A stretch of DNA of 64,000 bases, taken from Chrysoperla carnea. Its lineage: Eukaryota; Arthropoda; Insecta; Neuroptera; Chrysopidae. This document shows positions 1-64,000 of the stretch, piece by piece (the first letter of the stretch is position 1; each line of letters opens with the position of its first letter). Under the pieces are notes generated by a model. The model did no database searches. It worked only from the letters and a program-made list of their open reading frames with translations, and had not been told where the DNA came from. Made by a program: the position numbers and the translations under genes. The stretch covers positions 117,918,368-117,982,367 of the forward strand of contig NC_058337.1 of NCBI RefSeq assembly GCF_905475395.1, written 5' to 3'.

Positions 1-716
1 ATTGATCAGACCTCATTTTTTGTCGAGAGTTTTTTTAAATTTTTTATTAAAGATTTATTTGAAAATATCATATACAAAATTATGGAAACAAATTTCGCTC
101 CTCAGTTTTATTCAGAAGGTGTGTGTTTATTGTGCGTGCTTTTTTTTTTATAATAAAGCATTGTAACTAAAAAATTTGGCCTTTGCTATAAATCATGAGG
201 ATTGTACGGATTCCTTTTGGAATAAACGAATCACTGTAAATAGAATTACACACAATCGGCAATTGAATCCTTTGTATTTTCTTTTAATTTCACAATAAAA
301 ATAAGTTGTCCTGCTATATTTTTATCAGTGAATTTGTCACAATAGCATTGAAAAATCTATAAATTAACTTATAAAATGTTCATGAAAATTTTATGGGAAT
401 ATACACACAAAACAGATTTATTGATAATTTCCCAAGATAGCTTATATTTATAAAATATAAAAATATAAATAAAACCTCGATAAATTAAATGTTTAGTGAC
501 GTTCACCTTAAACCATCCATCAAATGTTTGTATTTGTGTTAATAAAAATTTATGATAAAAATTGCATTTTACAAATGTTTTATTTATGTTAATTGGACCA
601 AATGTACTATATTGTTCAATAAAATAGAACTAACTGATCTCAATTTTTTAGTTTTTACCTAAATTTCCTTGATTTTTTAGAAATAAGTATAAGTAATGTT
701 TATGGACTTGAAGAAA

Positions 717-957
717 GCATGGGCAAACGTGGCTTAGAGAAGTCACTCATACTTCTGTATCTAAAATACGAGTAAGACAGAGATAACACCTATATCATTT
801 CTATAAGAGAAACTGAGATAGGTAGAAGAGTCGTATACCCGTCTCGCTTCCACCTCTATGAGCAATGCGGACTTGGATAAAAAGACACGTAATAAAGTTT
901 ATGAGACACAATAAAGTTATAACAATGGTGACTTCGACTTAAAATAGCTCGCCTGAC
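717..957 (+). mobile_element. MITE, family D, decayed copy
   Basis: Starts GCATGGGCAAACGTGG and is clearly similar along its length to 11453-11726, including the shared core AGAAACTGAGATAGGTAGAA and the phrase GAGCAATGCGGACTTG. It lacks the right part of the first third found in the other copy, and its right terminal repeat is degraded. It is non-coding. The 3' boundary is approximate. Confidence 0.6.
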
Positions 958-1457
958 TTACTTAAGGTATTTCTATACGAAGTGAGAGAGAACGCGATAA
1001 CTTAGAATGAGAACAAATATAATATTATTTATACCGTGTGTCGCATTTAAGATGAAAACACCCTCATTTTTTCGTTATTTTAAGGAATACCGAGTTGAAA
1101 TTTTGCACGGTCATACAGAGTGATTAGTAAAGAGGAAAATAATGAAACAATTCATCCATTCACCACCAGCACCTTCCCACCCCTCACTTTGCATTTCTAA
1201 TAACACCGCCAACCTTGTGATACCTCATTTAAAAGAGGAGAGATAATTCTCTATTTAACCAAGATAAAAAAATGAAATCGATCGAGTGGTTCTTAAGATA
1301 GACTACACAGAAGATGGAAGGTATCAACCCTGAAATTAGGTATAGGGTACTATTAGAAATTTCAAAGTTGAAGTGGCTTGGATTTAAGGGATCAAACCTG
1401 AAATTCTCTAGGTACCATTTTTGAACTTTCCCTCAATATCTAAATTGACGTGTTTTC

Positions 1458-1729
1458 AAATGGCCGAGCGGTCTAAGGCGTTTGTCTTTGTCTGTTTGTC
1501 TATTTAGACTTAGGTTGCGGGTTCGAATCCAGGCAGCGGCAGTGTGAACAATTTATAATTAATGGGAGTGCAGAATTGATCACATTGTTGTCGCTTGGAT
1601 AAGAACGAAGTAACCGACTCCACCCACATCGAAATGTAATTGTAAATATGTTTGTAATTAAATAAATAAAGATTAACAAATAATGTATGTCAGAGAAACG
1701 GAGGTTAAACCCCATTATTATTATTAATG
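1458..1729 (+). mobile_element. tRNA-derived SINE, copy 1
   Basis: The head reads AAATGGCCGAGCGGTCTAAG (A-box-like, typical of Leu/Ser tRNA). About 45 bases on comes GGTTGCGGGTTCGAATCC, a B-box and T-arm. Downstream is a tRNA-unrelated body, and the tail is a short (ATT)n run after GGTTAAACCCCATTATT. A second copy sits on the minus strand at 42416-42738 with the same head, body and tail, so this is a dispersed SINE and not a tRNA gene. The long open frame on its opposite strand is not a gene. Confidence 0.85.
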
Positions 1730-2744
1730 TTCTCCTTTTAAGCTCCATCCAATTGTCATAATCGCATACCAGTAACAGTATTTTGTTCCCCCTCTCCTGT
1801 AAAATTAAATTTTCTTTTCAGATTTTAAGGAATTTAAATCAGTATTAACAGCATTCATTATTTCATTATTATTGATTCATATCTTTTTGAACTGAAGTGT
1901 AAAAATTGTATCTAAATAAAATCTAGAGACATAAATTATAAAATTGATATGAACTTATAAGTAAGAATTAAAATTAAAATAAATATAAATAGTAAAATAG
2001 ACTTACACTAATCTAACAAAGTTAACTATAAACAAATGTGGTAATTACACAAACAAACTTGTAATTTGTTTGACCAACTATGGGACCTATTTTATCTTAT
2101 TTATTATTTTAAATGCTAATTATGACCATTTTTAGTATATTCTACTTTTTATATGGTGTGTTTTGTGTAAATGACGCCACCACCATCTGTAATCTAATAA
2201 TATTTACTTTCAATCAATTTATGAAAACAAACGATTTAAGAAAAAAATTATTTATTAGTCATGGTAGCTTACAGTTTCATTTAGATGGAAAAGTATTCTT
2301 GATACATTTAAGGTAGTTTACGAGTTAATTTACTTTTCTTAAGAATTTAATGAAATTGAAATTTGATATTAAATAAAATTTTGGAAAATGATATTTACAT
2401 TACAACCGGACTTGCAATGTCCGTTCATAGGGAAACAGTATGTAAATTTTAAATAATCTGATTATTCTTGGAAAATTGAAAAATTTTATGAAATTCTGTT
2501 AAAAGTTTAAATAATTCTTAACTGGTAAAAGTTTCAAGTATAGTTATCGATATTATTTTTGAGAAATATCGATTTATATTTTCCATGCAGTACCATGTAT
2601 AACCTTACTTTTTATCACTTTTTGAACTTCGATAACAGTATTGTTTTTTTTTCTTAAAAGGACGTTCAAAAAACGAAGAGTGTGTGCAAAAATTTGAGAC
2701 TAACGTTTCAGATTTTATCAGGCTTAGAAAATATCCGATATCTT

Positions 2745-3206
2745 ATATATATAGGAGACTTTCTATAGATATAGATAGATAGTCACTCATCACGATATCT
2801 CTGAAACTATAAGACCTAGAGAATTGAAATTTGGCAGGAATATTCCTTTTGCCAAGTAGAGGTCAGCTAAGAACGGATTTTACGAAATTCCACCCACAAG
2901 GGGGGTTGCGGGGGTGTTCATGAATAAAAAATTCATATTTTTCAATTATGGCTTTTAATAGTTCAAAACTTGCTCAGAATGTTTTAAATTACATTTAGAA
3001 ATTTTTTTAACCTTCGGAGGGTAGAAAGGTGTAGCGAGAAAGTGGGAAGGAAATATCGAATATTTACAAATATACCTAAGTGGGGTATCAAATAAAAGAG
3101 CATGACCTGTACACTACAAAACTGTTATCCAACGCAAGGAAATGTGGAGGGAGGGGTGCAAGTGGGGATGTTGCCCAGCAAAGCGGGTAGTTCCCAGCTA
3201 GTTTAT
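2745..3206 (+). repeat. Dispersed repeat family B, copy 1
   Basis: Shares long near-identical stretches with 10253-10730 (opposite strand) and 53421-53896. Landmarks are ATCTCTGAAACTATAAGACC, the G-rich stretch AAGGGGGGTTGCGGGGGTG, AAAGGTGTAGCGAGAAAGTG and the right end GGATGTTGCCCAGCAAAGCG followed by GGTAGTTCCCAGCTAG. I see no terminal inverted repeats and no conserved open frame. The class is unknown; it may be a non-autonomous Helitron-like or SINE-like element. Confidence 0.7.
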
Positions 3207-4139
3207 TATAAATATCAAAATATCGGATATTTTTTATATATATCCGATATATATCCAAATTTTGATATTTAAAAAATAAACTATAATATTTTAAATGTTT
3301 TATTTACTAAGGTACCTAAAATCAGAGAAATGAAACCAAAACATAAAATATTCTTCTAGATCAGGCAAAATCAACTAAAAATCATAAAATTTTATAAATA
3401 AAAATCAACTCTTTTATAAATTCTTATCACTCAATGGTCATACCTGCCCTTAAGTAACAAAACAATAAACATTAGAAACAGTAACTCTAGGGTCTAATTA
3501 TCTTTTATTATAATTAGTCTTTTAGTCATCAGTCATTCGTAATAAACTGTTAATTTCGAAAAAATTATAAAAATGTCGTATTCATAATTGTGCTTGGTTT
3601 GACTGCAAGGTAGATAGAGGTAGATCATCTTCCGATTCTGAATCTTACTTAAACTTACTCTTTAGTAACGAACTTTTTCTGACACGACACGATAAGAACT
3701 TAGTATTAGTATGTTTTAACTGTACTCCAATGCCATTAAAATTTGGGAAGAAGAAATACAGTAACAAACGCCAAAAATTACTAAATAATATTAAATTTTT
3801 TTAAATCACTTTGTATTGATATATATCATAAAAATTCATGTGATATATATCCATTGATATATATCCTCGAACTCTGGATTTTAGTGGTGGATTCTGTTAC
3901 TTTTTTAGAAAAAAAATTTAGAAAAAATTAAGAATAAAAGTTTTCCATATATACCATGATTTTTTAAATATTAGTGATTTTTAAACACAAATGCTATTCT
4001 TTTATCACTTGAAACGTATTTTATCCGCTTCCTATCATTTTCTTTATAGGAAATTATTTACCATACTTTTAACTAATGAATATTGGTTTTTCAAATTATT
4101 CTTAAGAAAATTAGCCTAGTAACATGATAAAGAATAGGT

Positions 4140-4600
4140 ACCCTTAAAAACACTTCAATGTAAGAGACACATTCAACTTATAATACACCTCTTTTTAGTC
4201 GGGGAGTTAAAAATCATTACTTAAAATATATAAATACTGACACATTGTTGGATATTGTAATTCCCCAATTTTGTAGCTCATAAAGCGCTTTGAAGATCTG
4301 GCTCAAAATTTAGCTGAAACATTGTAATCACTAAGGAAAAATGGCTTTAAACAAATGAAATTTACAAAAATTTTAAAAATCCCCGACAAATGCGAGTTTT
4401 TCCTTGTAGCTCTCTCCAAACTGAACCGATTTTCTTGAAACAATGCTAAGAACACTCTCTATTAAACTACCTTTCGAACAAATAAGAAAAATTCAGTTCA
4501 CCCGTTTAGGACCAACGATGCCACAGACAGACACACACAATCACAGTGGTCAAACTCATAACACCCCTCTTTTTGGTTCTAGAATTTTCTATTAAACTCA
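4140..4600. repeat. Dispersed repeat family I, two fragments
   Basis: The segment at about 4385-4590 (AACACTCTCTATTAAACTACC, then GACAGACACACACAATCAC and AACACCCCTCTTTTTGG) matches 33880-34150, 40265-40560, 46270-46590 and 49272-49500. A second fragment ending at 4211 carries the same 3' signature (CACCTCTTTTTAGTCGGGGAG). It is non-coding. The element ends are not defined. Confidence 0.5.
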
Positions 4601-7503
4601 TTACATTTTACTAAACAAAAAACACGGCTGAATGAATCATTATTTTATTTTTAGCCTTAATAAATATAAATAAATAAATAAACGTTTTTACTTAAGGTCA
4701 TTCATTATTTAAAAAAAAAATTGCATTTAAAATTCATATTTTCAATAACAATAAACTGCTGGTAAATATTGCACTGTAATTGTAGTAGATAATAAATAAA
4801 ACTTTTTTTCTTATAGAGTAAATAATTTTCATAGGCGTATATCAATGGACTACTCACACAGTCGAAAAATAGTATACATTCTAGGAGCAATCACATACAA
4901 CGAAGATTTTACCTCCCTAGAGTGATAGTGAATTCATTACAACCCTCCAAATTACAGTAAAAATTTAAACTAATAGTGCATCAGATCAAAAAATGGAAGA
5001 GGCATTTTCGTCTTAGAATTTTATTTTCTACCTGATACAACAAAGAATGCGTTACTTCTGAGCCATCCTGTATACATATATCATAAAACCCTGGTTTACG
5101 ATAGTAATATCTCGTTCACTGTTTTTAAAGTTTGTATGCTTTACAATGATATTAACAGATAACGGGCAGTGAAATATCATTGCTTTAATATAATTTGTAT
5201 GAAAATATTTATTCAAATATATCTTTATAAATTAAAACTCATGTGGTATTTGGATATATGAGCTATATTATTGTCAAGTTTCATTAAAATCAATTCAGTA
5301 GATTTTTCGTGAAAGCGCAACAAACAAATTTACTTTCACATTTATAATATATAAGAATTAAATATTCTGCGGTCTACGCACTATATTCTTAAATATCAAA
5401 AAGTATAAACAATGATGACTAAACTTTTTATTATGATGGTCAATTGCTTCACTATAATATGGTTACTACTCCACCTCCTGGTTTGTAGCGGTGTCCCTGT
5501 ATGACTACATATTTGTCACTATGAGGTTCACGTTAATGATGATGATTCATACTATATACACTTTGATGTAGTCACTAACTACTCACATGAGGTCAAAACG
5601 ATTTGTTTGTTGTGGTTTGTAATATGAATTATTATTTTGTTTATTGATTTAATCATTACACCGGTTTATACTGATTGTATTTAATATTCACAAGTGGTGA
5701 TTTAATGACCTCCTAGGGGTTATTATACCTTCTAGATTACTGGAACATCCTGTATATTGATAACGATTATTTGACCTTTACATTCAAAGATACAGGAGGG
5801 CTTAAAATATATTTCTTTGTACCTACTGAATTTTTGCAGGATACAATTATGATTTAGGTTTTGTCAAACTTTCAATTGGTTTATTTTTTTTAATTTAAGG
5901 GTAGGAAATACGCATAATAGTATCTGACAAATTTCTTTTTCCTTAGAAATTTTAGGCTGAGGCCATTATGAGAAAAACAATGTTTTTGAACAATTTGTAC
6001 CAGCAGCAATATTATCACGGATTTTAGAAGATAACAAAAAAATCACCGAAAAATTTCAATTTAATTCTGACACTTACATATCGAAAACGGTGAGGTAAGA
6101 TAAAAAATGTCAAGAGTCAAAAAATGTTTAAAATAGTTCAAAATATCATATCCTACAGTTTTCAAATTATATATTTGACCACAACCACAAAATGATTTCA
6201 TTTAACGATGGATCGAATATTTTCTATGATATTGCTTGTAATCCCATGCAAATGGCTACATTTTGGGGATACTTTCGACGATAACTCGAGAAGTACCTAC
6301 TTATCTAATAGTACTGAATGAAATTTTTGTGTGTTTTGCATCCTATTAAACCCACAGTATATAGTCAGAAACTAAGACTATTTCTCTCTCTCTGTGGGAA
6401 TCTCTTTCTCTGTGGGATTTTTATATCTTTTAAGTACATCGATGCAATCTAAAAACTCAGGTATCGATAAAATCATAAAAATTATAACAAGTTTTTGTTT
6501 ATGACTTGAATAATAAAAATCAAAGACATAAAAATTAATTTTATTTGTTGGATTGTTTCCAAATTATTTTTTTATATTTCATAGATTTTACTGATTTCTA
6601 TAATAAATCATGTTCAATTATTTTCTCTTACAATACGCGATTTCCCCCATTTGTACCAATTTAATAATAAAAGGATACAATTGCCTGGTTTAAAAAAGTA
6701 TGATATTAGCAAAACCAAGATGAGGAGCGCAAAAAAAATCATAGAATCGGAGCCTAAGTAAAGCAAATTATAGCCTACCAAATCCTTAAATTCAGCCTAC
6801 CTCAACCTGATTCACTCCGTTCCCTAAAATCTTTAAAACTATTTTTAAAAACGTTTATCAGTTACCAGTGTTTGGCCAAGAATAGAACTTTTACGTTAAA
6901 GAACCGGAGTTGTTAAATATAATTTAATCTTTGTGCTACTTCGCAAGAATATGGAGCTGGCTTTACAAATAAATACTCCTCTGTAATACATGTCCAAAAA
7001 TAATTACCAATTATTATTAAATTACACTTAAAATCAGGAAATAATTCTGGCAAGTGTAAATCATAAAATAGAATCTTTAAAATAATTATATCAATTAACT
7101 CAAGTAAATAACAGTAATAAACGCTACTATCACCTTGTTAAAGTTATTGTTACACACAGTACTTAAAACATTCTTTCATGCAAATCTGCAGTGCAGTTAT
7201 ATTTACTAATTTGGTTTGTTTTAATAAATAAAGTAATTATTTAATTGCGTGAGTTATATACAGTGAGTCGTCAGTCGATTCTATTAAGTTAAATAAATTC
7301 ATTTAAAATTTATTTCTTTTATCCCCTAATCGTTAATTGTTGAACTGGGAGAGTTCAAAATTCGACTTAATAGCTTCTATAGACATGTCTTAAGACATTT
7401 TTATGAAATGGCTAATTTGATGCGTCAATTGCGGTTGTTATCTGATCTTGCAGTTGTGATATTTTGATTTTGTAAGATTTCATCACAATAATAGAAGACA
7501 AGA

Positions 7504-7639
7504 AGCCCATGCTATAATTTTTCGGGTGAAATGACCCACCAGGAATCATGTTGAGAAAGATGCTCCTTTATGTAAAAGTAAATTTAATAACATAAATTCC
7601 TCGTGAATCAATTCACCCGAAAAAATTTAGCATGGGCTT
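7504..7639. mobile_element. Short MITE with terminal inverted repeats
   Basis: AAGCCCATGCTATAATTTTT at the left is mirrored on the opposite strand by AAGCCCATGCTAAATTTTTT at the right, and both continue into CGGGTGAA. The total is 136 bases with no coding capacity. Relatives of the inner sequence occur at about 14405 and 38620. Confidence 0.75.
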
Positions 7640-9142
7640 GTAGTCTATAAACTTAAAAAATGATAAAAAATAAATTACTAAAGTTTTTCGATTTTCTAGA
7701 GTATTATGAACGCCATATTCTTTTACAATGAAATATTGTAATTTTAGTTTGCCAAGCAGAATTTCGATTGCTTTACTAGTGCGCACCCAGCGTTAGCTAC
7801 CGCAAACGCTTTCGAATGATAGACGAACGTCATCGCCTACCTATGGAATTATGAAAAAAATATGCAAATTATCGGCAATTCAGCCGTAATAAAATAAAGT
7901 CTCGAAAAAGATGTACCCATAGAAAAATGTTTCTAAAAAAGTTTTTCTATCGGCAGTAGTTACTTTGTATATAAAAAATACACACACAATGTAAAAAATA
8001 TTGTTCATACAAAAAGATTATTTCATTAAAATAAATTTGAACTAAAATAATTTAATCCATTTAAAAAATGTGTTATGATAATTTATAAGAGGTACATGAC
8101 GGAGGCTTTAATATATACATTACATACATACAGAAGATGATAAAACGTACAAAGAATTTTTGAAACATATCCAAAAGTGAAAGAGGAGAAAATTGCAAAA
8201 ATATTTTTCGATGTTAAAAAAAAATTGTTGGTATGTGGCCAATAATTTTTATATATTTTCACTGGGGTACACACCAAATACAATATTTAAAATAATAATA
8301 GCAATTTTCTTTCAAAATTAGTTTAGTTGAGTATTACTTCATTCTGAGACTGAGAATACATTGACTAGTGAATGATACGACTTTTGAGTTACAGGAAAAA
8401 TAACTTTTATCGATAAAATTCTTCAGGCGAAAAATGTTGGATGTGTAGGCGCACATCTTACGCAGAAATTAACTGTTTTCAAGCTCAAAGAAAAGCTCTC
8501 TCTTCTGTATAAGTGGTCATCGATAGATGAATTTTTTAAATTAGAAAGTTGTTTTCGAATAAAAAATAACATTTTCCGCAAACCTCCAGTTTAGACAAAA
8601 ACGGACTGAAAAGTTGAACAAAATTGTATTTTCTTATCCAAATTGTTATTTCGTATAATTGTTTATGCGAAATCTTAGCACCTTCGAAAAAATCGCCAAT
8701 AAACCCAATAAAAATAGTTTGTCTTTCTAAAAAGATCTTTTTTTTTTTCAAATTGAATGAACAAATCCACAAAAGGCTACATTTATGCCATCAATTACTG
8801 TATAAACTATTGGATTTACGAACGATATCGGTATAAGGTGTGTGCCTTTGAAACTTTTTCGTTTGAAGCATTTTCATCGAATGAATTTATTTATCGAATT
8901 TCAAGACAACTTAAAAAGATACCCTGTATAATAAGGTATTAATAAAATCATTAATTTTCATTGGGTTCATGAGGGTCCATTTAAATGTAGGGTTACTTTA
9001 AAATAGGAATCATTCATTAGAAACCATTTTAGTTTTAATTTTAATTACGTAAGTAACGATTTATTTTCAATTATGTTTACTAATATCTGCTATCAAGCAG
9101 CAAGTGTATTCTTGGCTTAAACTTAGATGGTTAGATACTTAC

Positions 9143-9264
9143 CCTAAAATATTAGGATGTGATAAACGGTTCATAAGCTGCACTTCTTTAAGCATGTTAC
9201 GTTGATTTGAACGCGATAAATTCATTTTAAGAACCATCACTTCACCTGTGGTCCTATGTGTAAC
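9143..9264 (-). CDS. TESK / center divider kinase, coding exon 2
   Basis: Encodes the start of the N-lobe of a testis-specific protein kinase (TESK/center divider branch next to LIM kinases). Members of this family phosphorylate cofilin and regulate actin in the cytoplasm. The exon is 122 bases: 40 full codons and two bases of the next. It reads [15 protein letters not shown], carrying the ATP-binding lysine in VMVLK, and then [17 protein letters not shown], with the helix-C glutamate in KEVQ. On the minus strand it is preceded by a TTTTGCAG acceptor and followed by a perfect GTAAGT donor. Exon 1 (60046-60309) ends in phase 0 with EVFK, so the joined reading SEVFK-VTHRTTG matches the family. 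The exon is too short to stand out as an open frame; I identified it from the splice signals and the motif. The rest of the kinase is not in the window. Confidence 0.95.
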
Positions 9265-10252
9265 CTGCAAAAGAAAATTTCGAATATTAAACTTTGTATA
9301 ATATTAACTTTACAGTAAGAAAAGTCCTTAATCAGCCCGAAAATCCCAATGAAAATCAATATATGTTAGCTTTTCATGGTCAAGACAATGTATTTACACT
9401 TCTTTTAGATTGAAGTCGCGTACTCAAATTTTGATGTTGGTAGAACACAAATAAAACTTTCAATAATAACGTTACAAAAGTAAGAGAATATTTAATGTGC
9501 GAAATATTTGACGCATGTGCAGAGCCTGCGAGCAAACCTCTCATCACGTAACTTAAGATTACCGAACGATTGACGAAAATTTCATCTGTCGAACAATTAT
9601 GCTTAATGAAGCATCGCCCGCTGACGGTTAGGCGATATCTATGGACGGTTACGGTATCTATATTTTTCATCATATTTTCAATTAGTTTCGCTTATTATGT
9701 AACCAATCTATATTTGCAATAACCGGAAAGCGATATCATATTCAAATAGGAAATACATCTGTCTTAATACGGAAAATTGAGGTACAACAAAAATAAATGA
9801 ATTAAATATGACAAAGTAGTTTACACAAAGACAATACATAATTTAAACAATTAATACTTTTTATCTATTCATCTACGTCATAGATAATAAATTTCATGTA
9901 ATAAAAAATGTAATAATTACAGATAGTCCAAGTCAATAAGACTTTGTAATCTAAAAATTGTTATTATTCGTTTGTTCACCAAGTAAAGAGAATATAAAAG
10001 GAAATGGACTTGCATTAATTTTAAAAAATTCAACTTTGAAAATGACCTTCAAGGATAGATCCAAGGTCATCAATGATGTTGGATAACAATAGAAACAGAA
10101 AAATAATATCTTCAATATCTTTTGTATCCTAACAAATTATTCAGAATTATCCATTCTTTTCAAACATCTTGTAAATAACTATACGGTATTGTACATTTAT
10201 TTTTCAAGCGCCTGGTATAACATTGAAAAGCTATTATTATCTCCATATATTT
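9265..10252. other. Intronic stretch with no supported feature
   Basis: A 97-codon open frame lies here on the minus strand (9380-9673). Its sequence resembles no family I know and it lacks clear splice or promoter signals. The part at 9530-9660 is slightly GC-richer than its surroundings and may be repeat-derived. The rest is AT-rich. Confidence 0.4.
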
Positions 10253-10730
10253 TACTAGCTGGGAACTACCCGCTTTGCTGGGCAACATCCCCACTTGCAC
10301 CCCTCCCTCCACATTTCCTTGCGTTGGATAACAGTTTTGTAATGTACACGTCATGCTCTTTTATTTGATACCCCACTTAGGTATATTTGTAAATATTCGA
10401 TATTTCCTTCCCACTTTCTCGCTACACCTTTCTACCCTCCGAAGGTTAAAAAAATTTCTAAATGTAATTTAAAACATTCTGACCAAGTTTTGAACTATTA
10501 AAAGCCATAATTGAAAAATATGAATTATTTATTCATGAACACCCCCGCAACCCCCCTTGTGGGTGGAATTTCGTAAAATCCGTTCTTAGCTGACCTCTAC
10601 TTGGCAAAAGAAATATTCCTGCCAAATTTCAAGTCTCTAGGTCTTATAGTTCCAGAGATATCGTGATGAGTGACTATCTATATCTATAGAAAGTCTCCTA
10701 TATATTTATAGATAAATGCGAAAGTAAGCA
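10253..10730 (-). repeat. Dispersed repeat family B, copy 2
   Basis: The reverse complement is almost identical to 2745-3206. It begins CTAGCTGGGAACTACCCGC followed by TTTGCTGGGCAACATCC, and ends with the TCGTGATGAGTGACTATC block. Directly beyond it, 10706-10800 carries a stretch (AAGTAAGCATGTTTGTTTG, then GCTTTCACGCTAAAACTAGC) of the kind often joined to such insect repeats. The 64-codon open frame at 10160-10354 is part of this repeat and is not a gene. Confidence 0.75.
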
Positions 10731-11452
10731 TGTTTGTTTGTTATGCTTTCACGCTAAAACTAGCGAATGGTTTTTAATGAAACTGTACAGGAAATATAGC
10801 TTATACTTCAGAATAACACATGAAATATAATTAATAAAGATATATTAAAAAATAAATAAAAAAATTTAATTTGACATTTGAAATTTGAAATTACCATAAA
10901 TTACAGATTTCTGTAAAAATAGTCAATATAAAATATTTCAAGGCCATCTTCTCTGATATACTCAATGAATAATTACTATTATACATCTAAAAAAATATAT
11001 TTTACCTGAGTAAAACAATTCCCACCATTATTTCGAGTGCTATAGAAAAGGGATAAGCGGGAACAATCTTTACTTTTAAACACAGCGAAGCGGGTGGGTA
11101 TCACTCCAGTTAAATAAATAAATGAATATTTCATTATTTTATAGAAGATTGAAATCACATAAAATATTAAAAAAATATTTAAAGAAGAAAGTGTTTTTTT
11201 ATTCATCTTACTATTTTAATATACTATTATTGCTTGTTATATTGATATAACAAAACGTTTGTAAACAGTAAAAAGTACGTATATCTACTTGAGAGTTAAA
11301 AAGTATAATAGTAATATTAGTTTATAAAGGTAAATTGACAGGGTGTTCTATAACAATAGTTCAAAAATATATGTTTACTCCGTTTATTCTTTCTCTGTCC
11401 TCCAAAATTCGTCTTTTGCTGCCCAGACTATTCTATATGTATTTTAAGGCAT

Positions 11453-11726
11453 GCATGGGCAAACGTGGTTTAGAGAAGACACTCGGCCTTCCGATACCTT
11501 ACCAGTGTCAACCAATAATACGAATAAGACAGAGAGACAACATTTTTTTTCTACCTATATCATTACTATTAGAGAAACTGAGATAGGTAGAAGAGTCGTA
11601 TACCCGTCTCGCTTCCTCCTCTATGAGCAATGCGGACTTGCATAAAGAGACTCACAATAAACTTTATGGCACGCCATAAACTTATAAAAATGGAGACTTC
11701 TTTGACTTAAAATAACCCGCCCATGC
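11453..11726 (+). mobile_element. MITE, family D, intact copy
   Basis: Ends are inverted: GCATGGGC at the left and GCCCATGC at the right, 274 bases in all. Both sides are followed closely by TTTTAAGG, a possible remnant of a target duplication. The older copy is at 717-957. The two overlapping open frames here (11335-11586 and 11451-11645) follow the repeat and are not genes. Confidence 0.7.
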
Positions 11727-13043
11727 CTGTTTTAAGGTTAGGTCAGGAGCAATAAAATCATAGCCTGCCTTATTATAAATTGTAAACTCCCCATTTATAA
11801 CATATACTCGCAAGCAGTGGCTCTCAAACAAGTACGCTTGGAATTTGTATTATTATAGAAAAGAAGTATTTTGTGTTGGATTTACTTTAATTTACTTTTG
11901 CGAATAAACTATATGTTGTTCGTTTATTGTTCATTTATCTTTATTTGTTTTGCTTTATTTTGATTTTTTATTTTAGTTTTAAGTATTTAATGCTACACAA
12001 GATATATTTTTTGTCCACTCTGGTAAAATTAATCATAAATGTTTTATCCTTTTCCTAAACATAATAAAATAATTTTTTTTCTATAAATGCCATAAAACTC
12101 AGGGTACAATCTTTTCGTAAAAAAAGGCTGATTTTGAGAATTTAGAGGAAATTTCTAGAAAGAAAAACCCCCACTTTTTGGTCTTATTTTAAGATTTAAC
12201 CTGAACACCTCCTTGAAATTGAGGGTTGGAAATCAGTATATACATTCTGATTTTTACTCCTTGTCGAAATCTAATGTTTTATCGAGGCTTTAAAGACTTT
12301 GCCCATCTCGACAGTCCCACCAAATTGCTTAGATTGATCCAATAAAATGTAATTAATGTTAAGGAAGTATTCCCATTTCCTAAACTTCAATTTAAACATT
12401 AGATGGATCAAAACATCTAAAGATAAAAATCCCATTTTAATAGAAATCATTAAATAAGAAGGAGCATCTAATGACGGGGATGAGTGGGTTGGTTAAATAT
12501 GACCTTTGTGATGAAGCTCTGCCTGCTCCGAGTTTTTATTCAAAACTTTGTTCAGTTTATATACTTTTTTCTACTGTTATCGTGGCTATGTTAGTTTGGC
12601 ATGCTATTTGCCATCCACTCTGTAAACTTGAAAATCAAATCAACACTAGATACATAGTAGTAGGTACCGTACATAAACGTTGATTGTTATTACAATGTTT
12701 TATTGAATAATGATAATATATTCATTATATTTAAATAAAATGAAAAGAAAGTTATAAAGAATGATGCGTTCGTTCCTTTTATTTATTTTTTTTTTTAGAA
12801 GTATCTTCAATTGTCTTATGCATATTCACTTGCGTGGAATTTATTTGCTTACTTTATAGAAATCTTGATAATATAGCATTACAATCAGAATATCAGTGGA
12901 GTAGAAAAGTGTCCGATTTAGAAAACGAAAAAATATATCCCAAATTATCTCTTGACCACCTTTATTAATAAGCTACTTAATAAAATTAGAACTGACGAAA
13001 ATTAATTGTGTTATTATTTTAAGCGAATTGCATTATTTAGTAT
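11727..13043. other. Intronic stretch, nothing recognised
   Basis: AT-rich. A 70-codon open frame at 12471-12683 (+) has one possible membrane-spanning stretch (LFSTVIVAMLVWHAICH). It has no recognisable homology, no signal peptide and no clear splice context. I do not call it a gene. Confidence 0.35.
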
Positions 13044-13205
13044 TTAGAAAATGTAGTACAACATTAATTTCTTTTTAATAGGATGATGTTCATTTAAGCG
13101 TAGACATTTTTGAAGTTGAGCCTTGAAGTTATTCACTTCTTGTCGCATCCGCTCTTTTAGTGCTTCAAATATCTTTTTATAAAACGCTTTTACTGCGTTT
13201 AAAAT
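13044..13205 (-). pseudogene. Unrecognised coding-like exon or gene fragment
   Basis: On the minus strand, right after a TGTTTTAG acceptor-like site, 53 codons run open to a TAA at 13044-13046. The reading is rich in charged and polar residues (KAFYKKIFEALKERM, then QEVNNFKAQLQKCLRLNEHH) and looks like a helical, coding-type sequence, unlike the I/F/N/K-dominated random frames around it. It has no start codon, so an upstream exon would be needed. A 35-base block at 13420-13454, with a good CAG acceptor and a CAG-GTAAGG donor, is the nearest candidate. In the only frame that fits, that block contains a TAA before KVFTTLNQ. It may therefore be a decayed gene, a transposon fragment or a chance frame. 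I do not recognise the family. Confidence 0.3.
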
Positions 13206-13539
13206 CTAAAACATTTCATTCTGCCGCGCCGCAATGAATTGATGATAAACTTAAATTTTATATAGTTATTTTTGAACTATAATATCAACATATTCCATTA
13301 TAGCAAAATAGCACTTATTGTTAGAAGTTATCAAAGACGATCGAAAGACGAAAACTTTTTAATTATTCCTTAACTGCTCCTTAGCTCCCAAACGACTCAA
13401 ATTGATACTTGTACCTTACCTGATTGAGCGTTGTAAAAACTTTTTAAGGAAGGCCTGTATAACCGACAATTTAAGGTTCAAATTTTGCCAATTCATATTA
13501 AATTAACAATAACCAATAATTCTTATTATTTAAAAACAA

Positions 13540-13990
13540 GTCAAACCAAATAATTGACTGAATTGAGTTAATTGTTGAAATATCCTATATAGGAAGTGTT
13601 GAATGTCAGTGCTAGGCATTAGTTTTTATAAATTAGAAGAGTTTAAACCAACACAATTATGGCGGCCGGCCTTTCGACCACCATTTATCTGGTTTTCGAA
13701 GGTAATTTCTACAATTTTATTCGTATATCGAGACTGTTTCACAAGATCAGTAGTTGAAGCTCACCTATGATGCTCATTTACGAACTCAATCTCACTTTTC
13801 ACGTCCAGAGCACGCTATAAAATTTCAACTTGATATATCTTTTCGTTTTAGAGTAGACAGACGAACAGATAACCGGAAATGGCCGCTTTATATGATTTTA
13901 GGAACACCTATACCAAAATTTTTTCCATACTAAACAATATTTTTAAGCGTTACAAACTCGAAACTAAACTTGATATACCTTGATATATAA
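13540..13990 (+). repeat. Dispersed repeat family A, copy 1 (divergent)
   Basis: Family A elements are about 570 bases and run from AAGTGAAAACAAACAATTGA to ACATGGTATAA. Landmarks in this copy are GAGTTAATTGTTGAAATA, GATGCTCATTTACGAACTC, GACAGACGAACAGATAACCG and the tail AAACTTGATATACC. The middle diverges from the other copies and resembles copy 6 (26176-26775). Confidence 0.6.
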
Positions 13991-14389
13991 CAAACTTACA
14001 GGGTAAAAAAATAAGTTATTGCTTGAAGATGTTCACCAGGTATTAATGCACAATTATAACATTTAATGCATTTAATGTAGGTATATGAATCGGATGTAAT
14101 TTTCACTTGAGAAAAGAATTTATTTTTCATTTGAATAATTTTCAAATATAAATAAATTCACTATTGTTTAGATATAGATACCTACTTATACACCTTGATT
14201 GTATAAATTTCTAATTTTTTATTTTATAATTTAATGATTTTCTATGTAATAATTTATAATGTTCTGTTTATATAGTAATTAAAAGTAGATACTACACACC
14301 ATAGACATATGTTGTTTTTGTACCCCAATGTGTACAGTTTAATACTAGGTGTACGGTGTAAAATAAAACGCGTTCTTTTTGTAATAGAC

Positions 14390-14650
14390 CACAAGCACAT
14401 ACTGAAATGTTTCGGGTGAAATACCCACTAGGTTGAAAAAGATTATCGTATTTGTAAAAATAAGTTTAAGCACCATGGCGTCAGTGGTGTCAGCTTTGCG
14501 CGGTACCTACAAGGGATTACAGGTGAAAATATGGATGTCACATCCCTAGGTATTTCATCCCTGCACTAGCAAATACATACGGTGTTGCCTGATACTAACT
14601 CTGCATAAGCATTCGAAACGAATTACAAAAATGCTGTTCAAAAATAAATG
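14390..14650 (+). repeat. Repeat shared in inverted orientation with 38440-38650
   Basis: The block holding AAGTTTAAGCACCATGGCG, GCGCGGTACCTACAAGGG, CCCTGCACTAGCAAATACA and AACTCTGCATAAGCATTCG reappears reverse-complemented at 38440-38650 (TTATGCAGAGTTAGTATTC, TTTGCTAGTGCAGGGATAT, GACATGGTGCTTAAACTTAC). It has no coding signal. The left end resembles the CGGGTGAA ends of the 7504-7639 MITE. Confidence 0.55.
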
Positions 14651-14898
14651 CGATAATTTCGGTCCCGGAAGTTAAAAAAAACTATTGATCTCCCGTAAAT
14701 TTCCGAAGCCCTACGTGTTTATTTGTATACGGCATTTATGTTGTTCGCTTCCAATGATGTTGATATGAAAATGTTCCCTATGGTACATTAATATACTGCA
14801 CTTTTCATGTGTATGTATTTTAAACATTTTCGATAATATTGCTCCTCCTTCTAAAAAGTCAAAAACTTCTACTTTTATAAATCTCGTATACTCCTCTG

Positions 14899-15002
14899 CG
14901 TCACAAAATGAGAACAAGTTTTACCATTCTAAGTGATATAGCTGTAACATATCATAAAGTAATATCTCTTAGAATGGTAAAACCTGTACACATTTTGTGA
15001 CG
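14899..15002. mobile_element. Palindromic mini-MITE (hairpin)
   Basis: CGTCACAAAATG at the left is mirrored exactly at the right. After a few differences both arms share TTTTACCATTCTAAG. The 104 bases form a hairpin with arms of about 37 and a loop of about 30. It sits in the TESK intron, so it would be transcribed. It is probably a MITE; a small-RNA precursor is possible. Confidence 0.7.
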
Positions 15003-15075
15003 TGTAGATACATTACGTTATAATTATAAAAAAGAAATAGTCTGACGGAGAGTTCTGTAAATATTTTAATTTAAA

Positions 15076-16055
15076 AGTGAAAACAAACAATCGATTGAGT
15101 TAATTGTTTAAATTCAATGTATAGACAGTATTGATTACGGAATCGTTTGTTTTTTTCACGTCATAAGTAGAGAAAGATAGCCACTCTTGGATACCCAGGC
15201 ATACAAACATATTCATATTCCCATATATGATATTCTCATATAATACACACGATATAATTTGCGCCCTCGCGAGTAAGCACAGATGTTTACGAAAAAATGT
15301 TTCAAACAAAAGTTGCATATATTTTATAAGGAACATTCTTTTAAAACTTTTGTTCTATCTCTTTACAGATTACAAGATGGGTCTGAAGGATCCAAGGCCC
15401 AATTGACCTATGTTGCTCATTTAATGAACACTACTTCACTTTTTACGTCTTGAGCACGCTGTAAACATTTCAACTTGATCTTTTTTCGTTTTTGAGTTAG
15501 TTGTCAGACAGACAGACGGGCAGTCGAAAATGGACTAATTAATTTGGTGATTTTATGAACACCTATTCGCTCCGTGCGTGAGTTTCGTTTCCATGGTAAC
15601 GATACACTACTTTAATTATAGAATTGTATGGATGCATATATAATTGTATGGATTGCATTTAAGACTTACATTTAAAATTTAATATTCTTGTCTCACAAAT
15701 TTAAATAAATAATTATGATAATTTACATTTGAAAAATAATATTTGTTCAATTTGATTTCTTATTTTCACAATTTTTAATGCATTAAGTTTAATTAATTCG
15801 TGTTTTTCAATAATTTTAATTTGACATTTCTATTACATTAACATGTAAAGAATTGCAAATTAGTCATAACAGCCCCCTTTAACTCCAAAATTTTCCACTT
15901 AAAGCGCTGGCATCGATTTTATTGTCCCTACCATGACTACGCACACAACGAATACCAAAATTTTGTTTGAAGCATCAATATTTTCAAGCGTTGCAAACTT
16001 GGGAACTTGGGGCTAAACTTAATATACCTTGATATATTTCATAAACATGGTATAA
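15076..16055 (+). repeat. Dispersed repeat family A, copy 2, with a nested insertion
   Basis: Left part 15076-15566 and right part 15953-16055 are continuous in the other copies (…GAACACCTAT | ACCAAAATTTTG…). The intervening 386 or so bases (15567-15952) are a separate insertion. That insertion contains CCATGGTAACGATACACTAC, a sequence also seen at about 44830-44885 (inverted) and 54300-54360, so it is itself a repeat. Confidence 0.65.
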
Positions 16056-16696
16056 TAAAAAGCGCACATGCGTCTCGGGCGGATAACTTGTTTCCTCACG
16101 TTGACATGGGCCATTATACCAGCAAAATAAATTTTAAATTAACGATGATTAGAAACATCTTTAATTGATTAAACTAACTGTATACGACAGTTAAATTGAA
16201 AAAAAAAGAAAGTAATTTAAAAATAATAAAATTACTTTTATTTACCTTTAATAAAAATATTTATGAATCAAAAATTTTATAATTAAAAAAATGATTTTCA
16301 AAAAATGAATTGTGTGTATGAATATAGCAAAAAGATGATAATGTGATGTTTACTTTGATAATATTTAATGTAAATTTCTTATTTAATTAATAATCAAAAT
16401 ATTAAATATGTCATAAAAACCACAAAATAATATAATATGATAATAAAAAAAAAAAAGTGATAATAATAATAATCGAAAATTATAAACAAAATTTTATTTT
16501 TAAAATTAGAAAAGATATATAATACTAGCAAAGATCCGCCCGCTTTGCTGGGCAGTTTCACGAATTTTTCAGACTATCACGTTATAGCCCTCCCTTTTGT
16601 TCACAATTTTATGAATTTTAATTTTTTGTTGGGGAACTTTTTTGAAAATCAAGTTTTGCCCATGATACTCGCTGACATTGTAACTTTCTATAGGTC

Positions 16697-17340
16697 AAAT
16701 CATTAAATTAAACTGATTTGTATACTTTTCGGATCAAAATTACCTCATCCAAGTAGTTTTTGATATGAGACAAAAAATTTTTTTTTGCGATTTTCTCGAT
16801 TTTTTCAAAGGGGTACCCCTTAAAAAAATTGCAAAATATCGAAAAAAAATTTTAATCTCCAATTTCGATAAAACTTAGAATATAAGGTAATTTTACGGTC
16901 TGAAATCTAATACGGACTGAAATCGACCCAAATATTGCGATATCCCCGAAAATCTGCATCCAATCATTAAATTAACCTGATTTTTATTCTTTTTGTATCA
17001 AAATTACCCCATCCAACGAGTTTAATCAAATTCCAGAATAAAATTTTTTTTTGCGTTTTTCTCGATTTTTTCAAAGGGGTCCCCTTTAAAAAAATTGCAA
17101 AAAATCGAGAAATATTTGTTTTCTCCAATTTCGATAAAACTCAGTATATAAAGTAATTTTGACCCAAAAAGTACAAAAATCGGGTGCATTTGATGACTGG
17201 TCGAATAGTTTTTGAGATACGGACTAAAATCGATCCAAATATTGCGATATCTCAGAAAAACTGTATCCAATCATTAAATAAATTAACCTGACTTATTTAC
17301 TTTTTGGATCAAAATTACCAATTCCAAAACAAAAATTTTT
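16697..17340. repeat. Tandem repeat, about 275-300 base period
   Basis: Two full units and the start of a third begin at about 16697, 16971 and 17268, each with CAATCATTAAATTAA then ATCAAAATTACC. Each full unit contains TTCTCGATTTTTTCAAAGGGG and CCAATTTCGATAAAAC. The units are diverged from one another. The open frame at 17022-17270 on the minus strand arises from this repeat. At 16525-16560 a short piece (CCCGCTTTGCTGGGCAG) resembles the end of family B. Confidence 0.7.
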
Positions 17341-18029
17341 ATACTTTGCGCACATACACCAAAAATCATTACCCCATATTAAAATCTTTCAATTTGACAC
17401 AGGCTGATATAAATCGGCCCTGCCACTGATATTCTAATTTTAACCTATAAAGCTCCATGATTTTATTTATATGTTTATATTTTTTATGAATATAGAGTTT
17501 AAAAAAATGTCTTGTGAGGCCTCTTAATTAGTTTTTTTCCCTATTTATTTCATTCAATGAGCTGAAAATAATATTCTAAATGACCTTGAATTTAAAACTA
17601 CTTAAATTCTTTTTAAAAAGTCATCAAATGTGTAATGTAAATTTTTTTTAATAATAGAAAATCTTGGAACAATTTATTTGATAGCCACAAAATTTTCAAG
17701 TCATTAATTTTGTCGGTACTTTTCATCAATAATAAATATGTTAATCAAATCTTTAATCAAACAGTGTTGATTTATTTTGGTTTTTATGTTTTTCATGAAA
17801 ACTGCATTCCAAAAATGAATTTAAGTATGGAAAATTGTTTTTAAGATATAAGAATGAGAATTTTTCATTTTATAGATTGGATCTAATTGTGTGGTTATTC
17901 ATAAGCACACACAATCACAAAACTATTAAAACCTATAACTGCTACGCTTTTAAATTTATGACTTTCAGGGAAATATTAAATTATGCAAATGGCAAATAAT
18001 GATTGATATTCAGCCGAAAAAAACAGGCC

Positions 18030-18350
18030 GGTATAAGGTCAATCTTCACCCCTCTGATAACCAGGTGAGAAATTTTTTTTTGAAATTTTATTACTTGATA
18101 AACACTCCTGTCATAGTTTTCCTGTCGAAAAGTGTGGCTATTTTTATTTAAATTAATTTTAATCAATTTTTCCCATAAACAATTTTTTCAAGCAAGCGTA
18201 TATTATTTTTGTAATTAAATTCTCTTTCTTCTGATACCAATTACGATTGGAAAAACTATGAAAGTAATGTTTAAAAATTAAAAAATTTCACAAAAGTATG
18301 TTTCATCAGGTTATCAGATGAGTGCAGATTAGACCTTGTACTGTCTCTTA
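18030..18350. mobile_element. Probable MITE with imperfect terminal inverted repeats
   Basis: GGTATAAGGTCAATCTTCAC and CTCTGATAACCAGGTGAGA at the left correspond to the reverse complement of the right end (ACAAGGTCTAATCTGCAC, CATCTGATAACCTGATGAAAC). The middle is AT-rich. The boundaries are approximate. Confidence 0.5.
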
Positions 18351-19654
18351 GACCAATATTTGAGTATTTATTTTTTCAAGATATATTGCTTATTTGCTTT
18401 TTATGATTTTCTGTTTATGATTCGGATTTACAATATTTTCAACTATTTTCGTTGATAATTCCCGATTTTTTAACAATCTGATGTCACTTCAATAGGGTCT
18501 TACCAGAACTTTAGGTAAAATTAATCTAAAGTGTTTTTTAAACAAATTAATTTGACCTCAAATTAATATTATGTGAATAAAATCCTATTGAATATAATTA
18601 AAAGTAGATTAAATTTATTATGCAAGAATTTTTCGATAACGGTTCGGTCGGTGTTCGATAAATTATCAAACCATTAGCAGGATACATTGATAATGTTATT
18701 TATTTAAATTTTCAAATACCTACCTACATCTAAAAAAATATATTATTGTATGCAAACAACTCTATTGATTATAAATTATGGTGAACACTTAACAGTTCAT
18801 AGACATATATTTATTCATTTGTGTAAATTTTTTAACATTTTAGATTAAATACAGAGTGTGAGGATAAATTTAGATAAACAAAATTAAAAAATGTATTTAA
18901 TTATTGATACTAAGAATTGAATGAACTGAGACGACTATAGTCAGAGTATTGAAGATTGAAGAGCGATATCTATATTATCAAATTTATAAGCATTACTTGC
19001 ACACAATATATCATATATTTTTGTAATTGCGTGGTATTGTAAAGCCAAAAATAATCACCTTAATGGGCACTTGCTTCACATACCGAAATTTTTTTCAATA
19101 TTTTGTTTGAAGTTTGACTGTGCCACACGTTCTTCTACAACGGAGTAGGAATCGAACCAAAGACCTAATGCATAAATGCGTTCATAGATGCTTTAAGACC
19201 ATAATTGACGACGATCAATCATCACTGAATTGACTGGTTTCAAAAATGTTAAAAATTATTGAAATCTTAGTCTTTGATAACAAGTCCCCTTAAATTATCC
19301 GTTTATTTTCGGTTGAAATAATTTTAATTTCAAGACAAACTTAAAGCATTCGTATGTGCCAATATCCTTGGCGAGATTAGGAAATTGTTTATCAGTTGTT
19401 AAATGAAGGAAAAACTGTAATTATAATTTTCTAGTAATTATACATAAATACATAAAATTTTTTTTTTATTGTTAAACATTTGTACATATTACCGATATAA
19501 TTACATATAGCCGATAAAAATACGTTTAAATTTGAAAAGCGTAGCATAGTCAACATTAAATCGCAGTTAAATTTCCCGTTTCGAATCCGACAAAACCGAG
19601 TATAGAAACACACATAGAAATATTTATATAAGTTCTATGTCTTTTCATTATTTT

Positions 19655-19979
19655 TATACAGAATGTTCGATTTACATTTAGGCATATAAATATTACGAGC
19701 ATGGCAGAGTACATGCGTTAAGCAATGCATCTAAGTAAGAGGTATTATAGGTGTTATATGAAATTGCAAAAGTAATTGTATAGTGGCTTATCTGTTGTAG
19801 TTCATTTATTCAACTAAGAAAGTCCCACTCTCCAAGCATCTTACAACTATCTCAACGCATATTGAAGCTTCAACATGTCATGTATATAATACTTCTTACT
19901 TAGATGCATTGTTTAACGCATATATTCTGTCATACTAGTGATATTTATATGCCTAGATGTAAATCGAACATTCTGTATA
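19655..19979. mobile_element. Fold-back MITE, 325 bases
   Basis: Arms of about 94 bases, for example TATACAGAATGTTCGATTTA at 19655 mirrored at the right end, continuing through GGCATATAAATAT and AATGCATCTAAGTAAGA with scattered differences. The loop is about 135 bases. No coding capacity. Confidence 0.8.
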
Positions 19980-20548
19980 CTTATTTTTACTGAGCTTTTA
20001 GCAGCTGAAGTCATATGTACAATACGTTTATTAATATGACTTCTCACCCAATAGTTTTATGTTTTTGTAATAATATTGCCTATATTTTTATTTAGGAACT
20101 TTTAACACATAACAAATGAAACGATTGAGTGAAAAACTTATATTAAAATAACATAATAAAAAGGTTCAGGGCTTAAAAATATTTCCACTCACTAAATTTG
20201 GCTCCACACGCAACAAATACATATATTGATTTCAGGTTTCCACATAATAGCAAATTTTTAATTTTCCAAATAGCACCAACAAGTTCAAATTAATAATTAC
20301 TTCATATATGTAATTCGTAGAAATGTTATTAGTTTAATAGCATTTTTTCGATGTAAATTAAAAATTGAATGGATTTATTCCAGGAAATGATGATATTCAA
20401 AAAATTATACTTTTTTAATACAGTATTAAAATTTTTTTTTTCATTTTTCGAACTCGTTCTGTTTTAATTTATGACAACAAAATTGAATAAAATGAGCAGT
20501 ATTTAGAAGTTTTGGCAAGTTTAAACTGAACAGACTATTGCCTACCCT

Positions 20549-20760
20549 TCATGATTTGATTTTGGCTACCATATCAAAAATTAGGTCTGGGTTGTGAGTC
20601 CTTGACGAACTCATGCACAGGCTCACTTTAATCAAAATAGAAGTGTCTTTGACTGAAGTCTGTGAGACTGTGTAGGGAAGAGCTAATGTTAAATTGATTC
20701 GCGTCCGGGTTGACGAAATAAGACACTGCCTGGCAAGGGCCAAGGGAATAAAAATCTTAA
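20549..20760 (-). other. GC-richer stretch, possible repeat fragment
   Basis: On the minus strand there is a 64-codon frame, and the base composition is less AT-rich than the surroundings (CGTCAACCCGGACGCG, GCCCTTGCCAGGCAGTG). I recognise no protein family and no second copy in the window. It may be a piece of a LINE or SINE. Confidence 0.3.
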
Positions 20761-21137
20761 AATTTGGGTTACGGAATTTATGGATGGCTCTTTACAGTGG
20801 ATCCAAATGAATACACAAATGTAACGAGAACACTCAATACAAGAGTTTTAATATGACACTTAATACAAAAGTTATCAGACGACACTCGATACATAAGTAT
20901 GTATTTTGAACCTTGCAAGTTAAATTTTGTTAGTAAATCACAACAACATTTGTGGGTTTTTTGAAAAACAAAACAAGTTAGAATGAGTGTGTAAATACAC
21001 TATAATTTATCATTTGTGACTTCCATTATTGTAAAGAATGTTTTTTTTTAGAAGTTCACATCTTTCAGTTGAAAATTTTGTCTGATAACCGCTAGACTGA
21101 CGCTTGCAAATTGTTAAAATTTTACGTAATGGACCTG

Positions 21138-21675
21138 TTACGGATGTATGAGCATGTGAATTGAAGGTAAACAAATAAAACAAATATATATTTTCAATTT
21201 GAAGAATAAAATTTTTCGATATATGGAGTAATTTTCAAAATATAGAAAATTTTCTTCAATTATTCAGCTTTCGATATTTCGAAAACCAAAGCAGAAAAGT
21301 TATAATAACATTCAGCATCAATGTTGAAAATATTATAAAAATAATTTCAACCCTAAATCTACCTTCCTCGTACATTCCTTATATATAGATGGCGACACTT
21401 GGTTTTTTTCTTTTCTATGTCATTGCTAATATGTTTACTTTCTATTAAAAAGAATTTTCTTTTCAATTGTTCCAAGTGAAAATTATCAAAAACTTTTTAA
21501 AATATGTCCTTTTTGGGATGTCTATAAGAGCCAGTGTATTTTATATCGATTTTCAATGATTTTCTTCTTAAAAATTTGTATGGATACCTATGCTGAAATT
21601 TTAACCAGATATTCTTTGAGTAAACGTCTGCCTATAATAAGCTTTTTTGAGCCTTTAAATTAAACATCTGCTGAT
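21138..21675 (+). mobile_element. Transposon family G, copy 1 (truncated ends)
   Basis: Matches the 47527-48174 element along most of its length: GATGTATGAGCATG at the start, TATTTCGAAAACCAA, AATTTCAACCCTAAATCTACC, TTCTTTGAGTAAACG and TTTAAATTAAACAT at the end. Neither terminal repeat is complete. It ends about 170 bases before the putative TATA box of the clip-domain gene, so it may lie within that gene's regulatory region. Confidence 0.65.
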
Positions 21676-21840
21676 CGAAAAATTCTAATTATACACTTGA
21701 GCCTTAGTATGCCATGTGTAGCCAACAACAGCAAAAATTTCCACGAAAACAAATATATTGTAAACCAGTTTAATTTCTTCCATTCTTGTATTGCAATTAT
21801 TTTGATAACGGAAGTTATAAACCATGTATCGAATTCTCTT

Positions 21841-21848
21841 TATAAATT
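21841..21848 (+). promoter_or_regulatory. Putative TATA box of the clip-domain gene
   Basis: TATAAATT lies 108 bases before the ATG, which would give a 5' leader of roughly 75-80 bases. A GATA-type site (CGATAAGAG at 21921-21929) is between it and the ATG. GATA sites are common in insect fat-body and haemocyte genes. Inferred from sequence only. Confidence 0.4.
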
Positions 21849-21948
21849 CCTAACAAAACCCACAAGACTGATTTCAAACTGAATCATATCTTGGTTAACT
21901 CTTTTGTCGACTGTTCACAACGATAAGAGACTTTATTAATTTATAACA

Positions 21949-22127
21949 ATGAAGGTGACATTTTGTATTTTAATTTGTATTATTTACGCAATTCAAAATG
22001 TTTATACTGCGAAAATTGCTGATGAAAAGCCGGTAATGGTCCCACAACAAAATCGTATAAAAGATCAAAATTGTGAGTGTACAAATTGGGAATATTGTCG
22101 ACAAATTGGTGGTGAAGTCAACAGCGA
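21949..22127 (+). CDS. Secreted clip-domain protein, exon 1
   Basis: Clip domains are disulfide-knotted modules of arthropod haemolymph proteins, usually in front of serine proteases or inactive protease homologues of the Toll and melanisation cascades. The exon encodes a classic signal peptide (MKVTFCILICIIYAIQNVYTA, cleavage likely after Ala21), a short linker, and then CECTNWEYC: cysteines 42, 44 and 50, the first three of six. This C-x-C-x5-C opening is like that of the protease-homologue (PPAF-2 type) clip domains. The frame would stop at GAG TAA, but the stop falls in a GTAAGT donor (22128-22133), leaving a phase-2 end (GA). Joined to 24076-24343 it gives a 148-residue protein. The start is the only Met before the signal peptide. 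It lies antisense inside the TESK intron. Confidence 0.75.
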
Positions 22128-22615
22128 GTAAGTTTTAATTACATTGTGTTAAGATTTTATTAGGGAAAATTTTAAAACTAATTTTTAGCTCTATAAAATT
22201 GTTTATTGTGTGTTTGTAAAACAATTTTCCATTGTACAAAACCAATTATAAAGAAAAATCAAAAGACGTGAAAATAATACAACTTTCACAGACATGAAAT
22301 AACTCAATGCTCAATTATTATTTGGCCAATTGTATTTTGTGCTCGAATAAAACAAATGTAAACAAATTAAATTATGGAAATACATATTTCTAATTTCCAA
22401 AAAAATAATAAGTAATGGTCTTAGAGTAGAATTCATTGTTCAATTTCATTTGGCTCTTTTGAATCAAACTAATTTTGGACACGAGTAAAAAAAATATAAA
22501 CAAAACAACTTGTCGAACAGATATTTCATATAACATCTGAAAGAGGCCTGTATGTTTTCTATACAAGTTGGAAATCATCTCGTTAGCCAATTTTGTTAAA
22601 GAAGAAAAGTTTTTA

Positions 22616-22745
22616 TGGACGTTCTTATGCATAAGACAAAGAAGGAATGATCTGTAGTTATATATGTATCACTTGTACATATACGATACGGCGCGCATCA
22701 CAGACAGAACACATTCCCTCTTTGTTTTATACATAAGAACGTCCA
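22616..22745. mobile_element. Palindromic mini-MITE
   Basis: TGGACGTTCTTATGCATAAG at the left pairs with the right end (TACATAAGAACGTCCA). Both arms continue through ACAAAGA and GGAATG. It is 130 bases, within the clip-gene intron. Confidence 0.75.
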
Positions 22746-23506
22746 CAAAAAAATCTGGTTTCCAAGTAGTATACATTTTTTCATCCAAACTTTTTTAATA
22801 TAGGCAATTGCACATAAATATTATAAATATAAGAGCTTATAAAAGCTGGTTGGTGCTTTTACTAGCATTTTATGGTTAAAATAATACTTGAACTACATAT
22901 TTGTATCATTTTCTTTTCATAATTTCCCTTTTGTATTAGATATGAAAGATATAATAAAATATCTTAAATATCGAATATAAAAATGATATTGTTCCCAATT
23001 TGGCTGGACTATTGAAGAGAGGATAAAAAATGTATATTCTTAACATCGCATATTTTTCAATTTTTTTCTATCAAACGTTAATAATAAAATAAATCATTTT
23101 AATTGGGCATTAAAAACTTTTTGTTATAAATTTAATACGGATCGTAAAAGAAAAAGACAATGCACCCCACACACATGCTTCCAATGAATAATAGCAATAA
23201 AATTTATGAAATAATGTGTAATGGCATTTTCTTATCAACAAAACATAAATTTTCATGAAACTATTTAAAAAAAAATCCATTAAATATTTTTTCTATCAAA
23301 GGAATGTTTTTAAGTGTTGATTAGATAGCATAGGCAATGATTCAGGAACACTCAATTCGCCGATTTTCTAATAAATCTATGCCATATTTTTCTATCTTTC
23401 CTTGAAAAAATTAAGATGTATGAAAACGAAATTGAAACAAAAATTCCCTGGTACTTAGGAAATCACATTTTCAGCTGAAACTGAACTATTTATAAGAATT
23501 CAAGTA

Positions 23507-23960
23507 AAAACAAACAATTGCCTGAGTTAATTGTTGAAATACCATGCATTGACTGTGTTGATTTCTCTGTCACATTAAACATACATACATGTCAAACATA
23601 AACAACTGATATTCCCATATAATACATACTATACAATTTACGGATAATTTGCGCCTTCACGGGTAAACAGTGATGAATACGAAACAATGTTTCAAACAAA
23701 AATTGTATAATTTTTTATAAGGAAAGTTTTTTTTTCATTTTTTACAAATTTGTGTTCTATCTCTAACGGTTTACAACATGGGTCCTACGAACCCAAGACC
23801 CAATTGACATATGTTGCTCATTTACGAACTCTACTTCACTTTTTACGTCCTAGGTACGCTGTAAAAATTTCAGCTTGATATCTTTTTTCATTTTTGAGTT
23901 ATCGTCGTGATAGACAGACGGACAGATAACGGAAAAAAGACTAATAAGATGATTTAAACT
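23507..23960 (+). repeat. Dispersed repeat family A, copy 3 (3' end missing)
   Basis: Begins AAAACAAACAATTGCCTGAG, includes CATGTCAAACATAAACAAC, CTAACGGTTTACAACATGGG and GATAGACAGACGGACAGATAAC, then diverges before the usual ACATGGTATAA end. Confidence 0.7.
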
Positions 23961-24075
23961 TTTGGCTGAAACGATTTGGATCGGACATTAAAATATTATT
24001 ACCCTCCAAGTTTAGCTATATCCAAGTGCTACAATTAACCAAACATTATAATACAGGCTTAATTATTTTTTGTAG

Positions 24076-24343
24076 TGTTTATTGCCAAGGATCTTATATG
24101 AATATTTGCTGTATAATTCCAAAACCAAATCGAAATAAAGAGGACATTCCCCCAAATACCGTGAGCAATCAAGTTTTGGAAACACCAAAACCCAATGATG
24201 CAGTCGCACAAAGTTCTCCAAATTCTGTGGATAAGGAAGTATCAGAAACGACAACATCAAAATTAAATGATGCAGAAACACCAAAACCGAATAGGGTAGA
24301 AGAACCATCACAGGACAAACATTTTTTTGTGCAATTAATTTAA
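24076..24343 (+). CDS. Secreted clip-domain protein, exon 2
   Basis: After a TTTTTTGTAG acceptor the frame continues from exon 1 (GA+T gives Asp60): DVYCQGSYMNICC, supplying cysteines 63, 71 and 72. The spacing is C42-1-C44-5-C50-12-C63-7-C71-C72, the clip pattern with its CC end but with a short third loop. A roughly 75-residue tail follows, low in hydrophobics, with repeated PKPN blocks (IIPKPNRNK, ETPKPNDA, ETPKPNRVEE), ending HFFVQLI and TAA at 24341. No trypsin-like domain follows; an AATAAA comes 15 bases after the stop. In relatives a linker of this sort leads to a protease domain, so this may be a clip-only protein, a truncated duplicate, or a gene with further exons I did not recognise. 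The possible Cys-rich toxin/antimicrobial alternative is less likely given the CC pattern. Confidence 0.7.
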
Positions 24344-24357
24344 GAAAAGACATAAAA

Positions 24358-24363
24358 AATAAA
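24358..24363 (+). terminator. Polyadenylation signal of the clip-domain gene
   Basis: Canonical AATAAA, 15 bases after the stop codon. It supports 24343 as the true end of the coding sequence. Confidence 0.6.
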
Positions 24364-26175
24364 TAATTCATTGAGCGTTAATGCTAAATAAGATGAACCT
24401 TTCAATTCGACCCTTTCGATCATTTTCGAGTCTATTAATCGGAATCAACACTTTTTTTTAATAATTTTTATTTAAAATTGTTATCATTTCTTTTTGTAAG
24501 AATTTGAATAGAAATTATTTATGAAGGTAAATCATTGGTTGATAAACTAACTATTTTAATTTCTATGCCATTTATAATACAGAACTGACTACGCTTGCGT
24601 TTGAATATCATAATGGCCAACATGATCAGAGTAATGATATCCTTAGTGATATATGTTAAATTAAGAATAAAATGTCAAACCGTGGATGCCAACATGCTGG
24701 CATGTATTAAGGAACAGAGGCTATGATAGAACGTTGCATTGGCGTCATAACGATGCAGTAACTTGATGTTTCTCGCGAATCATATGTTTTCTTGTGATTT
24801 TCAAAAAGTTGAGGATACAATCTTAGAAAAGTTGAAGATATCTGTCTGAAATATTTGTAGATTTTGTTTCTATCTCGGTGACATAAACGGCCGCGGCGCG
24901 GCGATCAGATCCAATTTGTTAAAAAAAACACGATTATATTCACTTAATTCGAAAAAAAAGGCAAATGATAATTGTTGGAGTGAGCTAGAATTATTCTTTA
25001 CAGGAATCACAACAATTAATGTGAAAGATGTAAAAATCAAAGCCACGGATTATATTTCGTGTTTAATACTCGAAAGTTTATCTCGTTAAGTCGCAAATTT
25101 TATTAACAAAATTTATTTCGAAGTAAAAAACTACTTTCTTTTTCGAATTAACTTTATATTTGTGGATGTTTGGCATTTTACTTATTTCATAAAAATAAAA
25201 AGAGACAAAAAATATGAGGTTCATCTTATTTGACACTCACTATAACTATTATACATCATTATTACACATGAAACAAATTTTTATATATTCATACATTTCC
25301 AATAAATAAAATGAAAAGTAAATTTCTTTTAAAAATAAATAAATAGTAATTTGTAATTACAATTACAAATATCAACACATAATTAAAAAAACACGTGGTA
25401 TATAATTAAAAATTCAATTATTAAAAAAAAATTGTAATTAATTTCTTTTAAATGTCCTATATCGATCAAATAAAGTTTGGATTATCCAAAATTAGAAAAG
25501 TTTCTCTATGCGGCTATAATTCGAACTACGGTTTTAATTTTAGTGGTAAAAGAGGCACACACAAGAGGTGAGTAATTTTACGAACTGAATCCTACACATT
25601 CACGACCTTAGCACAAAACAGAATTTTTTGATAAAATATCATAAATATATCATAAATATGAGTTGATGGCCTTACTATTCAAATCCAAAAGTGTTTTGTT
25701 TATTTGGAACAAAGTAATTTAATAAAAAACATGATAATACAGCTACATGTTATTCGATGTGCAAATAAATAATTTTTCAAAATAAAATTATTGTGTTATC
25801 GAAATTGTTTTGATGACATAAACATTTCACAGTTAGTGCTTTTGATTGTTGGCCGAATGCCCATACTACATTATAAGCATATATCGTGTATCGTCCAATA
25901 TATATGTGTATCGAAATTACCCGGTTCGTAGTCTAATCGAATTTGTTTGTTGATTATGAATAACAACAAACTGCGTCTATAAATTTAAAGTTTATTGATC
26001 TGTTTGCTAATTTTTTTTGTTTACATATAAACTTTTTCGATTTAATTTTGCAATGGTAAGAAATATCATTGGGAAGAAAAAGTATATAGTACAAAATTTA
26101 TTTGCGAAAATTGATGATTTTGTAATCATTTAAGACGATTTTATACTCCGTATTTATAAAATAAGCATCAAGGTC
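24364..26175. other. Intronic stretch, nothing recognised
   Basis: AT-rich with a slightly GC-richer patch at 24590-24920 (including CGGCCGCGGCGCGGCGATC) that I cannot assign. AAATAAGATGAACCT occurs at about 24387 and inverted at about 25217, which could mark the ends of an old transposon of about 840 bases just after the clip gene. That is weak evidence. Confidence 0.3.
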
Positions 26176-26775
26176 CCAAGTTAGGTACGCTTAAAAATAT
26201 TCATGGAAAGAAGAAAATTTTGGTATAGGTGTTCATAAAATCACCATCCATTTCCAGTTGTCCGTCCGTCATTACGATAGCTTAAAAACGAAAAGATACA
26301 TCAAGCTGATTTTTTATAGCGTAAAAAGTGAGTTTGAGTTCGTAAATGAGGAACATAGGTCAATTGGATCTTTATGTAGAATCCATCTTGTAAACCGTTA
26401 GAGATAGAACAAAAGTTTAAATGTAAAAAATTTTTCTTTACAACAAAAAAAATTAATTTTTTGTTTGAAACATTTTTTCGTAAACATAATTTTTTACCAA
26501 TGACGGCGCAAATTAGGTCAAAACTTTGGTGTCCATTTGCTCCAAAACTATTAAAGATAGCCATTTGAAAAACTACAGGAAGATTCAATTAGTGGTCTAG
26601 TGAAAATTTCTCGAAAAACAAAAAAAATTCTAGAAAATACTTTCGGAAATTTTCGAAATTTTCAAAAAGCCAAACAAATGGCGTCCAAAAGACCACCATA
26701 ATTGTGGTAGTTTTCAGCACTTTATAAACAGTATATTTCAACAATTAGCTCAATTGCTTTGTGTTTGGTTTGATT
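26176..26775 (-). repeat. Dispersed repeat family A, copy 6, inverted
   Basis: Reverse complement of the family: starts GGTCCCAAGTTAGGTACGC and TTTTGGTATAGGTGTTCATA, includes ATCTTGTAAACCGTTAGAG, and ends near ATATTTCAACAATTAGCTC. The 95-codon frame at 26301-26588 belongs to the repeat. Confidence 0.7.
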
Positions 26776-27320
26776 TCATAATAGTCTCACACCAGAGAAA
26801 CGAACGCTTAAAAACTTTTCAAATTTGGAAATTAAAAAGAAGTTGAGTACAATTTTTGATATAATTGGAATCGTGGAATCCAGTCCCCATTAGATTACTT
26901 TGAAATATTAATACACTTGGAATACAACATTGGGCAGCTTATTGGCGAAATACGATTGCAAAACTTTCTCGGTCCAAAAAAGAGAATGGTCATTTTTTAA
27001 AAATTGAGTCTGAAAAACTTTCAAACGCAATATTTTTAAAATCGACCTTGTCTTCCGGAAGAAAGCCTTCCATTTTTCAGAAAGTTTTAGGTTCCCGATT
27101 AAATTATATGTCTTTATTTTAATAGACTGGAAGACTCTGTATCATTTACTCTCAAACAGGACATAATAACACAAAGTTTATGATAAATTCGAATATTTAT
27201 ACGTCAATGTTAATAAACGAGATTCATTTGTCATGTCAAAATAATTTCCGTTTCCCATGTTGTCAACCAACTAATTTAAATCTCTACTAATATAACCAAT
27301 CAAATCTGTTAAAAAACACA

Positions 27321-27828
27321 TTTAAGGTATTTCCAGCATGGTATTTGCAGTTTCTATGTTAAAGCAATGGTGCAATTTTTTTTTCGACAGAATTTAACGA
27401 AAAATTAAATTTAAGAATTTAATAATGCTTACTATTAATTCCCAAAGTTTCAGAAATTTTGACCGTTTAAAATGGGAAATAATTATGCCAACGTCCCAAT
27501 TTCGATCAATTTACGTCAAAATTAATATCTCGAAAGTGAAAATTAATTTCTAAATTTTTTTTTTAGAATTTTATTGTATAAACATTTTTTCTACTTTTTC
27601 TTCAATATATAATAATATCATAAAAAATAGTTGGAGAGACCGGACATTTTACATGCTTTAAATGGGACATGACCCTCAAAATCGCGAACTTTGTCTTTAA
27701 ATATCTCGCGATCTAAACGGTCAAAAATTATGAAATTTTAGGAATTCATAAATAAAGCTATTATAAACCCGAGAAAAAAAATTCGGCCAAATCTGTCGAA
27801 AAGTGATTTCATGCTGGTACTACCTTAA
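27321..27828. mobile_element. Fold-back element, about 508 bases
   Basis: The left end TTTAAGGTATTTCCAGCATG mirrors the right end (reverse complement ATTAAGGTAGTACCAGCATG). The arms go on pairing loosely through TTCGACAGA / TCTGTCGAA, TTTTGACCGTTTA / TAAACGGTCAAAA and AATATCTCG / CGAGATATT. No coding sequence. Confidence 0.65.
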
Positions 27829-28055
27829 TCGTTAATATAATTTAATATTTTTAATTCAGAAATAAAGATTAAAAATTTTTTTCCTAATTAGTACCAAGCA
27901 GAGCCAAGTATAATAAAACTTAGATTAAAGGTAAATATTAATCAAAGCAATATTTGAAATATTTAATCTTATCTTAATTACTTTTAGAAGAAAAATATTA
28001 CATATAAGTATTAGGTGTTAGACAAATACATTATCAGAATTTGCGTAGGTGATAT

Positions 28056-28067
28056 AGGACAAATATT
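28056..28067 (+). repeat. 12-base direct repeat flanking the giant palindrome, left
   Basis: AGGACAAATATT ends exactly where the left palindrome arm begins. The same 12 bases occur at 30454-30465, so the pair may be a target-site duplication. Confidence 0.6.
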
Positions 28068-28139
28068 CATTTTGTTAAAATATATCCCCTTAAGGACCCA
28101 CAATAAAAATATTTAGCTAGATTATAAAATTATTAATTA

Positions 28140-28181
28140 GCTAGACCGGTTTCGATTGCTTTGGCAATCCTCTTCAGTAGC
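28140..28181 (-). other. Hammerhead-ribozyme-like motif, left tip
   Basis: Mirror copy of 30300-30341, read on the minus strand. See that entry for the parts. Confidence 0.4.
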
Positions 28182-28725
28182 ATTAAACCTCTTAAAATTA
28201 AAAAGTCTTAAAATTAAAAAATATTTACAAATCCGAAAAAAGAACCGCATCAATCTGAAACAAATAATAATAATAAAATATTACCCTTAAAATTAAAATA
28301 AAATTATTTACCCGATTATAATAATAATAAATCTTTATGTTACACCCTCTAAAATAATGTAACTGCCTGCTTTCACCTAAAACACAATAAAATATTAAGT
28401 TTTAATCCTAAGATAGGATTATCGTTATGAAAATATCAGAAAACTAAGGGATTAAGCCTGAAAATAAAATGTAAGATAAGAAACGTTGTAAATATAAAAT
28501 AAAAAACACAGAAATAAAAATAAAGAGAAAATTAGATTACCAACAAAATAAACATTTTAATCCTCGGTATACCTAAAACAGAATAAATAATTAGAATTTA
28601 GAAAAACCTGCAACAAACCAAAATAAAATTAAATGAAAATAAGCAAATTAAAAACAAAAATTAAAAAATAAAAATAGAATTAATTAAAGAACAATAGAAT
28701 AAGTATTACCAAATGAAGTAAAATG

Positions 28726-28960
28726 GTGTACCTAAAACAGAAGAAATTATTAATTAGCGTACCTAAAACAGAAGAAATTATTAATTAGCGTACCTAAAAC
28801 AGAAGAAATTATTAATTAGTGTACCTAAAACAGAAGAAATTATTAATTAGCGTACCTAAAACAGAAGAAATTATTAATTAGTGTACCTAAAACAGAAGAA
28901 ATTATTAATTAGTGTACCTAAAACAGAAGAAATTATTAGTTAGTGTACCTAAAACAGAAT
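28726..28960 (-). repeat. 31-base tandem repeats in the left arm
   Basis: Unit starts fall at 28726, 28757, 28788, 28819, 28850, 28881, 28912 and a partial unit at 28943. The units are nearly identical (G[C/T]GTACCTAAAACAGAAG then AAATTATTAATTA). On the minus strand each unit reads TTCTTCTGTTTTAG-GTAC, a polypyrimidine tract and AG like a 3' splice site. The C/T variants occur in the same order in the mirror array. Confidence 0.9.
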
Positions 28961-29520
28961 AAAATATAAAATAAATAAAAAAAATGAAAGTGAGCAAAAT
29001 TATAAAAATACAAGAAAATAAGTTGAAAAAATAAAAAATTTTACCAAATGACAAACTGAAACAAACAAAAAATCAAATTAAGTAAAAATGATAAGCAAAA
29101 ATAAAAAATAAAAATTAAATCAAAAAATAATAATAGGAAAGATAAATAAAAAAGATGAAAAATAGCATAAAATATCGATTCTCGAGACAACACAAATGAA
29201 ACAGGTAACTAAAAGAAACCCTGCCCAAATTGTGTTTGTTTGCCCAAACAATTTGGGCAGGGTTTCTTTTAGTTACCTGTTTCATTTGTGTTGTCTCGAG
29301 AATCGATATTTTATGCTATTTTTCATCTTTTTTATTTATCTTTCCTATTATTATTTTTTGATTTAATTTTTATTTTTTATTTTTGCTTATCATTTTTACT
29401 TAATTTGATTTTTTGTTTGTTTCAGTTTGTCATTTGGTAAAATTTTTTATTTTTTCAACTTATTTTCTTGTATTTTTATAATTTTGCTCACTTTCATTTT
29501 TTTTATTTATTTTATATTTT

Positions 29521-29755
29521 ATTCTGTTTTAGGTACACTAACTAATAATTTCTTCTGTTTTAGGTACACTAATTAATAATTTCTTCTGTTTTAGGTACAC
29601 TAATTAATAATTTCTTCTGTTTTAGGTACGCTAATTAATAATTTCTTCTGTTTTAGGTACACTAATTAATAATTTCTTCTGTTTTAGGTACGCTAATTAA
29701 TAATTTCTTCTGTTTTAGGTACGCTAATTAATAATTTCTTCTGTTTTAGGTACAC
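29521..29755 (+). repeat. 31-base tandem repeats in the right arm
   Basis: Exact mirror of 28726-28960, including the single GTTAG variant near the centre side. On the plus strand each unit reads as polypyrimidine-TTTTAG-GTAC. Other acceptor-like sites outside the array in the same arm include TTTGTTGCAGG (about 29865), TGTGTTTTAGGTG (about 30095) and TTGTTTCAGATTG (about 30220). Confidence 0.9.
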
Positions 29756-30299
29756 CATTTTACTTCATTTGGTAATACTTATTCTATTGTTCTTTAATTA
29801 ATTCTATTTTTATTTTTTAATTTTTGTTTTTAATTTGCTTATTTTCATTTAATTTTATTTTGGTTTGTTGCAGGTTTTTCTAAATTCTAATTATTTATTC
29901 TGTTTTAGGTATACCGAGGATTAAAATGTTTATTTTGTTGGTAATCTAATTTTCTCTTTATTTTTATTTCTGTGTTTTTTATTTTATATTTACAACGTTT
30001 CTTATCTTACATTTTATTTTCAGGCTTAATCCCTTAGTTTTCTGATATTTTCATAACGATAATCCTATCTTAGGATTAAAACTTAATATTTTATTGTGTT
30101 TTAGGTGAAAGCAGGCAGTTACATTATTTTAGAGGGTGTAACATAAAGATTTATTATTATTATAATCGGGTAAATAATTTTATTTTAATTTTAAGGGTAA
30201 TATTTTATTATTATTATTTGTTTCAGATTGATGCGGTTCTTTTTTCGGATTTGTAAATATTTTTTAATTTTAAGACTTTTTAATTTTAAGAGGTTTAAT

Positions 30300-30341
30300 G
30301 CTACTGAAGAGGATTGCCAAAGCAATCGAAACCGGTCTAGC
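30300..30341 (+). other. Hammerhead-ribozyme-like motif, right tip
   Basis: Parts in order: GCTA (30300-30303), the core CTGAAGA (30304-30310), an extra G (30311), stem GATTGC (30312-30317), loop CAAA, stem GCAATC (30322-30327), core GAAA (30328-30331), a two-base-pair-capable A-C-CG-G-T element, C (30337) and TAGC (30338-30341) pairing with GCTA. This is the hammerhead order with the expected cleavage point after GTC. The extra G between CTGAAGA and the stem is not canonical, and stem III is minimal, so activity is uncertain. Confidence 0.45.
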
Positions 30342-30453
30342 TAATTAATAATTTTATAATCTAGCTAAATATTTTTATTGTGGGTCCTTAAGGGGATATA
30401 TTTTAACAAAATGCATAATACAGCCCACAGAAATGCTCATCTTAATTTGAATA

Positions 30454-30465
30454 AGGACAAATATT
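30454..30465 (+). repeat. 12-base direct repeat, right copy
   Basis: AGGACAAATATT, 40 bases outside the right arm. The 40 bases between (30414-30453) are not part of the palindrome. Confidence 0.6.
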
Positions 30466-31107
30466 GAATTTTTTTATTAGATTAATATGAAATTTAATCG
30501 GTTACTTCTTAAAAATGTTTTCGAACCGTAGCTAATTTTAAAGAAAATAAGGATTTTATATAACCTAAAGTTTTCTTAAGTTGAACAATAGGTATTATCA
30601 GACAGCAATTTTATGGTACACATATAAATTAAAAATTTTAATCTGTAAATGAATCATTTGAGTTAAGATAACATCACATCACTATTTGTTTCCGGATATA
30701 TGTAATTATATAATAATAAATTTAATATTAATTAATCGTCTTTTGACTGCGAAAATTTGCGTGAATTTGTATCAGATTTAATTCATAAAAGAGAAGTTTT
30801 AAGTTTTATATCTATAGGATGTTTTAAAACAACCATATGTTCAAAATTTTTAATGATTAATTACATAAGAACCATTCGTCAGATTTTTTTATACGTATGA
30901 GTTAGCAATTAATAACATTCCAAATTCAGATTTTTATGTATAAATTACTCTAATTTCCGATCAACCTTAAGTCAAATACAAAGTTTGATTTTTAATTTTT
31001 AATAAAAATATCTTAGTTCGAAAAGTTTAGTCTATTAGTTGGAAATTCGTGTTGAAGCAACAATCTTTACGTACAATCTTTGGAGGTAGGGGAGCAATCC
31101 TAACTAC
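30466..31107. other. Intronic, AT-rich, with one repeat fragment
   Basis: The block at 30835-30975 (TTTTTAATGATTAATTACATA, and CCGATCAACCTTAAGT at its end) matches 36945-37030 in inverted orientation. Nothing else is recognised. Confidence 0.45.
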
Positions 31108-31356
31108 ATCCATAGAGATATGAAGGTAGGGAAACGCTAACCTGTAAGTCGATGCGATATGCGAAGCGAGAGAGAAGACTGCTAGTAAGTTCCCCTGTGT
31201 CCTTGTCGAATACATAACTTGTACTTACATAATAAGAATATATATGTACATATGATTATGACTAAGACAGAGGGGAACTCACTGGCAGTCTTCTCTCTCA
31301 TTCATCATATCGTATCCACTAACAGGCTAGCAGATCCCTCGCGTACTCTATGTATA
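31108..31356. mobile_element. Fold-back repeat, about 249 bases
   Basis: Left arm about 31108-31207 and right arm about 31260-31356 pair imperfectly, best through GAGAGAGAAGACTGC / GCAGTCTTCTCTCTC and GTTCCCCTGTGTC / GACAGAGGGGAAC. The 62-codon minus-strand frame at 31027-31215 covers one arm and is not a gene. Confidence 0.7.
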
Positions 31357-32321
31357 ATTTTCTATGAGTACATCAGGGTGTGATCCTTTGAACAATATGA
31401 TCTTGTACTTTAGTAAAAATGTAACCTGTATTCTCTGGTACTACACTCTCTTATTGTTGGCTCTGTTCTTTAAAATTCAAAAGACAATGTTCCTGTGATT
31501 TGATACCCCCAGATGGTTATTTAGTTAATCATAAAAGCCCTCTTTTCGATTTTACTATAAATGTCAAGAAATTTATTACGATTATGCAAAATTTGTAAAC
31601 TTTTGAACTTTTCCAAAAAATTGTTTTAAAACTAAAGCAAATTACACGACACACACGAAAAAATTAAAATGGATATTATAAATAAAAATTTATTGAGTTT
31701 TAAAAAATGTACCGTAAAATTATTTTTATAAATTTAAACATGAAATAAACTAAAAAAAGAAAATATTTATTGTTTTGCATATAAAAATAAGTACCCTTAA
31801 TATTTTAAGTTATTTATTTATAATATTAAAATGTAATTTTTTGGTAATAAAAATTTGCATATTGAAATTTTAATAATTATATAATATAAATAAAATATAC
31901 ATATTTATATGCATTTAATATTAAAAATATCAATAATAATATACTAATAATAATTTAAAATATTATTTTAAAAAAAATTAAATATTCGAATGTAATTATT
32001 TACGCACGGTTGATTGCAAATTTAATTTGCTTTACCTTAAGGGTGTTGGTTGTATCAAATTATGGAACCACCTTAGCTAACAAAAAGGTGAGCACAAAGC
32101 TTGCCACCAAACGAACCACATAAGAAATCTTTGTTAAAAAGGGGGATACATAGAAGTCTGCCGCTTAAGGTAGTTTGGTCATATACCAACTTTTTTTTTG
32201 ATGATATTAAATTAACATAAAAGACGTATCTTCGCGTATATCTTAAAAACCAAATACTCTAAAAAAAAAAACATTTAATAATAAAAAATTAAAAATTTAA
32301 AGGAACCCCCGATGATTCAGT
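31357..32321. other. Intronic, very AT-rich, nothing recognised
   Basis: Mostly A/T runs at 31640-31990. At 32030-32180 the words TACCTTAAGG and CTTAAGGTAG may be remnants of short inverted ends. Confidence 0.4.
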
Positions 32322-32902
32322 CAATCTAGACGAAAAAACGGCCGGACCTGGAAAAAATTTCAATGGTGAATATGAGGTTATAGATCGTTAGGGGGGCATG
32401 TAAATAACTTTAAAAAAAATTAAGAGAATTTTTCGTTCCGCTGTTTTTGAGAAAATCCAAAAAAATGGAAAAAAAAATTTGGAATGCGTTTTTCTCGGAA
32501 TCTATTGGTTTAAGGGAAAAGTTTTTCAAATAAAAAATGTAGAGGACATTGTCGGCTACATTTTATGTCATTGAAGCAACGTCATACGAGTTAAATTACA
32601 AAAAGTAGGTGGCGCTAAAGTATCAAAAAAAGTGTTTTTCACAATTTTCATTAAGAAAAAATGATTTTTTTGTAAAAGTGAAAATGAGAAATTTTTATGA
32701 AAAACTTACCGTTTCCGAGCTATAGGCCAAAAATGCAACGCACCGTAGTTAATGGTTCTTTTGTCACTTTCGCCGGGCGAGTCGGCATAGTACGAACAAA
32801 GGACCGGTTTCTAACATCTGCCTAACTGTCTATGAATAGTACATTTTTCAGTTCCTATGTGAATTTTGGAGAGTAAGGGTCTGAAAATTTTTCTCTCCAA
32901 AA

Positions 32903-33173
32903 ATGAATATCTGTTTCGTGTGTAATACAATTGTTGAAGTGGATGAAAAAAAAAATTGTGGATTCAAAAATTCGGGAAAAATTAATAAGAGCTAGCATAA
33001 TCAGAGATGATTTAACAATCGAAAAATTACTCAAGGATGAAAGCAAAACAATCGTTCTTCACATCAAGTGCCACGAGACGTTTTTTGATATCAAGTTCAT
33101 TTTGTCAATTTTGATATCAAGTTCATTTCCTACTCTTTTATTTCATGAAAATTGCAAAATTAAAATATTATGA
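32903..33173 (+). pseudogene. Frameshifted Cys/His-motif ORF of the transposon
   Basis: From ATG 32903 the frame reads MNICFVCNTIVEVDEKK and then runs to a stop. One frame over, from about 32943, it continues KIVDSKIREKLIRASII and RDDLTIEKLLKDES, then TIVLHIKCHETF. Together these give C-x2-C … H-x3-C spacing like a zinc-binding N-terminal module that I associate with uncharacterised arthropod transposon-linked proteins (from memory, not searched). The shift falls in a run of ten A's, so it could be a real mutation or a sequencing slip. No transposase domain is visible. Confidence 0.45.
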
Positions 33174-33418
33174 AATAAAAAAATTTTGAATTGCAATATA
33201 AGTTATTGTAAACAATTTTTAACTTCTATGTTTTGTTAAATTTATGTTTACAAAAAGTTTACAATAATTGATAATACATTGGTAACGTTGTAAACTGTTT
33301 ATTTCAATATTTGTCAAAAAAAATTTACTGCAGTTGAAAGTATTTTCGAACAATCAATTCAATTTTAAATTCTACAACAATCTCAAACACAGCACGGTAT
33401 AAAATGTCCGATGTGTAC

Positions 33419-33448
33419 TCTTCAGCAAGCTGCAGTATTTCAAAAACG
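33419..33448 (+). other. Possible mini-exon inside the transposon arm
   Basis: ATGTCCGATGTG… reads MSDVYSSAS and continues a few codons into TTTCAAAAACG-GTAAGT, a strong donor, with GGTATAAAATG just before the ATG. It may be the start of a transposon-encoded or exapted transcript. Suggestive only. Confidence 0.2.
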
Positions 33449-33879
33449 GTAAGTTTTACAAAAAAATTGTTTAAATAAAAGTTGAAGCTAATTTTGAGTC
33501 AAACAACTTTCTCATTTACACTTTTACAAAAAAATCATTTTTTCTTAATGAAAATTGTGAAAAACACTTTTTTGATACTTTAGCGCCACATACTTTTTGT
33601 AATTTAACTCGTATGACGTTGCTTCAATGGCATAAAATGTAGCGGACAATGTCTTCTGCATTTTTTATTTGAAAAACTTTTCCCTTAAACCAATAGATTC
33701 CGAGAAAAACGCATTCCAAATTATTTTTTCCCATTTTTTTGGATTTTCTCAAAAACAGCGGAACGAAAAATTCTCTTATTTTTTTTAAAGTTATTTACAT
33801 GCCCCCCTAACGATCTATAACCTCAGATCCACCATTGAAATTTTTTCCAGTCAAAATGCCAGATTGATTGTACCACGAC

Positions 33880-34150
33880 GTAAAAACAGGTTCGATCGAG
33901 TCGTTTGTGATATCACAACTTCCTCTAAACGGATGAACCGATCTTGATTTTATTGAAACCCATTACTCCTTGTTTAGTTTTTGGGGGAAGGAATCCTAAG
34001 TTCGCATTTGAAACATAGCTAAGAACACTCTCGATCAAATTACCTTACAAACATACAAAAAAATAAAAAATCGGTTCAACCGTTTAGGATCTACGATGCT
34101 ACACACAGACACGTCAAACTTTTAACACCCTTCAGTTCTTTGGCCAGGAG
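33880..34150. repeat. Dispersed repeat family I
   Basis: AAACGGATGAACCGATCTTG, AACACTCTCGATCAAATTACC, CGGTTCAACCGTTTAGGATC and CAAACTTTTAACACCCTTC match the copies at 4385, 46270 and 49272. It abuts the right end of the transposon above. Confidence 0.6.
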
Positions 34151-37048
34151 ATAATATAACAAAGAATTAAGAAAATTTAGAAATGATAATCGATTTTTTT
34201 AAAAGAAAAAACAAAAAGAGCTATTTTTAAATAAGCAGTTGGGTGTAGATTTTTGAATATGTACTGTACAATAATATGACTGTTGTCATAAACATAAAAA
34301 GCTTTAAAGCTATTTTTGTCGCCATTGAGTTTATTTGGAGCAATAGAACTGGTAAATTTGTAAAATAGGCCAATATCGTAGCAGCTAAATATGACACGAA
34401 AGAACAATGCTACAAAGTTTGAATATATTGAGATATTGAATTTCCAATTTCAATCTGTTTGCATTTGTTGATAATTAGTCACTATTAAGATGTTTTTTGA
34501 AAAAAATTTCTGATATGGCTTCAATTCAAAAACATGCAAATAAAAAATTTAAGCGAGAGATACTTAACATATGCCAGGCATGTCATGCGGCAGTGGCAGA
34601 TGTCATGCCATTTTATTGAACGTACACAAAACTTTTAAAATACAAATTATAAAGTAGCATGTATGTACATGCGCCTATCATGACCTTGGCCAAGTCATGC
34701 CAAAATATTTTTTAATAGAATTAAATCAAATTGTATCAACTATATTACTATGTACAGCAAGCAGTACTGTTTTAATAGTAAAGTCATACATAAGGTGTTT
34801 TATTAGTGTCATAGGTCACGCAGTGTATGAAATATTGGTGCCAGTAAGTACTTTATATTAGTATATGTCCCCACATAAACATACCGTAATAAATACCAAA
34901 CATAAACACACCACATATGTACACGAATTCAAAAATAATGGTCCGATTATTGGAAATGGCATATGACCAAAGACCCGACCCTAATCTCTAAGTATTAGTT
35001 ACGTAAGAAAGATTATATGTAAATAGCCCAATATAGACAAACATCACTTTCCAAATCGAAATTTTCGACATATCTTGACGTTTCATGGTAAGACAGTTAC
35101 AATTTTAAGTGAAATGATCAATTATTCGCTACATACAATCGAGTTTTCCACAACTGGAATTTGAACCACTATGTGTGTTTAGTATAAGTTGGACGCCTTT
35201 ATTATTTTGGGGCCATTCTCATAACCGCTAGAATTAACTGGCAAACCAAAACTTTTGCCTTTGGCCAAGGGTAAGCGAATTATGGTTTCATTCATTAAAC
35301 TTTACTGGGACTCAACGTCGATTCCAGCGTCAAGTTGGGAATTTCTTTAGTAACTTTATTTATTATAAACAAATAATATTATTATGAGAAATTGGATTGC
35401 AATATAATATCGAAAAATGTATGTACAATAGGTTCAATTTTATTGAACAAATTAGTACATAAAATAATGATATCCTTTTATCAACTATTGAATAAATAAA
35501 TACCTTTCCTTGTGTTGTATTATTTTACTTTGGTATTTTAATTATAAGGTCAAAGTTTTAAATTTCTTCCATATTTGCATGTCAATATATGCAAATGTTT
35601 AGAGCTTTTACTTGCATTAATCCTTTTAAATAGTGAATGCGGAAACTTTTACAAACATTCAATAAAAATCAAAACCAATAAATAATAAACAAATTTTGAA
35701 AATCTTACTTCACAACAATATTATCTACTTTGGTAGAATTTTTAATTTCACGTATAATCAAGGAAAATTTAAGTATTTAAAATTAAATTTAAAAAAAAAA
35801 TTAATTATCAAATTAAGCTTTTGAGAAATTGTGCAGAAACATGTTAAAAGTCACAATTAACTTTTTATAAAAAATTCTTTCAGAAATTATTAAAAATAAA
35901 ATTTTTGTACTTTTCCTTCAAAATACTTAAGTATACTTATTTAAATTCATACTACATAAACTTTAAATTGGCAATTACGATAAAAAAAGGTATGAATTGT
36001 ATACATGTTTTACAAAAAATGTCAAGTGGACAGGTCAGGGTAGAAACTTTTTCAGGATTGAATTTTGTTTATCATTGTAGATGAAGAATACTCATTTTAT
36101 GAATAAAAAAGTTAAGTTGGTTTTTAAAAATCTTTACTAGTACCTATGCAAGTTTAAAATTCCTAATTAAACAAATAGAAAGATACCCACTAGTGACGTC
36201 ATACTAGTGAGAGATTACATATAAAATTTTATTTTATTAAAAGGAGATGGGCAACCTTTGAATGCAATCTTTGATTGCTTTTAACTTCTTCGTGTTTTAA
36301 CCAATTTTAATTTCACTTTCAAATTTTGTCATTATATCAAGTCTATTTTTATATTATTATGGGTTATATGGCAAACTTAACATCAGGATTATCCCCTATT
36401 GGGCATTGACTCATAATCTGTTTTATAGCTACATTAAGATGCTGCGATTTATTGCGATTAATCACAACAATTAGGATAAAACCATCTATTTAATAATGAT
36501 TGGCACGCATTTAACCTCTTATCTTATATTAACCCAAAAAAGAAAATCATGGTCACGGATACCTACAATAAGAATTTACACATTAACTATTTTAGCATAT
36601 TATGCTTGAAATGATACTCTTTAAAAGTTTTCCATAATTAAAAAACATTATCAAAAACAAAGTTGCTTATGAATATTAATAACAAAAAAAAAAAAAATGG
36701 ATACACACACACACAAGAAACATTTAATAACAAATTCATATTAAACAATAAAAATAATTAAAAATAAATAAAAAAAATAAAATTATATTGTATTTATTTA
36801 TTGTTAATACACAACAACAAAACACATATCAGAAGAAATACTTTTAGAGAGAGGAGAAAGTATTAGAAAAAAATAAATAGTTTTCAACAGAAATGTTCAT
36901 TAATTTATACAATAGTAATATACTTCATATACACATAATTTACACTTAAGGTTGATCGGACATTAAGACAATATATAATCGAATTGTTTTTATGTAATTA
37001 ATCATTAAGAATTTTAGCATGTAGATTTTTGCTACATTCGTTTCCTAC
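34151..37048. other. Intronic stretch, nothing recognised
   Basis: AT-rich DNA with short simple repeats. The 76-codon frame at 34177-34407 (-) has no family resemblance. No exon-like signal was found. Confidence 0.4.
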
Positions 37049-38330
37049 ACAAATTTGAAAAGTATGACCCAAACTTAGTAGGATTACATACTGGGTTTGT
37101 TCAAATTGGATCAAATTTGGATTTGATAGAGGAAAATTAATTTTTTTTTATTTTAATGACGTCCATAAAGTTAAAAAATTCGGTTTTTTTTTATTACAAA
37201 GGCAAATTTGATCCGATCTTATTGAATTTTTTTTGTAACCCACTATTTTTGGGCCATTCTTTTCAGCTGTGAAGTCAGTTTTTCGCTAGCTATCATTTAG
37301 CTAGGCATAATTCCCAGATCAGGACTCCAAACTCTTGAAACCTATTACAGCTACGTCAATTTTGATCACAAATTTGAAAAGTATTAGGATTACATACTTG
37401 GTTTATCAAAATTGGATAAATATTATCGAAGATAATAAATGAGAACTCTAGGATATGTCGAAATAAATTTCGATTTTTGCCCCAATTCCTAGATGGTGCA
37501 GTCCGCCACCAAATTAGCAAAGAGTAACATTCACTAGCGAATTCTTACTGATGATGACTACTTGGTAGTCGAAAATACGTATTTTAAAAATACAAAAAAC
37601 TGATCTAGGAATTGGGGCAAAAATCGAAATTTATTAAAATTGGATAAAATTTGGATGTGATAGAGCAAAATTTAATTTTTTGGATTTCGATGACGTCATA
37701 AAGTTGAAAAATTCGATTTTTTTGATAACACAGACAAATTTGATCCGATCTTATTGGAATTTTTTTTGATGCCCACTAATTTTGGGTCATTCTTTTCAGC
37801 TATGATGTCAAATTTTCGCTAGCTATCACTTATGTGCTTAATTCCGGGACTAGGGCTTCACATTCTGGAAACCTATTACAGCTACGTCAATTTTGATCAC
37901 AAATTTGAAAAGTATGACCCAAACTTATTAGGATTACATACTTGGTTTATCAAAATTGGATAAAATATGGATGTGATAGAGCAAAATTACATTTTTTGGA
38001 TTTCGATGACGTCATAAAGTTGAAAAATTCGATTTTTTTGATAATACAGACAAATTTGATCCGTTCTTATTGGAATTTTTTTTGATACCCACTAATTTTG
38101 GGCCATTCTTTTCAGCTGTGATGTCAAATTTTCGCTAGCTATCACTTATCTGCTCAATTCTGAGATCAGGACTCCATATTCTTGAAACCTATTAGAGCTA
38201 AGTTAATTTTGATCATAAATTTGAAAAGAATGACCCAAATTTAGTAGAATTACATACTTGATTCATTAAAATAGGATAAAATTTGGATGTGATAGAGCAA
38301 AATTAAATTTTTTGGATTAAATTTTAAGGT
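37049..38330. repeat. Tandem repeat of about 315-base units
   Basis: Units begin at about 37049, 37370, 37900 and 38214, each with AAATTTGAAAAGTATGACCC or a variant. Full units contain GATGACGTCATAAAGTTG, CAAATTTGATCCG, GGGCCATTCTTTTCAGCT and TTTTCGCTAGCTATCA. Unit 2 is interrupted by the MITE at 37463-37634. The last unit is partial. Confidence 0.85.
37463..37634. mobile_element. MITE with 32-base perfect inverted ends
   Basis: ATAAATTTCGATTTTTGCCC and the next 12 bases at the left are repeated exactly in reverse complement at 37603-37634. It is 172 bases in all, inserted in a unit of the tandem array. Inside, CTGATGA (37548-37554), then T, stem GACTAC, loop TTG, stem GTAGTC and GAAA (37571-37574) again give the hammerhead-like core order with one extra base. 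Confidence 0.9.
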
Positions 38331-38439
38331 ATTTTTAAAGACTTGAAACTAAAAGTAATTATACACGAAATTGTGCAAAGAAGTGGAAGTTTTCAACAAC
38401 ATACAGTTGTAAACAAGATCGTATTTCTGTGCGACATTT

Positions 38440-38650
38440 ATGGAATTCGCTTCTAAAATTCTTATGCAGAGTTAGTATTCCAGTACCGCTGTACATATTT
38501 GCTAGTGCAGGGATATAAGACAGCAAGAGATATGGCATTCATATTCTCATTTGTACCGCGCAAAACGGACGACATGGTGCTTAAACTTACTTTTATATGT
38601 AGGAACATCATATTTCATTCGAAAAATTTTAGCAAAGGTTTGTAGTCTAT
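38440..38650 (-). repeat. Inverted copy of the 14390-14650 repeat
   Basis: See the entry at 14390. The copies match through the TTATGCAGAG, GCTAGTGCAGGGAT and CATGGTGCTTAAACTTAC words. Confidence 0.55.
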
Positions 38651-39803
38651 TTCTAAGATAAGCGTTCTGTTTTACTCCGATAGAAATACCATACAATACA
38701 ATTAAAACGACATTCAATTATACATAGTTGTAACATATAAACGTGATTAAACTAAACACGAAGTCTCCATCATATTCTTGAAGTTTAAAAGTATTGAACA
38801 AAAAAAAATAAATACCTGAATATGCTTATGAGGTATTTAATTTGAGAATGGTACATACACACCATTTATTAATTATAATAGTTGTTAATTAAATAAAATT
38901 AAATGAATTAATGACTTTTTTATGTATATTAAAAATTGTAAAACAATATGTATTTTAAATTTTACTTTCATCAAAAAAATTGTTACTGATATTATCCAGT
39001 TGTAAGTAAAAGTGAGAATAACTCACAATTGGGAAAACATACTTTGCTTAGATAAGTACCTCTAATTAATAACTATGTTTAATAAATAATGTACGCAACA
39101 AATTTTATAATAATATATTTAACAAGTTAAATTTATAATCTTGAAATATGAAATCGTTTAATTCTGCTAAAAAATAACTACCAAAAAGAGTAACTGAACT
39201 AACTGCAGGAAAACACTTAAATTTAAAACAAGCAACGAAATATATTTTCATAAACTTGGTCTACTGGGGTTGTGTTTAAACATTATGAAGAACCTGAAAA
39301 ATTTGTATTGGAAAAACTAACGGAACTATTATACCAATCTATGTTCAAGAAATTATCTAAATTCAATTCGACACAAAACATTCGATTTTTTTCATTTCAG
39401 TCTCAATTTTTTTTTTTGAAATTTCTTTAACCTCTTTTAAAAATGATGATACAAGAATTAAACTTAAATTGATTTTTCATTTGACACAAACAATATTGTG
39501 TTCTCTGTTAATTCCCAACTTTCCCACTTGATTCCCGACTTGCACTTGACTATTTCAGGTTCAATGAATTCCTGGACGTTAGCAGGTTTTTAAAATTAAC
39601 AAAATCGCTCGTCAATCGAAATAAGCAAAAAATTTAAAAGTCAATAAATGACAATTTTAGTAAAGTTATAGATTTCAAAATAATTAAAATTCTGTCCATG
39701 TCTGAACAACATACTTAAATTTGAAGTGTTTCCAAGAAAATGAATCATAATAAAAATTTACCGTGATTAATTTAGGCCATGAATGAAATATTAATTTTTT
39801 TTA
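38651..39803. other. Intronic stretch, nothing recognised
   Basis: AT-rich throughout, with no repeats shared elsewhere that I noticed. Confidence 0.4.
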
Positions 39804-40686
39804 ATTAAGGATGTATGAGCCCATAATTAAGGATGTATGAGCGTGTATGACTAAGTAATTTCAGGTAAACAAATTTAAAAAAAAACATATTTTTAGTTTT
39901 GATAGTGAATTATGTTATAACTTGACGATATAAAACGAAAAGTATGAGTAAAATTTTTCGATAACTGCCCTAATTTTCAAAATATTTAAAATAAAAATTT
40001 TTTTTAATTATTCAGTTTTCGATATTTTGAAGTATATCAGATATCGAAAAATTTTATTACTGCTTTTTGTCTACATTCATGAAATTATAATAAAATACAT
40101 CATCAACGGTGAAAATAAGATAAAAATAATTTCAACTCTAAATCTACCCTGCTCGTAAATTTCGTATTTGGGTGGAGACACGTATATGGATGGTATTGTC
40201 TTTTCTACGTCATTTCTAACATGTTTGCTTTCTATTTATTCTCAATAAAAGCAATGTATTTTTAACCCTCGAACCAAAATAAAGGATCTTATAAGTTTGA
40301 TCTCTATGTGTGTCTGTCTGTCTGTGTGACTCTGTGGCAACCTTTTTTTTTTCGTTTGAAGAGTAATTTATAAAGCAGTGTTCTTAGGTATGTCTCAAGT
40401 GCGAATATAGGGTTCCGTACCCGTTTCATTTTGGAAAAAAATCGGTTCAGTTTGGAAAAGGCTGTAGTAAAAAAGGTAATTTAAGGGAGAGTGTTCTTAG
40501 ATACGTTTCAAGTGCGAGTTTAGGGTTCCGTACCCGAAAAATTTATCGGGGATTTTTAAAGTTTTGTAAATTTCACTTGTATATTGATTTACACTGCTTT
40601 TTCCTTAAAAATTGGCATGAATACCTAAGCTGAAATTTTAACGACATATTCTATGAGTAAAACTTTGTCATATTAATACATCCTAG
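39804..40686 (+). mobile_element. Transposon family G, copy 2, with nested repeat
   Basis: Starts with a doubled end (TTAAGGATGTATGAGC at 39804 and again at 39826) and runs to ATACATCCTAG at about 40684. The interior matches 47527-48174. Family I sequence (about 40265-40560) is inserted, containing AGTGCGAATATAGGGTTCCG and a second near-copy of it about 115 bases later. Confidence 0.65.
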
Positions 40687-41338
40687 AAAAAATTTCTTTA
40701 CGACGAATATTTACTCTAATCCTTAAGTGAAGTGTACAAGCAGCAAAGTTGTTCAATTTACCTGCTTGCTGTGACTTTTGTGCTGCTTGCTATTCTGTGT
40801 ACACATATGAGCAATATATGATAAGTATTCGTTGTAGCGTTGACAGATTTACTGCACTAATACAACTACCATTTAAAACTATATTACTCCGATAGAAATA
40901 CCTTAAACCTGTTGAAAACAAAAATCTACTCGAACATACCTTAATATTCATGACTATACTTTAACTATATAAATTAATGTAACTGGTCATAGCATGAGCC
41001 CTTAGATACATTAGATAGCTGCACATATTATTATGAACTTACACATCAGATCAGAGATCTCCCTTCAGCTTAGTAAAGTATTAAATACATATTAAAATAA
41101 ATAAATAAATAAATACACGCTCCAAATACTAATGAGGAAACATTTAATTACAATATTTATCATATTAATAATAATATTTAAAGTATACAAACATAAAAAC
41201 AATAAATACTATTAATGTACTTTTTATCTATTTATTTTTATCTCTGTTTATTTGTCACCCTTTTAAATCTTTATCTGTATTTTTAATAGAGTTAGATATT
41301 CAGACTGATTATCTCTATATTATCCATAGAGATAATAC

Positions 41339-41488
41339 CATAGAGCTGCAAAGTCGCCATCAAACGATTGATCGCAGTAGAGAGACAGATGAAGTATGTG
41401 GGTATATTTCTCAATTTCTATCTCTTGCTTCTCTCACTGCGGTCAATAATTCACTTATTGCGTTTCCTAAATCTATACAGCTCTATGA
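41339..41488. mobile_element. Fold-back MITE, 150 bases
   Basis: CATAGAGCTG at the left mirrors CAGCTCTATG at the right. Inner parts pair through GATCGCAGTAGAGAGA and CTCTCACTGCGGTC. Confidence 0.65.
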
Positions 41489-41597
41489 TATTATGATATA
41501 CTATATTACTGGCTCATGGTACGGAGACATTCTATCAGTAAGAATAATATGTATTGTTATACCATGTATATGAGATATACCATGGTATACTAAGTTA

Positions 41598-41760
41598 AGT
41601 CCCAAGTTTGTAACGCTTAAAAATATTGATACTATGAACAAAATTTTGGTATAGGGGTTCATAAAATGCCTTATACCTAATTAGTCCATTTCCGGTTGTC
41701 TGTCTGTCTGTCTGTCGTCTGTCTGTTCATCTGTCATCACGATTACTCAAAAACAAAAAG
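41598..41760 (-). repeat. Dispersed repeat family A, copy 7 (fragment)
   Basis: Reverse complement of the family's 3' end: AAGTCCCAAGTTTGTAACGC, TTTTGGTATAGGGGTTCATA and CCATTTCCGGTTGTC, followed by a (TCTG)n run at about 41698-41728. The following 41760-41870 holds a direct duplication of ACTCAAAAACAAAAAGAGAT. Confidence 0.65.
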
Positions 41761-42400
41761 AGATGTCAAGCTGCGTGGAGCAACATTATCGAAAATGTAT
41801 CGTTCATTACTCAAAAACAAAAAGAGATGTCAAGCTGTGTGGAGCAACATTATCGAAAATGTTTCGTTCATTCAACATTTGCTATTTCATCAGAAATCGT
41901 TGGGGGGAAGCACACTGGAAGCATTCATTTCAGTCCGTCATCTTGAATTTGAGATTGAACTTTTGTTTATTGAATAACTCGTTTATTTTCAATTTTACAC
42001 AAAAAAGGTTAAAGTTATTTGAAATTAAATATCTTATAATTTCGATCCTCTTCATTTTTTTCTAGGATCGAAATTTTTCGACTTAAGCCCGCAAAGAGGT
42101 GGTTGTGAATTTTTGTTTGTTGTAAAACTCGTTTACTTTTAGTTTTACGCGAAAAATGGTTATCACTAAAGTTGTTCGGAATTTTTCCTACAATTTTGGC
42201 CCTCATCAATTTTTTCCTAGAATCGTTATTATTCGAGGAAAAATTTGATGAGGACTAAAATTGAAGGATATTTAATTCCAAACAACTTCGGTGAAAACTA
42301 TTTTCGTGTAAAATTAAAAATAAATGAATTATTCAATAAAAAAAAAATCCACGACAACCTCTTTTCGGGTCTAAATCGAAAAATATCGATCCTTGGAAAA

Positions 42401-42415
42401 ATTGATGAGGAAATA
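42401..42415. repeat. SINE target-site duplication, left
   Basis: ATTGATGAGGAAATA, repeated exactly at 42739-42753 on the other side of the SINE. Confidence 0.85.
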
Positions 42416-42738
42416 ATAATAATAATATAATAATAATGGGGTTTAACCTCCGTTTCTCTGACATATACGCCTATAACAGAGGCCGCCCACATCATTATTT
42501 GTTAATCTTTATTTATTTAATTACAAACATATTTACAATTACATTTTGATGTGGGTGGAGTCGGTTACTTCGTTCTTATCCAAGCGACGACAACGTGATC
42601 AATTCTACCGCCCTTATTAATCATAATTGTTCACACTGCCGCTGCTTGGATTCGAACCCGCAACCTAAGTCTAACAGATGAACAGTCGAAGACAAACGCC
42701 TTAGACCGCTCGGCCATTTAGGCTATCTAGGCTATATA
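42416..42738 (-). mobile_element. tRNA-derived SINE, copy 2
   Basis: Reverse complement of the 1458-1729 family. It has the tail (AAT)n at 42416-42437, GGGGTTTAACCTCCG, the B-box region GGATTCGAACCCGCAACC, the A-box region ACCGCTCGGCCATTTA, and a short 5' extension to 42738. It is flanked by a 15-base exact direct repeat, as expected of insertion by LINE machinery. Confidence 0.9.
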
Positions 42739-42876
42739 ATTGATGAGGAAATAAATTGTAGGAAATTTAATTTCATAAAGCTTTGACAATAACCATTTTT
42801 TGTGTAAAATGGAAAATAAACTAGTTATTCAATAAACAAAAATTCACACTCAATTTCAAGTCAAGACGGATGACGC

Positions 42877-45637
42877 AACAGGTTTATTGTTTAAGGTTTA
42901 AAAGTTTACATTTAAGTATTGGAAAAGTATTAAAATGTTTTATTTTATTATACGATTGTTTTGAAATTAATTTTGAAATTTATAAAAATATAAACAGATC
43001 GAATGATCGAATGAACAGTTATTAAGGGGGGTGTGTGTGTACATTATTTATGTTGTTTTTAATAGGAAACATATAAATGACCATGATTTATTTATATCGA
43101 TAAATGAATCCCAAAAATAATTTTCATGAACGTCATTCAAATCATTTAAAAATAACATTTTCACACAAATATTTATAGAACGTCAATTGAATGAAAATGT
43201 TTTGGAAAAATTGTTATGAATCATTTCATTTACCTAGGTAGGTTACATACTGTATTTATAAGTTTTTTTTTTTTCTATAAATAACTCAAAAAAATTAATT
43301 CGTATTTTGTCACTCTTTTATCTATCACTCGACTCTCTTAACAGAGTGTTTATTACTCGTTTGACAGAATGTGTATTACGCTATCAGTTACCCGCTAGAT
43401 TCGCTGAAGTATTTCGAAAACTACTGAATTGATTTTAATGAAACATTACAATAATGTAGCTCATGCGTCAGAATAAATTATAGGCTATAATTTATAAAGA
43501 TACTAGCAGTTACCTACGGACGATTTCGAAAACTACTGAATGGATTTTAATGATATTTAACAATAATGGCTAAAATTTATAAAGATAGCAGATACCCGAG
43601 CGCTTTGTTTGACGATGTCTACTTTAAAAACAAAATAATTTGGTTTCATAATAAAAAGTAATATATATGAATGGGGGGGGGGGGGGGGTAGAGAGCAAGT
43701 GAGATCATCCAGCGAACCGGGTGAGTTACGTCTAGGAAATATAATAACAAACCGGAATACATTAAAATATATGAGATATTTTTATTTACAATAATAGATG
43801 ACTTAACAATGATAGTTTTTGTCTAAAATCATAGATGGCTAAAGTAAAAATAGGTTCATTTCATATTCAAAGATGGCCTACATATACTGTAGAAAATTAC
43901 ATAGTGTTACATATTAAAAAACCAGGCAAGTACGAATTTAGGATCTTTTGAGTTTTCCTCTACGAAAAATATTCTACCGGACTCATAACTTAAATATTGC
44001 AGCTTTCTCATAGTCGCTCTGGCTCGGTGTTGTTAAACTACTTATTTCTGGACAAATTTTTAGCTATGAGCAAAAAATTAAAGAATTACATGCTGGCTCT
44101 GTTAACAGTTCAAAATGTCATCCCTTACAAGTTTTTCTTTAACTCTCAGTCTAATCACTATTCAAATTGATTTTCTTTTAAGATTTACATCTAAATTAAA
44201 TTTCAAAATCTTAAACATTTTAGTTTTGGAAATGATAGAATTTGAGAACAAACAACAAGATAAACACTTTCAGGCAAGCGATCTAGATTTTGTATACAAC
44301 ACCATCGATATATTCTAAACATAAATCAGATTTAAAATACAGAAAATTAGTTTACAAGTATTAACGGTATCATATCACGAAATTTAAATTTATGTTTTCA
44401 TAACTCTATTTTTAATATAGATGCATTTAAATTTTAATCAGATCTGTTTTACCTTTGAGTAAATAATAAAACACACATAAATATAATTTTTATATAACCA
44501 ATAAAAGTCATCAACTTTTTTAAGACACATTTTCTTTATTATCTCACAAATATAAAAATGTCTATGGTTAGTTTTGGGGGGGGAGGGAGTAAGTAGAACT
44601 AAATTTATTTAAAATATGACTATTTTTCTATTGTTTACATGTAATTGATATGGTAAATTGTCAAATAAAAATTATTGAAATAACAATTAATTGTAAACTT
44701 CTTGTATTAGAAATTGTAAAATAAAAGACAACTTTGCATAAATAATATTTTGTAAATAACTTATTTAAATTTGTTATAAAATAGCATTAAATTTTCAATG
44801 TAAGCCATATATACAATGTATAGACTTGTATGTCCATCCATAAAATTATATTAATATAAAGTAGTGTGTCGTTACCATGGAAACTCCCGAAATAAAAGTC
44901 ATGCCCGGGAGAATACGATAATTGTACAATGCCTAATCCATATTTCAATTATATCAAAAGTAAAAACAGACCAAATGAAACAAACATTTGAATATTTTTA
45001 GCATTTAAACGATACTATATTATAATATAGTTTAAGCGCCAATGTGTTTACGTCATGAATCGTCCATCCACATCGTCGCAATAACTCCCGACAAATAATA
45101 ATTTTATATTATTATAATAATCTAGGTCAGTTTTGATGCAACCTATAGTTTTTGTTGTTGTTATCAAAGAACGGAAGGGAGATGATATTGCACTCTATCT
45201 ACTATTATACCCACCCACTATAAAATATTAACATAACATTATTTATAAATATACTCTGATAACATAACACACAACAAGCATTTAACTTTTTCAATATAGA
45301 ATTTTCCGGGAAAGTTTTATAAATTTTTTATTTATTATTTTCCTGGATTTAATTATACGTTAATCAAGATTACTCATCAGTATTTACTTTGTTTACAGTG
45401 AAACCTATTATTAAAATAATTTTATAAATTTCAAAAGTTGTTCACATTATAATGCTTTTCGTATTGAAAAAATGCGCAAGTGATTTTTTGTACATATCTT
45501 TGTTTATACATTACAAATAAAATACAATAATATTAAATTAATAATTTTAAGAAACCCCCGACTTAAAATCAAGTATGATCGATTTGTTTGTGGCATCTTA
45601 GCCTCTAAATGAATGAATCGATTTTGATTTCCTTTTT
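42877..45637. other. Intronic stretch with small repeats only
   Basis: 43380-43600 contains two related copies of AACTACTGAATTGATTTTAA-type sequence, as in many insect interspersed repeats. 44830-44885 is an inverted copy of a piece also at 15580 and 54300. There are poly-G runs (43673-43688, 44574-44582). The 67-codon frame at 44115-44318 is unrecognised. No gene is supported. Confidence 0.4.
43673..43688 (+). repeat. Poly-G tract, 16 bases
   Basis: An uninterrupted run of 16 G's in AT-rich DNA. A G9AGGG run is at about 44574-44586. Confidence 0.95.
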
Positions 45638-46257
<620 letters not shown>

Positions 46258-46269
46258 CAGGGGTGACCT

Positions 46270-46590
46270 GCAGGGTTAACCGTTTTCCAAATTTTTTTTT
46301 GTTTCTTAAAGGTAATTTGATCGAAAGTGTTCTTAGCTATGTTTAAAGAATTTCTGCTCATCCTTTAGAAATTAGAATATCACCACATCTTTTTAAATTT
46401 TTATCGGGTACGAAACCCTAAACTCGCACTGGAAATCTACGAATACTCTCGATCAAATTACCTTATGAAAAAAAAAATCAAAATCGGTTCACCTGTTACG
46501 AACTACAATGATACAGGTGGGCACACAGATATATACATTCATAAGCACGTCAAACTTTTAGTACCTCTCTTTTTAGCCGGGAGTTAAAAA
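46270..46590. repeat. Dispersed repeat family I
   Basis: AAAGTGTTCTTAGCTATG, TCGATCAAATTACCTTATG, CAAAATCGGTTCACCTG and the end TACCTCTCTTTTTAGCCGGG. It begins just after the preceding MITE. Confidence 0.6.
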
Positions 46591-46855
46591 GATATAAAGT
46601 AGTTAGTTTTGAGGATCTTATGAATCATGCTTTGGAAAATTATTTAAGGTAGGGAAACTTGAACGGATCTGATCACCCTGAAAATGTTCGTTACAGCTAG
46701 AATATTCTATTTTATACGTCCTACATCTAGACCAACAATTAAACCTCACTACATCTTGAGCGAGAATTAAACCAGTTGATAAACTTCCGCCTAAGACTGT
46801 AAATATGGCCATTCAAGGCACAATGTATTGGCGGTCAATAAAAATTCAACACTAT

Positions 46856-46966
46856 AGTTCGTACAAAACGAAGTGGCACCGAGCAAGAGAGAGTGTATGA
46901 TGTATATGTATGTGCACTCGTATCTGCACTCTCTCTTGCTCGGTGCCACTTCGTTTTGTACGAACT
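46856..46966. repeat. Hairpin with a perfect 40-base stem
   Basis: AGTTCGTACAAAACGAAGTG and the next 20 bases (46856-46895) are exactly reverse-complemented at 46927-46966; the loop is 31 bases. I checked all 40 pairs. The stem is less AT-rich than its surroundings. It could be a young MITE or a small-RNA hairpin. The neighbouring 64-codon minus-strand frame (46618-46812, MAIFTVLGGSLSTG…) is unrecognised. Confidence 0.9.
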
Positions 46967-47526
46967 CTACCTTATATATCAGATATATTTGATGGTTGAA
47001 AAATACACATTTTTTAATATGCTTAGTGCCACCATATTAGTGAGTATAGCATTTCTTTCAAAATAAAAGTGGACAAAAGAAAATAAAAGACAAAATGAAG
47101 TAAATGTGAACAGTCTCCTCCATTGAAAATTAAAATCATAATAAATTTATGTAAACGATAAATAAAGATATAAAATTTTTAATACCCCCACACAAACTTT
47201 GTAGTCAACTAAAAATAGAATTTATAAGTAAACGTAACAAAAATAAATTTCATTAAACAAAAAATTGTTTTACTCAATATTGGATTTTGTATTTTAATTC
47301 CAATATTATCTTTTACGCGCGGTTTCAAAAATTTTGAAAACATTTTCTCGGGCATCATTCATGAAAAAGAAATAATTATGAATATTAGGCAGTAAGGAAA
47401 ATAAGAAAAAGAAGAAGAGTTTCAAGTTTCGTAACATTCTAATGTGATAACCTCACGTATTTTTACCGATTCACTCTCTGTATTTCGTTTTTGATTAGTG
47501 CGCGTAAAGAAGTTTCATTTAAGTTA

Positions 47527-48174
47527 TTAAGGATGTATGAGCATGGTAGTGGGGGCACAAATTTAAAAATAGATATTTTCAATTTTGATGATAAATTTAT
47601 ATTATTACTTGACGATATAAGACGAAAAGTAAGAAAAAAAATTTTCGATATCTGGCTTAATTTTCAAAATATCGAAAATTGAAAATTTTGTTTAATTATT
47701 TTGCTTTCGATATTTCGAAAACCAAGACACATATCGAAAAATTTTATTCTTATTTTTCGTCTACATTCATGAAGTTATAACAAAATTCATCATCAAAGTT
47801 GAAAATAAGATAAAAATAATTTCAACCCTTAATCTACCCTGCTCTTACATCCCTTATATGGACGGTGACACTTAGTTTTTTTCTTTTCTAATTCATTGCA
47901 AATATGTTTACTTTCTATTAAAAAGTTTTTTTTTAAATTTGTTTTCATTCATTCCAAATGAAAATTATCAAAAACTTCCAAAATATGTCGTTTTTTGAGA
48001 TTCCTCCATAAGAGCCAATGTATTTTATTTCGATTTTTAATGACTTTTTTCTTAAAAATTTTCACGGATTCCTAAGTTGAAATTTTAACCACATATTCTT
48101 TGAGTAAAAGACTACCTACAAATAAATTTTGAGCCTTTAAATCAAACATTGTTGTCATGCCCATACATCCTTAA
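47527..48174 (+). mobile_element. Transposon family G, complete copy
   Basis: TTAAGGATGTATGAGCATG at the left and CATGCCCATACATCCTTAA at the right are inverted with one mismatch; 648 bases. TTAA at both outer edges is compatible with a TTAA-targeting (piggyBac-type) element, but I cannot prove a duplication. No transposase; the 63-codon frame at 47491-47682 is not a gene. Other copies are at 21138 and 39804. Confidence 0.8.
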
Positions 48175-50264
48175 TAGAAAGCACTTTTTAAGGGCACATA
48201 TAAATCGGTTCTATCTAATAATCTAAGATGGTTTTACGAAACCAGTCACTTATACCCTTTTATAACAAAATTCTAATTATGACATACAAATTCGTGTAGG
48301 TTCATCCACTGAAATTATCAAATATTTCATCAACTTTCGTTCTATCGATTTTCCTTTAGGCCATCGTGTGCAAACTCTAAAATATGTTTTTAAACACATC
48401 AATTTAAATATTTTTTTAAATGTGTTTTTTTTATCTTAATCCATATGAATGCATAATATTTATTAAAATGCATGGATGGACATTTTTTTAAATAAATTTA
48501 TATGAAAAGAGGAGATTAGTTTGAATACGATTTTAAAAACGTTGAAAGAGGGTATTTTGGTGTTGAGATTTAAAGCTGTTTAGATAAAAATATATATACG
48601 AATCCTACTTAACGACCATTGACTTTTTTATATTAAAATTCACATTTTTAATTTGCAGTGTTGATTCATTCTTTGTACAAGTTACGCCAAAATTTTTAAA
48701 TTTATGTTTTTTTTGGCCTATCGTAAATGTGTTAAAAGTATCATGACACATAGGAAATTTGAACATTCCATTAATTAACAGTTTTTATTTATTTAAATTA
48801 AATTAACTATAAATAATACTTATAGTTTTGTTCATTTCAAATTATTGAACAAAATTTACTACTTTTTTACTTCGAACAAAGGCTTATTAATTTTCAAAAA
48901 TTCAAAAAAAATTCGTCATCTTATTTTTCAGATACCAGCGATAATTATTTTAGAACTTAAAATAATTACTTTTCCTTCAAAATTCCATTTAAATAGTGTT
49001 AACTAAAATGAGGGAAAGTTTGCGAGATACAGCCTGGATAATATACAGAAAAATTCTTTTTCCATTTTTCTCTAAAAATTTACGATTTCCTCGACTCCAT
49101 GCTATGTTCACTGTACAAATTCTAGGATAAAACTTCTGTGAATGGCGTAGTAAGATCAAAGGTCCAAATAAGGGACAATGAAAGTCAGTACTAAAATATT
49201 TTTCATCTTTCTCAAAGGCAGAAACGAGATAATGAGGCACCCAAACGTGTCACTATTTTGAGATATATTTTGAACTCCCGGCTAACAAAAAGGGGGTATT
49301 ATAAGTTTAAGGAATGTCTGTGTACCTAAGTATTTGTCTGTGACATTGTAGCTCCTGAATTTAGGGTTCCGTACCCCAAACAACTGAGTAGATTTTCTTG
49401 ACACATAGCTAAAAACTCTCTCGATAAAATTATCTTTCAAACAAACAAAAAAACAAAATCGATACATCTGTTAAGGATGATGACACAAACGAATCGATCT
49501 AACCTGATTTAATGATAAAATTTCTTAAAAATTTTTACAACTCTATGCGTTGACGCACTACAGATACAAAATATTAAAATTGAATAGTCATCAGTTATAC
49601 GTCGATTTTTTAAATTCACAAAGCCGCGCAATACAGTCTAGTAATTAATATAAGACTTATAATTAATTTAACTCCATATATACCTCAAAATAAATTATTA
49701 AAAATATTTTATAAAAATAAACACTAATTACAGATTAAAATCAGTTTTTAAGACGAGAGAGAATTGATTCATTTTTTCTGCTGATACAATTATTATTATT
49801 GTCTTTTTTTAATATACAACTACAAAAAAAAACACATAAAACACACGAGCAACCTTGAACCAGATTACTTAAGCAAAAAAAAAAAATCATTTATTTAAAT
49901 TAATTTGTTACAAAATAAATATAAATTATATTATTATTATTCTCATTATGATGACAATATATAGGTAATCATAGAGTATGAACTATAATTACTATAGATC
50001 GTCGAAATTGGATAAAAAAATTCTATAAATTTCTATGTATCCATGACCTACCAATAACGCTGCACGTATATATCACTCCAAAAGAGTTTACACGAAATTT
50101 TATACAGGTGAATCAGAAGCTAGTCTCCAGTACATCACGTAATTTTTGCAGTTATTACCACCTATTACAATCTTTATGAGTCATTTCGTTCTGAGGAGTT
50201 GACCACACTTTACCCTTGTGAGGCTTCTCAGAAATGCTGCGTTTTTGAGCTTGATGCCTCTAAA
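48175..50264. other. Intronic stretch with one family I fragment
   Basis: 49272-49500 matches family I (TGAACTCCCGGCTAACAAAA, AGGGTTCCGTACCCCAAAC, CTCTCTCGATAAAATTATC). The remaining sequence is AT-rich. The 83-codon minus-strand frame at 48989-49240 has no recognisable family. Confidence 0.45.
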
Positions 50265-50920
50265 CATGTCAATTTAATCGTATATTGATTAGTTACGATC
50301 ACATTCTCCTTACTTATTTTAAATAAAAGATAACGCGATCTAAATATTAAAATAATTTTTTTCACCTTCGTGCTAAGCAAAATAAAGTTGCCGCTTTCTG
50401 CCTCCGCCGGGGAGAAAAATAGTATACATACCACGGGAACAAGTAAACAATGTCTTTGATGTGTAATATACTAATTTCGGAAAAATGTAATGCAGTTGGT
50501 TGAGTCCACACTCCGTAACATGTCAATTTAACAGGGTATTGATTACTGATCATATTACTGTTTTTTTCGAAAACATTTAATAAATATATTCGTAATTTGT
50601 CGAGCGTGTTTGAACTTGAATAAATCGGTGAAGTATGACTTTTCTGTCTTTCATTTTTTTCTTCTGGTTTTCTTGGTATATACTTGTTCGTCGAAGTGTA
50701 CAGAAGAGACCCAAGTCATTGGACAGACGGACTCGACCTTTAAGAAAGGTCTTCAGTCTCTTGACCTTGTATAAACCGGTGAAATTTGATTATTCAGTCA
50801 TTCAAGTTAATAGGAATTTGTTTCTTCTAATTTTCTTGGTGTGTATTTGTTCCTCGAAGTGTCCAGAAGAGACCTAGATGATTGGACAGTCGAAGTAGAT
50901 CTTTATTTTCTTTTACTACT
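50265..50920. repeat. Two local duplications
   Basis: AACATGTCAATTTAA with TATTGATTA occurs at 50265 and again at 50517. A block of about 160 bases is duplicated in tandem (about 50610-50750 and 50765-50910), sharing TTTTCTTGGT, TGTTC-TCGAAGTGT and AGAAGAGACC. The open frames at 50228-51026 run across these copies and are not supported as genes. Confidence 0.55.
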
Positions 50921-51316
50921 TTCGGTGCTAGAATACCAGCCGCTGGTAGTTTCAAGGACATTAATCCCGTTAAAACGACGAGTTTCGAACGGTCGGGCTA
51001 TATATTATACCTCAGGTCGTAAATAATAAATAATATCTGGATGACCGAGCTTCGCTCGGTTATTCGCCAATAGATGTCAGCAAGAGTCATATTTTTCACT
51101 TTAGACTACTCAAACGCCTCCTTTTTGTTATGTTATAATTTGCATTGTATTTCATTAACTACGTTATACACCAATAGATGTCTGATGAATTTTTCATGAA
51201 AAGACGGATAAAACAACATTTCTGATAAATGAAACCTAGCTAGATCGACTTATCGCCCCAAAAAACCCCTACATACTCATTTTCATGAAAATCGTTGGAG
51301 CCATTTCCAAGATCGT

Positions 51317-51318
<2 letters not shown>

Positions 51319-51411
<93 letters not shown>
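51319..51411 (+). repeat. (AT)46 microsatellite
   Basis: Uninterrupted AT dinucleotides for 93 bases. It is preceded by a repeat fragment (51033-51310: GACCGAGCTTCGCTCGG, GTTATTCGCCAATAGATG) of the sort that often carries such tails. Confidence 0.97.
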
Positions 51412-51413
<2 letters not shown>

Positions 51414-52543
51414 AGAATTGCTCGTTTAAATATATAAGATATTGTTAAATTGATTTGTTTAGAAGCGGCACGCTCGAAAACTCAGCATATCTGTTAATCG
51501 TCACAATGGTAAAGTATGGTAGAGTCGTTAAAACGTCGTTAATAAATGAAAAAAATTACAATTTTTTAAGGTAATAGTTACAATTAATAAGGTATACTTT
51601 AGTGGCTGAAATACAGTTTACTTGAATTTTTAAAATCGTAATCCCACGACTATTTTTTCCACAATAAAACAATTCTTTTCAGAAGTTAAAATAATCGATA
51701 CTCTCTGTGCTTTGATGCCCTAGGTCAGCCTGTGCTTAGTGTGCCTTATCATATATCCAGCTCTGCTTTCCGGTACCGGATTTTAATAAAAATTGTTTCA
51801 TTTCGACTGATGTTCTGAAACAATATCATCTCTCCTTGATACCTTGAATTTAAACATAAATCTAAATAAACAGCCTGTAAATGTACAGACAGCTTACAGC
51901 ATTGACATTACGTACTAACAAGAAATATTTATTTATTTAACCTTCATACTACATTCATGTATTTCATGTAGATGATTTCTTTCTTATTGTTTTATAAAAA
52001 TAAATAAAAAAATACATTTTTCATAATAAATAAATTAATATCGTTAATTTAACGCTGTCAACCATAACATATTTTTTAACATGTTTCAATAGATAACATG
52101 ACAACATAGTAACAGTAACAGCATGTTATGTTAACAGGTAATTAATCAATTAAATAATAGAGATTCAATTACACTTCACTTAATAATACAAAATACTTCT
52201 TTCACTAAAATATGATTTTTTTCGGAATCTATTTTTTTTAAGATTGGAAATTCTTATTTGTAAAAAGATTTTTATTTGTAAAAAAATTTATTACAAACTA
52301 AAGCAAAATTCAAAACATGAAAATAATAAAATTTAAATTTCATTAACTTCAAAAAAGACGTCTTTTAGTCTAATACAAATATTTTAAAAAACTAATATCG
52401 ATTTCGATAAAGTAGCAACTAAAAAGTACGCTTTTACAAAAATCAATTTTTTTTTTCCATGGCTCCCACATTAGACGACTCCGCAAATAGCACTTTCAGT
52501 ACAAAAAGTACAATATTTTTCTGAGAATATTGGATCCTATAAG
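51412..52543. other. Intronic stretch, nothing recognised
   Basis: AT-rich, no open frames of note and no repeat shared within the window. Confidence 0.4.
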
Positions 52544-52886
52544 GGGCCATTCATTAATTACGTAAGCATGATATGGACGATTTTTGAAACCCCTTCCTTT
52601 TCCCGAATGCACCTCTCCCTTCTTACGTAAAATTCAATCTCGCTTTTACAAATAACAAACCGTTGTTATAAAATTATCAATTACATTAAACCTCTCAGTT
52701 TGGCATAAATTAATGATTTTTATTCTTGAGCAAATAATTTAGGTTTACAAGATTTCTAATATTATATTTCAACGAATAAAATCTTATGTAGGAATGTCTT
52801 TTTAATCCCCCACCCCATAAGTGCATGCATACGTTTTTTAAACTCCCCTTCCCGCCCAAAACACTTACGTAATTAATGAATGGTCC
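52544..52886. mobile_element. MITE with 23-base inverted ends
   Basis: GGGCCATTCATTAATTACGT at the left and, reversed, GGACCATTCATTAATTACGT at the right, with one mismatch in the 23 bases; 343 bases. Inside, both sides hold C-rich runs (AACCCCTTCC, ACTCCCCTTCCC). No coding sequence. Confidence 0.85.
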
Positions 52887-52941
52887 TTAAGGGCGAAAAG
52901 CTCACTGCAAAAATCCGTGCCTATCGACTAAAAATTGTTGA

Positions 52942-53239
52942 AATATACAGGGTATCTCAGAAATAACGGACATCTTATTGCATCAAGTAGTAAATATAAT
53001 TCGCCTCTTCCTACACATTCACACACTTGCACACGTATGCATACGTACACGCCAATACTGTTTCTTAGTATCACCCCCTCCCACTTTCTTACCGCGATTT
53101 TGATTGGCTGCCTATTTTAATTACTAGCTAATTATCCGTACATCGGATTAAAAATGAAAGATGCTTTTTCGGCTTAGAATTTTATTTTCTACCTGATGCA
53201 GCAAGAGCTTCCGTTACTCCTAGGACACCCCTGTATATT
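52942..53239. mobile_element. MITE ending in AATATACAGGG
   Basis: AATATACAGGGTATCTCAGA at the left corresponds to AATATACAGGGGTGTCCTAG on the reverse strand at the right, and both reach …TAACGG. A partial relative is at about 4980-5075 (GGCATTTTCGTCTTAGAATT, CTACCTGATACAAC). The 61-codon frame at 52935-53120 belongs to it. Confidence 0.7.
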
Positions 53240-53420
53240 GTGTATTAGAGAACAATGCCGGTACTGGCCGTATCTGCATTGAATGTCGTTCAGAACTTCG
53301 ATATATGAGCAAGACTCACACTTTTCGGATATTTTATTAATTAAAACCTCTCAAACAGGTGCAGTGTATGCAATGATAAACAATTTTAAAAAATTTTTCT
53401 TTTTTAGTTAGTATCACTAC

Positions 53421-53896
53421 ATATTATAAAACAAAGTCGCTTTTTCTGTCCCTATGTCCCTATGTACGCTTAAATCTTTGAAACTACACAACGGATTTTG
53501 ATGCGGTTTTTTTTTAATAGATGGAGTGATTCAAGAGGAAGGTTTTTATGTATAATACATCCATATTATAGTAGAGTAAGGGGTTGAAATAAGAGTTGAA
53601 AGGGATATGCTTCAAAAAATAAAAAAGTTGTGCATCGATTAAACTGAAATATTGACACGATATACAAACAGCTTCAAAGATCTATTGTTTTTATCTACTT
53701 TTAACATTCGGAGGTTAGAAAGGTGTAGCGAGAAAGTGGGAAGGAATTATCGAATATTTGCAAATATACCTAAGTAGGGTATCAAATAAAAGAGCATGAC
53801 GTGTACATTACAAAACTGTTATCCAACGGAAGGAAATGTGGAGGGAGGGGTGCAAGTGGGGATGTTGCCCAGCAAAACGGGTAGTTCACAGCTAGT
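53421..53896 (+). repeat. Dispersed repeat family B, copy 3
   Basis: The right half (53700-53896) matches copies 1 and 2: GAAAGGTGTAGCGAGAAAG, AGGGAGGGGTGCAAGTGGGG and the end GTAGTTCACAGCTAG. The left half (CAAAGTCGCTTTTTCTGTCC, CGGATTTTGATGCGG) differs from copy 1, so the family has alternative 5' regions. Confidence 0.7.
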
Positions 53897-54422
53897 TACA
53901 TACAAAAGATTGTTTAAACTATAATAACATTTGTATTATATTTGTGTAGTTTATAGAAGTAGTAAGCGCACACGACATATGTATAACACACATTTCATAT
54001 AATATAAAGAGTATTTACACTAGCTAGGTGTTTTTTTTTGTGTTTCATTATCTATAAATATTTAGTAGGTCAATGAAATAGAAAAATGAATTAATTCTGC
54101 TACAAAAACGTATTATCATCATGGAAAACACATTTTGATTTAAATAAAGCACATACATATAAATATTTCACAGAAAAAAATGAAGAATAAAAAAAAATAT
54201 CCAATGTCGCAAATAAAACTTGTCGAGAATAACAAACTATTCAATACAGAAAGAATTATGCTCTCTTGTTTATTTACTCGCTCCATCTTAGTTTTATTTC
54301 AGGGAGTTACCGTAGTAACCATACACTACTTTATTAATATAAATTGTATGGATGAACACATATACGTCTATGGATTATATGCTAACAAATTGAAATAAGT
54401 TATTATGTTAATTTATAATTAA

Positions 54423-55000
54423 CAAGTGAAAACAAACAATTGACTGAGTTAATTGTTGAAATACCATGCATAGTCAGTGTTGATTTCTTTATCACATTAC
54501 ACATACAAACATGTGACACATACATAACTGATAATCAAGTATAGTACATATTATACAATTTCCGCCTAATTTGCGCCCTCACGGGTAAACAGTGATATTT
54601 ACGAAAGAATGTTTCAAACAAAAGTTGTTTAATTTTTTACATTTAAACTTTTTTAACAACATTTTTTTCATTTAAACTTTTGTTCTATCTCTAACGGTTT
54701 ACAAGATGGGTCCTACGGCCGCAAGACCCAATTGACCTATGATGCTCATTTACGAACTTGACCTCACTTTTTACGTCCTGAGTACGCTGTAAAAATTTCA
54801 GCTCGATATCTTTTTTCGTTTTTGAGGTATCGTGTCCACAGACAGACGGACGGACGGACGGACAACCGGGAATTGACTAATTAGGTGATTTTATGAACAC
54901 CTGTGACAAAATTTTTTTCCTAGCATCATTATTTTTAAGCGTTACAAACTTGGGACTAAACTTAATATACTATGTATATTTCATATATTCATGGTATAAA
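54423..55000 (+). repeat. Dispersed repeat family A, copy 4
   Basis: Nearly full length: AAGTGAAAACAAACAATTGA to CATGGTATAAA, with (GGAC)n at about 54851-54866. The 100-codon frame starting at 54893 begins in the repeat and runs into AT-rich sequence; it is not supported as a gene. Confidence 0.8.
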
Positions 55001-55931
55001 AATATTATTTATGCAATTTCGTCTCTTATTTTCACAATTTCGAATGCAACAAGTTTAATTAATTGTTACTTTTCAATAATTTTATTTTGCTCCCTGCTAA
55101 TAAAAATTATTCTATATTTACGAATTACAGATAACAAAAACATTGCTCACTCAAAACCTCAAAATCTTAATTATATATTCCATTCTGCCCATTAATAATG
55201 CAGGATTTAAAAACACATATTTGGGAGGGGGCGTTACATATTACGAAAATCGATATTTTTTAGATATATCTTTAAAAATGGAACAAGCTTTAGGGTAAAT
55301 TTTCTTTCTACATCAAATACACACTACTTAATTAAGGCGATAATCACAATTTTGTACATTTTTTTGATAAAAATTAGGAAAAAATATTTTGGGGTAAGAA
55401 AGAGTGTTATTCTAAGTAATAAAATTTTTCGAATCTTGAGAGTTGAGAATGTATTTTGGCGATGATAATAGAACAGGTAAAGGCTGATTAGAAAATTAAT
55501 AATTCGGTGTTCTTTGAAAGAAATAGAAAAATATTAAGCCACGAATATCTAATAACCTTAAAATAAAAAAATGTATTTCTTTTCATCCAACTCCTGATGA
55601 AGAGTTTGGTAAAATATCACTTCTACCAGAATGTAATTATATTTCCGTTACTGTAACCAATGTTCACCTACAGTCTAATTTATCCATAGTAGCTCTTATA
55701 TTACATACCTTCTTATATTTTATACACACAGTAAGTAAACACGTACAGGTATATAAGTATGTACACACTTTGTTTTGTAAATCATTTCTAGAGTACATAT
55801 ACATTAAGCAACGTGTATAAAAAAGATACTATTAGATATCTGCTTGTATGCTTATATATGTGTATTTGTATCTAAGCTCAGTGGCTTGCTCTTGTTTTTT
55901 TCCCACCAATGCCTATTTAAGTTTATTTAAA

Positions 55932-56505
55932 CAAGTGAAAACAAACAATTTACAGAGTTAATTGTTGAAATACCATGTATAGACAGTATTGATTGACGGC
56001 ACGTAAGTAAAGAAAGATATCCACTTTTTTAGATAACCACACATTCATAACTGATATTCCCATTTAATACATACTATAAAATATGCAAATAATTTGCGCT
56101 CTCGTGGGTAAACAGTCATGTTTACAAAAAAATATTTCAAACAAAAGTTGTTTATTTTTTATAAAGAACATTTTGTACATTTAAATTTTTGTTCTATCTC
56201 TAACGGTTTACAAGATGGGTCCTACGAACCCAAAACCCATTTGCTCATTTACGCGACTTATATTGCTCATTTACGAACTAGGTCTCACTTTTTACGTGCT
56301 TAATACACAATAAAATTTCAGATTGATATCTCTTTTCGTTTTTGGGTTATTGTGCTTACGGATAGACAACCGGAAATGGCCTAATTAGGGGATTTTAAGA
56401 ACACCTATACCATAATTTTGTTGGTAGCAGCGATATTTTTAAACGTTACAAACTTAAGACTAAACTTAATATACTATGATATATTTCATATATACATGGT
56501 ATAAA
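55932..56505 (+). repeat. Dispersed repeat family A, copy 5
   Basis: Nearly full length, from ACAAGTGAAAACAAACAATT to ATATACATGGTATAAAAAG. It contains a small internal duplication (ATTTGCTCATTTACGCGAC before ATTGCTCATTTACGAAC). Confidence 0.8.
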
Positions 56506-57033
56506 AAGTTTCACGCCAATCAAACAATGTTTAAAATTTGTTTATAACAGCATTAAATGTCATCAAATACGATACATCTTGAAGCCTAATTGTGTATGTG
56601 TATTATAAATATTATATTTTATATTGACTCTCCGATGGAAATGATTTAAAAAACAGTCTGTATACAGTTTACAATCAAGAGAAGAATCAATCATACACCA
56701 TGTGTTTAACTTTCACACGTCAGATGGCTAGATGGCTGAGGCACCTTCTTCGTAATATTATTAATAACATAAATAAATTTATATCTCTATTAAACAACAA
56801 TCTATACGAGAAAAATAACTTATAGTGTTTTTTTTTTTAAAAACTGCATTCAACAAATTCAAAATGCTGCACTAGATTTTTAGCATATATAACAACTCGA
56901 GCTCGTATATAACAAACACAAAACGACATATTGCAGTATTTTATATTATTAATAATAATGTAATAGTGCCTATCTATCCGGAAATACGGAAGTTATTTAA
57001 ATGGTGTGATGTAGATTAGGTATATATTTCTTG

Positions 57034-58197
57034 TATGGGTCATTCTACGATAACAGGTAATACATGTGCGACAATCATTATATATAAAAAAATATGTTTA
57101 CTCCTATTAGGAAATGTTCATGAAATTTAAATTTGGTTCAAATATTTTTTTCCGTAACTTTATTGGCTGGACATTTGGACAATTTAGTAATGAATATCTT
57201 TTTAAATACTTAAAATTAATTAATAAAATACAAATTCAGTGAGAGAAATTCAAATTTTAAAACGAACGTGACGTCATAGTATGTGGCTTGTCAGACTTGT
57301 TGGCATACTGTATGGTATTAATTACTTATATTTTGTATGATATTACCATGAATATATACTATAATTCCTATATACGTGGGTATTATACCTGTAGTAAACA
57401 CTACATTGAACTGTCACCAAATGACAGCTCACATATTAATACTTCATCAACAGAGTGTCAAAAGAACTGCGTTTAAACATCTCAAAATTATTCTCTATTT
57501 TAAATATTTTTTTACACTTAATGACAGCATTTTTAAACAGTATTTACATTTTTTACTATGTTATAACAATGAATACAAAATATAAAAAAATACATGAATA
57601 TTCCCTATTCTGTAAGAACTGTGTTTAAACGTTTACGGGAGGATTATGGCCAATTAAAAGTCAAAGCACAATTCGCCTCATTGTGCAAAAGTTCAAGGAA
57701 GCTGTAAGCATTGAAGATGAGGTAGGTATGTAGCCGTTAATCCGCTGTTATTTTGGAGTTGGCGCAACGATACGCTGCGGCGCAATCGTTTACTATGGTC
57801 AATTTGTCTCTTCCCTGTATAATAGTATAATAATTTTGAAGTGTGGATTTATTATTAACTCCAAATTTTTACATCTTTCAGTTTAAAAATTTTAATTTAT
57901 CAAGAAAACGTCATTCCCCTGACTTGTTTTCGCTGGCGAATGATTTTTCAAAATAATCAGTAGAGGTATAAGTAAATACTTGCTAAAATTGCGCATATCT
58001 GTAAGATATGCGCAAGCCAGTCATTTTTTCTTGGTTTTGAAGATTCCATGGGAAAGACTCTACTGCTTATAAATAGATCAAACAAATTAAAAATGGAGTT
58101 GCCATGTTAAACAACTTTTGATTACTTGTTTTTTAAATTTTTGTCGTGGTGATTTTCTATATGAAAAAATCTACTTCTTATCGTAGAATGACCCATA
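57034..58197 (+). mobile_element. DNA transposon with TA-flanked inverted ends
   Basis: TATGGGTCATTCTACGATAA at the left and its exact reverse complement at 58178-58197; 1,164 bases. If the outer TA is the target duplication this is a Tc1/mariner-type element. It contains a decayed helix-turn-helix reading (57615-57723). The two longer frames at 57288-57585 are not recognised. The words GAACTGCGTTTAAAC and GAACTGTGTTTAAAC occur twice (57464, 57617). Confidence 0.8.
57615..57723 (+). pseudogene. Relic of a helix-turn-helix (DUF4817 / mariner-like) domain
   Basis: One frame gives RTVFKRLREDYG. After a one-base shift the next frame gives PIKSQSTIRLIVQKFKEAVS and a few more residues. This is the pattern L-R-x-D-Y-G … S-x-x-T-I-x-R-I-V-x-K-F that I know from N-terminal DNA-binding regions of mariner-like transposases and DUF4817 proteins. 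It is frameshifted and isolated, so it is non-functional. No DDE catalytic region is visible. Confidence 0.5.
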
Positions 58198-60045
58198 TAC
58201 AATTTAATGATGTCCTGTTTTTAAACCACCCTGTATAAAAAATTTTTACACCTCTTTTGTCTCGACTTTATACACGTTTAATTAATCATTTTCTCTAATA
58301 GTTAATAAGATGTAAAAAGTTATATCATTAAAATCACAGACAGATGTTTTGCTAATTTTTTTTCTGTTTCAAGTTGTTTTAATGATATCTCATAAAGTGA
58401 TGTACCAAGTACAACCACGATATTAATTTTTAATAATGCATGGATTTTTAAACCCAAACAATGTCAATAGCAGCATCATTTAAAAAATGTGTTTATTAAA
58501 ATAAAAATTATAGAAAATTTTTTAATAAGAAATCTTCCGCAATTACACAATTTTGCACAATTCAATATATAACTTTCGACTTAAGCAAGGCTTTAAAAAA
58601 AAATCTATTTAGTGAAAATGTTAGAAGAAAAAGTTTAGAATAGAGGAAGCAGTTTTAAAAAACTGCTACCATTCGAAGAAAATATGATGCAATGCCCTGC
58701 CAGAAATCTATTTTCAGCGAATAGTTTCGAGATTGAGAAATCCAAAAAACCGTCGGTACATTTCTGATTCACTACTCTCTTATAAACAAATTCTAAGGGA
58801 CTTCTAGACAGGCTAGAAAATAGACATGCTCGGTTTCTTGCATTCGACACGGAATTGCTTGAAGCCTACGAGAAAAATTCATGTAATGTTATTTTCTGTA
58901 ACGCGGGACCAAGGTCTAACGCTGCCGCGGAGGTCAAGGGAAAATTTCCTTTCGGGCAAAACTACTTCTCTTTATAACACCAAAACTGGCAGTAAAAAAT
59001 GTTAAAAATTATCAAAAGAATCACGGACTTTTATTTATTTTAACGTTTTCTAATTAATTAACGCGGTTTTTCAAGATAACATTCTATTATTATTAATATT
59101 AAACGGACTTATTTTGCAAATGTATGATCCAATTTAAATTTGGATCGTGAGTAAAATGCTTAAATTTGGAACCCATGCAAAATATTCTGGTTTGAATTTG
59201 CGGCGTATAAATTTTTTACAAAACTCTAGTTTATGTACGGGAAGTAAGCATCCCTAGGTCACAGGCTTTTCGAAGATATTTATGAAAATATTTAGATTAA
59301 GCCTGAGCTAAATTCTGAGTCCTTGTTTGATTCAAGTAAAATACTGTGATTTTTTCGGAATTCATATTTCCGAAAATGAACTAGACCTGATTTCGAAAAA
59401 TTTTGCGCCAATTTTTGTAACTTTTTTTTTACATAAAAAAAGATTGGCTCCTAGTGATGGATTTGCCATTAGGTTGAATAGCCTGGAGCCAAGAGCGGCG
59501 GATCTTAAATGCGGCGAATTTTTGAAGGGAAAGTTATAGTGGTGAGACACTCATTAGTAAAAAAAAATGGAAGTTTTGGAAAGAGATACATGCAAAGTGG
59601 CATTAAGGGTAATGGGTGGCCGATATTGTGCGCAACATTTCTAAATAGAGGCGTCAAAATTTGAATAGTCCACTGACGGAAAATATACAAATCCGCTACT
59701 ACTTCTAAAAAACCTTTTACTGAATTCATCTTTTAAAATCGCTTTGTGTAGGCAAAATATCAATTTTTTGTAAAATTCTGTTGTTTCGAAAATTCGAATT
59801 AGATTAATTCAGGAACATATTTGTTGACATTTCTACCAGTAAAACTACATGTCAATTTATTGACAACATCTCAATTTTCAAAAAAACATCAAAACTCTAA
59901 ATATTGACTTCATTTTTAAGAGCACCTTGGAGTAGCTTTTTGTTTTTCTCATACTTAAACTTGTCAAAATTTATCAGATAATTAAACTTATCTTCCAGAT
60001 AATACTTAAGCACTATTGTATAATGAACAAAGCTCAAAATCTTAC
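58198..60045. other. 5' end of TESK intron 1, nothing recognised
   Basis: 58640-59730 is less AT-rich than usual and carries several medium-length open frames on both strands (for example 58635-58850 minus, 59327-59539 plus). None has family resemblance or splice support, and frames shift every 60-100 bases. This is the look of a decayed mobile element or pseudogene. Confidence 0.4.
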
Positions 60046-60309
60046 TTTAAACACTTCAGAAAAGAATCCAGATCCGATTTTCTCTTGGATAAAATCATCC
60101 AAACGATTTAGCGATGACACCGCATGTCGTAACGCTTGACATGAAGATCCAGTCTTCAGTCGATCATTATGATGTAAAACACGCGGTGTACTGGTTGTTA
60201 TATCCACAGCAGCACTATTTGGGGTGCTTGTTATATGTCGCCCTCGAGTCAAGGGCTCCAAACACCCCGCACTTATCACGTCCGCACATGTATTTGGTAC
60301 ATTGTCCAT
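60046..60309 (-). CDS. TESK / center divider kinase, first recognised coding exon
   Basis: Encodes 88 residues. The first 54 are a Ser/Thr-rich N-terminal extension ([15 protein letters not shown]…[11 protein letters not shown]). The family signature follows: [19 protein letters not shown], then [13 protein letters not shown], the glycine-rich ATP loop (G-S-G-F-F-S-E-V) of TESK and LIM kinases. The exon ends in AAA before a GTAAGA donor (60040-60045) and joins exon 2 at 9143-9264 in phase 0. I place the start at the ATG at 60307-60309. The frame remains open upstream (reading [11 protein letters not shown]) back to a TGA at 60355-60357, with an acceptor-like TTTTTCTAG at 60346-60354, so an earlier coding exon cannot be excluded. 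Opposite-strand frames here are shadows. Confidence 0.95.
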
Positions 60310-60599
60310 ATCAAACAATTCTAAAATACCCTTAATAATATCAACTAGAAAAACTCAAAACACTTGTGTTTTAAATTCAAAATAAAATCTCCTTTTTTTT
60401 GTTAAGTCACACTCAATATATGCACACACATTTCGAAGAAGAAATACATCCCAAAATGTTCGGGATTTCAAACGGGATTGGCGGAATTATTTATGTCAAC
60501 ATGTTTTTACATGCTGAATAATTTTTTATACAATAAACACGCGTAACAAGGATAATTTTGAACACTTAAAATAATTTTGAACAAAATTATTGTAAATAT

Positions 60600-60641
60600 A
60601 CATCCCGTAAAATTTATTTTTGTACAATTTTTACGGGATGT
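60600..60641. repeat. Short hairpin upstream of TESK exon 1
   Basis: ACATCCCGTAAAA and its mirror TTTTACGGGATGT with a 16-base AT-rich loop. It may be a MITE end or chance. Confidence 0.6.
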
Positions 60642-63306
60642 CAAAACTTCTATTTACAAAGTGAAATATTTTTTTATATAAACTCAATTTATTTATTGTC
60701 ATAACACACATACAAGATTTTTTTTCAAGAAATTTTCAAAAAAAAAAATAAAATAAACTCAAAACTGAACTCAAAATATAATCATACACAAATGTCTGAT
60801 AATTCGTATCTATTTTGTAAATATCTTTTCATTCAAACATTTTTATTTAACTATGCTTTCACTGTGTGGTATTATTGAAGTTAATAATTCTGTAGCTGCC
60901 ATCATACTTGTCTAGCCTTTTTTAACTTTATGTTCAAACAACACACTTCTTCTTTTTCATTCTATCCTTCTCATGTATTATAAATTAGAGTAAGTATTTC
61001 TTTTTGTACGTAGGACGTTGATTGTTACAATATGCGTACGCATCATTTTGGTTGTATTCCAAATACCTGATTTATATAAACACAATTGTGTGGCACTGAA
61101 TTGTCGTGCATTTTTTGCGTAATCAATTGTTACGTTATTGTTTAACGCTTTAAATGTCTTCAAATGTTTTTAAATCTAGAAAGCAATATCGGCATTTCAT
61201 TTTAATATCAGAGCTGCCGTTGTTGAGTAAATATAAAATAACCGGTAAAATTTTAATTTATGTAATTGTAGATAAATTCGATGCTTAAACATCCGATGAA
61301 TTTGATTGAATTGAGAAATACGTATAATGTATCGAATTTCTCTTTGAAGTGCATAGGTATAAGAACGTACAATTTACCAAATGATCCTAGGGCTGTAAAT
61401 CGAGAATATCTCGATTAATTAAAGTGAATTGAAAAATATATCTCGGCTAGCCTGACTACTCGCCTCGCAAGATTTTGCTGTGTGGGCATTGGGCAATACA
61501 CTGCAAAACCGGAATATGATTAAAGCGATAATTTTAAAGAAAAAGTGAGTATTTGAGTAAAATGCAGTCAGAGAGGCGCACAAGATTGAGCTCGTGTTCT
61601 CGTCTTCTCAACTTTTCATAAAAAACTGGAGAGAGTAGTATAAAACCGAACTCCTTCAACAATGTCACACTGACGACGGCTATGGTCAGATAACGGAGAA
61701 AAAGGGGGACCTGATATTTTGATAAGCCACTTTTGTTAAACTCAAAATGTTGAGTTTATGTCATGTATGTCGTAATTGAATTCAATATTGAAAAGTAAAA
61801 AAAAAGCTTTTAAAATGTAAATTTTGAAAGGAGCTTAATAATTTCTTTAAATAATAGAAGGTATGCAAATTTTAAAATATAAAAATAAAGAAGACGAAGC
61901 TTTGTTTACAAAATATAACTCATAAATCACAGACTTGTAAAATAATTAATAACACAACATTGACAAATTGTTAGTTTATTCATAGCCACGTTGGCGCTGC
62001 AATTATTATGCGTTTTCGTTTAATGGAAATCAACCTTAATTTTACCGCCAATTTCAAATATCCAATAATTTGAACTCTTTGGAGTGATTTCAGAATACTG
62101 TTAATTACATTACACCATACGTGCTTACAAAAGAAATAAAATTTCAATCCAAATAAAAAGTGAAATGCAATCTCTTTTTTATTTTATTTATTTTTTTGTT
62201 AAACAAATATTCACATACTTTCATCTGGTAAATAACAGTTCAATTGTTTGTCGCTTCTTCAATTGCCTCCATGCATAATTAACATTTTGAATAATTTGTG
62301 TAAACTTATGAAAGTTTTGAATCGTTCAATATTATTTGTTATTTCAGTATTTTAATTATTTATCGAACATATTGCGTGTGATATTATTATTCACATGTAT
62401 AAAATAATTTTAATGTTTTGTTTCTAGAGACCTCATTTAATTCTATTGTTCATGCAGCTTCATATAAGTAGAATTTCGTTGGACAAACAAGCGTCGACAA
62501 ATATCCAACAAATTAGCTTACATTTTCCTCTCTTGTTTCTCTTTTAATAATTCAAACGGGAACTAAATTTTTTGCTTTCTCTCCATTTTATATCAATAAA
62601 AATAGTTGTTATCCTTTTGACCTGTATACCGCCAGAATCCTCAGTGGGACGCTCTTTAGAACGTCGAAATATTTGGGGTATTTGTATATATTATCGCTGT
62701 CGGGTGTATACATATATGGACAGGGGAATCCCTGTGTGGGGGCCTGGTGGGAATCAAACTGAATTTATATTTTCAAAACGTACTGAAATTATATTATTAT
62801 TTCGCAATAATTTAGGTTTATGAACTAAATTGTATGAAATTGTTTTAATTTCTAGATCATATTTTGTTTTAAAAATATATATTTCATCAAAAATGTAATC
62901 TTCATCAGTTTTACGAGAAAGTCTATTACTCGTCGCTAATTTAGAGAACAGAGACAAAATCTCTCCAAATAATAATTACGATTAGGTAACTAATTTATAA
63001 GGATGGAGGCCACATTATATTCGAGGCACTTAATTATATTGCAAAAACCGATCTATATCTCAAGTAAGAAACGACTGAAAATAATTCATACTTTAAGAAG
63101 TCCCTTATTTCTTTGGTGTTACAGTATAAACTTAAGATTTTACATATTTATAGTTTTAAAAAAACCATTATTAAATGTAACAAAACCGCATAAATTGCAA
63201 TTTCATTTACAAAATTATGCGGTCGATTATGTAATTTCAACAGATGATTTAAGTAGTAGGGCTGTTTTAAAAAGGATAAAACATTAATTAAGTAAACAAT
63301 AAACAA

Positions 63307-63312
63307 TTTATT
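63307..63312 (-). terminator. Polyadenylation signal of mRpL55
   Basis: AATAAA on the minus strand, about 42 bases after the stop codon. Confidence 0.7.
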
Positions 63313-63353
63313 TAAAACAATCTAAATATACTTAATGATACACATTCCTAAAA

Positions 63354-63503
63354 TTACTTTTTCTTCTTCATGTATTTTAAATACTTTTTTGTATCAAAAC
63401 CATCATCAATATCCTCTTCAATTTTAATCTTCTTCTTGGGTTTCCGTTTTTCTAATCTTGCACGGCGCTCGGCTTCTGATAACGTTGATAAATCTAGTGG
63501 CAA
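63354..63503 (-). CDS. mRpL55: Mitochondrial ribosomal protein L55 (mL55), exon 2
   Basis: Codes for residues 65-113 and the stop (TAA at 63354-63356). It begins after a TTTTTAG acceptor with LPLDLSTLSEAERRARLEKR, continues through a basic stretch (KPKKKIKI) and an acidic patch (EEDIDDGFD), and ends DTKKYLKYMKKKK. The LDLSTL…RRARLE and KYLKY blocks are hallmarks of mL55, a small metazoan-specific protein of the large mitochondrial ribosomal subunit. The exon joins exon 1 in phase 0. Confidence 0.96.
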   Translation of the reverse strand: MPLDLSTLSEAERRARLEKRKPKKKIKIEEDIDDGFDTKKYLKYMKKKK

Positions 63504-63558
63504 CTAAAAAGTATACATTATTAAATAGATTTAAGCTTGAATGAAAATTCTAAATTAC
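63504..63558 (-). other. mRpL55 intron (55 bases)
   Basis: GTAATT to TTTTTAG on the minus strand. It is very short, typical of small insect introns, and is required to connect the two conserved halves of the protein. Confidence 0.93.
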
Positions 63559-63750
63559 TTTGATAATTTTTCTAGGTTCATGATAACGGATATTAAAAGT
63601 TGAACCATCCGGTTGAACGACTACAGTGGGATACGTGTTCGCATACTTTAATCGATGCGTTCGTGTAATACTAGCAGTATGAGCATTCAAATTTCTTGTA
63701 GAAATTTGTAAAATTATTTTTGGATTCACTAACTTATTTACAAAATTCAT
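63559..63750 (-). CDS. mRpL55: Mitochondrial ribosomal protein L55 (mL55), exon 1
   Basis: Codes for residues 1-64. The N-terminal 25-30 residues (MNFVNKLVNPKIILQISTRN…) are basic and lack acidic residues, as expected of a mitochondrial targeting sequence. Then come RLKYANTYPTVVVQPDGSTF and NIRYHEPRKIIK, the conserved core of the family (YPT-x-x-V-QPDGST-x-NIRYHEPR). The complete protein is 113 residues, normal for insects. The product is imported into the mitochondrial matrix and assembles into the 39S subunit. The start is the only ATG before the targeting sequence. It lies upstream of TESK on the same strand, with about 3 kb between, and is presumably independent. Confidence 0.97.
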
Positions 63751-64000
63751 TTTTATTTGGATTCTAACCCCATTTAGAATTATACAGGGTGGCTAACCTA
63801 AATTCGAACTAATGACAGATATCTTAACCTTACAATTTTCAAAATAATTGAAATATCTTTATTTAACTTAAGGACATCTATGAGTAGAATAAATAATTAA
63901 GAAAATTTTGGAAAATTCTAACCTAATATTGTAACCTATCGATCATTTGTATTATTTCCTGGTGAATTTTGTTAAAGAAAAGCATTCAAAGGAAAAATTA
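63751..64000 (-). promoter_or_regulatory. mRpL55 upstream region, DRE-like site
   Basis: TATCGAT at 63937-63943, 187 bases before the ATG, matches the core of the DRE element of many insect housekeeping promoters. ATACAGGGTGGCTAACC at 63782-63798 resembles one end of an ACAGGG-type MITE and lies within 35 bases of the start codon. No TATA box is evident, as is usual for such genes. Confidence 0.35.

Follow-up and report, generated by a model that had tools for sequence, protein, structure and literature searches.

A perfect kilobase palindrome in Chrysoperla carnea is a Penelope-like element insertion, and its relatives suggest entry as two mirror copies

How does an insect chromosome come to carry a perfect palindrome with arms of more than a kilobase? 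The window that we analyzed (a stretch of 64,000 nucleotides of the Chrysoperla carnea genome) contains an inverted repeat whose arms, 28068-29233 and 29248-30413, are 1,166 nt each, have zero mismatches and enclose a loop of 14 nt. An earlier note on this DNA had described these arms, and its geometry was confirmed: position pairs summing to 58,481 are complementary throughout, from 28068/30413 to 29233/29248. The note had further proposed recent formation, gene conversion or an artefact as the origin, and double-stranded RNA as a possible product. A chance origin of such a repeat is excluded. We find that the palindrome is ordinary in kind, being the insertion of a Penelope-like element (PLE), and unusual in size and perfection, and that the family to which it belongs records its own insertion mechanism.

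RESULTS

The palindrome is part of a single insertion

The 31-base units that the note had seen mirrored between the arms were indeed found in both, the array at 28726-28967 being matched at 29514-29755. In the 14-nt center, five of the seven pairs are mismatched, and arm identity drops to chance level outside 28068; a second computation stretched the arms to 28064-30417. The 41 nt beyond the palindrome (30414-30454) adjoin one arm only and are common to other genomic copies, where they likewise stand on one side and are followed by unique flank. The palindrome therefore belongs to one insertion, 28068-30454, within the window. The extent of 28068 to 30413 given in the note thus holds for the palindrome but not for the unit, which continues for 41 nt to 30454 and is flanked by GGACAAATATT at 28057-28067 and again at 30455-30465. 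This target-site duplication is 11 bp long, or 12 bp with the preceding A, which the tail end also has. The parts of the insertion are as follows.

28057..28067, plus strand: left target-site duplication GGACAAATATT
28068..29236, minus strand: arm without tail, an antisense pseudo-LTR (pLTR) copy that begins exactly at the pLTR end (position 0)
28140..28181, minus strand: hammerhead-like motif of the tail-less arm, mirroring that at 30300-30341
28726..28967, minus strand: 31-nt tandem array in the pLTR of the tail-less arm, 7.8 units
29237..29247, no strand: junction filler of 11 nt, 7 nt of which are repeated in the neighboring arm
29248..30413, plus strand: tail arm, a sense pLTR copy that ends in the ATG of the PLE open reading frame (30411-30413)
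29514..29755, plus strand: 31-nt tandem array in the pLTR of the tail arm, mirror of 28726-28967
30300..30341, plus strand: hammerhead-ribozyme-like motif, with a CTGAAGA core, GAAA and GGTC^TAGC; predicted cut at 30337/30338
30414..30454, plus strand: 41-nt tail, the first 41 nt of the PLE open reading frame after the ATG
30455..30465, plus strand: right target-site duplication GGACAAATATT

The tail-less arm is mirrored as far as 29233 and template-like as far as 29236. An Rfam scan of the window gave zero matches at gathering level, and a domain scan of 10 of its open reading frames gave none above the cut-off. Rfam matches at the palindrome center (mir-725, plastid psbJ and AgvB) were rejected, all being under their gathering scores.

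The window also contains other repeats. A second inverted-repeat element at 32348-33850, with arms of about 345 nt that are 96% alike and about 0.8 kb apart, is possibly a DNA transposon. A dispersed repeat at 26173-26592 recurs as seven more pieces within the window, and further pieces of it adjoin five of the PLE copies. A 316-nt tandem repeat (2.2 copies, 90% alike) occupies 37629-38318, and simple repeats are found at 45661-45812, (GT)76, and 51319-51411, (AT)46.

The arms are pseudo-LTRs of a Penelope-like element

Long copies of the element encode an open reading frame of 869 amino acids that matches RVT_1 (3.2e-14) and, slightly under the cut-off, GIY-YIG (5.2e-4; 20.7 bits versus 22.6). 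Its best database match is LOC123300392 of C. carnea itself, with 100% identity over 83% of the query. Since an ATG stands at the arm end and this reading frame continues directly into the 41 nt of the tail, the arms are the pLTRs of a PLE, and the window palindrome is a PLE insertion from which the body is missing. The window copy is pLTR-only and lacks the reading frame; measured from the pLTR end, its two arms reach 1,169 and 1,166 nt. Tandem pLTR-ORF-pLTR units of 3,734 to 3,794 bp were found in C5_15, C2_43, L014, and L028, and inverted copies occur as well.

All complete long copies share one anatomy

With one arm as the query, the genome (559 Mb, 337 contigs) gave at least 53 matches, with 40 of 701 first-look candidates scored. 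Twenty regions representing 18 places were fetched, 16 of which held a complete insertion; together with the window copy, these are the 17 long copies. L009 and L022, whose partner arm was not within the fetched stretch, are outside the 17, and the places C6:11442180, C6:6083016, and C3:56366565 were left out of the survey. All 17 long copies are head-to-head inverted dimers with exactly one tail, and both arms of every copy start at the same base (CATTTTGTTAAAATATATCCCC). On one outer side the flank is unique, while on the other the shared 41 nt, in which a few letters vary, are followed by unique sequence. Target-site duplications of 11 to 15 bp were present in 17/17 (with a tolerance of up to 3 nt at either end), and their sequences differ between insertion sites. 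The shortest long-copy arms are about 0.6 kb (L026). At C5:15270462-15281117 the arms are nearly perfect over 5.3 kb, with one mismatch, and a 14.9-kb insertion at C2:43691728-43706591 has arms of 7.2 to 7.6 kb.

This shared anatomy bears on two other origins. An assembly fold-back artefact, as considered in the note, would suit the perfect identity and the tiny loop. It is nevertheless very unlikely, since the window copy lies between two different unique flanks with a target-site duplication and bears a one-sided tail, and since the same outer ends, single tail and site-specific duplications recur in all 17 long copies. The long inverted repeats and the 31-nt tandem array also resemble the FB elements of Drosophila. 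A foldback or terminal-inverted-repeat DNA transposon was dropped once the reverse transcriptase/GIY-YIG reading frame was found in the interior of long copies, where no transposase was seen. Furthermore, the tail at one end only makes the termini asymmetric, and the outer ends are fixed while arm length varies by copy, so that we regard the probability of a DNA transposon as negligible.

In 10 of the 17 long copies, the two arms show no difference along the entire length that they share. The remaining pairs differ by one substitution (C5_15, L015, and L019), two substitutions (L017), seven substitutions in 2,107 positions (L014), one indel (L012) or two indels (C2_43). With the long pairs so alike, gene conversion is not needed to explain the identity, though it may have contributed. 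Recent formation agrees with the data: the window arms are identical over 1,166 nt, whereas the closest of the other copies read reaches 99.5% identity over 600 nt. For each long copy, the nearest other copy is 97.7 to 99.8% identical over 600 nt, and in L014 and L019 the two arms are no more similar to each other than to the nearest other copy.

Short copies and other PLE families

A genome search with the arm end gave 710 matches with two mismatches allowed, while the reversed control gave 1. The short copies described here are loci on C1 from about 100 listed of these 710 matches, with 20 C1 regions and C2 left out. Exact duplications of 6 to 13 bp were found in 13 of the 19 measurable short copies. 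L052 is a one-sided insertion with the tail arm only. For L034, L041, L046, L047, and L049, the 1.5 kb read per side revealed no mirrored arm accompanied by a duplication; these five loci may have a single arm, have decayed or extend further. Dimers are thus the rule among long copies, though not proven for every short copy.

The abundance of related arm ends also bears on whether the palindrome is a natural hairpin-RNA gene supplying endo-siRNA, whatever its origin. Transcription across both arms could yield perfect double-stranded RNA of about 1.17 kb. The hpRNA loci of Drosophila are long inverted repeats that could fold as RNA; the lacewing palindrome is an inverted repeat too, but it is a retrotransposon insertion. 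The Rfam and ORF-domain scans, both weak tests, gave no sign of transcription or of an intron, and hundreds of arm ends (710 matches) are related to those of the window. As retrotransposition accounts for the palindrome, no hpRNA function is required, and we give this explanation little credence.

A few loci carry their PLE sequence in a larger context. L035/L036, L048, L053, and L064 are pLTR pieces inside another repeat, sharing an outer flank of about 280 nt (L048 and L064 are 99.9% alike across 821 nt), and this other repeat apparently took the PLE piece with it. L080 and L081, which lie 374 kb apart on C1, have an identical arm end and right flank and are therefore probably a segmental duplication.

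A mosquito PLE protein used as the query gave at least 66 matches in the genome (65 of 887 candidates scored). These include reading frames that share about 40% and 33% identity with the query, compared to 42% for the window family, which we take as at least two further PLE families. By coordinates alone, neighboring protein matches separated by under 10 kb form 10 head-to-head pairs (left on the minus strand, right on the plus strand), 0 tail-to-tail pairs and 10 pairs on the same strand. By its coordinates, G000 (C3:88807719-88822611), with three PLE reading frames pointing one way and then three the opposite way, is a head-to-head array of another family.

The tail-less arm is more often the longer one

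We next compared the lengths of the two arms, each half being measured against a real long copy. Among 36 measured copies, the tail-less arm was longer by more than 10 nt, a threshold picked after the data were seen, in 20 and the tail arm in 3, while neither was longer in 13 (sign test of 20 versus 3, p=0.0005). For the 17 long copies alone, the corresponding numbers were 9, 2, and 6 (p=0.065), and for the 19 measurable short copies they were 11, 1, and 7. Depending on how L026 is aligned, its tail-less arm measures 819 or 927 nt, in either case more than 631. The count excludes L009 and L022 as above, L039 (alignment), the repeat-embedded L035/L036, L048, L053, and L064, and copies with one end unresolved (L029, L030, L034, L040, L041, L046, L047, L049, L052, L055, L061, L063, L067, L073 to L076, and L078 to L081). 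Also outside it is L037/L038, in which the tail-less arm measures about 1,169 nt versus 821 nt.

The two arms of several short copies correspond to different stretches of the RNA. In L054, 22 nt of tail-less arm are joined through a 9-nt filler to the final 13 nt of the tail. In L059, the tail cDNA ends inside the tail and the opposite arm is 28 nt long, and in L082 a tail-less arm of about 1,137 nt faces a tail arm reaching 5 nt upstream of position 0. These three copies, together with L058, L062, L070, L068, L066, and L060, have a tail-less arm that extends over RNA beyond the reach of the tail arm. Because the tail-less arm holds sequence that the tail cDNA never reached, both arms must have been copied from RNA, and from two starts.

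In 11 of the 17 long copies, the stops of the two arms are no more than 60 nt apart, and they lie at places that differ between most copies. Two independent, unrelated truncations are disfavored for this reason. Some arm ends recur, at about -1,142 to -1,147 (L013, L017, L020, and by one measurement the window copy) and at -1,242 (L015 and L019), which suggests that they are real RNA 5' ends. By a hand count, about 49 arms end 20 to 250 nt from the pLTR end. Arm ends also cluster at two more places, at 116 to 118 nt, just past the hammerhead-like motif, and at 24 to 29 nt, at CCCCTTAAGG; they may be RNA ends or pauses of the reverse transcriptase.

Junctions between the arms

At the center, the arms are joined by an overlap of 1 to 11 nt or by a filler of 2 to 22 nt. 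All six fillers of at least 9 nt share 7 to 15 nt with sequence no more than 60 nt away, which was matched by 0 to 39 of 1,000 shuffles; for the 7-nt repeat of the window filler, the number was 25 of 1000. Several fillers resemble short self-copies of the arm end.

Such fillers would also be expected from snap-back self-priming, in which one cDNA from the tail end folds back, copies itself and stops at the pLTR end. This explanation, favored first because of the small loops, is in line with the near-equal arms and short loops of 13 of the 36 measured copies and with the identical arms of 10 of the 17 long pairs; in the 13 equal-arm copies, that of the window included, fold-back priming would yield a palindrome too. 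However, it predicts a longer tail arm, which was seen in 3 copies against 20 with the opposite, and it alone cannot make L054, L059, L058, L062, L070, and L082, whose tail-less arms contain sequence absent from the tail cDNA. As we read it, the window junction would moreover need at least two switches. Snap-back was dropped as the general mechanism on account of the short copies and of the excess lying mostly in the tail-less arm, and we consider it unlikely.

A hammerhead-like motif near the pLTR end

A hammerhead-like motif sits 76 nt before the pLTR end. The core CTGANGA...GAAA...GTC is present, with one extra G before stem II (as read by eye). Rfam RF02275 scored the motif at 11.7 bits, compared to a gathering score of 52, and the motif folded alone did no better than shuffles (z -0.32). 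Covariation among its seven variants was uninformative because 69 of 75 occurrences, overlapping loci being counted twice, are identical. On sequence alone, the identity of the motif as a hammerhead is only suggestive. The predicted cut coincides with the ends of seven arms at six short loci (one arm each of L029, L030, L039, L052, and L075, and both of L077); in L029, L030, L039, and L075, the alignment fell a few bases short and the end was taken from the letters. These ends hint that RNA cut at the putative hammerhead may be used in vivo.

DISCUSSION

We consider it probable that the palindrome is a 5'-truncated, pLTR-only PLE insertion made of two cDNAs, begun at two RNA starts, one per target strand, and joined head to head. 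The PLE endonuclease would cut both target strands about 12 bp apart, a spacing taken from the duplications, and both freed 3' ends would prime reverse transcription at two RNA sites 41 nt apart. To judge from the arm ends observed, one strand would prime at the tail end (+41) and the other at the pLTR end (0). Both cDNAs would then follow the same RNA molecule, that from site 0 ahead, to the RNA 5' end or to an earlier stop, and their 3' ends would be joined in the middle of the element via the microhomology or short filler visible at the junctions. This would give an inverted dimer in head-to-head orientation, which would be a perfect palindrome where both cDNAs stopped nearly together.

From the near-equal, copy-specific arm lengths and the longer tail-less arm, we infer a single RNA template for both arms. 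Sites 0 and +41 being usable at once on one molecule would explain why exactly one tail is found in 17/17 long copies. The ending of both cDNAs at nearly the same, mostly copy-specific place fits run-off at the 5' end of one RNA, and a lead of the start nearer that end fits the longer tail-less arm. The identity of the arms in 10 of the 17 pairs points to the same source but does not by itself prove one shared RNA molecule, since other copies are so alike (97.7 to 99.8%); the seven differences between the arms of L014 also speak against it.

Priming by the second target strand is also a feature of L1 twin priming, in which this strand primes on the same RNA and gives rise to an inversion with a microhomology junction. 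There, the two cDNAs cover adjacent RNA segments, whereas those of the lacewing PLE usually cover the same segment twice.

PLEs, their tails and inverted pLTRs are already known from print. Among the literature matches listed, the name of C. carnea was absent, and among titles and the beginnings of abstracts, with few subscription papers or preprints, we found no published test of the length of one arm against that of the other. Poseidon of Anolis carolinensis, of the Penelope/Poseidon clade, is like the lacewing PLE in having a reverse transcriptase and GIY-YIG reading frame, a pLTR and a tail between two reverse transcription starts, which are putative in the lacewing; its hammerhead motif corresponds to the hammerhead-like motif of the lacewing, and its cutting and extension of both target strands to those proposed here (main text of PMC11167929). 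According to that text, the purified anole protein cuts and extends both target strands, and reverse transcription begins at two adjacent internal RNA sites bounding the tail, with no strand difference; that assay therefore does not account for the strict one-tail asymmetry of the lacewing copies. Mutating the hammerhead did not impair insertion in vitro, and RNA-seq reads beginning or ending at the hammerhead cut were not detected (PMC11167929), unlike the seven lacewing arms that end at the predicted cut. The one-tail asymmetry and the longer tail-less arm are undescribed in the main text of PMC11167929.

The Penelope families of the rotifer Adineta vaga, according to PMC3846280, show the same inverted pLTRs, head-to-head palindromic junctions and duplications (there 8 to 10 bp), with a 31-bp tail on one inverted pLTR. 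Their pLTRs are about 200 bp long, compared to about 1.1 to 1.2 kb in the lacewing. The palindromes were ascribed there to self-priming, on an antisense template (PMC3846280), a reading contradicted in the lacewing by the copies with unequal arms.

More broadly, and as a tentative but serious possibility, PLEs might integrate without classical second-strand synthesis: two reverse transcriptases, begun at two sites and primed by the two opposite strands of one staggered break, would travel in convoy along one RNA, giant palindromes would be the normal product of transposition, and hammerhead-cut RNA would give rise to miniature palindromes.

With two arms that have fixed and different starts, each insertion is a record of two reverse transcriptions, and copies with unequal, non-overlapping arms tell self-priming from priming at two starts. 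The 5' ends of the arms suggest which RNAs serve as templates, perhaps including those cut by the hammerhead. Perfect kilobase palindromes in insect genomes thus need not be artefacts or hpRNA genes. Overall, the relatives of the window copy in this genome suggest that PLEs often enter chromosomes as two mirror copies made at once, one on each side of the cut.
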